From Williamsia faeni (lineage in GTDB: Bacteria; Actinomycetota; Actinomycetes; Mycobacteriales; Mycobacteriaceae), in the NCBI GenBank assembly GCA_003202005.1, contig QJJF01000010.1:62001-126000 (forward strand): DNA of 64,000 nt, written 5' to 3'. Positions 1 through 64,000 of this stretch are shown here, in pieces (within the stretch, counting starts at the first letter, position 1; every line of letters begins with the position of its first letter). Below the pieces are notes generated by a model that was given only the letters and a program-made list of their open reading frames with translations, was not told the DNA's origin and made no database searches. Made by a program: the position numbers and the translations under genes.

Positions 1-262
1 GCGGCACGTCCACCAGGCCGCCGCCGAGTCGGCGTCGGCTACGCGAATTCCGGCTGGTGGGCACGAGGACGGCGGGCTGGCTGGGAGTTCCGATCGGTGT
101 GCGTGCCGTCGGTTCCGTGAAGGCCATGTCCATCGGTACGGCCTGCGTCCTGACATCGGCATGGTTGGTGTCGGTGGGTTCCGTGGCCAACTCGAGATCC
201 CTGAAGGTGGCGGCTTGGGTGCCGACCTCAGGGGTCTTGTCGGAAGACGGATGCTCAGTCAA
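1..262 (-). CDS. pknG: Serine/threonine protein kinase PknG, N-terminal part (cut by window edge)
   Basis: Reading the minus strand from a TTG at 262 gives an open frame running off the window (87 codons). It ends in the residues RRLGGGLVDVP, which closely match the RRLGGGLVEIP segment of mycobacterial PknG just before its rubredoxin-like domain; the upstream part is the usual disordered N-terminus. PknG is a soluble kinase controlling glutamate metabolism through GarA/OdhI-type FHA proteins. The TTG start is chosen because an AGGACGGA ribosome-binding site precedes it and the only upstream in-frame codons end at the glnH stop. It directly follows glnH, as in M. tuberculosis (Rv0410c-Rv0412c). 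Kinase and TPR domains lie outside the window. Confidence 0.85.
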   Translation of the reverse strand, partial: MTEHPSSDKTPEVGTQAATFRDLELATEPTDTNHADVRTQAVPMDMAFTEPTARTPIGTPSQPAVLVPTSRNSRSRRRLGGGLVDVP

Positions 263-274
263 CGGATTTCCGTC

Positions 275-1279
275 CTAGTCCCGGTACTCGGGTTGCGGCG
301 GATAGTATTTCGGCCCCAGACTCGATAGCCAGCGGTTGTAGATCTCGAACCACGTCCCGTCGGCGCGGATCTGCTCGAGGATCCCGTTGGTGAAGCGCAC
401 CAGGTCCTCGTCGAACTTGTTGATGCCGATCCCGTAAGGCTCCTCGCCGAGGCTCTGCCCGACGACGTGGAGGTACGGATCCTGGGCCGCCATGCCGGCG
501 AGGATGGCATCGTCGGTCGAGACGGCATCCACCTGGTTCTGCTGCAGCATCACGAGGCAATCCGCCCAGCTCGTCACGGTGTCGACGATGGCATCGGGTA
601 CCCGCTGCTGGATCGGGGAGATCGAGGTGGTCCCGCGAGCCGCGCACACCCGCTTGCCGGACAGGTCGGCAACACCGTTGATGCCCGAACTGCGCATGGT
701 CAGAATTCGCTGGGACGCTTCGTAATACACCGTCGAGAAGGCGATCTCTTGGAGCCGGTCGCAGGTGATGCTCATGGTCTTGACCACAATGTCGACCGAA
801 CCGTCCTTGAGCGCCTTGATCCGGTCGTCGGAGTTGAGGATCCGGAACTCGATGCGTTCGGGATCCCCGAAGATACCGCGGGCGACTTCCTTCGCGATGT
901 CGACGTCGAAACCCTCGATGTTCCCGCTGATCGGGTCGCGGAATGAGATGAGATTCGAACCGATGTCGAGGCCGACCTTGAGCCAGCCACGTTTGTAGAT
1001 GGAGTCCATGCTGGTGTTGGGCGGCATCTGACCGGGTGTCGGCATCGGACCGGGCGTCAGGCTTGCGGTGGCATCGCAGGATTCGGTGGCCGGTGGCGCT
1101 TCCACCGGAACGTTGGTGCTGACCCCGGCCGGTGTGGGCCAGGCCGCGATGGCCGAGGGGGGATCGCTCGGTGGTGCGGATGTGGCCACGCAGCCGGCCA
1201 GCAAGGCCGCAGTCAGGGCGATGGCAGCGGCGGCGGTGGCCGGTCGGCGAGTACGTCGCATGGTCGGTCGCATCATCAC
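275..1279 (-). CDS. glnH: GlnH, amino-acid-binding lipoprotein of the PknG pathway
   Basis: This 334-aa protein has an N-terminal hydrophobic signal with lipobox LLAGC (Cys30), so it should be a lipid-anchored extracytoplasmic protein. The rest is a periplasmic binding protein of the SBP type 3 family (from about residue 95: LKVGLDIGSNLISFRD; EGFDVDIAKEVARG). In mycobacteria GlnH binds aspartate/glutamate and passes the signal through GlnX to PknG. Its start overlaps the glnX stop by 4 nt and pknG begins 12 nt after its stop, so glnX-glnH-pknG is one transcription unit. Several ATG codons are tandem at the start (MMM), so the exact initiation codon is uncertain by one or two residues. Confidence 0.9.
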   Translation of the reverse strand: MMMRPTMRRTRRPATAAAAIALTAALLAGCVATSAPPSDPPSAIAAWPTPAGVSTNVPVEAPPATESCDATASLTPGPMPTPGQMPPNTSMDSIYKRGWLKVGLDIGSNLISFRDPISGNIEGFDVDIAKEVARGIFGDPERIEFRILNSDDRIKALKDGSVDIVVKTMSITCDRLQEIAFSTVYYEASQRILTMRSSGINGVADLSGKRVCAARGTTSISPIQQRVPDAIVDTVTSWADCLVMLQQNQVDAVSTDDAILAGMAAQDPYLHVVGQSLGEEPYGIGINKFDEDLVRFTNGILEQIRADGTWFEIYNRWLSSLGPKYYPPQPEYRD

Positions 1280-2676
1280 CGGTACTCCCGAATCCGCGGT
1301 CCGATGCCGAATATGGACGCGACGGCCGCGGCGATACCGAGTAGCAGGATTCCCAGGCCGGCGTAGCCGATCACGACCCAGGCGGTGTTGATGTCATCAC
1401 GGAAGGTTTCCCGGGTGACCGTGATGCCCTCGACCAATGCGTCATCGAGCGCGGTGTAGGCGGCCGCGGATCCGTCCGGGTTGTCGCCGACCGCGATGGC
1501 GGTGGCACCGTTGAAGTCGCCGGCGTTGGCGCGTTCCAGCATCGCCGCATGAGCCTCGCGCCAGAGGGCCAGTGCGCTCTGCGCCTCGGTGACCGAGTCC
1601 TCGGCCACGTCTTTGCGGTCGTCGGCCAGATAGTCGTCGAGCACCGCATCGATCTCGTTGATCGCGGCGCCCCAGCTCTCCTCGAGCGCTTGCTCGTCGC
1701 CTCGACGGACGAGCGAGAGGGTCTCGTCCGATCGGGCCTGCTGGGTGAGGATCCGGGCAGAGGTGAGTTCTGCGAGCGGTGCGGCCCCGAGGTTCTCGGC
1801 ATCGCTCGTCGACTTCACCGACAACAGTCCGCCGATCAGCAGCCACATCAACCCGATCACCACGCACCAGATCGCAATGAGCAACCCGACGTTGAATCGG
1901 CGGCGGCTGCGACGCGCGATGTAGAGGTGGGTGGCGATCAATGCCGCCAGGACGAGCGCCAGGGCGAAGTAGACGCCCCACGGTGGCTTGGTGAAGTTGG
2001 TCCGGGCATCGCCGATGGCCTCGGATCGTTCGGTGTAGAGACGTTCCGCGGCGGGCAGAATGGTCTCCTGCATCATGTTCGACGCCTCACCCAGATACGC
2101 CGATCCGACCGGGTTGCCCAGGCGATTGTTGAGACGGGCCGACTCGATGAGTCCGGTGTAGACGGGCAGTTGCGTCGACAGGGTGGTCAGATCCTGGCGG
2201 ACCTGCGTGCTGTCCATCGATGTCCCGCTGGCCGCCTGGATCAGGGCGTTGGCTGCCGTCGCCACCGCATTGTTGTAGTCGGCACGAAGTGCCGCGGGCT
2301 CGAGGCCGGCGGAGATGAATGCGGTGTTGGCAGCGGCGTCGGCGATCGAGAGCGAGCTGTAGAGGACCTGCGAGGCCTCGGCCAGGGGCTCGGTGTCGTT
2401 GATCATCTCTTCGAGGGTGCTGGTGCGTTGGTCGAGAGTGTTGGAGGCATACCAGCCGACGGTGATGCACGAGATGATCAGGACCGCCAGGATGATCATC
2501 AGCCTGCCGGGGCTGGTCTTGGCGAGCTCCCGCATGTTCGTGATGGGGTGCGACACCGACCGCTCACGGGTGAGATTCATCAGTTCGCGACGCGTCAGCG
2601 GTGCCGGCCGGTCGGCGTAGGGCTTATCCGCACGCATGAACCGGGTACGCAAAGATGTTGCGTTGCCGCCGGTCAC
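1276..2676 (-). CDS. glnX: GlnX, transmembrane signal relay between GlnH and PknG
   Basis: The 466-aa protein has four predicted membrane segments at about residues 58-78, 235-255, 263-286 and 435-460. Between them are two helical extracytoplasmic loops of about 150 aa each, resembling four-helix-bundle sensor domains. The N-terminal 55 residues are basic and probably cytoplasmic. It is the first gene of the glnX-glnH-pknG operon, the order known from M. tuberculosis Rv0412c-Rv0411c-Rv0410c, where GlnX is needed for amino-acid-dependent PknG signalling. Identification rests on topology and synteny. Confidence 0.85.
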   Translation of the reverse strand: MTGGNATSLRTRFMRADKPYADRPAPLTRRELMNLTRERSVSHPITNMRELAKTSPGRLMIILAVLIISCITVGWYASNTLDQRTSTLEEMINDTEPLAEASQVLYSSLSIADAAANTAFISAGLEPAALRADYNNAVATAANALIQAASGTSMDSTQVRQDLTTLSTQLPVYTGLIESARLNNRLGNPVGSAYLGEASNMMQETILPAAERLYTERSEAIGDARTNFTKPPWGVYFALALVLAALIATHLYIARRSRRRFNVGLLIAIWCVVIGLMWLLIGGLLSVKSTSDAENLGAAPLAELTSARILTQQARSDETLSLVRRGDEQALEESWGAAINEIDAVLDDYLADDRKDVAEDSVTEAQSALALWREAHAAMLERANAGDFNGATAIAVGDNPDGSAAAYTALDDALVEGITVTRETFRDDINTAWVVIGYAGLGILLLGIAAAVASIFGIGPRIREYR

Positions 2677-2856
2677 GCGGTCCCTTCTTCCTGGCGTCCG
2701 CCCGGTCTCTCGGGTCGTGTCCTGATCGAAGAATTTCTAGAACTGACAGCGACATTACTGCGAATGATCATTGCCTTGTGGCAGTGCGCCCCTGTGTCAC
2801 TCGGTCACTCCAAGTAGCGTGACAATCAACAACCGCGGGCTGCGAGGAGGTGTCGG

Positions 2857-3357
2857 GTGCGAGGCGACGGCGACGGATGGGTTTTCGACGCGGACGGGTC
2901 GCGATACTGGGGCCGTCACGGTGCCGCCGGGTTATTGCTCTTCACACTTAGTGAAGCGGGTGAGGCGCTGATTCTGTTACAGCATCGCGCGGTCTGGAGC
3001 CATCAGGGCGGAACCTGGGCGCTGCCCGGTGGAGCCCGCGATTCCCACGAGAGTGCGATCGACACCGCCGTGCGCGAAGCCGACGAAGAAGCCGGTATCG
3101 CCGACGCGGAACTGACCGTGCACACCGAATCGGTGACACATCGCGCACCCAGCGGATGGACCTACACCACCGTGATCGCCGAGGTTGCGACCCCGCTGGT
3201 GACGACCGCGAATCTCGAGTCGGTGGAATTGCGCTGGGTCAGCTCCGACAAGGTGGGCGAGCTGCCGCTGCATCCGGCCTTCGGGGCGAGCTGGCCGGAC
3301 CTGAGGTCCCAACTCGTGACGATTGTCGCGGCATCGGATTCCGACACCGTCAGCTGA
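2857..3357 (+). CDS. mutT3: MutT3-type Nudix hydrolase
   Basis: The 166-aa product contains a complete Nudix box at about residues 53-75 (GGARDSHE ... READEEAGI, fitting GX5EX7REXXEEXG). Nudix proteins hydrolyse nucleoside diphosphates linked to another moiety, here possibly oxidised dGTP derivatives. The start is a GTG with a GAGGAGG ribosome-binding site just upstream. It is divergent from glnX across a 180-nt spacer that holds a TAGCGT -10-like element at 2815-2820. Its position beside glnX and thiE matches Rv0413 (mutT3). The last 8 bp overlap the convergent LeuA-domain gene. The precise substrate cannot be read from the sequence. Confidence 0.85.
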   Translation: MRGDGDGWVFDADGSRYWGRHGAAGLLLFTLSEAGEALILLQHRAVWSHQGGTWALPGGARDSHESAIDTAVREADEEAGIADAELTVHTESVTHRAPSGWTYTTVIAEVATPLVTTANLESVELRWVSSDKVGELPLHPAFGASWPDLRSQLVTIVAASDSDTVS

Positions 3358-3826
3358 GTCGGTTCGCCGCCGCGATCATTGCCCCGAGTGTCGAGTCCTC
3401 GCCGCTGGTGCCCGTACCCATCGCCCAGATCCGTCGACCGTCGCGGTCGCAGCGCAAGATCGTGGTGACTCCGTCCGGGTGGTCGTACTGGTGGATGCAG
3501 ACGATCTCGAGCCCGGCACCGAGCTGATACAGCATGTCGGTGAGTGCCCCGATCGGTCCGGGGGCGGTGGCCGTCAGCGCCGAGATGGTGTCACCGTCGG
3601 CGATGGTTGCCCGACAGAACAGCAGGTCGTCGGCGCCGCGGTCGGCCGTCCAGGATCCCAGCCGGATCGGTCCTGAGGTGGGGGCATAGGTGCTGGTGAA
3701 GGTGGACCAGCTCATATCTGCGGCCTCGGCGCGCAGGGCCGTCGGCAGTGGACGCCCCAGACGAGCGGTGAAGTGGTCGCAGTGTCGGTGCGAGGAGATC
3801 GAATCGGTGTGGATGTGAGTCTTCAT
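3350..3826 (-). CDS. Free-standing 2-isopropylmalate synthase (LeuA) regulatory domain protein
   Basis: The 158-aa protein aligns only with the C-terminal allosteric/dimerisation domain of LeuA. Residues MSWSTFTSTYAP resemble the linker end (KAMWDTFAEEYLTP), the centre carries the GPIGALTDML helix equivalent to GNGPLAAFVHAL, and the end RRIWAMGTGTS ... AAANRLS matches TVWGVGI ... SAVNR. The catalytic HMGL-like TIM barrel is absent. In LeuA this domain binds leucine for feedback inhibition, so a regulatory subunit or leucine sensor is plausible but inferred. It is preceded by a leader peptide and a hairpin, suggesting transcription attenuation by leucine/valine supply. It converges on mutT3 with an 8-bp overlap. 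Confidence 0.75.
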   Translation of the reverse strand: MKTHIHTDSISSHRHCDHFTARLGRPLPTALRAEAADMSWSTFTSTYAPTSGPIRLGSWTADRGADDLLFCRATIADGDTISALTATAPGPIGALTDMLYQLGAGLEIVCIHQYDHPDGVTTILRCDRDGRRIWAMGTGTSGEDSTLGAMIAAANRLS

Positions 3827-3871
3827 GAGAGTTGGTCTTCCGGTAGAGAGGACGACCAGCAGGTAGCAGAA

Positions 3872-3891
3872 CGGCCCGCAGCGGGGGGCCG
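3872..3891 (-). terminator. Attenuator-type hairpin in the leader of the LeuA-domain gene
   Basis: On the minus strand a GC-only stem (CGGCCC / GGGCCG, 8-nt loop) lies just after the leader peptide stop and about 45 nt before the structural gene. It is followed by TTCTGCT, a weak T-rich tract. Position and composition fit an intrinsic attenuator; the competing antiterminator was not resolved by eye. Confidence 0.5.
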
Positions 3892-3897
3892 GTCGAA

Positions 3898-3942
3898 TCA
3901 GACCCCGCTACGGCGGTGAACTACGAGAAGCTGCTTCATCAT
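3898..3942 (-). CDS. Leucine/valine leader peptide (attenuator uORF)
   Basis: The 14-residue ORF encodes MMKQLLVVHRRSGV and stops 6 nt before the hairpin stem at 3872-3891. The four central codons CTT CTC GTA GTT specify Leu-Leu-Val-Val, and CTT and GTA are uncommon in this GC-rich genome, as expected for a ribosome-stalling control region. A -10 box (TAGGGT) lies about 10 nt upstream, so the peptide is probably translated from a leaderless or near-leaderless mRNA. An in-frame GTG-GTG pair just upstream could extend it by four residues. Leader peptides of this kind precede leuA in many actinobacteria; here the target gene is an isolated LeuA regulatory domain. Confidence 0.65.
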   Translation of the reverse strand: MMKQLLVVHRRSGV

Positions 3943-3952
3943 GATGAGCACC

Positions 3953-3958
3953 ACCCTA
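3953..3958 (-). promoter_or_regulatory. -10 box TAGGGT of the leader/LeuA-domain transcript
   Basis: TAGGGT fits the actinobacterial TANNNT -10 pattern and sits 10 nt upstream of the first leader-peptide ATG. The upstream promoter half lies within the 3' end of thiE. Confidence 0.45.
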
Positions 3959-3962
3959 GCGC

Positions 3963-4640
3963 TCAGTTTTTGGAAGATGCAAGGAGCATGTCGGTCAAAC
4001 GGAGTGCTGCCGCCTCCGGATTTTCGGCGGCGGTGATCGCCCGGACCACCACGATGCGGCGGGCGCCGGCGGCGATGACCTCGGGCAACCGCTGCTCGTC
4101 GATGCCTCCGATGGCAAACCACGGGCGGCTCGTTCCCTGCGCCGCGGTATCCCGCACCAACTCGAGGCCCGGCGCGCTGCGTCCGGGTTTGGTGGGCGTC
4201 GGCCAGCAGGGGCCCGTGCAGAAATAGTCGACTCCGGCTTCGGTGGCGGCGCTTCGGGCCTCGGCGGCCGAATGGGTGGAGCGGCCGATGATGATGTCGT
4301 CGCCGACGATGCGGCGCGCCGCCGGGACCGGCAGGTCGTCCTGGCCGAGGTGCAAGATGTCGGCGCCGGACGCGGCGGCGATGTCGGCGCGGTCGTTGAC
4401 CGAGAGCAGAGCGCCGTGGTTCCTGGTCACCTCGGCGAGTTCGGCGAGCAGGTCCAGTTCCTGAGCGGCTCCCAGCGGACCGAACTCGCGCTCGCCCGGT
4501 GAACCCTTGTCGCGGAGCTGGATGATGTCGACACCACCGGCGAGTGCGCGGTTGGCGAACGCGGCGAGATCACCCCGCTCACGGCGGGCATCGGTGCAGA
4601 GGTAGAGCCGGGCAGCAGTCAAACGATCGCGGGCAGTCAC
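3963..4640 (-). CDS. thiE: Thiamine-phosphate synthase ThiE
   Basis: ThiE joins HMP-pyrophosphate and carboxythiazole phosphate to make thiamine phosphate in the cytoplasm. The 225-aa protein shows the TIM-barrel hallmarks LYLCTDARR, the phosphate/Mg2+ site [35 protein letters not shown] and [15 protein letters not shown]. The frame is open further upstream, but the GTG at 4640 is the likely start: homology begins there and a TACATT -10 box lies 8 nt before it (4654-4649), indicating a leaderless mRNA. It is divergent from thiO, whose riboswitch leader starts about 35 nt away, and lacks a riboswitch itself. Confidence 0.92.
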
Positions 4641-4675
4641 AGTGCCCGAATGTACCGGCGTATGGTGATCGGCAG

Positions 4676-4780
4676 TACACACACGGGTGCTCGAGGGATT
4701 CGCTCGGGCTGAGATCGCAGGACACGAACCGTCCGCGAGACCGTTACACCTGATCCGGATAATGCCGGCGAAGGAAGGAC
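4676..4780 (+). ncRNA. TPP riboswitch upstream of thiO-thiS-thiG
   Basis: The region holds the conserved thi-box elements: GGGTGC near the 5' side, GGCTGAGAT in the middle, and CCTGATCCGGATAATGCCGG at the 3' side, followed by CGAAGGAAGG. A TATGGT -10-like box at 4661-4666 would start the transcript just before it. The purine-rich 3' segment (GAAGGAAGG) doubles as the thiO ribosome-binding site, so TPP binding probably blocks translation initiation rather than terminating transcription. Confidence 0.92.
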
Positions 4781-4785
4781 GTGGG

Positions 4786-5822
4786 ATGAAGACCCTCGGT
4801 ATTGTCGGTGGCGGCGTCATCGGGTTGTCCTGTGCGCTCAGGGCGGCCGAAAGTGGCTGGCAGGTAACCATTTATGACCCGGGCCGGGGTGACGCGGCGT
4901 CGGCCGTCGCGGCTGGGATGCTGGGTATCGCCGGTGAGAGCCGCACCGGTGAAGACACCTACCTCGCCTTTGCCGAACGCGCGATGGAGCGGTGGCCGGC
5001 TTTTCTGGAACGCCTGGCGGACCCGCATGTGGTTGCGGCGCAGTCCAGCGTGATGGCGGGGGTGGACAGTGCCGATGTCGGTGAACTCACGATGGCCGCG
5101 GACTGGCTCGGTGAGCGCGGACATCCCGTGCAGCCGTTGACCGGCAAAGAGATTCGCGACTTCGAACCCGCCGTGTCGACACGGGTGCGGAGCGGGTTTC
5201 TGGCCCGTCGCGAGATGGCTGTCGACAACCGGCGGCTGTTGGCTGTGCTCACCGACGCGGTGGCTGCGCTCGGTGTTCGCCGGGTCGAGGGGGAGGTCGC
5301 CGATCACGACACCCTGCCGGGTGATCAGTTACTGCTGACTGCGGGTGTGGGGTCGGCAAAGCTGTGGCCGGGTCTGCCGGTGTATCCGTCGAAGGGTGAG
5401 GTACTGCGGCTCGGCTGGGCCCGTGGTGCGCTCGCGCCCCCCAAACATGTTGTCCGTGGGCTGATCAACGGCCGCGCGGTCTACATCGTGCCGCGATCGG
5501 ACGGAGTTGTGGTGGGGGCGACCCAGTACGACAGCGATGCGGACCTGCAACCGGTGGTCGGTGGTGTCGCCGACCTGCTGTCCGACGCGATCGAGTTGAT
5601 GCCGTCGTTGCGCGAGTACCGCCTGCTCTCTGCCGATGCCGGGCTCCGTCCGCTGACACCCGACGGACTCCCGATCGTCGGCAGACTCGACGATCGCACG
5701 TCGGCGGCCACCGGCCACGGCCGCAACGGCATCCTGATGAGCGCCATCACCGCGGACCTCGTCGCGGACATGCTCGCGGGCAACAACATTGATGAACCGG
5801 CCGTCGATCCAGGGAGATTCTC

Positions 5823-5826
<4 letters not shown>
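4786..5826 (+). CDS. thiO: Glycine oxidase ThiO
   Basis: ThiO oxidises glycine to iminoacetate (dehydroglycine) for thiazole synthesis, using FAD. The 346-aa protein begins with the dinucleotide-binding motif [19 protein letters not shown] and a DAO-type body, with [15 protein letters not shown] near the C-terminus. The ATG at 4786 is chosen because it directly follows the riboswitch ribosome-binding segment; the upstream open frame lies inside the riboswitch. The stop overlaps the thiS start (ATGA), so thiOSG form one translationally coupled operon. Confidence 0.93.
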
Positions 5827-6780
<954 letters not shown>

Positions 6781-6827
6781 CCTGGTACTCCGCAGATTCA
6801 CGATGCCGCGATGGCAGACTGTGGGTC

Positions 6828-7880
6828 ATGATCAGTGTTCAGGGATTGACAAAGGTCTACGGCCAGAACCAGGTGGTCAGCAACCTCACCTTCGATGTGA
6901 AGCCCGGTCTGGTGACCGGATTCCTCGGGCCGAACGGTGCCGGCAAATCGACCACGATGCGGCTGATCCTCGGTCTGGACCGTCCCACCGCGGGGACCGC
7001 GACCATCAACGGACAGCCGTATCACGACCTGAAGAATCCGTTGACACAGGTGGGAGCACTTCTCGACGCAAAGTGGGTGCACCCGAACCGAACCGCCCGC
7101 AATCACCTCCGGTGGATGGCGGCGTCCAACGGGATTCCGCTGCACCGCGTCGACCAGGTCCTCGCGGACGTGGGGCTGACCGAGGTGGCGGGCAAGAAGG
7201 CCGGCGGGTTTTCGCTGGGCATGTCGCAGCGTCTGGGCCTAGCCGGCGCACTGCTCGGCGATCCCGGAGTCCTGCTGTTCGACGAACCGGTCAACGGCCT
7301 CGATCCCGAAGGAATCGTCTGGATCCGAAAGTTCATGCGAGCCTTGGCGAATCAGGGTCGTACGGTGCTGGTGTCCAGCCACCTGCTCACCGAGATGTCG
7401 TTGACCGCAGAGCATCTGATCGTCATCGGACGGGGACGGTTGATCGCGGACTCTTCGGTGAAGGACTTCACCGGTGGTGCTCACATCACGGTCCGGGTGC
7501 GTAGTCCCCGGCTCGGCGAACTGCAAGCAGCACTTGCCGCCGCCGGGCTACGGTCCGTCCCGATCCCGGAGGACGACGGATCCCCGGCGCTGAGTCTCGA
7601 GAACGTGACCACCGATCAGGTCGGTGACATCGCGGCTGCCAACGGAATCGGCTTGCACGAGCTGTCCGGGTCGACCGCCTCACTGGAAGAGGTCTTCATG
7701 TCGATGACCGCCGGATCCGTCGAGTACCACGGCAGCGACTCCATGGCGAGCAGTGCCCACCGACCGCCGCCCGGATGGGCGCCGTCAGGTCCACCGCCAC
7801 AACAGGACTGGAATCAACAGGGCGCGAAGCAGCCGGACTGGAACCAGCAGGGCTGGAACCGGAAAGGGGGAATCAACTGA
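6828..7880 (+). CDS. ABC transporter ATP-binding protein (CcmA/drug-exporter type)
   Basis: The 350-aa ATPase has Walker A GPNGAGKST, a signature region FSLGMSQRLGLAG and Walker B VLLFDEP, followed by the H-loop SSHLL. The start at 6828 (MISVQGLTKVYG) fits the family; longer upstream frames overlap thiG. After the ABC domain a regulatory-like segment is followed by an unusual tail of about 45 residues rich in Pro, Trp, Gln and Asn with two DWNQQG copies. It overlaps the permease gene by 1 nt (TGATG), so the two form an ABC-2 type pair. The substrate is unknown; its position among thi genes does not by itself make it a thiamine transporter. Confidence 0.85.
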   Translation: MISVQGLTKVYGQNQVVSNLTFDVKPGLVTGFLGPNGAGKSTTMRLILGLDRPTAGTATINGQPYHDLKNPLTQVGALLDAKWVHPNRTARNHLRWMAASNGIPLHRVDQVLADVGLTEVAGKKAGGFSLGMSQRLGLAGALLGDPGVLLFDEPVNGLDPEGIVWIRKFMRALANQGRTVLVSSHLLTEMSLTAEHLIVIGRGRLIADSSVKDFTGGAHITVRVRSPRLGELQAALAAAGLRSVPIPEDDGSPALSLENVTTDQVGDIAAANGIGLHELSGSTASLEEVFMSMTAGSVEYHGSDSMASSAHRPPPGWAPSGPPPQQDWNQQGAKQPDWNQQGWNRKGGIN

Positions 7881-8629
7881 TGCTGGCACATGCAATCGCA
7901 GCCGAGCGGATCAAACTACTCACGACCAAGTCGGCGTACTGGTGCAGCGGCATCGTGGTGCTGCTCAGTCTCGGACACGCAATCCTGCTGGCCTGGGCCA
8001 CCACCTCCGACAGCGGCAGCAGCAGTAATACGTCGGAATCCGACTTCCTGGTCGGCACCACCGCCTTCGGTGTCACCGTGCTGATGATCATGGCTGTTCT
8101 GGCAGTCACCAGTGAGTTCCGCTTCGGGACCATTCGGACGTCGTTCCAGGCGATTCCGCAGCGGTCCAATGTGATGTTCGCCAAAGCTGCTGTCTACGGC
8201 GGGTTGTCGGCCCTGCTGACGTTTGTGCTGACAGTGATCGCGCTACCGCTGGCCAAATCGATCTCCGGCAACGATCTGCCCCTTCTCGGGTCGGATGCAC
8301 TCCGGTTGTATTGGGGCGTTCCGCTGTACACGTTCCTGTCGGTACTCGTCGGTCTCGGTCTGGGTGCCCTGATCCGGCAGACGGCAGGGGCCATTGTGAT
8401 CCTGCTGCTCTGGAGTCTGGTACTCGAAGGTGTGCTGTCGGTGATCCCGAAGGTGGGCGATGCGGTGGGCCCGTTCCTTCCGTTCCTCAACGGCAGTCAC
8501 TTCATCGACGGCGGTGACATGGGTATCGACTGGCACTGGAACGAATACGGTTCGCTGATCTATTACGTCGTGTTCGCCGCGGTCGTCTTCGGCGCCGGGG
8601 TCATGGTCACCGACCGCCGCGACACCTGA
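7880..8629 (+). CDS. ABC-2 type transporter permease
   Basis: The 249-aa protein has about six hydrophobic segments, starting with a short cytoplasmic AAERIKLLTTKSAYW segment typical of ABC-2 permeases, then GIVVLLSLGHAILLAWA. The segment EFRFGTIRTSFQAIPQRS after the second helix is a family hallmark. Its ATG overlaps the stop of the ATPase gene, implying translational coupling and a two-component exporter. Nothing shows what is transported. It converges on thiD with a 4-nt gap and no recognisable terminator. Confidence 0.85.
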   Translation: MLAHAIAAERIKLLTTKSAYWCSGIVVLLSLGHAILLAWATTSDSGSSSNTSESDFLVGTTAFGVTVLMIMAVLAVTSEFRFGTIRTSFQAIPQRSNVMFAKAAVYGGLSALLTFVLTVIALPLAKSISGNDLPLLGSDALRLYWGVPLYTFLSVLVGLGLGALIRQTAGAIVILLLWSLVLEGVLSVIPKVGDAVGPFLPFLNGSHFIDGGDMGIDWHWNEYGSLIYYVVFAAVVFGAGVMVTDRRDT

Positions 8630-8633
8630 TACC

Positions 8634-11240
<2,607 letters not shown>

Positions 11241-11312
11241 ATTTTGATTGTCCGCCACGCATGCTACCTCCCCCCGGAGGGTCTGGCATGAGCAGGTCTG
11301 AAAATGCGCACG

Positions 11313-11327
11313 TAAACTAACTGTTTA
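11313..11327 (+). promoter_or_regulatory. -10 box and palindromic operator of the MarR gene
   Basis: TAAAC-TAACT-GTTTA is a perfect 5-bp inverted repeat whose left part contains a TAAACT -10 hexamer, 8 nt before the ATG at 11327. The mRNA is probably leaderless and the palindrome is well placed for autorepression by the MarR product. Confidence 0.5.
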
Positions 11328-11764
11328 TGACAGCGCCCAGTACCGCCGCCGCCTCACTGTCCCGTGACCTCGCGAGGATTGCCAGGGCGTTGCGAGCCGG
11401 GGCGAACAAGAGTTCGTTGCCGCTGAGTTCGCTGTCGGCGCTGTGGGTCCTGAACGACGCCGGGGAGCCGATTCGGCTGTCCGACCTGGCCGAGCGCGAG
11501 AACCTGACCGTGCCGACGATGTCCCGGATCGTCGCCGGTCTGGAACGCGATGGGCTGGTGGTGCGCACTGCGGATCCGGCGGACGGGCGGGCAAGCCTAC
11601 TGGTGCCCAGTGACTCCGGTGTCGAACTGGTGAACGGCAATCGGTCGCGTCGCGTCCAGGCCCTGGAGCGGGCCCTCGATGGACTCGACGCCGCCGAGCG
11701 GGACGTGCTCGCGCGGGCGCTCCGCAAGGTGGCCGAGGAACTGACCGAACGCCCCGCAGAGTGA
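11327..11764 (+). CDS. MarR-family transcriptional regulator
   Basis: The 145-aa protein has the MarR winged-helix layout: dimerisation helices at both ends, the helix-turn-helix LSDLAERENLTVPTMSRIVAGLERDGLV around residues 52-80, and the wing with DPADGRASL. It is divergent from the thiC riboswitch region and converges on xthA with a 4-nt gap. A palindrome overlaps its own promoter, suggesting autoregulation. The ligand and other targets are unknown. Confidence 0.85.
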   Translation: MTAPSTAAASLSRDLARIARALRAGANKSSLPLSSLSALWVLNDAGEPIRLSDLAERENLTVPTMSRIVAGLERDGLVVRTADPADGRASLLVPSDSGVELVNGNRSRRVQALERALDGLDAAERDVLARALRKVAEELTERPAE

Positions 11765-11768
11765 GCGG

Positions 11769-12575
11769 CTAGTCTCCGAGCTCGATGATGACCGGCGCAT
11801 GATCGCTGGCGCCCTTGCCTTTTCGCTCTTCGCGATCGATCTCGGCATGGGTGACGCGGGTGGCGAGCGCCGGTGAACACAGGCTGAAGTCGATCCGCAG
11901 TCCCTGGCGTTTGGGGAACCGCAGTTGCGTGTAATCCCAGTAGGTGTACACACCGGGGCCGGGTGCGTGGGGTCGCACCACGTCGGCGAATCCGGACTTG
12001 ATCATCGCCTGGAATGCGCTGCGTTCGGGTTCGGACGTGTGGGTCTTGTCCTCGAAGAGCGCCGGGTCCCACACATCGTCGTCCGTCGGCGCGATGTTCC
12101 AGTCCCCGGTCAGCGCGATCTGTGCCTGCGGGTCGTCGGCGAGCCACTTGTCCGCGTTCTCACGCAAGGCTGCGAGCCATTTCAGTTTGTACGTGTAGTG
12201 CGGATCGGTGAGGGTGCGCCCGTTGGGCACGTACAGGCTCCACACCCGCACGCCGCCGCACGTGGCACCGAGCGCCCGGGCTTCCAGGGCCGGGTCGATC
12301 TCCGCGTCTTTGCTGAATCCGGGCTGGTTGTCGAATTGCTTCGCAACGTCCTCGAGGCCGACGCGCGAGGCGATCGCCACACCGTTCCACTGGCTGAAGC
12401 CGAGGGTGGCGACCTCGTAACCGGCGGCTTCGAACCCCATCGCGGGGAACTGGGCGTCCTTGCACTTCGTCTCCTGCATCGCCAGTACGTCGATGTTCGA
12501 GCGCTCGAGCCAGTTGACCACCCGCTCACTGCGGGCGCGGATGGAGTTGACGTTCCAGGTGGCGATACGAAGCAT
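11769..12575 (-). CDS. xthA: Exodeoxyribonuclease III
   Basis: The 268-aa protein belongs to the exonuclease/endonuclease/phosphatase superfamily and acts in base excision repair at AP sites. It shows RIATWNVNSIRAR, the metal-binding QETKC, the phosphodiesterase motif LTGDWNIAPTDDD and the C-terminal SDHAPV. The start at 12575 (MLRIATWN) is preferred to the upstream ATG at 12593 because homology starts there. It corresponds to Rv0427c in the syntenic mycobacterial block. Confidence 0.9.
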   Translation of the reverse strand: MLRIATWNVNSIRARSERVVNWLERSNIDVLAMQETKCKDAQFPAMGFEAAGYEVATLGFSQWNGVAIASRVGLEDVAKQFDNQPGFSKDAEIDPALEARALGATCGGVRVWSLYVPNGRTLTDPHYTYKLKWLAALRENADKWLADDPQAQIALTGDWNIAPTDDDVWDPALFEDKTHTSEPERSAFQAMIKSGFADVVRPHAPGPGVYTYWDYTQLRFPKRQGLRIDFSLCSPALATRVTHAEIDREERKGKGASDHAPVIIELGD

Positions 12576-12721
12576 GCTGAGATTTTGGCACACCGCTCCG
12601 CGGTCACGGACTTTTGCACATCGCTTCCGCGGTGAAGGCGTGCGCCCGGGGTTGCCGGAGCCGGTGGGCGTAGGATGACCCCATCGGGACCTATCAGGTT
12701 CTCAATCAAGGGATCGCCAAC

Positions 12722-12856
12722 ATGGCCGACAAATCACCTCGTCAAGGCATGTCCAAAAAGTCCGGCAAGTCCCTCAAAGAAAAGCGTGCCATCAAAAAAG
12801 GCAAGGAAGATTCGGCTCCCGGTGAGACCATTTTCAGTGGCAACAAAAAGCGCTGA
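12722..12856 (+). CDS. Small lysine-rich conserved protein (44 aa)
   Basis: An ATG at 12722, preceded by AAGGGA at a good distance and by a TAGGAT -10-like box at 12671-12676, opens a 44-codon ORF. The product is strongly basic (16 Lys/Arg) with the centre SKKSGKSLKEKRAIKKGK and the end IFSGNKKR. Similar short basic proteins with a KSxKEKRAxKKxK core are, to my knowledge, widespread in actinobacteria without assigned function. Its stop is followed at once by the GTG of the next gene (TGA-G-GTG), so the two are probably co-translated. It might bind nucleic acid, which is only inferred from its charge. Confidence 0.7.
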   Translation: MADKSPRQGMSKKSGKSLKEKRAIKKGKEDSAPGETIFSGNKKR

Positions 12857-12857
12857 G

Positions 12858-14027
12858 GTGCCCACACTTTCCATTGGGATACTTGCACATTCGGCCAAAG
12901 AGAACGAACATCGTCTACCGGTTCATCCGCGGCATTTTGTCGATATCGACCCTTCCTTGCGTCCGTACATTCAGCTCGAGCACGGATATGGTGAGCGTTT
13001 CGGTGTCACTGATGCGGATCTGCTTCCCCTGGTCGGAAGGATCGCCTCCCGCGCGGAGCTGATCGCCGATTGTGATGTCATCCTGCTGCCCAAGGTCCAG
13101 GCCGACGATCTACTCGAAATGCGTGTGGGACAAACGATCTGGGGTTGGCCGCATTGTGTTCAGGATACTGCGCTCACCCAGATCGCGATCGATCGGCGAT
13201 TGACGCTCATCGCATTCGAGGCGATGAACCATTGGACTGCCGACGGTCGTTTCGCGCTTCACGTATTCCACAAGAACAATGAATTGGCAGGCTACTGCTC
13301 GGTTCTGCAGGCGCTTGAGCTGGCCGGCAAGACCGGCGACTACGGACGCCGCCTGAAGGCCACCGTGATCGGCTTCGGGGCGACTGCCCGTGGAGCGGTG
13401 ACGGCGCTCAACGCACACGGTGTCGATGAGGTTCATGTCCTGACCAACCGCGACGTCGCGGCGGTCGGTTCACCGATCCACGGAACCCAGATCGTTCAGC
13501 TCGAACACGATGACGGTGATCCCAGCACCATGTGGGCGCAGACTCCGGACGGTCGGGTGTCGGTGGCCGAGTTCCTCGCGGGCAACGACGTCATCGTCAA
13601 CTGTGTCCTGCAGAACACCGATCAGCCGCTGACATTCCTCGATGAGGATGATCTGGAGACGTTTCCGGCAGGCAGCATCATCGTCGATGTCTCGTGCGAC
13701 GAAGGCATGGGCTTCAGCTGGGCGCGTCCGACCACCTTCGATGAGCCATCGTTTGTCGTCGGCAACAACGTCCTCTATTACGCCGTCGACCACAGTCCGT
13801 CCTACCTGTGGGACTCGGCCACCTGGGAGATCAGTTCTGCACTGCTCCCACATCTGAGGGTGATCATGGACGGGCCGTCGTCCTGGGATGGCGCACCGGT
13901 TATTTCCCGGGCGATCGAGATCCGTGAAGGCATGATCCTGAATCCGTCGATCCTGTCATTCCAGGATCGCGAGAGTGCATTCCCGCATGTGTTGCGGGCG
14001 GATCGCAGAGCCGTCGTCCCGAGCTGA
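12858..14027 (+). CDS. N5-(carboxyethyl)ornithine synthase-like / alanine dehydrogenase family protein
   Basis: The 389-aa protein resembles lactococcal N5-(carboxyethyl)ornithine synthase over its length: KENEHRLPVHP at the N-terminus, GWPHCVQ, NNELAGYCSVLQAL, the nucleotide site VIGFGATARGAV, and DVSCDEGMGF ... YYAVDHSPSYLWDSATWEIS. That enzyme reductively couples pyruvate to ornithine or lysine side chains with NADPH; it belongs to the alanine dehydrogenase/transhydrogenase fold. The substrate here is not certain. The GTG at 12858, next to the small basic ORF, is chosen because homology starts there; the open frame upstream overlaps that ORF in another frame. Confidence 0.7.
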   Translation: MPTLSIGILAHSAKENEHRLPVHPRHFVDIDPSLRPYIQLEHGYGERFGVTDADLLPLVGRIASRAELIADCDVILLPKVQADDLLEMRVGQTIWGWPHCVQDTALTQIAIDRRLTLIAFEAMNHWTADGRFALHVFHKNNELAGYCSVLQALELAGKTGDYGRRLKATVIGFGATARGAVTALNAHGVDEVHVLTNRDVAAVGSPIHGTQIVQLEHDDGDPSTMWAQTPDGRVSVAEFLAGNDVIVNCVLQNTDQPLTFLDEDDLETFPAGSIIVDVSCDEGMGFSWARPTTFDEPSFVVGNNVLYYAVDHSPSYLWDSATWEISSALLPHLRVIMDGPSSWDGAPVISRAIEIREGMILNPSILSFQDRESAFPHVLRADRRAVVPS

Positions 14028-14097
14028 ACAAAACGTACGAAACAAGGTCGCAAGCTGGAGCTAACCTTGCGGCTGCAATCCTTGGATACCGTTCGGC

Positions 14098-15507
14098 ATG
14101 ACTCATACACCTGAGATCTCGGAATCCGCCGAATATCTTCAGAAACGTCAACTGCGCAAGGGCACAGCCGGGTGGGTTCTCCTCGCCGGGCTCGGTGTCA
14201 GCTATGTGATCTCCGGTGATTACGCCGGATGGAATGCCGGTCTGCTCGAAGGTGGATTCGGTGGCCTGCTCATCGCGGCGGTGATCATCGCCGCGATGTA
14301 CTTTGCGATGGTGCTGGGGATGGCAGAGATGTCATCGGCACTGCCGGCCGCGGGCGGTGGTTACACATTCGCCAGGCGGGCGATGGGGCCGTGGGGTGGT
14401 TTCGCCACCGGCACGGCGATCCTGATCGAGTACGCGATCGCCCCGGCGGCGATCGCCACCTTCATCGGCGGCTATGTCGAATCGCTGGACCTGTTCGGAA
14501 TCTCCGACGGGTGGTGGGTCTACCTCACCGTGTACGTCGTCTTCATCGGGATCCACCTGGTCGGAGCGGGTGAAGCACTCAAGGCCATGTTCGTCATCAC
14601 CGCGATCGCACTCGTCGGTCTGGTGATCTTCGGTATCGCCGCCATCGGGAGCTTCGACGCGAGCCTGCTCACCGACATCGCCCCTGATTCGGGTGCGGCC
14701 GGCTCGTCGGACTTCCTGCCCTTCGGCTACCTGGGGATCTGGTCGGCGATTCCGTTTGCGATCTGGTTCTTCCTGGCCATCGAAGGTGTGCCGCTGGCCG
14801 CGGAAGAGGCGGAGAACCCCGAAAAGAACGTGCCGCGGGGCATCATCGCCGCGATGAGTGTGCTGTTGCTGACCTGTGCGCTGGTGCTGTTCCTGGCGAC
14901 CGGCGCGCTCGGTGCGCAGGGTGTTGGTGAATCCGTGAACCCGCTGGTCGATGCGCTCGACGGGACGGCGGCCACGGTCGTCAACTACATCGGTCTGGCC
15001 GGCTTGGTCGCCAGCTTCTTCTCGATCATGTACGCCTACTCCCGGCAGCTGTTTGCGTTGTCGCGCGCCGGCTACCTGCCGACAGCGCTCTCGATCACCA
15101 ACAGCCGGAAGGCGCCGATTTGGGCCCTGATCATCCCGGGCATCATCGGCTTCTGCCTCACCTTCACCGGTGAGGGCGCAATCCTGCTGAACATGGCCGT
15201 CTTCGGAGCTGCGCTCAGCTACGTGTTGATGATGATCAGTCACATCGTGCTCCGGGTTCGTGAGCCACAGATGCCGCGTCCGTACAAGACCCCCGGCGGG
15301 ATCTACACCACCGGATTCGCACTGGTCATCGCCGTCGCTTCGGTGATCGCGACCTTCCTCGTCGACACCACGGCCGCACTCTGGTGTCTGGGAGCATTTG
15401 CTGCTTTCATGGCCTACTTTGGCTTGTACAGCCGCAAGCACCTGGTCGCGAACTCGCCCGACGAGGAGTTCGCGTTGCTGGCCGCGGCGGACGAGGAATT
15501 GGAATAG
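14098..15507 (+). CDS. eat: Ethanolamine permease (APC family)
   Basis: The 469-aa integral membrane protein has about 12 hydrophobic segments and APC-family features (GVSYVISGDYAGWNAGL in TM1, ALPAAGGGYTFARRAMGPWGG, EGVPLAAEEAENPEKNVPRG). The GDYAGWN segment and the direct linkage to eutBC identify it as the ethanolamine uptake permease. The stop is 2 nt before the eutB GTG, so it is the first gene of an eat-eutB-eutC operon. No regulator gene is adjacent, and the 70-nt upstream region shows only a near-match to a GlnR site. Confidence 0.85.
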   Translation: MTHTPEISESAEYLQKRQLRKGTAGWVLLAGLGVSYVISGDYAGWNAGLLEGGFGGLLIAAVIIAAMYFAMVLGMAEMSSALPAAGGGYTFARRAMGPWGGFATGTAILIEYAIAPAAIATFIGGYVESLDLFGISDGWWVYLTVYVVFIGIHLVGAGEALKAMFVITAIALVGLVIFGIAAIGSFDASLLTDIAPDSGAAGSSDFLPFGYLGIWSAIPFAIWFFLAIEGVPLAAEEAENPEKNVPRGIIAAMSVLLLTCALVLFLATGALGAQGVGESVNPLVDALDGTAATVVNYIGLAGLVASFFSIMYAYSRQLFALSRAGYLPTALSITNSRKAPIWALIIPGIIGFCLTFTGEGAILLNMAVFGAALSYVLMMISHIVLRVREPQMPRPYKTPGGIYTTGFALVIAVASVIATFLVDTTAALWCLGAFAAFMAYFGLYSRKHLVANSPDEEFALLAAADEELE

Positions 15508-15509
15508 GT

Positions 15510-16931
15510 GTGACGCTCTATCGACATACCCTGGCCGGCACCACGTACACGTTCGATGGATTGGTGGAGCTGCTGGCGAAGGCAACGCCGGCTCGCAGCG
15601 GGGACGAACTGGCCGGGTGCGCCGCCGAGTCGGACACCGAACGGGCGGCGGCGCAGTGGGCGCTGGCCGATGTGCCGCTGACGGTGTTCCTGAACGAGAC
15701 CGTGGTGCCGTACGAGACGGACGAGATCACCAGGCTCATCATGGATACGCATGACCCACAGGCATTTTCGCCGGTGTCGTCGTTCACGGTGGGTCAGTTC
15801 CGGGATTGGTTGCTCGACGTGGCCGCCGGCCCCGCAGACGTCGCGGCCAACACGTTGACGTCGGTGTCCCGAGGGTTGACACCGGAGATGGTGGCGGCGG
15901 TCAGCAAGCTGATGCGTAACCAGGACCTGATCGCGGTGTCGCGGGCGGTGAAGGTGGTGACGGCGTTCCGGACCACCATCGGTCTGCCGGGAACGCTCGC
16001 CACCCGGTTGCAGCCCAATCATCCGACCGACGATCCGACGGGGGTTGCCGCGGCAACCCTGGACGGATTGTTGCTGGGTTGTGGGGACGCGGTGATCGGG
16101 ATCAACCCGGCGACCGATTCACCGCACGCCACATCGGAATTGCTGCATCTGCTCGACGACATCCGGCTGCGGTACGAGATCCCGGTCCAGTCCTGTGTGC
16201 TCTCGCATGTCACCACCACGATCGGGCTGATCGAGGCCGGGGCGCCGGTGGACCTGGTGTTCCAGTCGATAGCCGGAACCGAAGGCGCCAACAAGGGATT
16301 CGGTGTCGACCTCGCTGTGCTGAAGGAGGGCAACGAGGCCGGCAAGTCGTTGCAGCGCGGGACCGTCGGCAACAACGTGATGTACCTCGAGACCGGGCAG
16401 GGCTCCGCGTTGTCGGCCGGCGCGCATATCGGTACCGGTGACAAACCGGTTGATCAGCAGACGTTGGAGACCCGCGCGTATGCCGTTGCGCGCGAACTGG
16501 ATCCGCTGTTGATCAACACCGTTGTCGGCTTCATCGGCCCGGAATACCTGTACGACGGCAAGCAGATTCTGCGGGCCGGTCTGGAAGACCACTTCTGTGG
16601 CAAGTTGCTGGGTCTGCCGATGGGGGTGGACGTCTGTTACACCAACCATGCCGAAGCCGATCAGGACGACATGGACAACCTGCTGACACTGCTCGGGGTC
16701 GCCGGGGTGCCCTTTGTCATCACCGTGCCCGGCGCCGACGACATCATGCTCGGATATCAGAGCCTTTCTTTCCACGACGCGCTGTATGCCCGCCGCACAC
16801 TGGGTTTGGCGCCGGCGCCGGAGTTCGCGGCCTGGCTCGACCGGGTCGGGATGCTCGGTCCGGACGGCCGGGTTCTGGATCTGGCGCCGGAAGCCTCACC
16901 GCTTCGCTCGCTGGCAGGACCGGTGGCCTGA
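15510..16931 (+). CDS. eutB: Ethanolamine ammonia-lyase large subunit EutB
   Basis: EutB carries the active site for adenosylcobalamin-dependent cleavage of ethanolamine to acetaldehyde and ammonia. The 473-aa protein has the family's LMRNQDLIAVSRA, GDAVIGINPATDS, FQSIAGTEGANKGFGVDLA and MGVDVCYTNHAEADQDD segments. The GTG at 15510 is chosen because it follows the permease stop closely and homology starts there. Its stop overlaps the eutC ATG (TGATG). No carboxysome-like shell genes or reactivase EutA are encoded in the window. Confidence 0.93.
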   Translation: MTLYRHTLAGTTYTFDGLVELLAKATPARSGDELAGCAAESDTERAAAQWALADVPLTVFLNETVVPYETDEITRLIMDTHDPQAFSPVSSFTVGQFRDWLLDVAAGPADVAANTLTSVSRGLTPEMVAAVSKLMRNQDLIAVSRAVKVVTAFRTTIGLPGTLATRLQPNHPTDDPTGVAAATLDGLLLGCGDAVIGINPATDSPHATSELLHLLDDIRLRYEIPVQSCVLSHVTTTIGLIEAGAPVDLVFQSIAGTEGANKGFGVDLAVLKEGNEAGKSLQRGTVGNNVMYLETGQGSALSAGAHIGTGDKPVDQQTLETRAYAVARELDPLLINTVVGFIGPEYLYDGKQILRAGLEDHFCGKLLGLPMGVDVCYTNHAEADQDDMDNLLTLLGVAGVPFVITVPGADDIMLGYQSLSFHDALYARRTLGLAPAPEFAAWLDRVGMLGPDGRVLDLAPEASPLRSLAGPVA

Positions 16932-17653
16932 TGAGTGAACTGTGGGATGCGCTCCGGCTTCAAACCGCGGCCCGAATAGGGTTGGGGCGCACCGGTGATT
17001 CACTGCCGACGACGCGCGTGCTCGAGTTTGCTGCCGCCCATGCGGCGGCCCGCGACGCCGTCCATCAACCACTGGATGTCGATGCCCTCGTCGCTGATGT
17101 CGCGGCGGTGGGTCTGGGGGATCCGCTGGTGGTGACCAGTAAGGCGGGTGATCGCAGCGAGTATCTGCGGCGACCGGATCTCGGGCGGGAGCCGGAAAAC
17201 CTGGACTCGGTGTCCGAAACCGATGCCGACGTCGGCTTCCTGCTGGCAGACGGATTGTCGCCGATTGCGCTGTCCGAACATGGGGCCGGGATGCTGTCGG
17301 CTCTGAAAGATGTTTTGGCACCCCGCTATTCGCTCGCACCGCCGGTGATCGCCACGCAGGCCCGCGTGGCACTCGGTGACCACATCGGGGCGGCGCAAAA
17401 GGTGGGCACACTCATCGTCATCATCGGTGAACGGCCGGGCTTGTCGGTCGCCGACAGTGTCGGGATCTACCTCACGCACCTGCCGACTCCGGGCCGGGCC
17501 GATTCGATGCGCAACTGCATCAGCAACATTCACCCACCCGGCGGTCTGGGCTACGCCGACGCCGCCCGCGTGTGCGCGGCACTGGTGGAAGGCGCTCGCA
17601 AGCTGGGGCGCAGCGGTTTTGAACTCAAGGACAACAGCCGCGCCCTCACCTGA
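16931..17653 (+). CDS. eutC: Ethanolamine ammonia-lyase small subunit EutC
   Basis: EutC completes the cobalamin-binding face of ethanolamine ammonia-lyase. The 240-aa protein includes LQTAARIGLGRTGDSLPT, IALSEHGAG-type and IGERPGLSVADSVGIYLTHLP segments and RNCISNIHPPGGLGYADAA, all typical for EutC. It overlaps eutB by 1 nt and ends the operon. The pathway would provide ammonia as nitrogen source; the acetaldehyde-consuming enzyme is not in the window. Confidence 0.92.
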   Translation: MSELWDALRLQTAARIGLGRTGDSLPTTRVLEFAAAHAAARDAVHQPLDVDALVADVAAVGLGDPLVVTSKAGDRSEYLRRPDLGREPENLDSVSETDADVGFLLADGLSPIALSEHGAGMLSALKDVLAPRYSLAPPVIATQARVALGDHIGAAQKVGTLIVIIGERPGLSVADSVGIYLTHLPTPGRADSMRNCISNIHPPGGLGYADAARVCAALVEGARKLGRSGFELKDNSRALT

Positions 17654-17683
17654 CGAATTTGGGAAACCGATCGAACCTGGTGG

Positions 17684-17824
17684 CTAGTCGGATCCTCGGG
17701 CAGCGCTGAGCAGCCGTAGTGCGCGCGGACCCACACCATGGAGTTCCTCGAGCTCGGCCAGATCGTCGGGGAGGTCGGCCAATGTGCGGTAGCCGGCGCG
17801 GACGTCGGATCGTGTTCGTCCACC
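17684..17824 (-). other. Possible remnant or very short HhH-like ORF
   Basis: A minus-strand frame, open between an in-frame TGA at 17827-17825 and the TAG at 17686-17684, reads YRTLADLPDDLAELEELHGV followed by GPRALRLLSAARGSD. This looks protein-like, with a helix-hairpin-helix GVGP turn, unlike its neighbouring frames. The only usable start inside is a TTG at 17782, leaving 32 residues, and no ribosome-binding site is obvious. It may be the tail of a decayed gene whose upstream part lies in another frame. Confidence 0.25.
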
Positions 17825-17891
17825 TCATCGTGTGGCGCGAACCGGCGTACCGTCCGGAATGTTCGCGCAGTACTCAGGTCAGGGGTGTTCG

Positions 17892-19148
17892 ATGAGCAGT
17901 CCGGTTCCGGACGTTCCGATCGCCGCAGTCGATGTGGCGACGCTCGGTATCAGTACCGGTGGTCAGCCGTATGTGGTGACCCTGGCCGGATTACTCGGTG
18001 CCGGCGGCTTCGTCGACGACAACGGCCGACCTGACATCGATCGGCTCCGGGACGCGCTGGCGCCGCGGATCGAGGCGGAGGCCGATCTGCACTGCTTCCC
18101 CGAACGACGAGGCGGGCGATGGTGGTGGACGCGGGCACCGGCTGATCTGACGGTGCACATCACCGTCGAGGAAGCGCTCCCGTCCGAAAGCTTTGAAGAT
18201 GTGTGCGGGCGCTTGGTGATGGCGCCGTTGGAAGCGAGCCGTCCGCCGTGGCACATCGCACTGGTCCCGGCCGCCCGGCCGGGTCGCTGCGGGATAGTCG
18301 TTCGGTTACACCACGCACTTGTCGACGGCGCCCGCGCCAGCGCGTTGATGGAGCGGCTGTTCGGCTCGGAGCGAGGCGTGTCCGAGCACGAGATGTCCGG
18401 CGCCGGCGCCGCGAGAGTTGCTGAGCGCGAGCAGAGTTCGCGAGCATCGTTCGGCGCGAGGCTGGGTTTCCGGGTGCGCTCGCTGCGGCGGCGGCGCATC
18501 AGTTCCCGGGCGCTGCTGGGCCCGGTGGGTGCGGCGCGGGCGGTGTCGTCCGCGAGCGTCGACCTGGCGGCACTCGAAGCGGCAGCTCAGCGCTGCGGAG
18601 CAACGGTGAACGATGCGTACCTGATCGCGGTGGGGCAGGGGCTTCGCATCGTGCTCGAGCGTGCGGGAGAACCGATCCCGGAGTCGCTCGCGGTCTCGGT
18701 TCCGGTGCGAATCGACGCGGTCGACGCCGCGCACAATGCCGTCGGCGTGATGATCGTCGACGTCCCACTTGCCGAACCCCGGTCCGCACTCGTGGTGGTC
18801 GCCCGGCGGACCGCGGCGTCGAAGCCTCTCGCGCGGGCCTCGGGAACCGTCGTCCGTTCAGCACTTCTCGCGCGGGGGTTCAACGTGTTCGCCCGACATC
18901 AACGGATGATCGCGGCCGTCGCGTCCAACGTTCGGGGACCCCGCCATCCGCTGGTGCTCGATGGCGCACCGCTCGTCGAACTGTGGCCGTTCGGCCCACT
19001 TGCCGGCAACGTCCGGGTCGGCTTCACCGCAGTGTCTTACTGCGGTCGGTTGTCGATCGGCATCGAAACCGACTCCGGTCACTTGCCCTTCGCGACGGAG
19101 ATCGCGGCGGCGGTCGAGCAGACGTTGGCGGCGATCGCCGGTGGCTAG
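17892..19148 (+). CDS. WS/DGAT-like wax ester/triacylglycerol acyltransferase family protein
   Basis: The 418-aa protein carries the acyltransferase motif HHALVDGAR (HHxxxDG) near residue 140 and the C-terminal WSD domain with SNVRGPRHPLVLDGAPLVELWPFGPL. Such enzymes esterify acyl-CoA to alcohols or diacylglycerol at the membrane. The first about 60 residues are shorter and more divergent than in typical 450-480-aa members. The ATG at 17892 with an AGGGG upstream is chosen, though an in-frame ATG at 17859 is possible. Its 3' end overlaps a convergent gene by 4 nt. Confidence 0.7.
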   Translation: MSSPVPDVPIAAVDVATLGISTGGQPYVVTLAGLLGAGGFVDDNGRPDIDRLRDALAPRIEAEADLHCFPERRGGRWWWTRAPADLTVHITVEEALPSESFEDVCGRLVMAPLEASRPPWHIALVPAARPGRCGIVVRLHHALVDGARASALMERLFGSERGVSEHEMSGAGAARVAEREQSSRASFGARLGFRVRSLRRRRISSRALLGPVGAARAVSSASVDLAALEAAAQRCGATVNDAYLIAVGQGLRIVLERAGEPIPESLAVSVPVRIDAVDAAHNAVGVMIVDVPLAEPRSALVVVARRTAASKPLARASGTVVRSALLARGFNVFARHQRMIAAVASNVRGPRHPLVLDGAPLVELWPFGPLAGNVRVGFTAVSYCGRLSIGIETDSGHLPFATEIAAAVEQTLAAIAGG

Positions 19149-19714
19149 AGCCCGGGTCCCTGTGCGCGAAGGTCGTCGACCTCGTCCATCGCCGAGCGCA
19201 GTTTGCCCAGCCATTCGTCGGTGTGGGCACCGACGAGTTTGACCGACCACGCCAGTGCGTCGGCGCGCGAACGGGCGACCCCGGCGTCGACCAGGGTGTC
19301 CAGGACCTGTCGTTCCGGCTGCCGCAGCCGGGTCATCACCGGAACGGCGATGTGGGTGAACAGAATTCGTTCGTCACCGACCTTGACGCCCCACGAGACC
19401 TTCCGCGCGTAGCGGGCCTGCGCTTCATCGGCAATCGACATCCGCTCACCACGGGTGTCTTCGCGGAAGCGGGAGGCACGGCCTTGTGCAGCAGCGGCCG
19501 CGTTGTCGTCGTTGTCGGTGTCGGGGGGTGTCAGGGTGCCGATGACGGTGATCTCGTCGCGGTCGACGGTGACGTCGACGGGTCCGTCGAACCATTCGTC
19601 GGGCAGTCGGCCGCCGAACCAGGCGCCGGCGTCACCGGCATCTGGAAGTTCTGCCTGCTGCCAGCCGCCGCGGCGTCCGCCGGGTCCTCTGGATCCTGGA
19701 TGTGAGCCTTTCAT
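19145..19714 (-). CDS. Conserved actinobacterial protein of unknown function (189 aa)
   Basis: The protein begins with a Gly/Arg-rich stretch and RRGGWQQAELPDAG, continues with DEWFDGPVDVTVDRDEITVIGT and an ERMSIADEAQARYARKVSWG segment, and ends in VLDTLVDAGVARSRADALAW followed by a short helix. I recognise it as a conserved mycobacterial-type hypothetical protein but know no function; the C-terminal part resembles short ribbon-helix-helix-like or adaptor sequences. An excellent AAGGAGG site precedes the ATG. Upstream, TGATTACA occurs twice in tandem (19731-19746). Confidence 0.75.
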   Translation of the reverse strand: MKGSHPGSRGPGGRRGGWQQAELPDAGDAGAWFGGRLPDEWFDGPVDVTVDRDEITVIGTLTPPDTDNDDNAAAAAQGRASRFREDTRGERMSIADEAQARYARKVSWGVKVGDERILFTHIAVPVMTRLRQPERQVLDTLVDAGVARSRADALAWSVKLVGAHTDEWLGKLRSAMDEVDDLRAQGPGL

Positions 19715-19730
19715 GATTCCTCCTTGGTAG

Positions 19731-19746
19731 TGATTACATGATTACA
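19731..19746. promoter_or_regulatory. Tandem TGATTACA repeat upstream of the 19145-19714 gene
   Basis: Two perfect contiguous copies of TGATTACA lie 17-32 nt before the minus-strand start at 19714, with a third partial GTTACA a few bases further. On the gene's own strand they read TGTAATCA twice. The position between promoter and start suggests a regulator-binding site; the factor is unknown. Confidence 0.35.
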
Positions 19747-19826
19747 CCGTTACAAGGATTCGTCATCCAGATTCGCTGTGAGCAGATGACAAAGTTCTGT
19801 CACGGTTTCCCGTTTACGCTGGGGAC

Positions 19827-20280
19827 ATGGCCCTCACCTGGGATGATTCGGTCGCCGGGGTGCTCGAACTCCCATCCGGTAGACGGGTGCGCGGCCGAGG
19901 ATTACGGGAGCCGATGCCGCCCGGTCCGCAGCCTGAGTTCGGGCTCTATCTGCTCGGTCGCGAGCCCGCACCTGTGGCGTGGCCGAGTCGATGGCTGCGG
20001 TGGCGTGATTTTCTGGTTGCCGGCAGATCGGGCCGCGGCGGCCAGTGCGTTCCGGGAGGTGTGGGAGCGTGCGGACACTGAACGCGTGGAGGTGGCCTGC
20101 TTCGGAGGTCGGGGCCGGACCGGGACGGCGTTGGCCGCTATCGCGGTGATCGACGGCGTCCCCGCGCACCGTGCCGTCGACTATGTCCGGGCCAACTACC
20201 GCGAGGGTGCCGTCGAAACACCGTGGCAGCTAAGGTACGTCGCCCGGTTCACGAAGGGCGATCGGCCGGGCGATAGTTGA
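19827..20280 (+). pseudogene. Protein-tyrosine-phosphatase-like gene with a +1 frameshift
   Basis: The first frame (from ATG 19827, six bases after a TACGCT -10 box) gives VLELPSGRRVRGRGLREP ... FGLYLLGREPAP ... RWLRWRDF. The matching continuation FWLPADRAAAASAF ... and the phosphatase loop CFGGRGRTGTAL lie in the next frame, ending at 20280. Skipping the single C at 20013 (GATTTT-C-TGGTTGCC) joins them into one protein of about 150 residues like mycobacterial homologues. As written, the first frame would stop after 84 residues. It may be a true pseudogene, a programmed shift or a sequencing error. Its 3' end overlaps the convergent membrane-protein gene by 32 bp. Confidence 0.7.
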
Positions 20281-20560
20281 TCAGGTACTGCTCGACTTCG
20301 CTGTCGTATTCGGGTGGCGTCAAGAGGTCGACGCTCAGCAGTGGGCTGTCCTCGCGAAGTGGATGCTGGATCTGATACCTGCGCAGGTAGTAGCCGCCGA
20401 TGGCTCCGGCAAACGACAGGGCGGTACCGATCCCCGTGACCAACGCGATTGGGTGCTGATTCGCGAGGGTGAAGGTGAAGACACCCAGGAATGCGAAACC
20501 GGCCAGGATCAGCATGTACGCGATGTAGGTGACGGGGGTTCGTTCGATGATCGATCTCAT
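20249..20560 (-). CDS. Small two-helix membrane protein, unknown function
   Basis: The 103-aa protein has two membrane segments (about residues 11-31, YIAYMLILAGFAFLGVF, and 39-57, LVTGIGTALSFAGAIGGYY) and a soluble C-terminus of about 45 residues. An AAGGAGG site precedes the ATG. It is divergent from a TetR gene across a 79-nt spacer containing a palindrome, so it may be the regulator's target. No family function is known to me. Confidence 0.7.
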   Translation of the reverse strand: MRSIIERTPVTYIAYMLILAGFAFLGVFTFTLANQHPIALVTGIGTALSFAGAIGGYYLRRYQIQHPLREDSPLLSVDLLTPPEYDSEVEQYLINYRPADRPS

Positions 20561-20594
20561 GTCAGCCTCCTTGGGGCTTCTGGTTGCAAACGAA

Positions 20595-20610
20595 ACGCTA
20601 CACGTAGCGT
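20595..20610. promoter_or_regulatory. Palindromic operator between small membrane protein and TetR gene
   Basis: ACGCTAC-AC-GTAGCGT is a 7-bp inverted repeat with a 2-nt centre in the divergent intergenic region. It lies 18 nt upstream of the TAATAT -10 box (20628-20633) of the TetR gene, where it could also control the minus-strand gene. It is the natural candidate for TetR binding. Confidence 0.5.
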
Positions 20611-20639
20611 AGCGATCGGGATCGCGCTAATATTCCCGC

Positions 20640-21182
20640 GTGAGTTCCAGACCCCCGGATGTGAAGATCGCCGACGCCACGCTCCAGCTACTTCGTGAAC
20701 GTGGTCCCAGGGCGGTCACCGTGGAGGCCGTTGCTGCGGTGTCCGGTGTTGCCAAGACGACCATCTACCGGCGTTTTCGCGATCGTAGGGAGATGCTGTC
20801 GAGCGCACTGGCTCCGACCACCGAACCCGGCGCATTCCCGGAAGGACTACCGGTTGAGGAACAGATCCGATGGATGGTCGCCGAGGCGCTGCGTGCCGTT
20901 GATTGCGGAATCGGGTTCGGGGGCCTTGCGGCGCTGCTCACCGACGAAGATCCGGAGTTCACGGCGGCATTCCGTTCGCAGCTGACCGATCAACGCCGTC
21001 AGTTCATGCCCTTGATCAGCGCCGGTATCGCCGCCGGTGACATCAGGTCCGACGTCGACCTCGACACGCTCGTAGATGCCGTTGTCGGGATCTACGTATG
21101 TGAGCGGGCGCGCACCGGACAGTCGGCTCCGGGAACCGTCGACCGGGTCGTGGCCCTCATGCTCCCCGCGATCCTGGCCTGA
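20640..21182 (+). CDS. TetR-family transcriptional regulator
   Basis: The 180-aa protein has an N-terminal helix-turn-helix (VEAVAAVSGVAKTTIYRRF, about residues 28-46) and an all-helical ligand domain with a TetR_C-type end. The GTG start lies 6 nt after a TAATAT -10 box, indicating a leaderless message. It is divergent from the small membrane protein gene and a palindrome lies between them, which suggests that it represses both. The ligand is unknown. Confidence 0.85.
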   Translation: MSSRPPDVKIADATLQLLRERGPRAVTVEAVAAVSGVAKTTIYRRFRDRREMLSSALAPTTEPGAFPEGLPVEEQIRWMVAEALRAVDCGIGFGGLAALLTDEDPEFTAAFRSQLTDQRRQFMPLISAGIAAGDIRSDVDLDTLVDAVVGIYVCERARTGQSAPGTVDRVVALMLPAILA

Positions 21183-21185
21183 CGG

Positions 21186-21806
21186 CTAGTCAGGGGAATG
21201 GTCGGTCTGCGAGGGCCGGAGTTCGAGTTGCCGCACCAGGTCGTCCAGTAGCCGCCTGGTCTGGTCGTGGCCGCCGGTGATACCCAGTTCGGTCTCCATG
21301 ACGAGGGTTTGGGTCACGCAGGTCACCGCGACGGAGACCGCCACCGCCGGGAGGTCGTGGGGATCGATGCCGCGAGCGCCCAGCAGCATGGCAAACGCGG
21401 CAGTCTCGATCTCGCGGAACCGCAGGCCGTATGCCGCGATCTCGGAGCGGATCGCCTTGCGGTGATTCGACAGGGCCATGAACTCCATCTGGAGTGCGGT
21501 GCCCATCGGATCGCTGTGCAGCTGCAGGACCGCCCGCATCGGTTGTTTGTCGGCGAGTGCCGCCTTGAGGCGTTTCAGATTCGCTTCGGCACCTTCCCGG
21601 AAGACGGCCAGGTAGAGGTCGTCCATGGTCGGGAAGTAGTAGTGCACCAGGGGCGGCCTGATGCCGGCCCGCGCCGCGACCCGGCGTGAGGTGGCCGCCG
21701 CGTAGCCCTCTTCGAGCATGATCTGAGCGGTTGCCCGCACCAGGGCGTCGCGCGTCTCAGACTCTCCGCCGCCGTCGATTCGTCGGCGCCGTACACCTTC
21801 TGTCAC
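21186..21806 (-). CDS. TetR-family regulator of the adjacent molybdo-hydroxylase operon
   Basis: The 206-aa protein has an N-terminal HTH (SRRVAARAGIRPPLVHYYF, about residues 42-60) and a helical effector domain. It is encoded divergently from the xanthine-dehydrogenase-family operon starting at 21961, so it most likely controls that operon. Shared TTTTGTGC words in inverted orientation lie on both sides of the intergenic region (21833-21840 and 21911-21918). The start is a GTG (VTEGVRRRR). Confidence 0.8.
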   Translation of the reverse strand: MTEGVRRRRIDGGGESETRDALVRATAQIMLEEGYAAATSRRVAARAGIRPPLVHYYFPTMDDLYLAVFREGAEANLKRLKAALADKQPMRAVLQLHSDPMGTALQMEFMALSNHRKAIRSEIAAYGLRFREIETAAFAMLLGARGIDPHDLPAVAVSVAVTCVTQTLVMETELGITGGHDQTRRLLDDLVRQLELRPSQTDHSPD

Positions 21807-21852
21807 GCCAATACACCTGGCGTTTTGTGCGAGTGCGGAGGAGGGTTAAGCC

Positions 21853-21919
21853 TTGACCGTCTTCTCCGGGAACTGCTATACATACCGCAATCCTACAAAA
21901 GCTGAGCGAGTGCACAAAA
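21853..21919 (+). promoter_or_regulatory. Promoter and putative operators of the molybdo-hydroxylase operon
   Basis: A TTGACC -35 (21853-21858) and a TATACA -10 (21877-21882) are separated by 18 nt. Downstream, ACAAAAG occurs twice about 20 bp apart (near 21894 and 21913), and one copy belongs to a GCACAAAA word repeated in inverse orientation at 21833-21840. These positions suit repression by the divergent TetR protein. Confidence 0.45.
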
Positions 21920-21960
21920 GTGGTTGATCATGCGCGATATGAATGGACAGAGGGGTGTTG

Positions 21961-24309
21961 GTGAGCACTACTGAAGTATCCACCGACCGGTACGTCGGGA
22001 CCCGGGTTCCACGGGTTGAGGACGCCCGGCTCGTGGCCGGCGCCGGCTGCTACGTGGACGACATCACTCGCGCAGGCATGCTGCACATCGCGTTTGTGCG
22101 AAGCACGGTCGCGCGCGGCCGGATCCTCGGTGTCGACACCTCCGAGGCTCTGGCGATCGATGGCGTCAAGGCGATATACCTTGCGGCCGATATCAATCCG
22201 GCCATCCACGAACTCCGTTACTCACTCGACGGGATGGTCGGCGGATCGTCGCAGTGGCCGGCGCTCGCCGAGGAAGAGGTCCGATTCGTCGGCGACCCGA
22301 TAGCCGTCGTGGTCGCCACCAACCGGTACGTCGCCGAAGATGCCGTCGACATGGTGATCGTCGATTACGACGTGCTGCCCCCGGTGGTCGACTACCGGAC
22401 CGCGCCGGAGTCGGATGATTTGGTCCATGCCGCATTCGCGAAGAATCTGGCGATCGAACTGCCCGGGCGTCCGGCATCGGAGATGGACCCGATCTTCGAC
22501 GCGGCCGCGCATGTCGTCCGCCAGACCGTGTACCAGCAGGCACATTCGCCGATGCCGATGGAAACGCGTGGCATCGTCGCCGAATGGTCTTCTCCCAGTG
22601 GAGAGATGACGATCTGGATCTCCAGTCAGTCGCCACATGAAGCGCGTGGATTCGCATCCCGGATACTCGGTGTCCCCGAGCATCGGGTGCGAGTGGTGTG
22701 CAAAGACACCGGAGGTGGCTTCGGACAGAAGGTGGTGCCCCAGCGCGAAGAGATCTGCGTGATGATCGCCGCGAAGATAATCGGTGTCCCGGTCAAATGG
22801 ATCGAGGATCGGCAGGAACACCTGATGTCGGCGGGTATGGCGCGCCAGGATCACGGCAATGCCCGGATGGCGTTCGACGAGGACGGAAAGATCGTCGCCG
22901 CCGAACTCGATCACGTCCAGAACATCGGGGCCTACCCCATACCGTCGCCGCTGACCGGAGCGGGAGCGGTGGGAATGCTGTTCCCCGGTCCGTACCGGGT
23001 TCCGCAGGCCACGTTCAGTCTGAAGCTGGTCTATACCAATACCGTTGGGCGCGTGGCGTACCGCGGACCATGGCAGTACGAGTCGATGGCCAGGGAGGTG
23101 TTGCTCGACACCGCCGCCCGCCAGATGGACATCGATCCGATCGAGTTGCGTCGTCGTAACCTGCTCCGGGCCGACGAGATGCCGGTGAGCAATCCGTTGG
23201 GTATGCCCTATTCGGATGCGACACCTCTGGAGACCTTCGACAAGGCGATCGAGGCGCTCGACTATCCGGCATTCCGGCGTGAGCAGGAGGCCGCGCGGGC
23301 AGCAGGGCGCTATCTGGGCGTGGGTACCTGTAGCTACATCGAACCCACGTCGGCGTCGACCCCGTTCATGGCCACCGAGGGTGCCACGATCCGGGTCAAT
23401 CCGTCTGGGACGGTGGATGTCTACGTGAACGGCGGTTCGGCCGGCAACAGCGTCGAGACGACGGTTGTGCAGTTGACCGCGGACGCACTCGGTGTCGCGA
23501 TCGAGGACGTCAACACCATCCAGGGCGACACCGCGGTCACCCCGTTCGGTGCCGGAACCCAGGGCAGTCGTAGTGGTTCGATGACCGCTGGTGCGGTGGC
23601 CGTGACCGCAACGGGCGTGCGGGAGAAGATCGTGGCGATCGCTGCCCACAAGTTGGGTGTCGATGCGGCCGACGTCGACTTCATCCGCGGTCGCGCCTCG
23701 GTCCGCGGAGTGCCGGGACCGGAGCTGACACTCGCGGAGATCGCGGATATCGCCTATTACCAACCGGATTCGCTGCCACCCGGTGTGTCTCCCGGGCTCG
23801 AGTCCAGTGGTCGCTACAAAGCGCAGGCCCCGATGATCTGGGCCAATGCCACCCACGTGTGCACCTGTGAGGTCGACATCGAAACCGGTGAGGTGACGCT
23901 GCTGCGGTTCATCGTCGGCGAGGACATCGGACCGATGATCAACCCGAACGTGGTGGAGGGTCAGATCCGCGGCGGAACCGTGCAGGGTATTGGCGGTGCC
24001 CTCTACGAGCACCTGGCCTACGACGAATCCGGAAACCCGGTGACCACAACATTTATGGACTACTTGATGCCCACCACAACCGAGGTTCCGGCGAACATCG
24101 AGATCGTGCACGTCGAGACCATGGGCCCCGGCCCAGGTGGCTTCAAAGGCGTCGGTGAGGGCGGTGCCATCGGCTCGGCACCGGCCGTCGTCAACGCCGT
24201 CGCAGATGCATTGGCACCGTTCGGTATCGAGATCAGTGAACTACCGCTGAGTCCGGCGAGGATTGTCGCGATGGTGGATGCTGCCCGCGGCGAAGCGGTG
24301 GCCCGATGA
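21961..24309 (+). CDS. Xanthine dehydrogenase-family molybdopterin-binding large subunit
   Basis: The 782-aa protein is the catalytic molybdopterin-cytosine-dinucleotide-type subunit of a three-subunit hydroxylase. It has GTRVPRVEDARLVAG at the N-terminus, DTGGGFGQK, the loop AYRGPWQYE and the C-terminal KGVGEGGAIGSAPAVVNA with the catalytic glutamate. The AYRGPW loop differs from the AYRCSFR of true CO dehydrogenase and from the common form II AYRGAGR, so a hydroxylase of an N-heterocycle or aldehyde is more likely than CO oxidation. The GTG at 21961 with a GAGGGG site is chosen over the ATG at 21943. It overlaps the FAD subunit by 4 nt. Confidence 0.88.
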   Translation: MSTTEVSTDRYVGTRVPRVEDARLVAGAGCYVDDITRAGMLHIAFVRSTVARGRILGVDTSEALAIDGVKAIYLAADINPAIHELRYSLDGMVGGSSQWPALAEEEVRFVGDPIAVVVATNRYVAEDAVDMVIVDYDVLPPVVDYRTAPESDDLVHAAFAKNLAIELPGRPASEMDPIFDAAAHVVRQTVYQQAHSPMPMETRGIVAEWSSPSGEMTIWISSQSPHEARGFASRILGVPEHRVRVVCKDTGGGFGQKVVPQREEICVMIAAKIIGVPVKWIEDRQEHLMSAGMARQDHGNARMAFDEDGKIVAAELDHVQNIGAYPIPSPLTGAGAVGMLFPGPYRVPQATFSLKLVYTNTVGRVAYRGPWQYESMAREVLLDTAARQMDIDPIELRRRNLLRADEMPVSNPLGMPYSDATPLETFDKAIEALDYPAFRREQEAARAAGRYLGVGTCSYIEPTSASTPFMATEGATIRVNPSGTVDVYVNGGSAGNSVETTVVQLTADALGVAIEDVNTIQGDTAVTPFGAGTQGSRSGSMTAGAVAVTATGVREKIVAIAAHKLGVDAADVDFIRGRASVRGVPGPELTLAEIADIAYYQPDSLPPGVSPGLESSGRYKAQAPMIWANATHVCTCEVDIETGEVTLLRFIVGEDIGPMINPNVVEGQIRGGTVQGIGGALYEHLAYDESGNPVTTTFMDYLMPTTTEVPANIEIVHVETMGPGPGGFKGVGEGGAIGSAPAVVNAVADALAPFGIEISELPLSPARIVAMVDAARGEAVAR

Positions 24310-25181
24310 AGCCCGCAGCGTTCGACTATCACCGGCCGGCCACCGCGCAGGAGGCCGTCAGTCTGCTCGCCGAACTCGGCGACGAGGCGAAATTCATTGC
24401 GGGCGGCCAGAGTCTGATGCCGATGCTGAACCTGCGCCTCGCGGCCTTTGAGCATTTGATCGACATCAGTCGGCTGTCCGGGCTCGAAGGTATCGAGGTC
24501 CGCGGCGGATCGCTCTGGATCGGTGCCGGAACCCGGCAGGCCGTGATCGGCCGCTCCGAGACAGTGGCGGCGTCAGTGCCGTTGCTGGCGCGGGCGACAC
24601 CACTGATCGGGCACTTCCAGATCCGCAACCGCGGAACGATCGGCGGTTCGATCGCTCACGCCGATGCCGCTGCCGAATACCCGGCGGTGGCGATCACCCT
24701 CGATGCAGAGATCGAATTGCTCTCACCACGTGGTGCCCGGACAGTTCCGGCGGCAGACTTCTTCACCGGCATGTGGAGCACTGACATGGCAGAGGACGAA
24801 TTGCTGACCGGTATCAATTTCCCCATCTGGGAAGGCAGATCCGGTTTTGCGATCGACGAGTTCGCCCGTCGCCAGGGCGATTTCGCGATCGCCGGTGCAA
24901 CGGTGGCCGTGCGGATCGATGACAACGCCCGGATCGACAAATGCGCCATCGGACTATTTGGTCTCGGTCCCGCGGTCACCCGTGCCACCGCCGCGGAACA
25001 GGCGCTCATCGGACTGTCTGTCAACGATGTCGACACCAAGGAGATCGCGGGCCTCGCGGTGTCGGGCCTGACCTCGGTTCCGGCAGACCTGCACGGCTCC
25101 ACCGAATACCGAACCCGGGTCGGGGCGACACGAGTCAACCGTGCGCTCGATCGCGCGCTATTGGAGGCGAAGAATGGCTGA
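24306..25181 (+). CDS. FAD-binding medium subunit of the molybdo-hydroxylase
   Basis: The 291-aa protein carries the two FAD motifs of the CoxM/XDH medium-subunit family, AGGQSLMPMLNLRL (about residues 38-51) and NRGTIGGSIAHADAAAE (about 109-125). It transfers electrons from the 2Fe-2S subunit to the final acceptor. Its ATG overlaps the large-subunit stop and its end overlaps the next gene by 8 nt, so the three subunits are co-translated in the order L-M-S. Confidence 0.92.
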   Translation: MKPAAFDYHRPATAQEAVSLLAELGDEAKFIAGGQSLMPMLNLRLAAFEHLIDISRLSGLEGIEVRGGSLWIGAGTRQAVIGRSETVAASVPLLARATPLIGHFQIRNRGTIGGSIAHADAAAEYPAVAITLDAEIELLSPRGARTVPAADFFTGMWSTDMAEDELLTGINFPIWEGRSGFAIDEFARRQGDFAIAGATVAVRIDDNARIDKCAIGLFGLGPAVTRATAAEQALIGLSVNDVDTKEIAGLAVSGLTSVPADLHGSTEYRTRVGATRVNRALDRALLEAKNG

Positions 25182-25665
25182 TGTAGAGATCAAGGTATGG
25201 GTGAACGGTGCCCTCCACCAAGCGACGATCCCGCCCCGGCTGACGCTGGCGGATTTCCTGCGTGTCGACTGTGGTTTGACCGGAACACATCTCGGGTGTG
25301 AACACGGTGTGTGCGGCGCATGTACCGTGCTCGTCGACGGTGAGGCCGTCCGCGCCTGCCTGCTGTTCGCGGTCCAGACTGATGGCGCCGAGATCACCAC
25401 CATCGAGGGTATGGCGTCGTCAGACGGTGAGCTCTCCACGGTCCAGTGCGCATTTCGGGACCACCACGGTCTCCAATGTGGTTTCTGCACACCGGGTTTT
25501 GTGGTGTCTGCGACGGCATTCCTGCGGGAGACCCCCGATCCGAGCGACACCGAGATCAGGGAAGCGCTCTCCGGCAACATCTGCCGGTGCACGGGATATC
25601 AGGGAATCGTTGAAGCCGTTCGCGCGGCCGCCGATTCGATCAATGGAAGTGAAGGGTCCGCATGA
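25174..25665 (+). CDS. 2Fe-2S small subunit of the molybdo-hydroxylase
   Basis: The 163-aa protein binds two [2Fe-2S] clusters. The plant-type ferredoxin motif CEHGVCGACTVLVDG with a distal Cys (ACLLF) is in the N-terminal half, and the second motif CGFCTPGF ... CRCTGYQGI is in the C-terminal half. The start at 25174 (MADVEIKVWVNG) fits the family and overlaps the FAD-subunit gene. The arrangement is complete for electron transfer from the molybdenum site to FAD. Confidence 0.93.
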   Translation: MADVEIKVWVNGALHQATIPPRLTLADFLRVDCGLTGTHLGCEHGVCGACTVLVDGEAVRACLLFAVQTDGAEITTIEGMASSDGELSTVQCAFRDHHGLQCGFCTPGFVVSATAFLRETPDPSDTEIREALSGNICRCTGYQGIVEAVRAAADSINGSEGSA

Positions 25666-26351
25666 AGCTCGAGAACCAGTTCAGCATCGCCGTTCCGGTC
25701 GAGGAAGCATGGAAGGTGCTACTCGACATCGAACGAGTGGCGCCCTGCGTTCCGGGAGCCACGCTCACCTCGAACGAGGGTGATCAGTTCAAGGGCAAGG
25801 TCAAGGTCAAGCTGGGCCCGATCTCTTTGAGCTACGCCGGAATCATCAAGTTCCGGTCGCGCGACGAAGAAGCGAAGATCGCGGTCCTCGAAGGCAGCGG
25901 CCGCGAGGCCCGGGGCAACGGCACCGCCAGCGCGGTGGTCACCTGCCGTCTCGTCGATGCCGGCGACACCACCGATGTCTTCGTCGAGACCGAACTCGAC
26001 ATCACCGGCAAACCCGCACAGTTCGGGCGCGGTGCGATGGCAGAGGTCGCCGGCAAACTGATCGGGCAGTTCTCCGAGAATCTTGCCGCGGAAATCGAGA
26101 ACAAGCCGGACGTCGCACCGGCAGAAGTGGCTGCACCCGCGTCAGAGACCGCCACCTCCGAGTCCGCAGCACCCGCAGTGGCGCCGGTGGCCGACAAGCC
26201 GGTGGTGCCGCGGAAGTCCGCCGAGCCCATCGACCTGATCGAGGCTTCGGGCCTGGGTGGCGTGGCGACGCGGACCGCGATCGTCGTCGCGGTCTCCCTT
26301 GTGGTGGCCGCGGTGGTTGTCCTGTTCTTCGGGCGACGCCGGGCGAGCTGA
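25662..26351 (+). CDS. CoxG-like SRPBCC protein with C-terminal membrane anchor
   Basis: The 229-aa protein has an N-terminal CoxG/SRPBCC domain (residues 1-145: LENQFSIAVPVEEAWKVLLD, CVPGA, GKVKVKLGPISLSY), a Pro/Ala-rich linker of about 45 residues, and a C-terminal hydrophobic segment TAIVVAVSLVVAAVVVLFFG followed by basic RRR. CoxG homologues recruit molybdo-hydroxylases to the membrane. This protein probably anchors the upstream L-M-S complex. It overlaps the small-subunit gene by 4 nt and ends the operon, which closes in a large hairpin. Confidence 0.88.
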   Translation: MKLENQFSIAVPVEEAWKVLLDIERVAPCVPGATLTSNEGDQFKGKVKVKLGPISLSYAGIIKFRSRDEEAKIAVLEGSGREARGNGTASAVVTCRLVDAGDTTDVFVETELDITGKPAQFGRGAMAEVAGKLIGQFSENLAAEIENKPDVAPAEVAAPASETATSESAAPAVAPVADKPVVPRKSAEPIDLIEASGLGGVATRTAIVVAVSLVVAAVVVLFFGRRRAS

Positions 26352-26355
26352 TTCG

Positions 26356-26425
26356 GCAAACGAGCCGGTAATACGAAGACGAGCCGCGTATTTGTGGCTC
26401 GTCTTCGTATATCTGGCTCGTTTGC
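26356..26425. terminator. Large two-part palindrome between convergent genes
   Basis: An inner perfect 15-bp stem (ATACGAAGACGAGCC at 26371-26385 with its complement at 26396-26410, 10-nt loop) is enclosed, after 4-nt internal loops, by an outer perfect 11-bp stem (GCAAACGAGCC at 26356-26366 with 26415-26425). It sits between the coxG-like gene and the convergent GNAT gene and should terminate both transcripts. Confidence 0.7.
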
Positions 26426-26435
26426 GTTTGGCGGA

Positions 26436-27398
26436 CTAGCGGTCCTCGAGGTACCCGTAACTGTGGTGAAGTCCGAAACCCAAGCGGCGGTACCACTCCC
26501 GGGCACGTTGGTTGGTGGTCTCGACCTGTAGGTATGTCGAGACCGCGCCTGAGGTGGCGCCCCACGCCTCGATCGCGGCCATGATCGACCGGCCGTGGCC
26601 ATGGCCGCGGTGTCCGGGAACTGTCAGCAGGGCCGAGAGGCCCAGCCAGACCTCGTCTTTGAGACCGGTGGTCACCGCACCGCGGCCGATGGCGATGACA
26701 CCGCCCTCGGGGTCGCGTATTTCGGCAAAGCCAAGCCGTCCGCCATCGGAGGCGCAGACAACAGCTCGCGCCACGGACACATCGGGGATCGTCCGTCCGT
26801 CCGCGTAGTTGGCGATCCACTCGTCGGACGGTTGATCGGAGATCGCGACGGTGTGCTCGGGTTGAGTTGTCGCCGTTGTCCCGACGGGTCCGGTCAGGAC
26901 ATCGACCGTGCAGGTGTAATCGGCCACGGGGACATGGGCGCTTGGAATCAGCCGGGACACCGCGGAAATCAGCAGAGGCAGATCCCGCGCGGCGTACCAC
27001 TGCCGCAACCGATCGGTGGTCTGCGAGTCGAGGCGCGCACCCATCTCGAGTGGCACCGCCGAGTTCGCCCGCCGGGTGAATCCGCCACCCGCGCGGGCGA
27101 GCCAGCCGTCGATCATCTCCGACTCCAGCCCGGGCCAGCCCCGGGCCGCCGCGACCTCCAGCGACCGGATCTCCGAATTTCGGACGGGTTTGTCGGACAG
27201 CACCTTCACCGCGACCACCAGTTCGGCCGGAATCAGCAGTGACTCGCCCGCGCGACGAACCCGGAGATCCGGTTCCGCGGATTCCAGGATGCCGGTGACG
27301 TCGCTGAGGGTGGCGGTCTCGTCGGCGCGCCAATCGGCGGGCGCCCCGGGACCTTTCCGGAAGCGCACCACCACCCGGTCACCCGCGGACGGGTTCAC
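26436..27398 (-). CDS. GNAT-family acetyltransferase (Rv0428c-like)
   Basis: The 320-aa protein combines an N-terminal domain of about 170 residues of unknown role (VVVRFRKGPGAPADW; SEMIDGWLARAGGGFTRRANS) with a C-terminal GNAT acetyltransferase domain (acetyl-CoA loop VPGHRGHGHGRSIMAAIEAW and QVETTNQRAREWYRRLGF). It lies directly downstream of def with the stop and start adjacent (TAG-GTG). This matches the Rv0429c-Rv0428c order in M. tuberculosis. The substrate is unknown; acetylation of N-termini after deformylation is only a contextual idea. Confidence 0.85.
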   Translation of the reverse strand: MNPSAGDRVVVRFRKGPGAPADWRADETATLSDVTGILESAEPDLRVRRAGESLLIPAELVVAVKVLSDKPVRNSEIRSLEVAAARGWPGLESEMIDGWLARAGGGFTRRANSAVPLEMGARLDSQTTDRLRQWYAARDLPLLISAVSRLIPSAHVPVADYTCTVDVLTGPVGTTATTQPEHTVAISDQPSDEWIANYADGRTIPDVSVARAVVCASDGGRLGFAEIRDPEGGVIAIGRGAVTTGLKDEVWLGLSALLTVPGHRGHGHGRSIMAAIEAWGATSGAVSTYLQVETTNQRAREWYRRLGFGLHHSYGYLEDR

Positions 27399-28016
27399 CT
27401 AGTTGTCGTCGTCTTCGTCGTCGTGGCCGAATGGGTCGGCCTCTTCGCCGGGCATCCAGGACAGCCCGGGGACGCCCCAGTTGGAGCGCTTGATGGCCTT
27501 CTTGGCGGCCCGGGCGTTGCGGCCGAGCAGTACATCGACGTACAGGAAGCCGTCGAGATGTCCGACCTCGTGCTGCAGCATCCGGGCGAAGAAGCCCTCG
27601 CTCTCCAGTTCGACCGGTTCGCCGTTGCGGTCGACGCCGGTGACCTTGGCCCAGTCTGCGCGCCCGGTGGGGAATTGCAGTCCGGGGACCGACAGGCAGC
27701 CTTCGTCGTTGTCGTCGGGGTCGGGCATGGTCTCGGGGATCTCGGACGTCTCGAGCACCGGGTTGATCACCTCGCCGCGGCGGCGCGGGCCGGCGCGGCC
27801 ATCGCCGTCGGGGCAGTCGTAGACGAAGAAGCGCCGACCCACCCCGACCTGATTTGCGGCCAGTCCGACACCGTTGGCAGCATCCATGGTTTCGTACATG
27901 TCGTCGAGCAAAGCCACCACGTCAGCCGGGGGTTTGCCGTCGGCATCGAGGGTGACGATCTCAGTGGGATTGTGCAACACCGGATCACCGACGATGCAGA
28001 TGGGGAGAATTGCCAT
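27399..28016 (-). CDS. def: Peptide deformylase
   Basis: Peptide deformylase removes the formyl group from nascent proteins. The 205-aa protein has all three motifs: [18 protein letters not shown] and QHEVGHLDG, containing the metal ligands Cys and two His and the catalytic Glu. The C-terminus is an acidic extension ([11 protein letters not shown]). The ATG at 28016 ([12 protein letters not shown]) is preferred over the ATG at 28037 by homology. It forms an operon with the downstream GNAT gene. Confidence 0.94.
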
Positions 28017-28168
28017 GAGGGTCAGATTACTCGGCACGCCACGGCGCGAAATCCACTGGAGGCGTGGTTAGATATAGACCGAACCACACTGATGTAATTC
28101 GCGCCATAACTATCGTCAAGTGGTGTGTGGCGACGGGGTGGAGTAGGACCGATTCTCAAGGGAGCGAG

Positions 28169-28519
28169 ATGGACGGCGCAACCGCGCGAGACCAGAAGAA
28201 TTCCGGACTTGCGGACAACATCAGCCAGGCACACGCAGAGTTGGGGCCCGGTGAGGTTGGAGCCGACGGACTGACTCGGCGCGAGCATGAGGTTTTGGCC
28301 TTCGAGCGCCAATGGTGGAAGTACGCCGGCGCCAAAGAAGAGGCCATCAAAGAACTGTTTGGATTATCCGCGACCCGCTACTACCAAGTGCTCAATGCAC
28401 TCGTCGACCGTCCTGAGGCGCTGGCCGCCGACCCGATGTTGGTCAAGCGCCTACGTCGTCTGCGGGCCAGTCGTCAGAAGGCCCGTGCGGCCCGCCGCCT
28501 CGGTTTCGACGTCACCTGA
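28169..28519 (+). CDS. DUF3263 family protein (Rv0430-like)
   Basis: The 116-aa protein has the DUF3263 core GLTRREHEVLAFERQWWKYA, GAKEEAIKELFGLSATRYYQ and VLNALVDRPEALAADPMLVKR, ending in a basic tail RASRQKARAARRLGF. The fold resembles a small helix-turn-helix protein, so DNA binding is plausible. The ATG at 28169 has an AAGGGAG site; the longer open frame upstream is non-coding in character. It precedes the virR homologue, as in M. tuberculosis. Confidence 0.85.
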   Translation: MDGATARDQKNSGLADNISQAHAELGPGEVGADGLTRREHEVLAFERQWWKYAGAKEEAIKELFGLSATRYYQVLNALVDRPEALAADPMLVKRLRRLRASRQKARAARRLGFDVT

Positions 28520-28576
28520 TGGGTTCTTTGACCCGCCGCGTGCGGATGGGTCGGGAAGTTTCGTAAGGTTGACCCA

Positions 28577-29140
28577 ATGACCAAGTCCGACCGATCTGGC
28601 CCACCGGATTCCCCCACGCGCCGGGAAAACGCTCACCTGCCGCTACGCGCTGGGGCAATGCTGTTGATTGCCATCGCCGTGGTGTTCATCGGACTCGGTT
28701 GGCAGTCGGCCGCCAACAGCGATTCCGACCCCGAGGACGGGCTCCAAGCTGCCCAGAGCCGGCAATCGACCTCCGCCGCCGCGCCCGAATCGGCGGCGCC
28801 GGAATCCTCGGTTGCGGCGAGTACCTCGGCGTCGCCCACGACGATGTCGCCGTCGGTTGACCCGAGCAAACCCCAGGTCTGTGTTTTCAATGCCGGAACG
28901 GTCAGTGGCCTGGGCCAGACGTTCACCAAGAAAGTCGACGTTCTGGGTTGGAAAACCGCGGAACCGGCCAATTTGCAGTCGGCGAGCATCACCGAGAACA
29001 CCATCTTCTACACCCCGCGGCAGAAGGCTGCGGCCGAGCAACTCGCCGAAGATCTGGGTGGAGACGTCTCGGTCGATCCCCGACCATCGGCGTTCAGCCA
29101 GTGCCAGGGCGGGTTGGCACTCATCGTCGTGACCAACTGA
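28577..29140 (+). CDS. virR: VirR-like membrane protein with LytR C-terminal domain
   Basis: The 187-aa protein has a single membrane segment (about residues 25-45, AGAMLLIAIAVVFIGLGW), a Ser/Ala/Pro-rich extracytoplasmic linker, and a LytR_C domain (VCVFNAGTVSGLGQTFTKKV ... IFYTPRQKAAAEQLAEDLGG). The position between the DUF3263 gene and sodC equals Rv0431 (VirR), which affects envelope permeability and vesicle release through cell-wall-enzyme interactions. Function here is inferred from synteny and domain. Confidence 0.8.
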   Translation: MTKSDRSGPPDSPTRRENAHLPLRAGAMLLIAIAVVFIGLGWQSAANSDSDPEDGLQAAQSRQSTSAAAPESAAPESSVAASTSASPTTMSPSVDPSKPQVCVFNAGTVSGLGQTFTKKVDVLGWKTAEPANLQSASITENTIFYTPRQKAAAEQLAEDLGGDVSVDPRPSAFSQCQGGLALIVVTN

Positions 29141-29214
29141 ATCCGGAGCGGACGACGAAGCCGGAGGCGGAGGCGCAGCTCGACCGGGTCACCCGATATG
29201 ATTTCGCTGACCTA

Positions 29215-29227
29215 CTACCGACGGTAG
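29215..29227. promoter_or_regulatory. Palindrome CTACCG-A-CGGTAG upstream of sodC
   Basis: A perfect 6-bp inverted repeat around one base lies 39 nt upstream of the sodC ATG, in the 126-nt spacer after virR. It is a likely operator; the regulator is unknown. Metal or oxidative control would fit the target gene but is not shown. Confidence 0.35.
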
Positions 29228-29266
29228 AACCCCGAATTCGTACGCCCAACACAAGGGAGCTCAACC

Positions 29267-29947
29267 ATGGCGCAGCGCTCGCTCAAGAACCTCGGCACTC
29301 TGCGGCGGACCGCCGCGCTGGTGGCCCCGGCAGCGATGGCTCTGCTCGTCGTGGCGGGCTGCAGTGCGGGTCAGGAAGCCACTGACGTGCCGGGAACTCA
29401 GCCGAGCGTGGTCACCGGTGACCCGGCGCCGCTGAATGTCGGCGCGGTCGGTGACCCGAGTGACGGCGGCGAGGCCACCGCGACACTGTTGACCCCGAGT
29501 GGAGTGAAGGCCGGAGTCGCGAGCTTCGACACCGTCGAGGGTTCGGTGGTCATCTCGGTGACGGCCGAAAACCTGCCCCCGGGCTTCCACGCCATGCACA
29601 TCCACTCCGTTGGCAAGTGTGAGGCGAACTCGATCGCTCCCACCGGTGGCGCTCCGGGAGACTTCCTTTCCGCCGGTGGACATCTGCAGGTCGACGGCAG
29701 TGACTCGCATCCCGCCAGCGGTGACCTCGTGTCGATTTACATCAATGACGAGGGCAAGGGCGAAACCGTCACCACCAGTGACAACTTCGACATCGAACAG
29801 CTCATTCAGACCGCCATCGTGATCCATGAGAAGCCGGACAACTTCGGCAACATCCCCACCCGGTACGCCCCGGCACCCGACGAGGAAACTCTGAAGACCG
29901 GTGACGGTGGCAAGCGGATCGCCTGCGGCGTCATCGAAAAGAGCTGA
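29267..29947 (+). CDS. sodC: Cu/Zn-type superoxide dismutase lipoprotein
   Basis: SodC dismutates superoxide outside the cytoplasmic membrane. The 226-aa precursor has a lipobox VVAGC (about residues 28-32). Copper ligands appear in HAMHIHSVGKCE, GGHLQ and VIHEKPDNFGNIP. The zinc loop is shortened (GGH then 8 residues later HPASGD), as in M. tuberculosis SodC, which is known to lack zinc, so this enzyme may also be copper-only. The gene follows virR and overlaps the next gene by 47 nt, as expected for Rv0432-Rv0433 synteny. Confidence 0.9.
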   Translation: MAQRSLKNLGTLRRTAALVAPAAMALLVVAGCSAGQEATDVPGTQPSVVTGDPAPLNVGAVGDPSDGGEATATLLTPSGVKAGVASFDTVEGSVVISVTAENLPPGFHAMHIHSVGKCEANSIAPTGGAPGDFLSAGGHLQVDGSDSHPASGDLVSIYINDEGKGETVTTSDNFDIEQLIQTAIVIHEKPDNFGNIPTRYAPAPDEETLKTGDGGKRIACGVIEKS

Positions 29948-31085
29948 GATAAACAACCGTCGATCGATCGACTTCAACACTTCGCCGAGGCCGACGCTCG
30001 GCGTGGAGTGGGAGTTCGCCCTCGTTGACAAGCAGACCAGAGACCTGTCGAACTCCGCGGCTCAATTGTTCGAAGAGGTCAGCCGGCTCGACAACCCGAG
30101 TTCGGGCGACCGGATCCACAAAGAGTTGCTGCGCAACACTGTTGAACTCGTGACGGGGATCTGCCGCAACACCGGTGAGGCGATCGCCGACCTCTCGGAG
30201 TCGATGGCGGTGGTCCGCCGGATCGCTGACGGAATCGGTGTCGATCTTTTCGGCGGCGGAACCCATCCGTTCGCCCAGTGGTCGGCCCAGCAGTTGACGC
30301 CTTCGCCGCGGTACGCCGAGATGATCGAGCGCACCCAGTGGTGGGGTCGCCAGATGCTGATCTGGGGCGTCCACGTCCATGTCGGTATCAATCACCGCGA
30401 CAAGGTCTTACCGATCGTGTCGTCGCTGTTGAACCAGTACCCGCACCTTCTCGCGCTGTCGGCGTCGTCGCCGATGTGGGCGGGGCAGGACACCGGGTAC
30501 GCGAGCAATCGCGCGATGATGTTCCAGCAGCTCCCGACCGCCGGCCTGCCGTTCCAGTTCCAGAAATGGGCGGAATTCGAGCACTTTGTCGGCGATCAGA
30601 TGACCACCGGAATCATCGAGCACCTCAACGAGATCCGCTGGGACATCCGGCCGTCGCCGCACCTGGGGACCGTCGAGATCCGGGTGTGCGACGGAGTGTC
30701 CACGGTTGCCGAACTCGCCGGACTGGTCGCACTCATCCACTGCCTGGTCGTCGATTTCGACCATCGGCTCGATGCCGGTGAGGAACTGCCGGTGATGGCA
30801 CCCTGGCTGGTGCAGGAAAACAAGTGGCGGGCAGCCCGTTACGGGCTCGACGCCATCATCATCACCGACGCCGAATGCAACGAGCGCCTCGTCACCGACG
30901 ATCTCGACGACATCCTCACCCGGCTGATGCCGATCGCCGTCGAACTCGACTGCGTTGACGAATTGGCCTCGGTGGCCGACATCCCGCGTCGTGGCGGTTC
31001 GTATCAGCGTCAGCGCAAGATCTATGCGGAGACCGGCGACATGGTTGCCGTGGTCGACGCGGTCGTCGGCGAACTCAGTCGCTGA
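29901..31085 (+). CDS. YbdK-type carboxylate-amine ligase (glutamate-cysteine ligase 2 family)
   Basis: The 394-aa protein has the GCS2 family core TLGVEWEFALVD, GGGTHPFAQW, WGVHVHVGI and NKWRAARYGLDA. Family members show weak gamma-glutamylcysteine ligase activity; the physiological substrate is unclear. No start codon lies between the sodC stop and the conserved region, so initiation must occur inside sodC at GTG 29901 or 29907, giving a 41-47-nt overlap. It corresponds to Rv0433. Its 3' end overlaps the convergent ABC1 gene by 11 bp. Confidence 0.85.
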   Translation: MTVASGSPAASSKRAEINNRRSIDFNTSPRPTLGVEWEFALVDKQTRDLSNSAAQLFEEVSRLDNPSSGDRIHKELLRNTVELVTGICRNTGEAIADLSESMAVVRRIADGIGVDLFGGGTHPFAQWSAQQLTPSPRYAEMIERTQWWGRQMLIWGVHVHVGINHRDKVLPIVSSLLNQYPHLLALSASSPMWAGQDTGYASNRAMMFQQLPTAGLPFQFQKWAEFEHFVGDQMTTGIIEHLNEIRWDIRPSPHLGTVEIRVCDGVSTVAELAGLVALIHCLVVDFDHRLDAGEELPVMAPWLVQENKWRAARYGLDAIIITDAECNERLVTDDLDDILTRLMPIAVELDCVDELASVADIPRRGGSYQRQRKIYAETGDMVAVVDAVVGELSR

Positions 31086-32460
31086 AGGTGCGCTTGCGCC
31101 ACCACTGATCCACCTGTCCGAGTTCGGTTTCCGGTTCGGCACCGGTCAGCCACTCGGATTCGATCCGGAACCAGTTGGCGCTCGCGCCGAGCTGACCGAG
31201 CATGGCACACGTATAGAACTCGACCCGCCGGGCCATCAAGTGCTCTTCCGGGAAACGTTGTCTACGTGCGGGTTCGGCATATTCGTGCGCGGGGTGCACG
31301 GCAGCCACCATGGCGGTGTTGGCGATCTCCGGTGTGATGGTCAGCGTCATATCGTCCATGTGCCACCACGTGGAGTCATGGACATAGGCCAGGACATCGG
31401 CGTCGGTGATGTTGTCCTCGTCGATGAGGATGTCGCCGCGTCGCAAGATCTGGGCGACCTTGGTGGCGTCGCCGGCGCGGGCGGCGATCAGTGCGGATCG
31501 CTCGAGTTGCACTGCGCGCTTGGACATCGTCTTGCTCGAGCCGAAATCGAGGAACGCGACGCGGCCATCGTCGGCGAGCATGATGTTGCCCGGATGCGGA
31601 TCACCGCAGAACGTGGCATCGGTGTGGATGCTGCCGCAGTAGAACCGGTAGATCACCTCCCCGACCTGGTCGCGGGTCTCCGCATCCAGGCCGGTCACCT
31701 CGTCGAAGCTGATCCCACTGACCAGCTCGGTGGTCAGAACCTTTGGCGTGCAGAGGTTTCCGATGACATCCGGGATCTGGATGAACGGGTGCCCCTGATA
31801 GCGCACCGCGAGCCGACGCTGGTTGTCGGCCTCGGCCTCGTAGTCGAGTTCGGCTATGATGTTTCCGGTCACCTCACGGACAAACGACTGCGGATCGACC
31901 GTCGGCAGCAGACGTTTGTAGAGGCGCAGTGCGATGGCGAGGTTCTTGAGGTCCGAGCGCACCACCCGGTCGATACCGGGGTACTGCACCTTGACGGCAA
32001 CGTCGCGGCCGTCGGTGAGGCGGGCCCGGTACACCTGACCGATGGATGCCGCGGCGATCGGTTCGGGGGTGATCTCGGCGAAAGCCGACATCCGGTCACC
32101 GAGCTCGAACCGGACCACACCCAGCATCGTCTCGCTCGATACCCGCGGTGCATTGTCGCGGAGGATGGCCAACTTCTGGGTGAACGCGGGCCGCGCTGAC
32201 GGGGGCACCATGTCCAGGTCCAGCAGCGAGAGGAACTGCCCGACTTTCATCGCCGCGCCCTTCATGGAGCCGAGCACCGTGATCAGCTCGTCGGCCGCGG
32301 CCAGGGCATCGTTCTCGGCACGTCGGCGACGTTCGTCGGGTGAACCACCCAGGGTGGCCGCGCGTGATCGGACTCGTCGGATCGCGGTGTGTGCGGCCAC
32401 TTTTCCGAGCTCGCCACCGCGGCGCAACGCAGAGGTGGATGGCGAGGGTTCGGTGTCCAT
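31075..32460 (-). CDS. ABC1/UbiB-family atypical kinase
   Basis: The 461-aa protein has the ABC1 hallmarks: KVGQFLSLLD (KxGQ motif), the Ala-rich loop ITPEPIAAASIGQVY, AVKVQYPG, FCGDPHPGNIML as catalytic loop and VAFLDFGSS as metal-binding DFG. Such proteins support isoprenoid quinone or lipid metabolism. The gene lies 16 nt downstream of mnhG on the same strand and may be read through from the Mrp operon. Its substrate is not evident. Confidence 0.87.
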   Translation of the reverse strand: MDTEPSPSTSALRRGGELGKVAAHTAIRRVRSRAATLGGSPDERRRRAENDALAAADELITVLGSMKGAAMKVGQFLSLLDLDMVPPSARPAFTQKLAILRDNAPRVSSETMLGVVRFELGDRMSAFAEITPEPIAAASIGQVYRARLTDGRDVAVKVQYPGIDRVVRSDLKNLAIALRLYKRLLPTVDPQSFVREVTGNIIAELDYEAEADNQRRLAVRYQGHPFIQIPDVIGNLCTPKVLTTELVSGISFDEVTGLDAETRDQVGEVIYRFYCGSIHTDATFCGDPHPGNIMLADDGRVAFLDFGSSKTMSKRAVQLERSALIAARAGDATKVAQILRRGDILIDEDNITDADVLAYVHDSTWWHMDDMTLTITPEIANTAMVAAVHPAHEYAEPARRQRFPEEHLMARRVEFYTCAMLGQLGASANWFRIESEWLTGAEPETELGQVDQWWRKRTFSD

Positions 32461-32476
32461 CAGTTCGGGACGGGCA

Positions 32477-32809
32477 TCAGTCGGTGCGGTGGGTTTCGAT
32501 CTCGTCCTCGCGGATGAGGTCGTCGCGCATCCGCTGTTCCTGGTACGCGAGTTTGCCGACGCGATGTGCGATGACCGGCGCGGTGATCAGTGCAAAGATG
32601 CCCGACAACACCAGCATTCCGAAATCTACGGTGTCCCACAGCCGGATCCCGGCGCCGGCCAGCACCAGGAGCAATCCGAGGGTCTGCGGTTTTGTGGCGG
32701 CGTGCATGCGGGTCATGGTGTCGGGGAAACGCAGGATGCCGATGGACGCGGTGAACGCCAGCAATGATCCGGTGAGCACCAGGATCGAGACGAAGATGTC
32801 GGAGATCAT
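32477..32809 (-). CDS. mnhG: Na+/H+ antiporter subunit G (MrpG)
   Basis: The 110-aa protein has three membrane helices and the MrpG signature ASIGILRFPDTMTRMHAATKPQTLG. It ends in a charged cytoplasmic tail. It is the last Mrp gene of the operon and lies 3 nt after mnhF. MrpG is a small accessory subunit required for complex assembly. Confidence 0.9.
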   Translation of the reverse strand: MISDIFVSILVLTGSLLAFTASIGILRFPDTMTRMHAATKPQTLGLLLVLAGAGIRLWDTVDFGMLVLSGIFALITAPVIAHRVGKLAYQEQRMRDDLIREDEIETHRTD

Positions 32810-32812
32810 GCG

Positions 32813-33076
32813 CTACACCTCGTTGTCCCGGACGCGGAAGCGTGCAACCGCAACGGTTCCGACAAAGCTGAGCAGGGCCAGTGCGACGATCCCGGGCACG
32901 ACGGTCGAGTCCATCGAGTAGGCGGCCCACACCGCCAGTGAGCACATCGACACCGCCACCGCGGTGTCGAGGGCGACCAGCCGGTCGAGTGTGTCGGGGC
33001 CGATCAGCATGCGTGCGGTGGTGAGTATCGAGGCGGCGAGCAGGAGGACTGCCGCAATCGTCCAGACAACGTTCAC
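32813..33076 (-). CDS. mnhF: Na+/H+ antiporter subunit F (MrpF)
   Basis: The 87-aa protein has three membrane segments and the MrpF motif RMLIGPDTLDRLVALDT. The GTG start overlaps the mnhE stop (GTGA), implying coupled translation. MrpF contributes to the ion-translocating core of Mrp complexes. Confidence 0.9.
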   Translation of the reverse strand: MNVVWTIAAVLLLAASILTTARMLIGPDTLDRLVALDTAVAVSMCSLAVWAAYSMDSTVVPGIVALALLSFVGTVAVARFRVRDNEV

Positions 33077-33804
33077 TTCATGACTCCGCTCGGATAGTCA
33101 TCGTCGATCCCGTGGTACGGGCTGGCGTGCCATTCACTGTCACGCTCGAAGGCCCTGATGAACATTCGTTCGGTGGTCGCGACCTGCTTGTGGAAGGTCT
33201 TGACCTTTTCCGGGGAACTCGCGTCGATGAGGTGGACGTACAACAGCCGCCGGCTGTGGTCGATTTCGAGCACCATGGTTCCGGGCACGAGGTTCAGATA
33301 GTCGACGGCCAGTGTCAGGACCATGTCCGACTTGATGGCCATCCGGACCCGTAGGACTGCACTGAGCGGGGGCTTCGCGGGCCGGATCGCGAGCCACGCG
33401 ACCTGAACACTCGACTTGCAGAGGTCGATCAACAAGCGGACGCACAATTCGAGCAGCGTCAACGGGTGGACGCGGCCTTCCACCGGCACGCGGGGCAGGG
33501 GCAGCACGATGAGGACAACGAGTGCCACACCGATCCCCACCAGTACATTCGCCAGATCGTAGGTGCCCCAGAGCAGGACCCAGACGCCGGCGAGCCAGGC
33601 GACCGTCCACAACCGGACCGCCACCTCGCGGCGGTTGCCGCCGAACCAGCGTTTGATCTGGGTATGGGTCCTGATCCAGATCAGGATTTTCAGCAGATTC
33701 CAGGCCAGGTAGAGGACGGTGGTCCGCCAGGCGTTCACCAGATGCGCGCGGATCGGCCCACGCGGGGGCGGCAGCTGTGGTCGCTGCACGGCGGGTTCTG
33801 TCAC
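33073..33804 (-). CDS. mnhE: Na+/H+ antiporter subunit E (MrpE)
   Basis: The 243-aa protein begins with a GTG overlapping the mnhD stop; the longer open frame upstream is antisense-like shadow within mnhD. It has an N-terminal cytoplasmic extension, hydrophobic segments from about residue 70, and the conserved DYLNLVPGTMVLEI and YVHLID core. Length exceeds typical MrpE (about 160 aa) mainly through the N-terminal part. It overlaps mnhF by 4 nt. Confidence 0.87.
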   Translation of the reverse strand: MTEPAVQRPQLPPPRGPIRAHLVNAWRTTVLYLAWNLLKILIWIRTHTQIKRWFGGNRREVAVRLWTVAWLAGVWVLLWGTYDLANVLVGIGVALVVLIVLPLPRVPVEGRVHPLTLLELCVRLLIDLCKSSVQVAWLAIRPAKPPLSAVLRVRMAIKSDMVLTLAVDYLNLVPGTMVLEIDHSRRLLYVHLIDASSPEKVKTFHKQVATTERMFIRAFERDSEWHASPYHGIDDDYPSGVMK

Positions 33805-35414
33805 CGGCCACCTCCCAGGACGGCGTTGAGGTAGATGCTCGAGTCGGTGAGGTCGGCCGCCGCCTGATCGGTGAACTCGAAGATCGGACCCGCCCACAGC
33901 GTAAGGGTGATGCCGGCGACAACCATGGCGATCGTGGGTACCACCATGCCGACCGGCATCCGGCCGACGTCGACGCGGTCGTCGAAGGCGACGTCGTCGG
34001 CGTCCGAACCGTCCAGCAGCGGTGAGGGTCCGGCGTCGGCGAGTTCGCCCTCGGGCGCATCGGCGCGGGGGCGCCAGAACGCCTTGGTCCAGACGCGGGC
34101 CACCACGTACAGCGTGAGCAGGCTGGTCACCACGGAGCCGGCGACCAGCAGCCAGGCGAGCACACTGCCGTCCTGGATACCGGCTTCGATCAGCGCGACC
34201 TTGCCGATGAACCCGGAGAACGGCGGGATGCCACCGAGATTCAACGCGGGGATCAGGAACAGGGCGGCCAGCAGGGGACTGGCCACCAGGCCGCCGAGCC
34301 TGCGCAGCGAGGCCGACCCGGCCTGTCGTTCGATCAGCCCGACCACCAGGAACAGTGTTGTCTGGACCAGAATATGGTGGGCCACATAGTAAATCGCCCC
34401 GGACAGGCCGAACTCTGTGGACAGGGCCAAGCCGAAGATCATGTAGCCGATGTGGCTGACCAGGGTGAACGACAACAATCGTTTGATATCGGACTGGGCG
34501 ATCGCACCGAAGATGCCGACCAACATCGTCAGCAGTCCGGCGACCATCAGGACGTTGTCCATCGAACCACCGGGGAACAGCAGCGTATGGGCGCGGATGA
34601 TCGCGTACACACCGACCTTGGTCAGCAAGCCGGCGAACACCGCGGTGACCGGCGCGGGAGCCGTCGGATACGAGTCGGGCAGCCACGTCGACAAGGGGAA
34701 AACGGCGGCCTTGATCCCGAACGCGACCAGCAGCACCGCGTACAGCGCACCCTTGGTGCCGTCGGGTACATCCTGCAGGCGGATTGCCATCTCGGCGAGG
34801 TTCAGTGTTCCGGTCGCGGCGTAGGCGAAGGCGATGCCGGCGAGGAACACCAGCGACGACACCATCGACACCATCACGTACGACACGCCGGCACGGACGC
34901 GGTCCGCGCTGGCCCCGAGTGTCAGCAACACATAGCTCGCGGCCAGCAGGACCTCGAACGAGACGTACAGATTGAACAGATCGCCGGCGAGGAAGGCGTT
35001 GCAGACGCCGGTGCACAGCAGCAGGTAGGTCGGCAGGAAGATCGAGACCGGCTGGTCGATCGTGCCGTCGCGGATACCCTGACCGACCGCGTACAGCATG
35101 ACGCAGAGCAGGACCGCGGTGGAGACCACGAGCATCAGGGCCGAGAGCTGGTCGGCGACAAGGGTGATGCCCAGCGGACCGAGTTCACCGTTCTTCGCGT
35201 CCCAGCCACCGATGTGGAGGGCGTAGGTGCCGTCGCGATTGGTCAGATACAGCAGCAGGCAGGCGGCGATGAAGGCAACCGAGATCGCCACGACGGTGAC
35301 CACACGCTGAAAGCGGGGATAGCGCCCCATGATCAGCGTGAGCACGGTGCCGATCATCGGAACCAGCACCGGCGCCACGATCAGTGTGGGGAACCAGGCG
35401 TTGGACAACGTCAC
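33801..35414 (-). CDS. mnhD: Na+/H+ antiporter subunit D (MrpD)
   Basis: The 537-aa protein has about 14 membrane helices and is homologous to complex I subunit NuoN. Motifs include FNLYVSFEVLLAASYVLLTL, the conserved lysine region KAAVFPLSTWLPDSYPTAP and IGKVALIEAGI. It forms a proton/sodium half-channel with MrpA. The operon order A-C-D-E-F-G with 4-nt overlaps at each side is typical. Confidence 0.93.
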   Translation of the reverse strand: MTLSNAWFPTLIVAPVLVPMIGTVLTLIMGRYPRFQRVVTVVAISVAFIAACLLLYLTNRDGTYALHIGGWDAKNGELGPLGITLVADQLSALMLVVSTAVLLCVMLYAVGQGIRDGTIDQPVSIFLPTYLLLCTGVCNAFLAGDLFNLYVSFEVLLAASYVLLTLGASADRVRAGVSYVMVSMVSSLVFLAGIAFAYAATGTLNLAEMAIRLQDVPDGTKGALYAVLLVAFGIKAAVFPLSTWLPDSYPTAPAPVTAVFAGLLTKVGVYAIIRAHTLLFPGGSMDNVLMVAGLLTMLVGIFGAIAQSDIKRLLSFTLVSHIGYMIFGLALSTEFGLSGAIYYVAHHILVQTTLFLVVGLIERQAGSASLRRLGGLVASPLLAALFLIPALNLGGIPPFSGFIGKVALIEAGIQDGSVLAWLLVAGSVVTSLLTLYVVARVWTKAFWRPRADAPEGELADAGPSPLLDGSDADDVAFDDRVDVGRMPVGMVVPTIAMVVAGITLTLWAGPIFEFTDQAAADLTDSSIYLNAVLGGGR

Positions 35415-36004
35415 GTGTCTGAGCCCCCTCTGATGTCCGGCACGGTCTCTTCGAGTTCCTCGGCGAACTCGTCATCGAGGTCGTCGGGGTCGGGAAGGAT
35501 GTCGGTTTCGTAGATCTCGGCGCGGCGCGCTTTGATCTGTTCCTCGGTGAGCGGGTTGCCGTCGTCGTCGAACATGTCGCCGCGCTTGGTGTCGGAGCCG
35601 GTCACCGGGTCGTCGCTGCGGTCGCGGTCGGGCGCGTCCGCACTGCGCTGGTGCTGGACCTTCAGATCCTCGGGATCGTCGTCGACCTCGTCGTCGGTGT
35701 TGATCATGAAGCTGCGGTAGGCCAGCGACAGGATGAACGCGGCCATGCCCATCGTGATGACAATGGCGGTCAGGATCATGCCCTGCGCCAGCGGATCTGC
35801 GTCTGACGTGCGGTCTTCCGAGTTGCGCCCGACGATCGGTGGATTGCCCATCGCGCCCGAGAGCGTGATGATCATCAGGTTGATCGCGTTGCCGACCAAC
35901 AACAATCCGAGCAGCATCTTGACGAGGCTGCGTTCGAGGAGCAGGTAGACGCCGCACGCGGCCATCAGCCCGACGACGATGAGCAGTCCGAGATTGACAC
36001 TCAT
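35411..36004 (-). CDS. mnhC: Na+/H+ antiporter subunit C (MrpC) with acidic C-terminal extension
   Basis: Residues 1-110 form the NuoK-like three-helix MrpC domain (LLLERSLVKMLLGLLLVGNA; TAIVITMGMAAFILSLAYRS). The remaining about 85 residues are a strongly acidic soluble tail (DDEVDDDPEDLK ... LPDPDDLDDEFAEELEE), making the 197-aa protein much longer than the usual about 113 aa. The tail should face the cytoplasm. It overlaps mnhA and mnhD by 4 nt each. Confidence 0.92.
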   Translation of the reverse strand: MSVNLGLLIVVGLMAACGVYLLLERSLVKMLLGLLLVGNAINLMIITLSGAMGNPPIVGRNSEDRTSDADPLAQGMILTAIVITMGMAAFILSLAYRSFMINTDDEVDDDPEDLKVQHQRSADAPDRDRSDDPVTGSDTKRGDMFDDDGNPLTEEQIKARRAEIYETDILPDPDDLDDEFAEELEETVPDIRGGSDT

Positions 36005-38892
36005 ACCGAGACCTCCTGCGACGCCCGGCGGACCCGGGGAGCGTCTTCGTCGAGGCGAGCGCCGAGGCTGCGCAGGACGTCGAGGACCAGACCGACAACG
36101 ATGAAGTAGACACCGAGGTCGAAGAACAGGGCGGTCACGAGTTTCACGTCACCGAAGATCGGGAGCGTCAACTCGATGGTCGCCGAGGACAGGGCCGGTG
36201 CGCCCATGAAAACCGATGCCACCGCGGTGCCCACCGAAAGACCGAGTCCGATACCGAGGATTCGCCCGGCATCGATCGGGATGGCTTCGCCTAGTTCGTA
36301 GCGACCGCCGGCCAGATACCGGAGGACCAGGGCCAGGCCCATCGTGAGACCGCCGGCGAAACCGCCGCCGGGCGCATTGTGGCCGGCATAGAAGAAGTAC
36401 AGCGACAGCACGATCATCGTCGGGAAGATCAGTCGCGTGGTCGCCTCGAGCACCATCGATCGATGTCGGGGGTCGCGGAAGTCGCTGCCGCGCAGCCATG
36501 TTGTGCGCTCGCCGAACAGCTGGCTGCCGTCGTACTCGGTGCGTGGCGCTTTCTTGCGGGTGGCGTCGGCGACACTGGGCGCTGCTCCGAATCTGCGGTG
36601 CCGGAAGACCATCGATGCCACACCGGTCGCGGCAACGAGGAGGACGGAGATCTCTCCGAGTGTGTCCCAGGCGCGGATGTCGACCAGCAACACGTTGACA
36701 GTGTTCGATCCGTTGCCGTACTTGTACGCGGCGTAAGGCAGTTCACTCGCCATCGGGATGGTGTTGCGCGCCCCCGCGGCGAACAGGCCGACCAGCACCA
36801 GGACCGCGCCGAATGCCAAACCGAGGAGCGCGCGCAGCGGTTTGAAACCGGTCGCGTGCCGGGTCTCGGCCTCTGCCGGCAGTTTGCGCAACACCAGGAC
36901 GAAGATGACCAAGGTCAGTGTTTCGACCAGGAACTGGGTCAGCGCCAGATCGGGTGCGCCGTGCAGCGCGAACAACACACCACAGCTGTAGCCCGTGGCA
37001 CCGACGAGCAAGACGGCGGCCAGCCGGTTCCGCAGAACGGTGGCGGCGATCGCGGAGGCGACCATGATGCCGCCGATGACCGCCTGAATCGGGGTGTCGA
37101 ACCCTTGGAGAACCAGGTCGTTTCGAGAGCCCAGGAACAGCACGATCGTCGGCAGCAGCACCAGGGTGACGACGATGATGCCCTGGGTCAGCGGCAGCGA
37201 ACCGCGCTGGGTGTTGCGGGTCAGATTCACCGACACCGTGTCGGCGCCTCGCAGGACCGCGTCGTAGATGCGGTCGGCGTTGCCGAGCGCCGGCTTCACG
37301 AAACCGAGGCGGCCGAGTTCGCGAACAAGCGCGAACAGTGCGGTGCCGGCGACCACTGCGATCGCGGTCAGGGCCAGCGGAAGGTTGAACCCGTGCCACA
37401 GCGCGAGGTGGACGATCTCCTCGCCGTAGTTGGGCAGGGTTTCCGCGTAGGGCTCGAAGAGGTCGCCGATCGGACCGGCGAGTGGGCCGGCCACGACGCC
37501 GGCCACTGCGAGAACCCCGGCCGGGATGAGGAACGCGGCATTCGGTTTGTGTAGTCGGGCGACAGCCGCACTCGGTGCGGTCTTGCGCTTACGGCCGAAC
37601 GCGCCCCAGAGGAACCGCAGCGAGTAGGCAACGGTGAGGGTCGACCCGACCACCAGGACGATCACCACAACCGGCCCCTGCCAGGCATTGAGGGCGCCGG
37701 TGTCCCAGATCTCGGCGAAGGCGGTCTCTTTGCCGACGAATCCCAGCGTGATCGGCAGGCCTGCCATGCTGGCCGCGGCCAGTGTCGCGATCGCGGCGAG
37801 CCAGGGGGCCTCGAGGCCCAGACGGGCCAGCTTGCGCAGGTCGCGGGTGCCGGTGGAGTGATCGACGATGCCGACGACCATGAACAGCGACGCCTTGAAA
37901 AAGGCGTGTGCGACGAGCATCGTGAGGCCGGCCATCGCCACATTGGCATCGCCGATCCCGACCAGGACCATCAGGAACCCGAGTTGGGAGACGGTGCCGA
38001 AGGCGAGGACCAGTTTGAGGTCGTATTCGCGCAGCGAACGGAACCCGCCGAGGAGCATCGTCACCATGCCCAGCCCGACGACCATGATCTGCCAGGACAC
38101 CAGATGGGAGAACCCCGGGGCCAGACGGGCAACGAGGTAGATGCCGGCCTTCACCATCGCGGCGGCATGCAGGTACGCACTGACCGGGGTGGGGGCGGCC
38201 ATCGCGCCGGGCAGCCAGAAGTGGAACGGGAAGATGGCGGATTTGCTCAGGGCACCGATCAGGATCAGCACGATCGCGACGGTGACCGATATGCCGGACG
38301 GCGGGTTGGCCACGATCTCCGACAGGGAGAACGTGCCGGCGACCTCACCCAGGATGACGATGCCGACCAGCATCGCCAGTCCGCCGGCTGTGGTGACCAA
38401 CAGTGCCTGGGTGGCGGCGCGGCGGCTGGTCGCGCGCATCGCATAGAAGCCGACCAACAGGAACGACAGCACCGTCGTCAGTTCCCAGAAGATATAGAGC
38501 ACCAGCATGTTGTCGCTGCAGACCAGGCCGAACATGGCGCCGGCAAAGGCGACCATCTCGCCACCGAAGCCGGCAACCCGACGTCGTGTCTCGGTGAAGT
38601 ACTCGGCGCAATAGCAGAGGACCAGGGCGCCGACCCCGAGAACCAGCACCGACATGATCGCGGCCAGGGTGTCGAACCGCAGATCGATGTTCATCTCCAG
38701 GGCGGGCACCCAGGTGATCGACTCGGTGCGGATGCCGTTCGCTTCGTCGGGCCAGTTCGCGAAGACCCAGATGAGCCCGAAGAAGGGCGCGAGGGCGAGC
38801 ACGTAGAAGCCGCGTCGACCCAGCCAGGTGATGATCGCAGGCGCCAGTACAGCCGTGATGGCCAGCACGGCCAGGACTGCAATCAAGGGCAC
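36001..38892 (-). CDS. mnhA: Fused Na+/H+ antiporter subunit A-B (MrpA-MrpB)
   Basis: The 963-aa protein is the first gene of the Mrp operon. It contains the NuoL-like antiporter core (PFHFWLPGAMAAPTPVSAYLH, about residue 230), the MrpA C-terminal domain (APDLALTQFLVETLTLVIFV), and at the end an MrpB domain (FPTMIVLSLYFFYAGHNAPG and GGFAGGLTMGLALVL). No separate mnhB exists, consistent with the fusion. The complex exchanges cytoplasmic Na+ for protons and supports alkali/salt tolerance. The GTG at 38892 is taken as start. Confidence 0.93.
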   Translation of the reverse strand: MPLIAVLAVLAITAVLAPAIITWLGRRGFYVLALAPFFGLIWVFANWPDEANGIRTESITWVPALEMNIDLRFDTLAAIMSVLVLGVGALVLCYCAEYFTETRRRVAGFGGEMVAFAGAMFGLVCSDNMLVLYIFWELTTVLSFLLVGFYAMRATSRRAATQALLVTTAGGLAMLVGIVILGEVAGTFSLSEIVANPPSGISVTVAIVLILIGALSKSAIFPFHFWLPGAMAAPTPVSAYLHAAAMVKAGIYLVARLAPGFSHLVSWQIMVVGLGMVTMLLGGFRSLREYDLKLVLAFGTVSQLGFLMVLVGIGDANVAMAGLTMLVAHAFFKASLFMVVGIVDHSTGTRDLRKLARLGLEAPWLAAIATLAAASMAGLPITLGFVGKETAFAEIWDTGALNAWQGPVVVIVLVVGSTLTVAYSLRFLWGAFGRKRKTAPSAAVARLHKPNAAFLIPAGVLAVAGVVAGPLAGPIGDLFEPYAETLPNYGEEIVHLALWHGFNLPLALTAIAVVAGTALFALVRELGRLGFVKPALGNADRIYDAVLRGADTVSVNLTRNTQRGSLPLTQGIIVVTLVLLPTIVLFLGSRNDLVLQGFDTPIQAVIGGIMVASAIAATVLRNRLAAVLLVGATGYSCGVLFALHGAPDLALTQFLVETLTLVIFVLVLRKLPAEAETRHATGFKPLRALLGLAFGAVLVLVGLFAAGARNTIPMASELPYAAYKYGNGSNTVNVLLVDIRAWDTLGEISVLLVAATGVASMVFRHRRFGAAPSVADATRKKAPRTEYDGSQLFGERTTWLRGSDFRDPRHRSMVLEATTRLIFPTMIVLSLYFFYAGHNAPGGGFAGGLTMGLALVLRYLAGGRYELGEAIPIDAGRILGIGLGLSVGTAVASVFMGAPALSSATIELTLPIFGDVKLVTALFFDLGVYFIVVGLVLDVLRSLGARLDEDAPRVRRASQEVSV

Positions 38893-39141
38893 TCCGTCGA
38901 TTAGGTGGGCGGTGTGTCGTCGCGCGGGGCCGCAGGGAGCAAACTACGCAAATCCGGTGGTCTGCGCGTGCCGCTGTGTGGTGTTCGGCCTCGTTCTCTG
39001 GTGTCCAGCCTACCGTTGGTGCTGCTAGGTGACGTATTCGGGAGTCAATTCACCCAGGTCGCGAACCGTTGGGCCAGGTCACGGAAAAGCGGCCCGCAAG
39101 TCGGTGCGCCAGTTGGCGACCTCACCCCCTAGTCTGTTCGC

Positions 39142-39564
39142 ATGATTCGGGTGCGGGTGGTTGTGATGCTGGTTTTGGCGGGTCTGGTTTTGCTGGTGGG
39201 AGCGTGTGGCAGCGATGAATCAGAGCCTGATTCGACGACGGCCGGATCGCTCGCACTGCCGGATGACTTTCCCGCCGCGGTCCCGGTGATCGAGGGCGCG
39301 GTGCTCGCTGTCGGCGGCACGGCCAAGGACGGCTGGAACCTCACCGTCGCGGGCCGGGCCGATGCCGGTGATCCATACGACAACGCATCGACACAACTCC
39401 TCGACGCCGGCTACACCGAACAGTTCCAGCGCCAGGAGGGCAGCGAGTCGGTGAAGGGCTTTGTCGCGGAGTCGGACGGCAAGCGCTACACCGTGGTGAT
39501 CGGTACCACCGAAGCATCGGTCAGCGGCCCGACGGCCATCACCTATCAGGTCTCGGAGTCGTAG
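39142..39564 (+). CDS. Small lipoprotein, unknown function
   Basis: The 140-aa precursor has a signal with lipobox LVGAC (Cys near residue 22), followed by a Ser/Asp-rich linker and a compact domain (LPDDFPAAVPVIEGAVLAVG; GWNLTVAG; ADAGDPYDNASTQLLDAGYT). A TAGTCT -10 box at 39130-39135 lies 6 nt before the ATG, so the mRNA is probably leaderless. The 249-nt region between it and mnhA otherwise shows no recognisable gene. I know no function for the family. Confidence 0.75.
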   Translation: MIRVRVVVMLVLAGLVLLVGACGSDESEPDSTTAGSLALPDDFPAAVPVIEGAVLAVGGTAKDGWNLTVAGRADAGDPYDNASTQLLDAGYTEQFQRQEGSESVKGFVAESDGKRYTVVIGTTEASVSGPTAITYQVSES

Positions 39565-39583
39565 ACGTCTAGGAGCCCGGCGG

Positions 39584-39658
39584 CCCTGAAGCCTGTTGAA
39601 TTCGAGGTCGCCGAGGGTGTATCTCCCTCGCCGACCTCATATCCGACAGGTTTCAGGG
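39584..39658. terminator. Long imperfect inverted repeat between convergent lipoprotein and ferredoxin genes
   Basis: An outer stem CCCTGAAGCCTGT (39584-39596) pairs with ACAGGTTTCAGGG (39646-39658) with one G-T pair. An inner stem GAGGTCGCCGAGGG (39604-39617) pairs with CCCTCGCCGACCTC (39625-39638) with one mismatch and a 7-nt loop. It overlaps the last two ferredoxin codons and likely ends both transcripts. Confidence 0.6.
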
Positions 39659-39871
39659 CGAATCGGAGATGCTGATCGCTTGCCGGGGACAGGCGGCGAT
39701 CGCGGCACGGACTGCCTTCTCGGTACCTTCCGGCGGATACTCGACCCAGATGGCGAGGTCGTCGTCGCCGATGTCGAAGACGTCGGGAGCACTCTGGACG
39801 CACATGGCGTGACCTTCGCAGCGGTTCTTGTCCACAGTGAGTCTCGGGCGCGATGTGGTCATGGTCATCAC
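39653..39871 (-). CDS. [3Fe-4S]-type ferredoxin, partner of the P450
   Basis: The 72-aa protein has the P450-associated ferredoxin pattern CEGHAMCVQSAP ... ACPRQAI, with three cysteines and His in the position of the fourth, typical for [3Fe-4S] ferredoxins. It overlaps the P450 gene by 4 nt, so it is the dedicated electron donor. The start may be the ATG at 39871 or 39862 (MTTSRPRL). Confidence 0.9.
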   Translation of the reverse strand: MMTMTTSRPRLTVDKNRCEGHAMCVQSAPDVFDIGDDDLAIWVEYPPEGTEKAVRAAIAACPRQAISISDSP

Positions 39872-41142
39872 TGCGCCGGCGGGGTGAACAGCAGGTGCAG
39901 TTCGGACAGCCCACGGAGCAGAAAGGTCTTTTCGTAGCTGTACGTGCGACCTTCGGCCGGGCCGTGCTTCTCTTCGTTGATCGAGATGTTGCCGGAACTC
40001 GCCAGATACCGTTCGACGGTGATGGTGGCCTCGGCGCGCGCGAGTGGTGCGCCCGGGCAGGTATGTGCGCCGCGACCGAATGCGATGTGCTGGTTGTTGT
40101 TCTCGCGGTCGAGATCGAACTCGTCCGGGTTCTCGAACTTGCGATCGTCGCGGTTGCAGGCGCCGGGATGCACCATCACAGTGGTGCCGGGCGGGACGTC
40201 GACTCCGCCGAGGTTGACGGCCGATTTCGTATACCGGAAATCGCTCTTCGTGGGGCTCTCCAGGCGAAGGGTTTCCTCGATGAAGGCCGGAATGAGCTTG
40301 TTGTCCGCGCGCAGCTTCGCTTGCAGCCCTTGATCTTCGGCGATGATGCGCAGCGCCGAGCCGATCAGCCGCGCGGTGGTGTCCTGGCCGGCGCCGAAGA
40401 GGAACGATGCCAGTCGGACGACGACATCGGGCTCAGGGATGGAGCCATCGGGGTAGGTGGCGTTGGCGAGTTGGGTGAGCACATCGTCGCGTGGATTCGC
40501 CCTCCGATCGATGACGTACTCCAGGAATCGTTCTTCGCAATACTGCAGCAGGTTGGTCTCGATGGTCTCTGAACTACCCAGGGCACCAACAACCTTGGCC
40601 TTGAAGTTGCTCATTCGCAGGTTCACCCGGTCCTCGTCCGGCATGCCGAGGAGGTCGGCGATCACCAGTGTGGTGAACGGCCGCGCAAAATCGCCGACGA
40701 CCTCACTGGCGCCGCTCCTGACACCTTCGAGGAGGCATTGGTCGGCGATCGCGGACATCGCCTCGACATTCTCCCTGAGCCGACGCGGGGTCATGATGCG
40801 ACGAAGCAGGCCCCGCTCCTTTTCGTGGGCCTCACCGTCCATGGTGATCAGGTATTCGAAGAAGAACCAGTGTTCCCGGTTCTGCTCCACGTAGTCGCTG
40901 ATGTCGTCGCCGGCGGGCAGGCCCTCCAGCGGCGGAAATGGTCCGGCCACGGAATTGCAGGCAGAGAACACTTCGGCGTCGCGGTAGACCTCGATGGCCT
41001 CTTCATAGCCGGTGACGGCCATGACCCGTGGCATGCCGATCGGATGCACCGGACATCGCGACCGCAGTTCGTCGAAGTACGGATAGGGATCGTCCGCGAG
41101 CGTGGGATCGCTGAAGAAATCTGCTGTCGAGATGTCAACCAT
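39868..41142 (-). CDS. Cytochrome P450
   Basis: The 424-aa class I P450 has the I-helix oxygen-activation motif GAGQDTT, the K-helix EETLR (ExxR), and the haem-binding loop FGRGAHTCPGAPLA with the axial cysteine. It is followed at once by its ferredoxin and preceded on the same strand by an SDR dehydrogenase, so the set could hydroxylate and then oxidise a terpene- or steroid-like alcohol. A strong hairpin lies between the SDR and P450 genes. No ferredoxin reductase is encoded nearby. Confidence 0.93.
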   Translation of the reverse strand: MVDISTADFFSDPTLADDPYPYFDELRSRCPVHPIGMPRVMAVTGYEEAIEVYRDAEVFSACNSVAGPFPPLEGLPAGDDISDYVEQNREHWFFFEYLITMDGEAHEKERGLLRRIMTPRRLRENVEAMSAIADQCLLEGVRSGASEVVGDFARPFTTLVIADLLGMPDEDRVNLRMSNFKAKVVGALGSSETIETNLLQYCEERFLEYVIDRRANPRDDVLTQLANATYPDGSIPEPDVVVRLASFLFGAGQDTTARLIGSALRIIAEDQGLQAKLRADNKLIPAFIEETLRLESPTKSDFRYTKSAVNLGGVDVPPGTTVMVHPGACNRDDRKFENPDEFDLDRENNNQHIAFGRGAHTCPGAPLARAEATITVERYLASSGNISINEEKHGPAEGRTYSYEKTFLLRGLSELHLLFTPPAQ

Positions 41143-41172
41143 CGGTAGGCCTTTCAGTTCTTCATAAAACGC

Positions 41173-41211
41173 AAGAATCCACGAGCGACGAAACGCCGCT
41201 CGTGGATTCTT
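41173..41211 (-). terminator. Perfect 15-bp hairpin between SDR and P450 genes
   Basis: AAGAATCCACGAGCG (41173-41187) and its exact complement (41197-41211) enclose a 9-nt loop. Read on the coding strand, it is followed by GCGTTTTATG, which is only weakly T-rich. It could attenuate or process the SDR-P450 transcript, or shield the upstream mRNA. Confidence 0.55.
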
Positions 41212-41227
41212 CCGGACATCGGTCTGA

Positions 41228-42070
41228 CTACTTCAGGCAGCTGCCGGCGTCGACAGACAGCGTGACGCCGGTGACGAAACGGGCTTCGTCGGAAGCCAGG
41301 AACAGGACCGCGTTGCTGATGTCTTCGGGTTCGACCCAGCCGATCGGCAGCACGTGCATGAACTTCGCGACGAGTTCCATGTCCTCCGGGCCCGGATTCT
41401 CCAGATCGGGGCGGAACAACTTCATGGTGCCCTCGTTCATGAACATCGGCGTGTTCACGTTGGTCGGGTGCACAGAGTTGACGCGGATGGAATGCTCGCC
41501 GAGTTCGACGGCGAAGCTGCGCATGAGCCCGACGACGCCGTGCTTGGCAGCGATGTAATGACCGGTGTTCGGGTAGGCCTTGAGTCCACCGACCGAGCTG
41601 GTCAAGATGATCGATCCACCGTTGCCACCTGAGATCAAGTGCGGCACACCGGCTTTCACCGACTTCCAGACGCCCGACAGGTTGATGTCGATCATCTCCT
41701 GCCAGTCGCGCTCGCTGGTCTTGTCGAGGGTGGCGCCGCCGTTGCCGATGCCGGCGTTGGCAACGATGACGTCGAGTTTCCCGAGTTGCTCGACGCCGCT
41801 GTCGACAGCTGCCTTCAGGGCATCGAAATCTCGGACATCTGCCTGAATTGCGACGATCCGGCGGTCGAGATCCTCGACCAGCTTGACGGTTTCGGCGAGA
41901 TCTTCCGGCGTGGACGACGCGATCACGGCCGGCTCGTCCGAGATCGGTCCGCAGATGTCGACAGCAATGATGTCGGCACCTTCCTGTGCCAAACGCACTG
42001 CGTGGCTACGTCCTTGACCACGCGCCGCTCCCGTGATGAAGGCGACCTTGCCCTCCATACGTCCCGCCAT
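41228..42070 (-). CDS. Mycofactocin-coupled SDR-family oxidoreductase
   Basis: The 280-aa protein has the SDR nucleotide site TGAARGQGRSHAVRLAQEGA and catalytic YIAAKH with the upstream Ser (LTSSVGG). The long stretch after AVDICGPI and the ARGQGRSHA pattern are typical of carveol-dehydrogenase-like SDRs that keep NAD(H) bound and pass electrons to mycofactocin. With the P450 and ferredoxin it may oxidise an alcohol formed by hydroxylation. A palindrome (TGCTGA N8 TCAGCA) lies upstream. Confidence 0.88.
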   Translation of the reverse strand: MAGRMEGKVAFITGAARGQGRSHAVRLAQEGADIIAVDICGPISDEPAVIASSTPEDLAETVKLVEDLDRRIVAIQADVRDFDALKAAVDSGVEQLGKLDVIVANAGIGNGGATLDKTSERDWQEMIDINLSGVWKSVKAGVPHLISGGNGGSIILTSSVGGLKAYPNTGHYIAAKHGVVGLMRSFAVELGEHSIRVNSVHPTNVNTPMFMNEGTMKLFRPDLENPGPEDMELVAKFMHVLPIGWVEPEDISNAVLFLASDEARFVTGVTLSVDAGSCLK

Positions 42071-42135
42071 CGTGCACCAAACCTTTCAAGATCGACAGAC
42101 GCCGTGCTTCGCTTCGAGCCGACGATTCCGCAAAA

Positions 42136-42155
42136 TGCTGAACACTCGCTCAGCA
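42136..42155. promoter_or_regulatory. Inverted repeat upstream of the SDR-P450-ferredoxin unit
   Basis: TGCTGA (42136-42141) and TCAGCA (42150-42155) form a 6-bp inverted repeat with 8-nt spacing, 66 nt upstream of the SDR start. Its architecture suits a TetR-family repressor; no regulator gene is adjacent. Confidence 0.4.
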
Positions 42156-42216
42156 CGATTCCATCAAACGGGTCAGCGTGTCAACGTTTTGACTTAATTG
42201 CGCGATTGCGGGGGGT

Positions 42217-44460
42217 TCAGACGCCGCGCTTGTCGGCGTATTGCCGCAGATTCTCCACCTGGTCGGGGTCGAGGGAGGGGCGAACCTTCGCCCTGGCCGA
42301 GGCCACGTCCTCGGCGGTCACGGTGGCCGCGTCGATGTTGCGGCGCATGGCTGCCAGGGCCGCCTCGCGCAGGAGCGCCGAGCAGTCGGCGGCGGAGTAT
42401 CCGTCGAGGTCAGCGGCAAGTTCATCGAGATCGATGCCTTCTGCCAGCGGTACCGACCTACTCGACGTGCGAAGGATGTCGCCGCGGGCGCCGGCGTCTG
42501 GCGGCGGTACGAACACCAGGCGTTCGAGGCGGCCGGGTCGCAAGAGGGCGGGGTCGATCAGGTCGGGCCGGTTGGTGGCGCCGAGGACAACCACGTCACG
42601 CAACGGTTCGACGCCATCGAGTTCGGTGAGCAGCGCCGCGACCACCCGATCGCCGACACCGGAGTCGGACGACTGCCCACGGCGCGGGACCAGCGCGTCG
42701 ATCTCGTCGAGGAAGATCAGCGACGGTGCGGATTCGCGAGCCCGGTCGAACAGGTCGCGGACGGCCTTTTCGGAACTGCCGACCCACTTGTCCATGAGCT
42801 CAGCACCTTTGACGCTGTGGACACTGAGCTGTCCGGACGCGGCCAGGGCGCGCACCACAAAAGTCTTGCCGCAACCGGGCGGACCGTAGAGCAACACACC
42901 GCGGGGTGGATCGACGCCGAGGCGGGTGAACGTGTCCGGATGCTGCAGTGGCCACAGGACCGCCTCGGTCAGCGCCTGTTTGGTCTCGACCATGTCACCG
43001 ACGTCTTCGAGGGTGATGCCCCCGACCGCCACCTCGGGCGAGGCCGACCGTGACACCGGCCGGATCACCTCGAGTGCACCGCTGAGGTCGGCTTCGGTCA
43101 GCTTGGGAGGCTTGCTGTCTCGCGCGCTGCGGGCGGCGGCGCGCAGTGCTCCCTCGCGGGTCAGGGCGGCGAGGTCGGCGGCAACAAAGCCGGGGGTTCG
43201 GGAGGCGATGTCGCCGAGATCGATCGTTTCGGCCGGAACGTTGGTCAGCAGGGCGGTGAGCAGGCCGCGCCGGATCTTGCTGTCCGGCAGGCCGATCGAC
43301 AGCTCCCGATCGCAGAGGTCGGGGTCGCGAAGGCGGGAGTCGAGGTTCTCCGGCCGTGAGCTGGTGCAGATGAGGGCGACCCGCGGCGCGGTGATCGCGG
43401 TGCGCAGCGCGTCCAGTATCAGCGCCGACACCGGGTCGGCCTCGGTCGGCAGCAGTGCTTCCACGTCACTGATCAACAGGACGGCCCCGCGCTTGTCGGA
43501 CGATGAAATGAGTTGATCAACAGCATCTTTGACCGCGGCCAGCCGTCCTGACGACTCCAGGGCGCCGGTGAGCGGACCGTCGAGGTAGACGAGGTTGCGA
43601 TCGGCGCACACCGCCCGGATCACCGTCGCCTTGCCGACACCGGGTGGGCCGGTGACCAGTGCTCCGAGACGGGCCTGGGCGCCGAGAGTGGTGAGCAGTT
43701 CCGGGTTGTCGAGGGTGAGCCCGATCCACTCGGTGAGTTTGCCGACCTGCGTATCCACACCGACGAGCTCGTCGACGGATCGAACCGCCGGCGGCGGGGT
43801 GCTCGGGGTCTGGACGCGCGGCCGGGTGCGGGGTGCCGGTGCGGCAGCGGTGCTAGGGCCCTCTGTTCCGTCCGCCCACAGGACGGCGGTGTCGGGCTGC
43901 ACACTCACCGGGCCGTCTGGTTCGGCTGCGACGACCGTCAGGAGCTCGTTGGTCCAGGTGATGCCGACCGACCGTGCCAACTTGCGGGTGGCTTCAGAGG
44001 TGGCGAAGTCGGGGCCGAGGTCGCGGGGGAGTAGCGAGACCACATCACCGACCGTCACGATCTTGCCGAGCAGGGCCCGCCGCAACGTCCGTTCGTCCAC
44101 CGATTCCGATGTCAGCGACGAACCCCGGACCACGATGCGGGTGGCGCCGTGGACCACGGCGGGGGCGAGCACCACGGGTGCGTCGGGTTTGATCCCGGCG
44201 TTCGACAGCGTGAGTTCGTCGAGCAGGGCGATACCGGTGGGTTCGGTCGATGCGGTTGCGGCGATCACCGCGGTGGTGGTCCGCGATCCGATGACCGCGA
44301 CGCCATCCCATTCGCGCAACGCCAGGCCGGCGAGTACTTCGGGGTGCACCCGGACGATGCCGCGCCGGGCTTCTGCTGCTGACAAGTTGAGCCGTGCGGT
44401 CAGTGTCAGCTGCGGCGATCCGGAGTAGGCGGGATCAGCGGACGCGGAATCGGATGTCAC
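42217..44460 (-). CDS. CDC48-like double AAA+ ATPase (Rv0435c-like)
   Basis: The 747-aa protein has a double-psi-barrel-like N-domain (residues 1-200), a first AAA module (Walker A GPPGVGKAT at 271-279) and a second (Walker A GPPGCGKT at 526-533, Walker B LIFLDEID at 581-588, arginine fingers in RPDLIDPALLRPGRLER). In D1 the Walker B reads LLISDVEAL, with Ser-Asp instead of Asp-Glu, so only D2 is likely to hydrolyse ATP. Such unfoldases act on protein complexes; the client is unknown. It lies downstream of pssA and psd, as in M. tuberculosis. Confidence 0.9.
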   Translation of the reverse strand: MTSDSASADPAYSGSPQLTLTARLNLSAAEARRGIVRVHPEVLAGLALREWDGVAVIGSRTTTAVIAATASTEPTGIALLDELTLSNAGIKPDAPVVLAPAVVHGATRIVVRGSSLTSESVDERTLRRALLGKIVTVGDVVSLLPRDLGPDFATSEATRKLARSVGITWTNELLTVVAAEPDGPVSVQPDTAVLWADGTEGPSTAAAPAPRTRPRVQTPSTPPPAVRSVDELVGVDTQVGKLTEWIGLTLDNPELLTTLGAQARLGALVTGPPGVGKATVIRAVCADRNLVYLDGPLTGALESSGRLAAVKDAVDQLISSSDKRGAVLLISDVEALLPTEADPVSALILDALRTAITAPRVALICTSSRPENLDSRLRDPDLCDRELSIGLPDSKIRRGLLTALLTNVPAETIDLGDIASRTPGFVAADLAALTREGALRAAARSARDSKPPKLTEADLSGALEVIRPVSRSASPEVAVGGITLEDVGDMVETKQALTEAVLWPLQHPDTFTRLGVDPPRGVLLYGPPGCGKTFVVRALAASGQLSVHSVKGAELMDKWVGSSEKAVRDLFDRARESAPSLIFLDEIDALVPRRGQSSDSGVGDRVVAALLTELDGVEPLRDVVVLGATNRPDLIDPALLRPGRLERLVFVPPPDAGARGDILRTSSRSVPLAEGIDLDELAADLDGYSAADCSALLREAALAAMRRNIDAATVTAEDVASARAKVRPSLDPDQVENLRQYADKRGV

Positions 44461-44479
44461 AGAAGCAAAACTACCGGTA

Positions 44480-45412
44480 TCAGTGCCCGGGACGCCTCAA
44501 TCCGAGGCGGGCTGCGGATTTCGTCGGACGTCCGCGACGCACTTGCCGGATCGCCCGGCGTTCGGCACGACGTTCACGCGGATGGTAGTCCCAGGTCTCC
44601 GGTCGGCTGGCGACCCAGCGTTTGGTGCGCCAGGCGAATGGGATGTGGAGCAGGTAGAGCGCGATGGCAGCCAGCATCAGGGCGTACGGATAAGTCATCA
44701 GTGCGGCGGCGAACAGGGCGACGCCGATCAGTACGAGCACCAGCGCATTGGGTGGTACGGCAAACGATTTGAACGACGCGGTGGGTATACGGCTCACCGC
44801 GAGCAGTGCGGTCGAGGTCATCCATACGCCGACAAAAGCGTCCGATGTCCACCAACCGCTGCCGAATTGCTGATCGAGCGCGATGGGCATGATCGCGATC
44901 AGGGCGGCGGCCGGCGCGGGTACGCCGACGAAGTAGTCCTTCGTGTACTGCGGACGGTCATCGTCATCGATCAGGGTGTTGAACCGGGCCAGACGCAAAA
45001 CGATTGCGCAGCAGTAGATCAACGCCAGCAGCCAGCCGACGTCGTTGCCCTCCAACATCAACACGTACAGCACAAGTGCGGGGGTGACCCCGAAGTTGAT
45101 GGCATCGGCGAGCGAATCGAGTTCGGCGCCGATTTTCGTTGTTGCACCGAGGAGACGCGCGATCCGGCCGTCCACACCGTCGAGCAGTGCTGCGGCCGCG
45201 ATCATCGCGACGACCAGGTCGACGCGGCCGTCGAGTGCGAACTTGGTGGCCGACATCCCCGCGCAGATCGCGAGCACCGTGAAGGCCGACGGCACGAGCA
45301 GTTTGCCGGTGTTCAGGGTCCCGGCTCGACTGGGCCGTCGTCGGCGGTGGGGGGTGGTGGAGAGATGGCGGGAGGCCGACCGCTTCGTGTCGCCCCGTCC
45401 GGATGCGATCAT
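44480..45412 (-). CDS. pssA: CDP-diacylglycerol-serine O-phosphatidyltransferase
   Basis: PssA makes phosphatidylserine from CDP-diacylglycerol and serine at the membrane. The 310-aa protein has a basic N-terminus, about eight hydrophobic helices and the CDP-alcohol phosphotransferase motif DGVDGRIARLLG followed by GAELDSLAD. The ATG overlaps the psd stop by 4 nt. Product channelling to Psd in the same operon gives phosphatidylethanolamine. A basic C-terminus (RRGRPTKSAARLGLRRPG) is notable. Confidence 0.93.
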   Translation of the reverse strand: MIASGRGDTKRSASRHLSTTPHRRRRPSRAGTLNTGKLLVPSAFTVLAICAGMSATKFALDGRVDLVVAMIAAAALLDGVDGRIARLLGATTKIGAELDSLADAINFGVTPALVLYVLMLEGNDVGWLLALIYCCAIVLRLARFNTLIDDDDRPQYTKDYFVGVPAPAAALIAIMPIALDQQFGSGWWTSDAFVGVWMTSTALLAVSRIPTASFKSFAVPPNALVLVLIGVALFAAALMTYPYALMLAAIALYLLHIPFAWRTKRWVASRPETWDYHPRERRAERRAIRQVRRGRPTKSAARLGLRRPGH

Positions 45413-46122
45413 TTCAATTGCGCCAGGACGGTTTCCGCGCCCACCGCGCGTTGCCCGACGGACACCAGCGGGCGGGTGCCCTCAGGCAGGTAGAGGTCGA
45501 CCCTGGATCCGAACCGGATCAGGCCGTAGGTGTCGCCGAGTGTGACCTGATCACCGGGCTTGGCATCGCAGACGATGCGGCGGGCCAGGAGTCCGGCGAT
45601 CTGCACCACGGCGAGCTCGGCGCCGTCGTCGGTGCGGATCAGCATCGAGTTGCGCTCGTTGGCGTCGCTGGCTTCCGGGAGGTCGGCGCTGACGAACGAC
45701 CCTGACCGGTATTCGATCGCCTCGACCCTGCCGGCGGCGGGGATCCGCTGCACGTGCACATCGAACACGGACAAGAAGATCGAGACTCGGGGACGCGGCG
45801 TGTCGCCGAGTCCCAACTCGGCCGGCGGGGCCGCGTGATCGACCAGGGCGACCTGACCGTCGGCCGGGGCGACAACAACACCGGGCGCGTTCGGTGGCAC
45901 CCGGGACGGGTGGCGGAAGAACGCGGCGGTGGCGAGTGCGGCGACGGTGGCCGGCGTGCGGATCCATCCGTGTTTGCGTCCGGCAAGAGCAATGGCGGCG
46001 GGTACCGCCACGAACGGGATCCCGGCGCGATGTAGTGGCGGCACTGTCTCGCGGATGAGGTCGGCGATGTGAGCCAGACCGGTAGTCGGCTCGGCGTCTG
46101 TCGGAGTGGGGCGTCTGGCCAT
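45409..46122 (-). CDS. psd: Phosphatidylserine decarboxylase proenzyme
   Basis: Psd converts phosphatidylserine to phosphatidylethanolamine with a pyruvoyl cofactor made by self-cleavage. The 237-aa protein belongs to the short (archaeal/actinobacterial) type and carries the cleavage dipeptide in IRFGSRVDLYLP, Gly-Ser near residue 215. The core SIFLSVFDVHVQRIPAAG is conserved. The ATG at 46122 is chosen; the longer frame upstream is unlikely. It overlaps pssA by 4 nt. Confidence 0.93.
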   Translation of the reverse strand: MARRPTPTDAEPTTGLAHIADLIRETVPPLHRAGIPFVAVPAAIALAGRKHGWIRTPATVAALATAAFFRHPSRVPPNAPGVVVAPADGQVALVDHAAPPAELGLGDTPRPRVSIFLSVFDVHVQRIPAAGRVEAIEYRSGSFVSADLPEASDANERNSMLIRTDDGAELAVVQIAGLLARRIVCDAKPGDQVTLGDTYGLIRFGSRVDLYLPEGTRPLVSVGQRAVGAETVLAQLK

Positions 46123-46216
46123 GGCAATTATTGTCGCAGGCGCACACTGCGGTCCGCGGTCGGCGCTCGTGATACCGCCGTAGCCGCAGGTCCCGGGCGA
46201 TGTCGGTGATGGGTTG

Positions 46217-47452
46217 TCATAGCTCTTCGAGTACCAGCACCTCGACTGTATTGCCGGCTTCGACCTTGTCGGTGTCGGCGGAGATGTCCAACAGGACGTT
46301 GGCCGATGCCATGTATGCGAGGTGGTGTGACGCCGGCGGTCCGATGGGCTGAACCTGCGCGCGACCATCGGTGACGGTGAGCTCGCCGCGCCGGAATTGC
46401 CGCTTTCCCTTGGGCGAGCTGAAGGTCTCGGTGACCGATGCCGGGATGGTTCGGCGCTGGGCGGGCAGTCCCATCGCCGACCGCAGCGGTGGGCGGACGA
46501 ACACCTCGAACGACACCTGGGCGCTGACCGGATTGCCCGGCAACGTGATGATCGGGACCGGGTTGCCGCCGGCGCTGGTGTACGTGCCGCAGCCCTGGGG
46601 CATCCCGGGCTGCATCGCAACCTTCACGAAGTCGACACCCTCACCGGTGAGGGCATCCTTGACGACCTCGTAGGCTCCGGCGCTGACCCCGCCGGAGGTG
46701 ATGATCAGATCGACGCCCGGCTCATCCCCGCCGTCGATGTAGCTGTCGAGACGGGCCCGGAATTCGACGACATCGTCGGGCACGAAATGAACCTGCGTGG
46801 CGTGGGCACCGGCCTCGATGGCCGCCGCGGTCAGCATTGCGCCGTTCGACTCGTAGATCTGACCGAACTCCAGCGGTGTGCCGGCCGGAACCAGTTCGCT
46901 GCCGGTGGAGAGCACCAGCACGCTTACCGGCGCGTAGACCGGTAGGTCGGTCAGGCCCAGCGCGGCGGCGAGGCCGAGCTGAGGGGCCCGCAGGACACGG
47001 CCGGCGGGCAGCGCGCGCACGCCGGCGCCGATGTCGGACCCGGCCCGGCGGATTGCCGTGCCGGCCGGGGCAGCGGCAAAGATCGCAACGTTGTCGGTGC
47101 CACCGTCGGTGCGTTCGACCTGGATCACCGCGTCGGCGCCGGCCGGCATCGGTGCCCCGGTCATGATCCGGTGTGCGGTTCCGGGCGCCAGGGTGAGTTC
47201 GTCGGTACGTCCGGCCGGGATGTCGGCGGCCACCGGCAGGGTCACCGGAGATTCCTCGGTGGCGGCGGAGATGTCTTCGGCGCGGATGGCGTAGCCGTCC
47301 ATGGCCGAATTGTCGAAGCCCGGCAACGTGATCGGGGCGGCGATGTCTTCCGCGAGGACGCGGCCCAGTGCGGATGTGGCGGGCACTGTGACGACGCGCG
47401 GCGCGCGGAACAGCGCCGCCACCACATCCTGATGTTCGGAAACGCTGCGCAT
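46217..47452 (-). CDS. moeA: Molybdopterin molybdenumtransferase MoeA
   Basis: MoeA inserts molybdate into adenylylated molybdopterin. The 411-aa protein shows all domains: LPGFDNSAMDGYAI, TGAPMPAGADAV, LVLSTGSELV, and the active-site TSGGVSAGAYEVVK with LPGNPVSAQVSFEVFV. The ATG at 47452 overlaps the stop of the M20 peptidase gene. The product could mature the molybdo-hydroxylase encoded at 21.9-25.7 kb. Further Moco genes are not in the window. The syntenic gene in M. tuberculosis is Rv0438c (moeA2). Confidence 0.93.
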   Translation of the reverse strand: MRSVSEHQDVVAALFRAPRVVTVPATSALGRVLAEDIAAPITLPGFDNSAMDGYAIRAEDISAATEESPVTLPVAADIPAGRTDELTLAPGTAHRIMTGAPMPAGADAVIQVERTDGGTDNVAIFAAAPAGTAIRRAGSDIGAGVRALPAGRVLRAPQLGLAAALGLTDLPVYAPVSVLVLSTGSELVPAGTPLEFGQIYESNGAMLTAAAIEAGAHATQVHFVPDDVVEFRARLDSYIDGGDEPGVDLIITSGGVSAGAYEVVKDALTGEGVDFVKVAMQPGMPQGCGTYTSAGGNPVPIITLPGNPVSAQVSFEVFVRPPLRSAMGLPAQRRTIPASVTETFSSPKGKRQFRRGELTVTDGRAQVQPIGPPASHHLAYMASANVLLDISADTDKVEAGNTVEVLVLEEL

Positions 47453-48825
47453 CAGTTCTGGGCTCCGTACTTCGAGAGGAAAAGGGCAAGGGATAGTGCA
47501 GTTTTGGAGATCTCGTCGGGATCGACGCTCTCGTTCGGGGCGTGGATCCGGCAGGCGGGCTCTTCGACACCGAGGAGTGCGATCTCGGCCTGTGGGCAGA
47601 TCTCTGCGAGCACGGTACACAGCGGAATCGAGCCGCCCTGACCCGAGTGGACAACGCGTTTGCCGTAGGCCTTGGCCATTGCCTTGGTCAGGGCGGTGTA
47701 ACCCGGGCCGGAGGTGTCAGCGGAAAACGGGGCTCCGGTGGCCCCGATCTCGACATCCACCCGCGCGTGCCACGGAATGTGTTTGAGCAGATGCTTTTCC
47801 AGCGCGGCGGCAGCGTCGTCTGGGTTCATGCCGGGTGGTACCCGAAGGTTCAGCTGAGCCGCCGCCCGTGGGTTGATCGCAGCGGGTGCCCCGGCGGTCG
47901 GTGGTGCGTCGATGCCGATCACGGTCACGGCCGGACGCGCCCACACCATTTCGGCGGGGGTTCCCGAACCGATGAGGTCGACGCCGTCGAGTGTCGTCGA
48001 GTCGGCCCGGAACTGTTTCGGGTCGTACGGGGTACCGGGCCAGGCCTGATCGCTGGTGAGACCGTCGATGGTGGTGTTGCCGTCGGCGTCGCGAAGTGTT
48101 GCCAGGCCCGCGATCAATGCGGCCAGCGCGTCGGGGGCGCCGCCGCCGAACTGCCCGGAATGTACTTCGGAGGCAAGCGTTTCCACGGACACCTTCACCG
48201 CGGCCATGCCCCGCAGACTGGTGGTGAGTGTGGGGATACCGGGTGCGACGTTGCCGGTGTCGCAGATCAGGATCATGTCCGCCTGGAACAATTCGGGCCG
48301 TGTCCGGGCCAGGTGCTCGAGGCCTTCGCCGCCGGCTTCTTCAGAGCCTTCGATGACAATTCTGATCCCCACCGGCGGAAGCGGATCGAGAGCGCGCAGC
48401 GCGGTGAGAATGGCGACCACGTTGCCCTTGCAGTCGGACGAGCCGCGCCCGAACCAGCGGCCGTCCCGTTCGGTCAGCGAGAACGGTGTGCTCGCCCACA
48501 GCTCCTCCGGACCGGACGGCTGGACATCGTGGTGGGAGTAGAGCAAGACCGTCGGGGCTCCGGCGGGGCCGGGTACGAAGCCCAGAACCGTCTGACTTCC
48601 GTCGATGGTGTCCATCACAAGCGAGTCGACACCGGCATCGGAAAACGCTCCGCGCACCCAGGCGGCGCTGGCCCGGCAGTCGTCGCGTTTATCCGGGTCG
48701 ACGTGCACCGACGGCAGGGCAACCACGTCGGCGAGGTCGGAATGTGCGCGCGTCATCAGGCCGGTCACTCGTTTGGACAGGGCAGAAAAGGTGGGTGCGC
48801 GTTGATCGGGCATGAGGCCAAGCAT
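47452..48825 (-). CDS. M20-family metallopeptidase (dipeptidase type)
   Basis: The 457-aa protein has the M20 metal-binding motifs LLYSHHDVQP, GRGSSDCKGN and EGSEEAGGEGL, plus EVHSGQFGG of the dimerisation domain and IHAPNESVD near the C-terminus. It probably hydrolyses dipeptides or related amides in the cytoplasm using zinc. Two start codons are possible (ATG 48825 or ATG 48813); neither has a clear ribosome-binding site. It overlaps moeA by 1 nt. Confidence 0.88.
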   Translation of the reverse strand: MLGLMPDQRAPTFSALSKRVTGLMTRAHSDLADVVALPSVHVDPDKRDDCRASAAWVRGAFSDAGVDSLVMDTIDGSQTVLGFVPGPAGAPTVLLYSHHDVQPSGPEELWASTPFSLTERDGRWFGRGSSDCKGNVVAILTALRALDPLPPVGIRIVIEGSEEAGGEGLEHLARTRPELFQADMILICDTGNVAPGIPTLTTSLRGMAAVKVSVETLASEVHSGQFGGGAPDALAALIAGLATLRDADGNTTIDGLTSDQAWPGTPYDPKQFRADSTTLDGVDLIGSGTPAEMVWARPAVTVIGIDAPPTAGAPAAINPRAAAQLNLRVPPGMNPDDAAAALEKHLLKHIPWHARVDVEIGATGAPFSADTSGPGYTALTKAMAKAYGKRVVHSGQGGSIPLCTVLAEICPQAEIALLGVEEPACRIHAPNESVDPDEISKTALSLALFLSKYGAQN

Positions 48826-48904
48826 GCCGGACCGGAAGGGCGCCTGTCAGCAAGCTGCCCATCCCACCGTGCGCCCGCGCAGGGGCAGGACTAGTTTTTG
48901 AGTC

Positions 48905-49693
48905 ATGGCTGAAGGGTTGCTACTCGACATCGACGGGGTGATTGTCACTTCGTGGGAGCCGCTACCCGGCGCTGTCGAAGCGTTGGAAGCGATCGCCGAA
49001 TCCGGGATTCCCCGGATGTTCTTGACCAACACCACATCCAAGTCGAGGAGTCAGATCGCGCAGACGCTGACCCGCGGTGGATTCAAGGTGGCCGATAGCG
49101 AGATTCTGACCGCTGCGGTGCTCACCGCCGAGTACCTGCGATCGCATCACCCCGGCAAGCGGGTGATGGTTCTCAACGAGGGCCCGGTCACCGAGGACAT
49201 GGCCGGGATCAACATCGTCGAAGCTGACCCGCAGGTGCTGGTGTTCGGCGGTGCCGGACCCTCATTCACCCACGATCTGCTGTCGAAGGCTTTGGCTTGG
49301 ATGATCGACGGTGTCCCCGCGATCTCGATGCACCGGTCCATGTCGTGGTCGACGGCCTCGGGCCCCAAGATCGACACCGGGATCTACCTCGAAGGTCTGC
49401 AGAAGGCGACCGGGAAGAAGATCCCGGCGATCGGGAAGCCGTCGCCGCTGGGATTCCGTCACGCGGTGGAGATGCTCGGAGTCGGTGATCCCGCCGAGGT
49501 GGTCATGGTCGGCGACGACATCCACGGCGACGTTCTCGGCGCACAGAAGGCAGCCATGGTCGGTGTGCTGGTCCGCACCGGAAAGTTCCGGCCCGAACAA
49601 CTCGACGCATTGCACGCCGACGAGTTCGGGCAGGTCCCTGACCACGTCATCGACTCGATCGCGGACCTGCCCGCCCTGCTCAAGAAACTCTGA
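48905..49693 (+). CDS. HAD-IIA family hydrolase (NagD/LHPP-like)
   Basis: The 262-aa protein has HAD motif I LLLDIDGVIVTSWEPL, motif II FLTNTTSKS, the lysine in IPAIGKPSP, and motif IV VMVGDDIHGDVLGAQ, with the type IIA cap between motifs II and III. It should be a Mg2+-dependent cytoplasmic phosphatase; the substrate is unknown. It is divergent from the M20 peptidase and converges on an SRPBCC gene. Confidence 0.87.
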   Translation: MAEGLLLDIDGVIVTSWEPLPGAVEALEAIAESGIPRMFLTNTTSKSRSQIAQTLTRGGFKVADSEILTAAVLTAEYLRSHHPGKRVMVLNEGPVTEDMAGINIVEADPQVLVFGGAGPSFTHDLLSKALAWMIDGVPAISMHRSMSWSTASGPKIDTGIYLEGLQKATGKKIPAIGKPSPLGFRHAVEMLGVGDPAEVVMVGDDIHGDVLGAQKAAMVGVLVRTGKFRPEQLDALHADEFGQVPDHVIDSIADLPALLKKL

Positions 49694-49708
49694 TCGACCC
49701 CCGGCGGG

Positions 49709-50164
49709 TCAGGAGACGGCGAGTTTGATCTTCGTCAGTGTCTGATTCATCCCGTCCACCAGCTCGGCATCAAAGGGCTTCTCGCCGCCCATCGCAACGT
49801 TGATGAGGACCTGCGAGACCTTGCTGGTGTTGTTCGGTGCTTCCCGGCGTTCGGTGAGCTTCACACCGTTGTCGGAGGGCGTGATGGTGAAACTCCACAC
49901 GCTGCCGTTCTCCTTGATCCGGTACGCGATCTCCTTGTTCGGCTCGTACCGGACAACCTTGGCCGTGGTCGGCCATACCAGCAGTCCGCGCTTGTTGACG
50001 TTGATGGTCTTGGTCCCGAGCGTGATCGGTCCGCTGCCGCGAACGATGACCTTGCGGCACTGCGGGCTCCATTCGCCCATCCGCTTCAGATCGGACACCA
50101 CCTTCCACACCTGTTCGGCGGAGGCTTTGATCTCGGTGGACGCTTCGAGCAGGGGGGCAGCCAT
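49709..50164 (-). CDS. SRPBCC-family (START-like) ligand-binding protein
   Basis: The 151-aa protein fits polyketide-cyclase/SRPBCC proteins: EASTEIKASAEQVWKVVSDL followed by RMGEWSPQC at the N-terminus and a C-terminal helix MNQTLTKIKLAV. Such small hydrophobic-cavity proteins bind lipids or act as cyclases; no catalytic residues can be assigned. It stands downstream of two acyl-CoA dehydrogenase genes on the same strand, 86 nt away. Confidence 0.75.
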   Translation of the reverse strand: MAAPLLEASTEIKASAEQVWKVVSDLKRMGEWSPQCRKVIVRGSGPITLGTKTINVNKRGLLVWPTTAKVVRYEPNKEIAYRIKENGSVWSFTITPSDNGVKLTERREAPNNTSKVSQVLINVAMGGEKPFDAELVDGMNQTLTKIKLAVS

Positions 50165-50250
50165 GGTTCTCCTGGTGAGGTCTGGTCGACGAACCCGTCA
50201 GCCAGATTCGTCGATGCGCCGCCGGTACGGCATGTCAATGAGTGTTGTCA

Positions 50251-51375
50251 CTATCCGATCAGGATCTTGTCATAGTCCGCGACGCGGTCGGCGAGGGTAC
50301 GCAGATGTTCCGCACTGCCACCGAGCGTGTGTTCGATGGCCAGCAATCGGCTCGCGTAGTGGCCGACCGGATACTCCGCGGTGATTCCGATACCGCCGTG
50401 CATCTGGATCGACTCCTGCCCGACCTTGCGTGCCGACCGGCAGATCTGCAGTTTGGCACGCGAGGCGATGACCGGATCGACGTCGCCTTCGGCCAACGCA
50501 ACCGTCGCGTACAGGCTCATACTGCGGGCCAGTTCGACAAGGACGTACATGTCCGCGGCCCGATGTGTCAGCGTCTGGAATCTGGCAAGCGGCACCCCGA
50601 ACTGCTTGCGCTGCTTCAGATATTCGGCAGTCAGCCGCACTGCTTCGTCCATGGCGCCGACTGCTTCGGCACACAACCCGACCTGCGCGACCACTTCGCT
50701 GCGGATCAAGGCCGCGGCGGTGTCACCGGAATCGAGCAGTGTTGCCGGCGCGTCCTGCAGGACGATCTGGGCACCGCGCCGCGAATCGTGGGTCCGGAAC
50801 GCAGTGCGTGCAACACCGGTTGCATCGGCATCCAGCAGGAAGAGCCGGATGTCCCCGTCGAGGCGGGCGGTGACCACCAGGACGTCGGCGCAGTCACCGT
50901 GCAGCACCGGGTTCTTGGTGCCGGTCAGTGTGTAGCCGTCGCCGGCCGATGTTGCGGTGGTCGTCACCGCGGCGTTCGGCCAGCGGTCTCCCGGCTCTTG
51001 ATGGGCGAATGCGGCGAGCAGTTCACCGGAGGCAAGCGCGGGCAGGTACTTCGACCTCTGCTCGTCGTTGCCGGTGTCGGCGATGATCCCGCCGGGGATG
51101 ATGACCGCGTCGAGAAGCGGTTCGGGAGCGAGTGCGCGACCGAACTCACCGAGCACGGCGCCGATCTCCTCGGGGCCGGCCCCCATTCCGCCGTCGTCCT
51201 CACTGAACGACAGGCCGAGAATCCCGATCTCCCCCAACGACTTCCAGAGGTCGCGACTCCAGCCGAGGTCGGTATCGGTGACCTCGCGGAGCTTCTCGAG
51301 ATCGTAGAACTTGGACAGCACGTCGCGCGTGGTGTCACGCAGCATCGTCTGTTCTTCGCTGTATTCGAAATCCAT
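50251..51375 (-). CDS. Acyl-CoA dehydrogenase family protein (second of a pair)
   Basis: The 374-aa flavoprotein has an N-terminal helical domain (FEYSEEQTMLRDTTRDVL), a divergent middle domain and the C-terminal helices with RKQFGVPLARFQTLTHRAAD and ESIQMHGGIGITAEYP. The catalytic base position is not obvious. It is encoded 34 nt after a second dehydrogenase, an arrangement like the heteromeric steroid side-chain FadE pairs, where one partner often lacks the base. The ATG at 51375 starts the homology. Confidence 0.85.
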   Translation of the reverse strand: MDFEYSEEQTMLRDTTRDVLSKFYDLEKLREVTDTDLGWSRDLWKSLGEIGILGLSFSEDDGGMGAGPEEIGAVLGEFGRALAPEPLLDAVIIPGGIIADTGNDEQRSKYLPALASGELLAAFAHQEPGDRWPNAAVTTTATSAGDGYTLTGTKNPVLHGDCADVLVVTARLDGDIRLFLLDADATGVARTAFRTHDSRRGAQIVLQDAPATLLDSGDTAAALIRSEVVAQVGLCAEAVGAMDEAVRLTAEYLKQRKQFGVPLARFQTLTHRAADMYVLVELARSMSLYATVALAEGDVDPVIASRAKLQICRSARKVGQESIQMHGGIGITAEYPVGHYASRLLAIEHTLGGSAEHLRTLADRVADYDKILIG

Positions 51376-51409
51376 GGTTTCGGTGGTCCTTACAGGTGTG
51401 CGGGCGACT

Positions 51410-52582
51410 TCACAGCCCGAGGATGGAAGAAGCGATGATGGTGCGCTGCACCTCTGACGAACCGCTGTAGATCGACACCTTGCGGAAGTTGAGGTACGTC
51501 GGGACCGTCTCCTGAGCCCAATGGGGAGAAGCGATGTCAGCAGCATTCACTGCGAGTGAGTCGACTCCGGCGATATCGGCGAGAAGCTCGGTCGACGCCT
51601 GCTGCAACTCGCTGCCACGCAGTTTCAGGACGGACGACACCGGATCGGGCTTGCCGTTTGCCGACGCGGCGACCACCCGCAGCTGGGTGAGTTCCAGTGC
51701 CAGCACCTCGTTCTCGAGCTCGGCGAGCCGGGCGGCGAACAGTGGATCCTGCAGCAGCGTTCCGTCGCCCGACGGGATGGCGGCGGCCAGTTCCTTGGCG
51801 CGGGCCAGCCGGGTCTTGGTGATGCCGACCCGGGTCACCCCGGCGCGCTCGTTGCCGAGCAGGAACTTGGCGTAACTCCATCCGGCGTTCTCTTCGCCGA
51901 CGAGATTCTCGACCGGGACTTTCACGTCTTCGAAGAAGACCTCGTTGACCTCGAAGCCGCCGTCGATCAGCTGGATCGGCCGGACGGTGATACCAGGGGT
52001 CTTCAGGTCGATGAGCAGAAAACTGATGCCCGCCTGACGTTTCGGGGCATCGGGATCGGTCCGGACGAGCGCGAAGATCCAGTCGGCGAACTGCGCCATC
52101 GTGGTCCAGGTCTTCTGGCCGTTGACCACATAATGGTCGCCGTCCCGCACGGCCCTGGTCTTCAGCGACGCGAGGTCGGATCCCGCCTCGGGTTCGGAGA
52201 AGCCCTGGCACCACCAGATGTCGAGGTTGGCCGTGGCCGGGAGGAACCGCTCCTTGATCTCCTGCGAGCCGAAGTTGGCGATCACCGGTCCGACCATGTC
52301 GGCGTTGAAGGCCAGCGGTTCCAGGACGGAGGCGAGATTCATCTCGTTCTGCCAGATGTGCTTTTGCACCGGGGTCCAGTCCTTGCCACCCCACTCGACC
52401 GGCCACTTCGGAACCGCCAGACCGTGCTCATTGAGTTTGCGCTGCACGGCAATCATGTCGTCGGGCCAGATCGAGGTACCGGCTGCGGCGCGCTCACGGA
52501 GTTCTTTGGGGACTTCGTTGGCGAAGAAGCTCCGCAGTTCCTCGCGGAAGGCGACGTCTTCGTCGCTGAGTTTGAGGTGCAT
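51410..52582 (-). CDS. Acyl-CoA dehydrogenase (first of a pair)
   Basis: The 390-aa flavoprotein has LSDEDVAFREELRSFFANEV, the FAD-binding CQGFSEPEAGSDLASLKTRA and TWTTMAQFADW segments and C-terminal IYSGSSEVQRTIIASSILGL. It should oxidise an acyl-CoA thioester as a heterocomplex with the adjacent product. Homologues act in sterol or branched-chain breakdown; the substrate here is unknown. It is the first gene of the two-gene unit. Confidence 0.9.
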   Translation of the reverse strand: MHLKLSDEDVAFREELRSFFANEVPKELRERAAAGTSIWPDDMIAVQRKLNEHGLAVPKWPVEWGGKDWTPVQKHIWQNEMNLASVLEPLAFNADMVGPVIANFGSQEIKERFLPATANLDIWWCQGFSEPEAGSDLASLKTRAVRDGDHYVVNGQKTWTTMAQFADWIFALVRTDPDAPKRQAGISFLLIDLKTPGITVRPIQLIDGGFEVNEVFFEDVKVPVENLVGEENAGWSYAKFLLGNERAGVTRVGITKTRLARAKELAAAIPSGDGTLLQDPLFAARLAELENEVLALELTQLRVVAASANGKPDPVSSVLKLRGSELQQASTELLADIAGVDSLAVNAADIASPHWAQETVPTYLNFRKVSIYSGSSEVQRTIIASSILGL

Positions 52583-52801
52583 GGTTCCTTGATACTCCCC
52601 GAGGCCGATCCGCGTGAGCGCTACGTGTGACGTCGGTGCTCACGGCTATACTTTCTGCTGACGCCGGACCTCATCTGTGAGGGACCCCGTTCTCTTCAAC
52701 TGAATTGGCGCGGTGAGCTGCCGGACGCGATGGGTTGGTGGAATCGTCCACCGAGTCCCCGCGGCCCGGTCCGCCGTTGCCGGGAGAACCAGGTGGCACC
52801 G

Positions 52802-53545
52802 ATGACAACACAAACGAACCAAGCACCCTCGCCGTGGCCGGGGTCGGAGTACTCGGCCCAACTCGACTGGGACCTCGACGACGTCGGGACCCTGCCTGAC
52901 CTGGCCGGCAAACTCACCGCGACCGGTGAACAGTTGTTGGCCGCGCACGTGGCCGGCTGGACATTGGTGGCGCCGATGTCGGATGGTCGGCTGCATGCGC
53001 GTCGGCAGTCCCGTCGCATGCGCGGCCGCGCACCCGTCAGTCCTGTTGGTATCCCGTCAGGTGACCTGGCTCCGCGTCTGCGCTGGCGTCTGCGCATTGT
53101 CGACGAACCCTTCGACGAGCGCTCGGACCGGCTGACTGTCGAGGCCGCGACCGCCACGCCGTGGCTATTGGCCCGGGGCGACAGACTCGAGCAACTGAGC
53201 GGGCCGGAGATCGACGCCGACACCCTGGCCCGGGTTCAGCCGCAATTCGGGCCCGGGGAGGCCGGCGATCGCCGGTGGGCGTTGGTCTCGGCCCGCATCG
53301 GTCCGTCGAAGGATCTGATCGCCGAAGGCAGTCGACTGCGCCTGCACGCGGTGGTCGACGGTGTTGTGCTGCGCACCGTCGAGACCCTTGGCCACCGGCA
53401 TGCGGCCGATCGCGCGACGGACCTGCCCGCCGCGGCCGGCGCCTACCGCCGACTGGCAGCAGCGGCGATGGCGATGCACCACGCAGGTGGCCGGTTGGGA
53501 GCCATCGACGACGGCTTCGTGGTGGTCGAATACCCGGCCCGCTAA
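52802..53545 (+). CDS. Hypothetical protein, unknown function (247 aa)
   Basis: The protein is soluble, rich in Ala, Arg and Asp, without signal or membrane segments. Recognisable blocks are SEYSAQLDWDLDDVGTLPDL, RLRWRLRIVDEPFDERSDRL, FGPGEAGDRRWALVSARI and the C-terminal AAAMAMHHAGGRLGAIDDGF. I do not recognise a family. The ATG at 52802 is chosen; an in-frame ATG at 52730 would add 24 basic residues. It overlaps the convergent FMN reductase gene by 4 nt. Codon use looks like that of a real gene. Confidence 0.6.
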   Translation: MTTQTNQAPSPWPGSEYSAQLDWDLDDVGTLPDLAGKLTATGEQLLAAHVAGWTLVAPMSDGRLHARRQSRRMRGRAPVSPVGIPSGDLAPRLRWRLRIVDEPFDERSDRLTVEAATATPWLLARGDRLEQLSGPEIDADTLARVQPQFGPGEAGDRRWALVSARIGPSKDLIAEGSRLRLHAVVDGVVLRTVETLGHRHAADRATDLPAAAGAYRRLAAAAMAMHHAGGRLGAIDDGFVVVEYPAR

Positions 53546-54108
53546 CGCGGTAGAACCGTGAGGACCCGGTGGATGTGGTTGCGGAACTCGAGCATGTATT
53601 TACGCAGGAACTTCTCGGTGGAGGCGTCGTTCACGGTGCCGTCCTCGCCGAATCCCTCTGGGGTGTATTGGATATACGCCTCCGGTGCGGTCATCTGCCG
53701 GGCATTGCAGAAGCTCAGTACCGCCCGCAGACTCTGTTGACCGACGGCGGTACCGAGTTTCCCGACTGACGCACCGATCATGGCGGCCGGGATGTGGTCG
53801 AAGGAGTTCTGACCCCACGGACGGGACGCCCAGTCGATGGCGTTCTTCAGTGCGCCGGGGATCGACCGGTTGAACTCGGGCGTGACGAAGAGCACCGCGT
53901 CCACGGCCGAGATCGCCTCTTTGAACGCGGTCGCTTCGGGGGGAAAGTCGTCGTCGTAGTCCTGGCTGTAGAGCGGCAGGTCCCGGATCGCGATCTCGAC
54001 GAACTCGAGATCGTCGGGAGCGAGCTTGATCAGCGCACTGGCCAGGATCCGGTTGATCGAAGTGGATGACAGGCTTCCGATGAAGTACCCGACCTTGTAG
54101 GTGCTCAT
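53542..54108 (-). CDS. NADPH-dependent FMN reductase family protein
   Basis: The 188-aa flavodoxin-like protein has the phosphate-binding loop GSLSSTSINRILA and the conserved VTPEFNRSIPGALKNAIDWAS with IPAAMIGASVGKLG, typical of NADPH-dependent FMN/quinone/chromate reductases. It is divergent from the nitrogen-starvation operon across a 252-nt region. It could supply reduced flavin, though no partner is evident. Confidence 0.88.
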   Translation of the reverse strand: MSTYKVGYFIGSLSSTSINRILASALIKLAPDDLEFVEIAIRDLPLYSQDYDDDFPPEATAFKEAISAVDAVLFVTPEFNRSIPGALKNAIDWASRPWGQNSFDHIPAAMIGASVGKLGTAVGQQSLRAVLSFCNARQMTAPEAYIQYTPEGFGEDGTVNDASTEKFLRKYMLEFRNHIHRVLTVLPR

Positions 54109-54188
54109 GGTTGGATCCGCCCTTCTGCGGTTGCAAGCGGGCCAATGGTAGCCCGCAGTGCCAGGCGGGACCGGGGGTTTGAGTCGCT

Positions 54189-54205
54189 GATTACCGGAGT
54201 GTTAC
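54189..54205 (+). promoter_or_regulatory. Candidate GlnR-binding site 1
   Basis: GATTAC-cggagt-GTTAC matches the mycobacterial GlnR consensus gnTnAC-n6-GnnAC at all fixed positions. It lies 156 nt upstream of the first gene of the nitrogen-starvation operon and 84 nt from the divergent FMN reductase start. Confidence 0.5.
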
Positions 54206-54241
54206 CGCGGTGAGGTCTTGGAAGTGCGCTGTTGGTCCCGC

Positions 54242-54258
54242 GATAACCACTGTGAAAC
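54242..54258 (+). promoter_or_regulatory. Candidate GlnR-binding site 2
   Basis: GATAAC-cactgt-GAAAC fits the GlnR consensus gnTnAC-n6-GnnAC and has the preferred GAAAC second half. It is 53 bp from site 1 (about five helical turns), on the same face of the helix. It lies 102 nt upstream of the operon's start codon, a position suited to activation by GlnR during nitrogen limitation. Confidence 0.6.
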
Positions 54259-54360
54259 CACCGGCTTCTTTACTGGAACACGCAGCCGGATCCGGCTTCT
54301 CGCCTAGCGGCAGTGTCGCCGCAGCGGCCTCAACATTCCGTCCCATCAGGAGGACTCTAT

Positions 54361-54883
54361 GTCCGAGATCGACCAGACCATCGCCGAGAATATCAAGACC
54401 TCCCTTGCCGAGATAGCGCACCCGTCGTTGCCGAAGGGCAGCAACATCTACGGCGGCACCAAGATCTTCCCCGACTACAAGGCGCAGGAGGGAGAGTCGT
54501 ACTTCACCCTGGTTCACGGCATCGCCCACGAATCGTCGGTGAGTTTCGTGGCGGTCCTGCAAGCCACCAGGGCGCTGCGCAAGGGCTTTGAGTCGGCGAT
54601 ATACTTCTACGGCCCCGGCGCCATCAATTGCCTTGCCACACGCGGCTTTCCGACCACCGGTGATTCCGGCTTCCCGGGTGAGCAGAACATCAATGATTCG
54701 CTCGCGACGTTCATCTCGGAAGGCGGCACCGTGTTCTGTTGCCGTTTCGGTCTGGCACTGCACGGCGGACGCGAGGAAGACCTCATCGAGGGAGTCATCC
54801 CGGCGCATCCGCTCGATGTGCAGGATGCGCTCATCCATTACGCGCGCAAGGGCGCCATCATCAACTCCACCTACATGGTCTGA
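54361..54883 (+). CDS. MSMEG_0572/Sll0783 family nitrogen-starvation response protein
   Basis: The 174-aa protein, with an AGGAGG site 7 nt before its ATG, belongs to the MSMEG_0572/Sll0783 family, with features GSNIYGGTKIFPDYKAQEG, the DsrE-like AIYFYGPGAINCLATRGFP and the C-terminal GAIINSTYMV. Homologues respond strongly to nitrogen limitation in Synechocystis and Mycobacterium. Its biochemical role is not known. It is the first gene of the eight-gene operon. Confidence 0.88.
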
Positions 54884-54893
54884 GAGTGCCGAC

Positions 54894-55985
54894 ATGCTGG
54901 AGACGGAGCGAAGCGGAGCTCGACCGGAGCAGGCCGTATCGGCACGCGTAGATCTTGCGTTGCTCGGTGTTCGTGGGTCACCGCCAGTGCGCCGATCCGC
55001 CGGCGCCGGTCCCAGCGACGACGGCCACCTGATCATCGATGGCCTCAGTGCTGCGGTCCCACGCAATCCGCTGAGTCCTTATGTCCTGGACGGTGATCGG
55101 GTGTTGTTCGACGGTGATGAGACCGGGCTGGAGGTGTTGGCGATCGACAGACCGGCCTTCTACGACCTGCGCACCGACACGGGAATCGCGTACGACAAGA
55201 TCGCCAAGCTGCACGGCCGCGACGTCTTGGCGACCACGGTGATGCAGACCTGTATCCGCTACGACGAGTCGCAGCGCTGCAGGTTCTGCACAATCGAGGA
55301 GTCCTTGCGGTCCGGCGCCACCGTGGCCGTCAAGAAGCCCGCAGAGCTGGCCGAGGTCGCCGAGGCGGCGGTCCGCCTCGACGGGGTGAAGCAGATGGTG
55401 ATGACGACGGGTACCTCCGCGGCGGCGGACAGGGGCGCAAAACATCTGGCGCGCTGCGTCCGTGCCGTGAAAGCTGCGGTGCCGGATCTGCCCATCCAGG
55501 TCCAGTGTGAACCCCCCGGCAACCTGGCCACGCTCACCGAATTGAAGGAGGCCGGAGCCGATTCCATCGGTATCCACATCGAGTCCCTCGATGATTCCGT
55601 CCGCCGGCGTTGGATGCCCGGCAAGGCGAGTGTCTCCACCGACGAGTACCGGGCGGCCTGGGCGGAAGCGGTACGCGTCTTCGGGCGCAATCAGGTCTCG
55701 ACCTATCTGTTGATCGGACTGGGGGAGGACCCCGACGAATTGGTGTCAGGTACGAGAGAACTCATCGAGATGGGGGTGTATCCCTTTGTGGTGCCGTTCC
55801 GTCCGCATGAGGGATCGCTGGCCGTCGATGTCGATCATGTCGGCGCCCCTCGCAGTGACGTCGTCGAGGACATCACCCGGCGGGTCGCCAAAGAATTGAC
55901 AGCCGCGGGCATGCTCGGCGCCGATCAGAAGGCCGGATGTGCCGCGTGCGGCGCATGCAGTGTTCTGCAGAACGTGGGAGGTTGA
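54894..55985 (+). CDS. MSMEG_0568 family radical SAM protein
   Basis: The 363-aa protein places its cluster cysteines in CIRYDESQRCRFC (Cys120, Cys129, Cys132), an enlarged CX8CX2C instead of the usual CX3CX2C. The TIM-barrel part shows MTTGTSAAADRG, IQVQCEPPG and TYLLIGLGEDPDEL. A C-terminal CAACGAC (Cys349, 352, 355) could bind an auxiliary iron-sulfur cluster. Family members occur only in this cluster type; the reaction is unknown to me. The ATG at 54894 is preferred, because the frame upstream overlaps the first gene. Confidence 0.88.
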   Translation: MLETERSGARPEQAVSARVDLALLGVRGSPPVRRSAGAGPSDDGHLIIDGLSAAVPRNPLSPYVLDGDRVLFDGDETGLEVLAIDRPAFYDLRTDTGIAYDKIAKLHGRDVLATTVMQTCIRYDESQRCRFCTIEESLRSGATVAVKKPAELAEVAEAAVRLDGVKQMVMTTGTSAAADRGAKHLARCVRAVKAAVPDLPIQVQCEPPGNLATLTELKEAGADSIGIHIESLDDSVRRRWMPGKASVSTDEYRAAWAEAVRVFGRNQVSTYLLIGLGEDPDELVSGTRELIEMGVYPFVVPFRPHEGSLAVDVDHVGAPRSDVVEDITRRVAKELTAAGMLGADQKAGCAACGACSVLQNVGG

Positions 55986-55987
55986 TC

Positions 55988-57397
55988 ATGTACGCAGGCA
56001 GCAGAGATCTGGCGATCCTGACCGGCCCGCGCTTGGCCACAACGCATGCCCCGTTCCTTATCCAACCTGTCGGGGGCACAGGCGAACTCGCGCAGTATCG
56101 GGCGCTTCGCCACGAGGCGTTCGTCGTACGGCAAGAGCTGTTTGCCGGATCCGACCACGACGAACTCGACGATGATCCCCGCACCGTGGTGCTCTGTGCG
56201 ACGGCATCCGACGGCACCGTGCTCGGTGGGGTGCGGCTCGCGCCGGCCACCGCCGACGACATCGGATGGTGGACCGGAAGCCGGTTGGTGGTGGCACCGA
56301 CCGAACAGGCCCGAGGGGTCGGTCCGGCGCTGGTGCGGGCGGCGAGCGCACACGCAGAGAGTTCCGGTGTCCTGCGGTTTGATGCCGCCGTACAGCAGCG
56401 GTACCGGTCGATGTTCACCTCGCTGGGGTGGCAGCACACCGGCGACGTCGACGTGGCGGGCGTATCCCACGCCGCGATGCGCTGGCCGATCAACAAGATC
56501 GAACGTCTCGTCACAGCCACCAAGGCGATGCTGGCCGAAGTGCTGGCGCCGCTGGCGGAACAATCGATGGGATTGGGGCCCAGCGGATTCCGTGGTGACG
56601 ACGGCACCCCTGTCCCAGGCAGCGATCTGATCGCAGCCTGCGACGCGATCATCCCATCGATGGTCGAACGTGACCCCGAATGGGCCGGGTGGTGTGCGGT
56701 ACTGGTCAATCTCAACGACCTGTCCGCGATGGGCGCCACCCCGGTCGGTCTACTCGACGCGGTGGGGGCACCCACCCGATCGCAACTGACGAGAATCATT
56801 CGTGGGATGGCCAGAGCCGCTGCAGCCTGGGGTGTTCCGGTCCTCGGCGGTCACACGCAGGCAGGTGTCCCGGCGTCGTTGTCGGTCACCGCGCTCGGCC
56901 GCACGTCCAGGCCGATACCTGCCGGGGGTGGACGCGTCGGGCACGACCTGCGGCTCACCGCCGATCTCGGGGGCAATTGGCGGCCTGGATATGCCGGTCA
57001 GCAATGGGATTCCACAACGACGCGCAGTTCCGAGGACCTGGCGCGGATGGGATCGTATGTGCAGCGGGCAGCACCGGCCGCTGCGAAGGACGTCAGCATG
57101 GCCGGGCTTGTCGGCACCACCGGAATGCTGGCCGAGGCCTGCGGAACCGGTGCGCTCCTCGATATCGACAGTATTCCAAGGCCTTCCGGAGTTGCGATGG
57201 GCGAGTGGGTCACCGCCTTTCCGGGATTCGCCATGATCACGGCAGACGCGCCGGGCCGGGAGGTCCCCGATGCGGGACCGGCAACCGGTGCGGTCTGCGG
57301 ACAACTCATCGAAGGCCGTGGCGTCAGCCTGCGTTGGCCCGACGGCACGATCACACAAGCGGTGCAGGGCACCGTCACAGGATTGGGAAAAGCATGA
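55988..57397 (+). CDS. MSMEG_0567-type GNAT acetyltransferase fused to an Sll0787-type AIR synthase-like domain
   Basis: The 469-aa protein begins at ATG 55988. Residues about 20-165 form a GNAT N-acetyltransferase domain (YRALRHEAFVVRQELFAG; RLVVAPTEQARGVGPALVRA). Residues about 185-465 resemble aminoimidazole ribotide synthase/selenophosphate synthetase ATP-binding folds (DDGTPVPGSDLIAACDAIIP; NLNDLSAMGATPVGLLDAV; GGHTQAG). Both occur as separate genes in cyanobacteria (sll0786 and sll0787), so the fusion indicates consecutive steps. It overlaps the nitrilase gene by 4 nt. Confidence 0.85.
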   Translation: MYAGSRDLAILTGPRLATTHAPFLIQPVGGTGELAQYRALRHEAFVVRQELFAGSDHDELDDDPRTVVLCATASDGTVLGGVRLAPATADDIGWWTGSRLVVAPTEQARGVGPALVRAASAHAESSGVLRFDAAVQQRYRSMFTSLGWQHTGDVDVAGVSHAAMRWPINKIERLVTATKAMLAEVLAPLAEQSMGLGPSGFRGDDGTPVPGSDLIAACDAIIPSMVERDPEWAGWCAVLVNLNDLSAMGATPVGLLDAVGAPTRSQLTRIIRGMARAAAAWGVPVLGGHTQAGVPASLSVTALGRTSRPIPAGGGRVGHDLRLTADLGGNWRPGYAGQQWDSTTTRSSEDLARMGSYVQRAAPAAAKDVSMAGLVGTTGMLAEACGTGALLDIDSIPRPSGVAMGEWVTAFPGFAMITADAPGREVPDAGPATGAVCGQLIEGRGVSLRWPDGTITQAVQGTVTGLGKA

Positions 57398-58287
57398 GCA
57401 CAACAATTTCTGTCGCGTCGGCTCAGTTCGGCCGCGACATGGAACAGGCGTACCGGACGATCGGTGCGCTCATCGAACAGGCGAATGAGCGGGGCAGTGA
57501 CCTGCTTGTTCTCCCAGAGGCGGCGTTGGGCGGCTATCTACCCAGTCTGGGTGGGGGCGACGAGAGTCCGGAGGCACGTCAGCGCAGGCTCGAAAGTCTG
57601 CCACCGGCACTTGAGCTGGGTGGCCCGGAACTGGCCCGGGTCATTGCGATGGCCGGCGACATGACAGTGACGTTGGGCTTCTGTGAGGCCGATGGCGACA
57701 TCCGCTACAACGCCGCCGTCACCCTGTGCGGCGACGGGATCCTCGGATCGTATCGCAAGGTCCATCAACCACTGGGTGAAAACCTTTGCTATTCAGCCGG
57801 TTCGGAGTATCGGACCTTCGAGACGCCGGTCGGTCGGATGGGAATGCAGATCTGCTACGACAAGGCATTCCCGGAGGCTGCCCGGGCGTTGTCGCTCGGC
57901 GGAGCAGAAATCATCGCGTCGATTTCGGCCTGGCCGACGTCGCGGACCAACACCACACCCAACATGGACGACGACCGCTGGAAGCAGCGGTTCGACATCT
58001 ACGACCGGGCCCGCGCGCTGGAGAACCAGTTGATCTGGGTCGCATCGAATCAGGCCGGAACCTTTGGTTCCCTTCGATTCGTGTGCAGCGCGAAGATCGT
58101 TGGTCCCGGTGGTGAGGTACTCGCCGACACCGGCACCGAGGAGGGCCTCGCGACGGCAACACTCGACGTCAAGGAAGCGATGCGAGCAACCCGCGGCGGC
58201 GGTATGTACAACCTGCGGGATCGACGCCCCGAGCTCTACGGCAGTGTCACCGAGCCCAATCGAGTCGAGGAACTGACCTATGCCTGA
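57394..58287 (+). CDS. Sll0784-family nitrilase / carbon-nitrogen hydrolase
   Basis: The 297-aa protein contains the intact nitrilase triad: Glu42 in LVLPEAALGG, Lys122 in SYRKVHQP and Cys154 in MGMQICYDKAFPE. It is the Nit1C-type nitrilase, which in Pseudomonas fluorescens NCIMB 11764 is genetically linked to growth on cyanide. The natural substrate in actinobacteria is unknown. The ATG at 57394 overlaps the preceding stop. The following gene begins 8 nt before its end. Confidence 0.9.
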   Translation: MSTTISVASAQFGRDMEQAYRTIGALIEQANERGSDLLVLPEAALGGYLPSLGGGDESPEARQRRLESLPPALELGGPELARVIAMAGDMTVTLGFCEADGDIRYNAAVTLCGDGILGSYRKVHQPLGENLCYSAGSEYRTFETPVGRMGMQICYDKAFPEAARALSLGGAEIIASISAWPTSRTNTTPNMDDDRWKQRFDIYDRARALENQLIWVASNQAGTFGSLRFVCSAKIVGPGGEVLADTGTEEGLATATLDVKEAMRATRGGGMYNLRDRRPELYGSVTEPNRVEELTYA

Positions 58288-58597
58288 GATGAACTTCACC
58301 GTCCGCTGGCCGGATGGCTCACAGCAGCAATGCTATTCACCATCCCTGGTGATGCACGATTTCCTGGAACCGGACGTCGACTACCCGTTGGGGGAGTTCG
58401 TATCCCGCAGCACCGAGGCCCTGACCATCGCCAGCGAACGCGTCCGCGCGAAGTTCGGTTTCGCCTGCACGTCCGCGGCAGCGCAGATCGAGGACATCGA
58501 GGCGGCAGCGAGAAAGATGCCCGACGGGCAGGTCCGGGTGCTGGCGATGACCGGTGCCGAATTGATCACGCCCACACAGGCAGGACAGCAGTCATGA
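58280..58597 (+). CDS. MSMEG_0570 family nitrogen-starvation response protein
   Basis: The 105-aa protein has the family pattern MNFTVRWPDGSQQQCYSPSL, VMHDFLEPDVDYPLGEFVSR and ERVRAKFGFACTSAAAQIED. It overlaps the nitrilase gene by 8 nt and the flavoprotein gene by 4 nt. The two short beta-rich and helical parts suggest a small binding or carrier protein, but no function is established. Confidence 0.87.
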   Translation: MPEMNFTVRWPDGSQQQCYSPSLVMHDFLEPDVDYPLGEFVSRSTEALTIASERVRAKFGFACTSAAAQIEDIEAAARKMPDGQVRVLAMTGAELITPTQAGQQS

Positions 58598-59877
58598 ACG
58601 ATTCACCAGCAGGAACTCCGGCGGTCGAGGAGGTGCCGGTGGTGGTCATCGGTGCCGGACAGGCCGGACTCTCGGTCAGTTGGCATCTCACCCAGCGAGG
58701 TGTTGCCCACGTGGTGCTCGAACGCGACACCATCGCTCATGAATGGCGCGACGGCCGCTGGGACAACTTCACTCTCGTCACCCCCAACTGGCAGTGCAAG
58801 CTGCCGGGATACGAATACTCCGGTGACGATCCGAACGGCTTCATGACCCGGGACCAGGTCTACGCCTGGGTCCGGGACTATGCGCGAACGTTCGATGCCC
58901 CAGTACGCGAACATGTTTCGGTGACATCGGTCAGCCGGCGCGCCGCCGGTGGATTCGACGTCATCACCACGGCCGGGCGACTACACGCGCAGCAGGTGGT
59001 GGTCGCGGTCGGTGGCTATCACACGCCGGTGGTCCCGCGGTTCGCCGAGAAACTGCCTGACCGGATCCTGCAAGTACATTCGTCGCAGTACCGCGGCGCC
59101 GATCAGCTCCCTGCCGGCGCTGTGCTGGTCGTCGGTTCCGGTCAGTCGGGCGCGCAGATCGCCGAGGACCTGCACCTGGCCGGACGGAAAGTGCACTTGG
59201 CCACGGGAAGTGCCCCGCGGGTGGCCCGCTTCTACCGGGGTCGTGACTGTGTCGCCTGGCTGCACGAGATGGGTGTCTACGACGTCTCGATCGACCAGCA
59301 TCCGGGTGGACTGTCCAAACGTGAGAAGACCAATCACTATGTGACGGGCCGCGATGGTGGACGTGACATCGATCTACGCGCGTTCGCCCGCGACGGTATG
59401 CAGCTGCACGGCAGATCCACCGGGCTGGTGGGAACGACGATGACCTTCGCGCCCAACCTGGCCAAGAACCTCGCCGGCGCCGACGCCGTCAGCGACGCGA
59501 TCAAGAACGACATCGACGCCTACATCGAGCGCACCGGCATCGATGCGCCGACCGAACCGCGATACGTCCCGGTGTGGACGCCCGAAACCGAAGTGACCGA
59601 ACTGGATCTGGCGACCACCGACATATCGGCGATTGTCTGGTCGATCGGCTTCCGGACCGACTACCGGTTCCTCAAGGTGGGGGTCTTCGACGGAGAGGGC
59701 ATGCCGACCCACAACCGTGGGGTGACGTCGACGCCGGGTGTGTATTTCCTCGGTCTGCCATGGCAGCACACCTGGGGGTCGGGGCGATTTGCGGCCATCG
59801 CACGTGATGCCGAGTATCTGGCGGACCAGGTGACCGCAGGGCGTGTTCCGAGCGCACCGGCCAGAGCGAGTCACTAG
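58594..59877 (+). CDS. MSMEG_0569 family flavin-dependent oxidoreductase
   Basis: The 427-aa protein resembles flavin-containing monooxygenases: FAD motif VVVIGAGQAGLSVSWHL near the N-terminus, TLVTPNWQCKLPGY, and a second Rossmann motif VLVVGSGQSGAQIAEDL for NADPH, with WSIGFRTDYRFL and a C-terminal GLPWQHTWGSGRF. N-oxygenation or oxidative chemistry on an amino-containing intermediate is plausible. Its ATG overlaps the preceding stop, continuing the coupled operon. Confidence 0.88.
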   Translation: MNDSPAGTPAVEEVPVVVIGAGQAGLSVSWHLTQRGVAHVVLERDTIAHEWRDGRWDNFTLVTPNWQCKLPGYEYSGDDPNGFMTRDQVYAWVRDYARTFDAPVREHVSVTSVSRRAAGGFDVITTAGRLHAQQVVVAVGGYHTPVVPRFAEKLPDRILQVHSSQYRGADQLPAGAVLVVGSGQSGAQIAEDLHLAGRKVHLATGSAPRVARFYRGRDCVAWLHEMGVYDVSIDQHPGGLSKREKTNHYVTGRDGGRDIDLRAFARDGMQLHGRSTGLVGTTMTFAPNLAKNLAGADAVSDAIKNDIDAYIERTGIDAPTEPRYVPVWTPETEVTELDLATTDISAIVWSIGFRTDYRFLKVGVFDGEGMPTHNRGVTSTPGVYFLGLPWQHTWGSGRFAAIARDAEYLADQVTAGRVPSAPARASH

Positions 59878-59888
59878 GCTCATCGGCT

Positions 59889-60725
59889 ATGGCACCTATT
59901 CGAGTTGCCGCACTGGCAGGCCACTTCGGCAGGGATGTCGAGCGGGCGGTGAGCAAGATCGTCGGGATCATCGAGGCGGCCGCGCGCGACGGCATCGACC
60001 TGTTGGTGTTGCCAGACGCGTCGATCGGTGGCTACATCGGTGACCTGCGATCACCGGACATCGATCACCTGCCGCCCACAGTGGACACCGATGGTCCGGA
60101 ACTGACGAGGATCGCGGAGGCCGCGGGACCGATGACGGTGTGTGTGGGATTCACCGAGGCCTCGGAGGGCAAGCGGTACAACACCGCGGTCTGTCTGTCC
60201 GGTGATGGCATCTTGGGCCTGCACCGCAAAGTCCATCAGCCGGCCGGTGAATCGTTGGCTTACGCAGCGGGTGACACCTTCGCCGCCTTCGACACCCCGG
60301 TGGGCCGGATCGGAATGCTGATCGACTACGACAAGACGTTTCCGGAATCAGCCCGCACGTTGGCGCTCGACGGCGCAAGGATCATCTGTGCTCTGTCGGC
60401 GTGGCCGGCGAGCGTCACCGATCGTGCCTCGCGGCTACCCAACGACCGCCAGTCCCGGCTGTTCGACCTGTACGACGCGGCCCGGGCAGCGGAAAATCAG
60501 GTGGTGCTGGTGTCGTCGAACCAGACCGGCGTGATGGGTAAGTTGCGGTTCCTCGGGCAGGCCAAGGTGGTCGGTCCCGGCGGCGAGGTGCTCGCGAAGA
60601 CATGGGCCAAAGGTGGAATGGCGATGTGCGACATAGACATCGATGCCGAGATCAACCGCGCCCGGACCGTGCTGCATCACCTGGAAGAGCGGCGCATCGA
60701 CGCATACTGGCAGGACAATCCTTGA
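59889..60725 (+). CDS. Nitrilase-fold pseudoenzyme, paralogue of the upstream nitrilase
   Basis: The 278-aa protein has clear full-length similarity to the product at 57394-58287 (ILGLHRKVHQPAGESL; TPVGRIGMLIDYDKTFPESARTLAL; VVGPGGEVLAKTW). However, the catalytic Glu is Asp43 (LVLPDASIGG) and the nucleophilic Cys is Asp146 (LIDYDK instead of ICYDK), while Lys114 is retained. Hydrolysis through a Cys thioester is therefore impossible in the usual way. It may be a non-catalytic partner or have a new activity. It starts 11 nt after the flavoprotein gene and overlaps the glycosyltransferase gene by 4 nt. Confidence 0.85.
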   Translation: MAPIRVAALAGHFGRDVERAVSKIVGIIEAAARDGIDLLVLPDASIGGYIGDLRSPDIDHLPPTVDTDGPELTRIAEAAGPMTVCVGFTEASEGKRYNTAVCLSGDGILGLHRKVHQPAGESLAYAAGDTFAAFDTPVGRIGMLIDYDKTFPESARTLALDGARIICALSAWPASVTDRASRLPNDRQSRLFDLYDAARAAENQVVLVSSNQTGVMGKLRFLGQAKVVGPGGEVLAKTWAKGGMAMCDIDIDAEINRARTVLHHLEERRIDAYWQDNP

Positions 60726-61810
60726 GAGTTTCATTGCTGACCTACTCCACCAAACCGCGAGGCGGGGTGGTCCACACGCTCAATCTCGCCGAGGCATTGG
60801 CCCAGGCCGGTGCAGACGTCACGGTCTGGTCGCTGGCGCGGGGCGGCGACCCGGGCTTCTTCCGCCCGGTGGATCCGGCCGTGACGGTGCGACTGGCCCG
60901 ATTCGACGACCTCGAAGGCGACACGGTCACCGACCGGATCGTCCGGTCGATCGCAGTCCTGGGCGATGAGTTCGATTCAGCTGCAGCGGATATCGTTCAT
61001 GCGCAGGACTGCATCAGTGCCAATGCGGTGGGTCGGTGCATCCGGACCATCCATCACCTCGATCAATTCACCACACCGGTGCTGGCCGCCTGTCACGAGA
61101 AGGCGATCGTCGAACCGTACGCCCGGATCTGCGTGTCCTCTGCGGTGGCACAGGAGGTCCGGCAGGGGTGGGGGTTTGAGCCGACCGTGATACCCAACGG
61201 TGTTCAGGCGTTGCGATTTGCGGATGCTGCCGGGGATGATCTGGAATCCGTTGCTGCGCGCCACCAATGGCGCGCCCATCTCGGAAAGTATGTGCTGGCG
61301 GTGGGTGGGATCGAACCCCGGAAGGGGAGCATCGACCTGCTCGATGCCTATGCCTTGATGCGGCGCGACGATCCGGACCTGCGGCTCGTCTTCGCCGGCG
61401 GTGAAACGCTGTTCGACTACCGAGGCTATCGAGCCGAATTCGACGGCCGGGCGAAAGAACTCGGCGTCGTACCGATTGTCCTGGGTCCGGTGCCCGACGA
61501 CACCTTGCCGGCACTGGTGGCCGCCGCCGCGGTGTTTGCGTTCCCGTCGACCAAAGAGGGTTTCGGCTTGGCTGCGATGGAAGCCCTGGCCGCCGGCACG
61601 CCGGTGGTGGCCCGCGATCTACCGGTATTGCGGGAGGTCTTCGGAGAGACGGTTCGTTACGCCCGGACCGTCGCTGATCTGGCATCGCAACTGACAGCAG
61701 CGATGGACATCGACCGGGTGAGGCAATCGGCCGGCCGGGAACTGGCAGGTGGACTGACCTGGGAGCATGCCGCCGAGCGCCACCTGGACTTCTACCGCTC
61801 CCTCCTCTGA
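60722..61810 (+). CDS. MSMEG_0565 family glycosyltransferase
   Basis: The 362-aa GT-B protein begins with LRVSLLTYSTKPRGGVVHTL from a TTG codon overlapping the preceding stop (TTGA). The donor-site half contains LAVGGIEPRKGSIDLLDAY, VVPIVLGPVPDDTLPALV and FPSTKEGFGLAAMEALAAG, typical of GT4 enzymes. It would attach a sugar to the product of the operon or to a carrier. It is the eighth and last gene. Directly downstream lies an inverted array of 21-bp repeats. Confidence 0.87.
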   Translation: MRVSLLTYSTKPRGGVVHTLNLAEALAQAGADVTVWSLARGGDPGFFRPVDPAVTVRLARFDDLEGDTVTDRIVRSIAVLGDEFDSAAADIVHAQDCISANAVGRCIRTIHHLDQFTTPVLAACHEKAIVEPYARICVSSAVAQEVRQGWGFEPTVIPNGVQALRFADAAGDDLESVAARHQWRAHLGKYVLAVGGIEPRKGSIDLLDAYALMRRDDPDLRLVFAGGETLFDYRGYRAEFDGRAKELGVVPIVLGPVPDDTLPALVAAAAVFAFPSTKEGFGLAAMEALAAGTPVVARDLPVLREVFGETVRYARTVADLASQLTAAMDIDRVRQSAGRELAGGLTWEHAAERHLDFYRSLL

Positions 61811-61823
61811 CCCCCGACCCCCG

Positions 61824-61970
61824 CCGTCGAGCGTGCCCATCGAACCGCCGAGCGTGCCCACATCACCGTCGAGCGTGCCCATCGAACCGTCGAGCGTGCC
61901 CACACCACCGCCGAGCGTGCCCATCGAACCGTCGAGCGGGCTGAAATCACCGTTCAGCGTGCCGAAAGTG
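61824..61970 (+). repeat. Seven tandem 21-bp repeats (left arm of inverted array)
   Basis: Seven consecutive 21-nt units follow the glycosyltransferase stop, of consensus CCGTCGAGCGTGCCCATCGA plus one base; units alternate between CCCATCGAA and CCCACATCA endings, and the last two are degenerate. All units keep a GAGCGTGCC core. Although one frame is open across them, the region has no ribosome-binding site, so it is treated as non-coding. Confidence 0.85.
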
Positions 61971-61986
61971 ATTGCACACGAACAGG

Positions 61987-62070
61987 TTAGGCACGTTCGG
62001 CGGTGATGTGGGCACGGTCGGCGGCGTTATCGGCACGCTCGGTGGTGAGGTGGGCACGCTCGATCACATC
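61987..62070 (-). repeat. Four inverted 21-bp repeats (right arm of inverted array)
   Basis: Four units with the reverse-complement consensus (GGTGATGTGGGCACGNTCGG core, variable) lie after a 16-nt centre. Read on the minus strand they show the same GAGCGTGCCCAC word as the left arm. Pairing of the two arms could build a very large stem at the end of the operon. The remaining spacer to 62224 shows no gene. Confidence 0.8.
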
Positions 62071-62224
62071 ATTCTGCTCCACGGAAAGCACTTGCCAGAT
62101 CGGGAGCCCGTCCTGCACACTGGACGACGTTCTGTTCCCGACAGTCAGGTTTTCAGTGAAGATCATCGACGGCCCCGCGTCCTAGCGCGCTGACACCGTT
62201 CGATTCGCCGCGTGCTGCGGTGGG

Positions 62225-62284
62225 ATGAGTTGTTGGCGCACTCCGTCACCATCCTCCTGGGAGCCCCATGCCTCCGCATTCTGA
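62225..62284 (+). CDS. Upstream ORF overlapping the ABC-F start
   Basis: An ATG at 62225, after a GGTGGG sequence, opens a 19-codon ORF (MSCWRTPSPSSWEPHASAF) that ends 17 nt inside the ABC-F gene, in another frame. The ABC-F ribosome-binding site (GGGAG at 62259-62263) lies within it. Several antibiotic-responsive ABC-F genes are controlled by short leader ORFs, so a regulatory role is possible but unproven. Confidence 0.4.
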   Translation: MSCWRTPSPSSWEPHASAF

Positions 62285-63869
62285 ATCCGCAATATCTCTC
62301 CGTGATGTCTGCCTTGATTGGCCCGACGGTACCTCCGCGCTGTCCAACCTGACGGTGTCTTTTGGCGTCGGCCACATCGGTGTCGTCGGTGCCAACGGAT
62401 CAGGCAAGTCGACCCTGCTGAAAGTCGTTGCGGGCGAGGTTGTTCCGACGTCGGGTTCGGTCACGGTCGGTGGTGAGACCGCGTACCTGCCACAAGATCT
62501 CACCTTGCAGACCGATGCCACGGTGACCGACCTTCTCGGTATCCGTGCTCGGCTGGATGCGTTGTCGGCGATCGAGGCCGGGTCCACCGATCCGGCGGAC
62601 TACGAAACGCTCGGCGACAACTGGGATGTGGAAGCACGGGCGCACCACGTCCTTGCCGAGGCCGGTATCGGGAGTCTTGGTCTGGACCGTGATGTCGACA
62701 CCTTGTCGGGTGGCGAAGTGATGCTGACCGCGATCGCCGGGTTACGCCTGAGGGATGCGCCGATCACGTTGCTCGACGAACCGACCAACAACCTCGATCG
62801 GGCCGCGCGGACGCGGCTCTACTCCCTGATCCGGAACTGGCCCGGGACCCTGCTGGTCGTGTCCCATGACACCGCGCTCCTCGAATTGATGGACACCACA
62901 GCCGAATTGCGCGACAACGAGATCACTCTGTTCGGAGGACCGCTCAGCGAGTACCGAGAACAGGTGCGGCTTCAGCAGGAGTCTGCGCACCAAGATCTGC
63001 GGTCGGCACAACAAGATCTGAAGGTTCAACAGCGACAACGGATCGACACCGAAACGAAGGTGGCGCGGCGCAGTCGGTACGGGAAGAACAACACCGGCCT
63101 GCCGAAAATCCTGCTCGGCGCGCGTAAGCGCAGTGCTCAGGAGACTGCCGGTCGGTTGCGTTCCGAAGGGAACAACAAGATCAATGACGCGCGGCGAGCG
63201 ATCGAGAGTGCCGCCGAACTGATCCGCGACGACAAGCACATTCGGATCGAGTTGCCCGATCCGGACGTCCCGGCTGGGCGCCGGTTGGCGGAAATACACA
63301 GTGGCGATTCGACGATCGTGGTCGCCGGACCGGAACGGATCGCACTCACCGGCGCCAACGGTTCCGGAAAAACGACGCTCCTACGAACGCTGTGGAATCC
63401 CGATCCACCCGAGGAGGGTCCGTACGCAGTGGCCCACACCGACCACATCGGTTACCTCGCACAGCGTCTCGATGACCTCGACGACGCCGCGAGTGTCCTC
63501 GACAACGTGCGATCCGCGGTACCCGACGCCGAGCCGAATGTCGTGCGCGCCAGACTGGCTCAGTTCTTGTTGCGCGGGGACGCGGTGGATCGGCTGGTGG
63601 GTGAACTGTCCGGTGGTGAACGATTCCGGGTGGCGCTGGCGCGACTGCTCCTGGCCACACCGCCGGTTCAACTACTTGTTCTCGACGAGCCGACCAACAA
63701 CCTCGACATCGACAGCGTCAACCAGTTGGTGGAGGCCCTCTCGGCGTATCGGGGCGGGATGCTGGTGGTCAGTCACGACGACGGATTCTTGGCCCGGCTC
63801 GGTATCTCGCGGTCGCTGGTGCTTGCCGGTGGGGTGGTGGAGTCCGGCGAACTCTTCAACACCGCGTAG
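62268..63869 (+). CDS. ABC-F family ATPase
   Basis: The 533-aa protein has two ABC domains without membrane segments: GANGSGKST with LSGGE and TLLDEPTNNLD in the first, GANGSGKTT with LSGGE and LVLDEPTNNLD in the second. A basic, coiled linker of about 80 residues (YREQVRLQQESAHQDLRSAQ...) separates them. ABC-F proteins act at the ribosomal E-site, as translation factors or antibiotic resistance proteins; which applies cannot be told. The ATG at 62268 has a GGGAG site. Its 3' end overlaps the convergent benE gene by about 97 bp. Confidence 0.85.
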   Translation: MPPHSESAISLRDVCLDWPDGTSALSNLTVSFGVGHIGVVGANGSGKSTLLKVVAGEVVPTSGSVTVGGETAYLPQDLTLQTDATVTDLLGIRARLDALSAIEAGSTDPADYETLGDNWDVEARAHHVLAEAGIGSLGLDRDVDTLSGGEVMLTAIAGLRLRDAPITLLDEPTNNLDRAARTRLYSLIRNWPGTLLVVSHDTALLELMDTTAELRDNEITLFGGPLSEYREQVRLQQESAHQDLRSAQQDLKVQQRQRIDTETKVARRSRYGKNNTGLPKILLGARKRSAQETAGRLRSEGNNKINDARRAIESAAELIRDDKHIRIELPDPDVPAGRRLAEIHSGDSTIVVAGPERIALTGANGSGKTTLLRTLWNPDPPEEGPYAVAHTDHIGYLAQRLDDLDDAASVLDNVRSAVPDAEPNVVRARLAQFLLRGDAVDRLVGELSGGERFRVALARLLLATPPVQLLVLDEPTNNLDIDSVNQLVEALSAYRGGMLVVSHDDGFLARLGISRSLVLAGGVVESGELFNTA

Positions 63870-64000
63870 ACACCGAGGCCGGCGATGAGTGCCCAGAAGG
63901 CGGATCCGATGCCCGCGACCGAGATGCCCGCCGCGGCGACGACAAAGGTCAAAATTGCGGCTGTTCTGCTCTTTTCGTCATGTAGGGAGGCGGCCAGAGC
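63773..64000 (-). CDS. benE: BenE-type benzoate/H+ symporter, C-terminal part (cut by window edge)
   Basis: The minus-strand frame from the window edge to a TGA at 63775-63773 encodes 75 residues. The segment ASLHDEKSRTAAILTFVV and AGIGSAFWALIAGLGVYAVL match the last two helices of BenE/YdcO transporters (compare TFLITASG ... GIGSAFWGL). After the last helix is a Ser/Pro-rich tail of about 30 residues encoded on the strand opposite the ABC-F 3' end. Most of the gene lies outside the window. Confidence 0.6.
   Translation of the reverse strand, partial: ALAASLHDEKSRTAAILTFVVAAAGISVAGIGSAFWALIAGLGVYAVLKSSPDSTTPPASTSDREIPSRAKNPSS

Follow-up and report, generated by a model that had tools for sequence, protein, structure and literature searches.

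A predicted nitrilase-fold pseudoenzyme with a fixed Cys-to-Asp change in an actinomycete relative of the Nit1C and gpr gene clusters

Described relatives and the cluster of the window

Two described systems resemble the cluster analysed here. The gpr cluster of M. smegmatis comprises eight open reading frames, MSMEG_0565 to MSMEG_0572 (available part of PMC6039565), and six genes of the window match NCBI families named after them. According to the same text, the cluster is GlnR-dependent and induced more than 500-fold in nitrogen-free medium; a higher NADPH/NADP ratio and peroxide resistance are attributed to it, and the single genes behind this phenotype could not be identified. MSMEG_0566 is called a putative aliphatic amidase in the available text, where loss of its Cys goes unmentioned, and it is suggested as a possible direct contributor to nitrogen assimilation; the UGA codon that ends MSMEG_0571 has been proposed to encode selenocysteine (PMC6039565). 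Tables on nitrogen starvation or limitation also list MSMEG_0566 as an aliphatic amidase and give it values of 8.94 and 2.96 (accessible parts of PMC4222082, PMC4617892). A GlnR binding peak lies at MSMEG0572, and MSMEG0571 is counted among the GlnR-regulated hydrolases acting on C-N bonds (excerpt of PMC3662644). The second system, Nit1C (NitBCDEFGH), has radical SAM, GNAT, AIR-synthase-like, flavoprotein and two small hypothetical members with counterparts in the window, a pairing of open reading frames that follows family names (sections of PMC1199592, PMC11049912).

The window is a stretch of 64,000 nucleotides of Williamsia faeni (contig QJJF01000010.1), and all genes of its cluster lie on the forward strand. 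The order starts with an MSMEG_0572/Sll0783 family protein (TIGR04044, 54359..54883, 254 bits, cut-off 109.85), an MSMEG_0568 family radical SAM protein (TIGR04043, 54888..55985, 510 bits, cut-off 303.7) and a fusion of GNAT and AIR-synthase-like domains (TIGR04045 and TIGR04050, both above their cut-offs, 55937..57397); the starts of the radical SAM and fusion genes are uncertain. These are followed by NIT_C (57394..58287, PF00795 137 bits), a paralogue with the full triad E42, K122 and C154, and by an MSMEG_0570 family protein (TIGR04042, 58280..58597) whose start overlaps the end of NIT_C. An MSMEG_0569 family flavin-dependent oxidoreductase (TIGR04046, 58594..59877), here the flavoprotein, ends 11 bp before NIT_D (59889..60725), the subject of this study. 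The last gene encodes an MSMEG_0565 family glycosyltransferase (TIGR04047, 60722..61810), with a possible TTG start that overlaps the NIT_D stop codon. Going downstream from NIT_D, the first marker gene is the glycosyltransferase in 44 of 47 regions and in every one of 80 loci (the best 80 of 506; the two sets overlap), and the gene upstream varies between the flavoprotein, the GNAT-AIR fusion, NIT_C and the MSMEG_0570 gene. The order runs as in MSMEG_0572 to 0565 in 11 of 14 Mycolicibacterium/Mycobacterium loci, L145 has the order of the window, and L188 and L192 hold part of the cluster. On the gene order of those 11 loci, NIT_D and NIT_C would be the counterparts of MSMEG_0566 and MSMEG_0571, respectively.

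A reading of the sequence alone had called the locus a Nit1C-type operon, and this description holds in part. The Nit1C accessory genes (TIGR04042 to TIGR04046 and TIGR04050) are all above their cut-offs in the window, and TIGR04049 (sll0787-family, AIR-like) is below its own, at 172 of 321 bits. The defining nitrilase of TIGR04048 (Nit6803, subfamily 1) is absent. With 41 bits for NIT_C and 42 for NIT_D, both stay far below the cut-off of 502.6, so neither was assigned to the Nit1C nitrilase, and no protein exceeds the cut-off in the genome of the window or in any of 201 family genomes. Weaker matches occur in 20 of these 201 genomes. The strongest, of 478 bits, lies in G192, where NIT_D has no match; in seven NIT_D genomes there are matches of 197-253 bits at other positions. 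Because the Nit6803 nitrilase is missing, the cluster is best classed by its gene families as an actinomycete cluster related to Nit1C but with another set of nitrilases.

Control by GlnR is reported for the M. smegmatis cluster. In the window, a search upstream of 54359 with a loose pattern gave no match to a GlnR box, and the window as a whole contained fewer matches than most shuffled versions. With respect to the proposed selenocysteine codon, NIT_C ends in TGA in 52 and in TAG in four of 56 regions, and in TGA in 74 of 74 cases among the best 80 loci (three of them read through partial matches). The TAG-ending cases speak against a universal selenocysteine codon at the end of NIT_C (58285-58287 in the window). 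The prevalence of TGA at this site needs no special reason, since NIT_D stop codons are also mostly TGA (45 of 47 regions and 74 of the best 80 loci).

The active site of NIT_D

NIT_D is a 278-amino acid protein of the CN hydrolase (nitrilase) superfamily by fold (PF00795, 124 bits, cut-off 23.2). Its structure, predicted as a single chain with AlphaFold2, is a nitrilase fold (pLDDT 91.5), and the best matches in the PDB are nitrilase-superfamily amidases, headed in Foldseek by 6ypa (E 5e-24), which is titled as a C146A amidase variant (of PH0642) with bound glutaramide. D146 of NIT_D aligns with the Cys of Pyrococcus PH0642 (1j31) and with the Ala of the variants 7ovg and 6ypa. Both reading frames are intact, and the residues named in the sequence-only reading were borne out, with their codons, for NIT_D (D43, GAC, 60015..60017; K114, 60228..60230; D146, GAC, 60324..60326) and for NIT_C (E42, GAG; K122; C154, TGC). 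Together with E121 (60249..60251), these NIT_D residues occupy the sites of E42, K122, E129 and C154 of NIT_C, that is, of the catalytic Glu, the catalytic Lys, the second Glu and the nucleophilic Cys (DKED in NIT_D, EKEC in NIT_C).

Conservation of these positions was examined in several sets of sequences, and since the best 80 loci, the 60 larger regions and the 57 tree rows share some of their members, their counts are not additive. In the 57 NIT_D tree rows, taken from the class of the window, K114, E121 and D146 are invariant; position 43 is Asp in 47, Gly in five, His in four and Gln in one, and Glu in none. Aligned parts of 240 residues or fewer were dropped from this set, L103 and L104 served as the outgroup, and L078, a relic fragment, was left out. 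All 63 aligned NIT_C rows read EKEC. Among 30 family loci including that of the window, the combination D43-K114-D146 was found in 29 and H43-K114-D146 in one (L031), a reading taken at positions 43, 114, 120 and 146 that has no bearing on E121. The 60 larger regions contain NIT_D in 47, one of which is the relic L078. A scan of 84,980 species' genomes yielded 506 relatives, and NIT_D is encoded in every one of the best 80 loci, with Asp (78) or His (two) at position 43 and K-E-D at the other sites in all; their titles name Rhodococcus, Nocardia, Gordonia, Williamsia, Mycobacterium, Rhodococcoides, Mycolicibacterium, Millisia and one Kitasatospora. Three loci (L135, L142 and L167) were sorted under a cyanobacterium when the trees were built, apparently because of clashing names, although they are titled Rhodococcus. 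NIT_C reads EKEC in 73 of the 76 matches in these loci, the other three being incomplete (L123 has a short piece of 33 residues, L183 one of 35, and the copy in L127 is partial, with 179).

For comparison, we aligned other CN hydrolases from the genome of the window and 12 relatives. All 29 that are not NIT_D keep the Glu, Lys and Cys, four of them lack the second Glu, and NIT_D alone reads DKED. This control was drawn from 32 PF00795 loci among the best matches, which do not cover all of the 75 found; 30 of the 32 were aligned by the profile (L230 and L242 were missed); many of the 29 proteins are mutual orthologues and seven are of the NIT_C type.

Across 57 NIT_D, 63 NIT_C and five outside copies, 28 columns are invariant, K114 and E121 included. 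Leu191 is found in 57 of 57 NIT_D rows, with Arg in NIT_C and His, Arg or Gln in the five outside copies, and on the sampling used it is a second change private to NIT_D. Gln188 stands at the site of a Trp in NIT_C; the five outside copies also have Gln, and this residue is therefore no NIT_D novelty. L262 and E267 are further columns conserved differently between NIT_D and NIT_C. C85, invariant in an alignment of 25 NIT_D rows, was considered as a shifted nucleophile and is not favoured, because five triad-bearing outside copies carry Cys at the same site.

The loss of the catalytic Cys and Glu noticed in the window is thus a fixed feature of the lineage (Cys and E43 each in 0 of 57 rows). 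The sequence-only reading had also asked whether the Asp pair is conserved in homologues, and only half of it is: D146 is fixed across relatives, including Gordonia, Rhodococcus and Mycolicibacterium loci, but position 43 varies among Asp, Gly, His and Gln, with at least five changes on a 29-row tree. As judged from these alignments, the fixed change is that of Cys to Asp, and the Glu site is relaxed, its Glu having merely been lost.

Evolutionary history, distribution and partners

NIT_D forms a single clade, with support of 100/96 and 100/98 in careful trees of thinned rows and 98 in a quick tree. EKEC is retained in all 15 copies read from other parts of the phylum. The six that have GNAT-AIR and flavoprotein genes next to them fall with NIT_C (99/94), and the nine that have no cluster neighbours fall with NIT_D (99/94 in a 27-row set). 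These nine triad-bearing copies (L203, L205, L209, L217, L219-L222 and L226) are termed stand-alone in the sense of no cluster gene within about 1.5 kb; wider regions were read for three outside copies (L212, L214 and L216, the last starting at a contig end). Since all 15 outside copies, including those that group with NIT_D, are EKEC, the loss of Cys in NIT_D is derived. Loss on the NIT_D stem would be the simplest history, because Cys is found in all flanking groups and in all other CN hydrolases aligned, with the root of the tree left free by the data. The triad-bearing sister group should be useful for inferring the ancestral function.

Within five genus-level groups, pairwise dN/dS ranges from 0.049 to 0.080 in NIT_D and from 0.040 to 0.095 in NIT_C, and purifying selection on NIT_D is comparable to that on NIT_C. 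The view that the change was selected rather than decayed is upheld, and the change is ancient, given the low dN/dS, conservation in 80 of 80 loci and 57 of 57 rows, and the single clade. The same counts rule out a sequencing error or a strain-specific mutation. A decaying copy or artefact would account for the triad loss itself and has a parallel in one relic elsewhere (a fragment of about 150 residues in L078 of G193), but it is refuted by this conservation and by a dN/dS of 0.05-0.08, and we give it practically no weight. Enzymes of the CN hydrolase superfamily have a Glu-Lys-Cys triad; NIT_D has D43-K114-D146 in its place, and the Cys is missing from all 57 tree rows. A protein that has lost its catalytic residues and whose gene is kept under selection is a pseudoenzyme, and NIT_D is predicted to be one on the basis of its fixed loss of Cys and Glu and its retained selection.

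At E values up to 1e-30, relatives of NIT_D or NIT_C were found in 49 of 201 family, 50 of 394 class and six of 296 phylum genomes, samples that overlap. In the class sample NIT_D is found in 33 genomes and NIT_C only in 16, a count that leaves out G498 with its two weak 33-34% matches; ten of the 16 were read at the sequence level. A second copy accompanies NIT_D in 32 of the 33 NIT_D genomes, and 48 of the 49 matching family genomes have at least two matches, the remaining one being G193. NIT_D without a second copy was found only in G227, plus the relic fragment in G193. The G227 gene (L084:8390-9178) is an intact lone NIT_D of 61% identity, with no cluster genes in the 17 kb read. NIT_D is also present in four Rhodococcus plasmid records, three labelled 'carbon-nitrogen hydrolase family protein' and one without annotation.

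The composition of the cluster varies. In G010 (L079/L080) the main locus carries NIT_D but no NIT_C, and a second-type NIT_C, a TIGR04044 copy and a flavoprotein are encoded elsewhere in the genome; the cluster can therefore be split. This locus and L126, L128 and L129 are main loci of Williamsia/Rhodococcoides that lack both NIT_C and the flavoprotein. A reduced cluster of TIGR04044, radical SAM, GNAT-AIR, NIT_C and glycosyltransferase genes, with no flavoprotein, MSMEG_0570 gene or NIT_D nearby, was seen in L087, L088, L092, L094, L105, L116 and L117, all from one family of the class (f20). In some Williamsia an apparently broken NIT_C lies next to an intact NIT_D (L122:7677-8213, L127:1308-1844 and L123:8552-8650). 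Only the C-terminal 179 residues of NIT_C align in Williamsia sp. 1138, and G092 has another NIT_C-like copy on a separate contig; in Williamsia sp. 1135 the end of NIT_C is in another frame.

To look for partners of NIT_D, we computed partial correlations between protein distances at 37 loci. The values were 0.36 for the flavoprotein, 0.27 for the radical SAM protein, 0.22 for the glycosyltransferase, 0.19 for the GNAT-AIR fusion, and 0.01 for both NIT_C and the TIGR04044 protein; subsampling gave 0.00 for NIT_C (5-95% range -0.11 to 0.15). These correlations are suggestive of a link between NIT_D and the flavoprotein/radical SAM/glycosyltransferase side, and gene neighbourhood or shared transfer may give the same pattern. 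Using presence lists compiled by hand from genome tables, we found a flavoprotein above its cut-off in 31 of 33 NIT_D genomes versus two of 16 NIT_C-only genomes; a flavoprotein is also retained in G236 and G413, which lack NIT_D. This co-occurrence was set aside as strong evidence: its Fisher p of 1.9e-8 is inflated by kinship, a radical SAM tree of 35 rows shows three changes in the presence of NIT_D and two in that of the flavoprotein, and a test on the three independent pairs in the tree is not significant.

Candidate functions and comparison with known systems

The canonical mechanism of the superfamily needs a Cys that forms a thioester and a Glu base. Ordinary hydrolysis by NIT_D is very unlikely because both are gone, and the lineage-wide fixed Cys-to-Asp change suggests that the protein very probably does something other than C-N hydrolysis. 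We consider it about an even bet (probability roughly 0.5) that NIT_D has a converted pocket which binds a metabolite of the pathway instead of hydrolysing one. Its active site would have been remodelled on the clade stem, where the nucleophilic Cys gave way to a fixed Asp and the general-base Glu was freed from constraint (Asp, Gly, His or Gln), with the Lys, the second Glu and many pocket motifs staying invariant. Without the Cys, the thioester route to nitrile or amide hydrolysis would be closed, and the Lys-Asp-Glu pocket would more probably accommodate a metabolite from the nitrogen-starvation pathway that is polar or cationic. NIT_D could then act in binding, sensing or delivery, serving the flavoprotein/radical SAM/glycosyltransferase side more than NIT_C. 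Binding without the Cys would have a precedent in 6ypa, the C146A amidase with glutaramide. Some observations count against such a pocket: the mirror-tree signal may partly reflect gene neighbourhood or shared transfer, the link to the flavoprotein rests on very few evolutionary events, the NIT_D of G227 has neither cluster genes around it nor a second copy, and the invariant Lys, Glu and Asp would fit a new catalytic activity as well.

That last possibility, an enzyme using non-thioester chemistry (e.g. isomerisation, elimination, decarboxylation or transfer) on a cluster metabolite with K114, D146 and E121 as acid-base or nucleophilic groups, is one we hold as a serious but minority option. 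The replacement is always Asp, which is chemically competent, while the Glu site drifts; Leu191 is also fixed and private to NIT_D (57/57), and purifying selection is strong. However, Gly, His and Gln at the Glu site amount to no common substitute, and we know of no member of the nitrilase fold with an Asp nucleophile. Rather unlikely as well is the catalytically dead subunit of the sequence-only reading, taken here as one that regulates or stabilises NIT_C in a hetero-oligomer. Superfamily proteins usually oligomerise, and nearly every NIT_D genome of the class sample (32 of 33) has a second copy, but the proposal found little support: the NIT_D distances carry no NIT_C-specific signal (0.01), the main locus of G010 has NIT_D without NIT_C and a NIT_C of another type elsewhere, and 16 class-sample genomes have NIT_C without NIT_D. 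We infer from the 28 invariant columns that a mere scaffold would not need K114 and E121 to be invariant. For such a subunit the sequence-only reading had suggested substrate binding, which would be plausible, or spiral filaments; nitrilases that form spirals have a longer C-terminal tail, and NIT_D is only 278 residues long. Pilin-type proteins contain internal Lys-Asp isopeptide bonds formed with the help of a Glu; K114, D146 and E121 might make up a new centre, either for non-hydrolytic catalysis or for a spontaneous, Glu-assisted bond of this kind between the Lys and the Asp, which we regard as unlikely. An Asp-based C-N hydrolase, with D146 as the nucleophile and E121 as the base, is far less probable. 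It would fit the retained Lys and second Glu, the three plasmid records named as carbon-nitrogen hydrolases and the papers that name MSMEG_0566 an aliphatic amidase. Such names are taken to rest on homology, no assay being mentioned in the available text of these papers; moreover, the general base is missing from a site that is free to vary, and 29 of 29 other aligned CN hydrolases from the same and related genomes keep the Cys. A literature search of titles and abstracts turned up neither a natural centre in the nitrilase fold that lacks Cys and is built on Asp nor a paper on an inactive or Cys-less nitrilase paralogue.

The amidase or hydrolase label of NIT_D and MSMEG_0566 is doubtful in light of these sequences. 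The cluster is widespread, nitrogen starvation induces it strongly in M. smegmatis, and no reaction for it was found in the parts of the literature available. A pocket that is changed but fixed, as we prefer to read NIT_D, would offer a handle for finding the metabolite of the pathway.

Compared with the known systems, the gene order of the window differs from that of the gpr cluster of M. smegmatis. Nit1C is defined by its subfamily-1 (Nit6803) nitrilase (available sections of PMC1199592 and PMC11049912), and the window has two other CN-hydrolase paralogues instead, one of them without the triad. In fold and pocket framework NIT_D is like PH0642, the 3ivz nitrilase and N-carbamoylputrescine amidase (5h8i), which are among its closest relatives by sequence and structure. 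These three proteins, which we take to have the full Glu-Lys-Cys triad, carry a Cys at the site of the nucleophile, whereas NIT_D has Asp (or Gly, His or Gln)-Lys-Asp.
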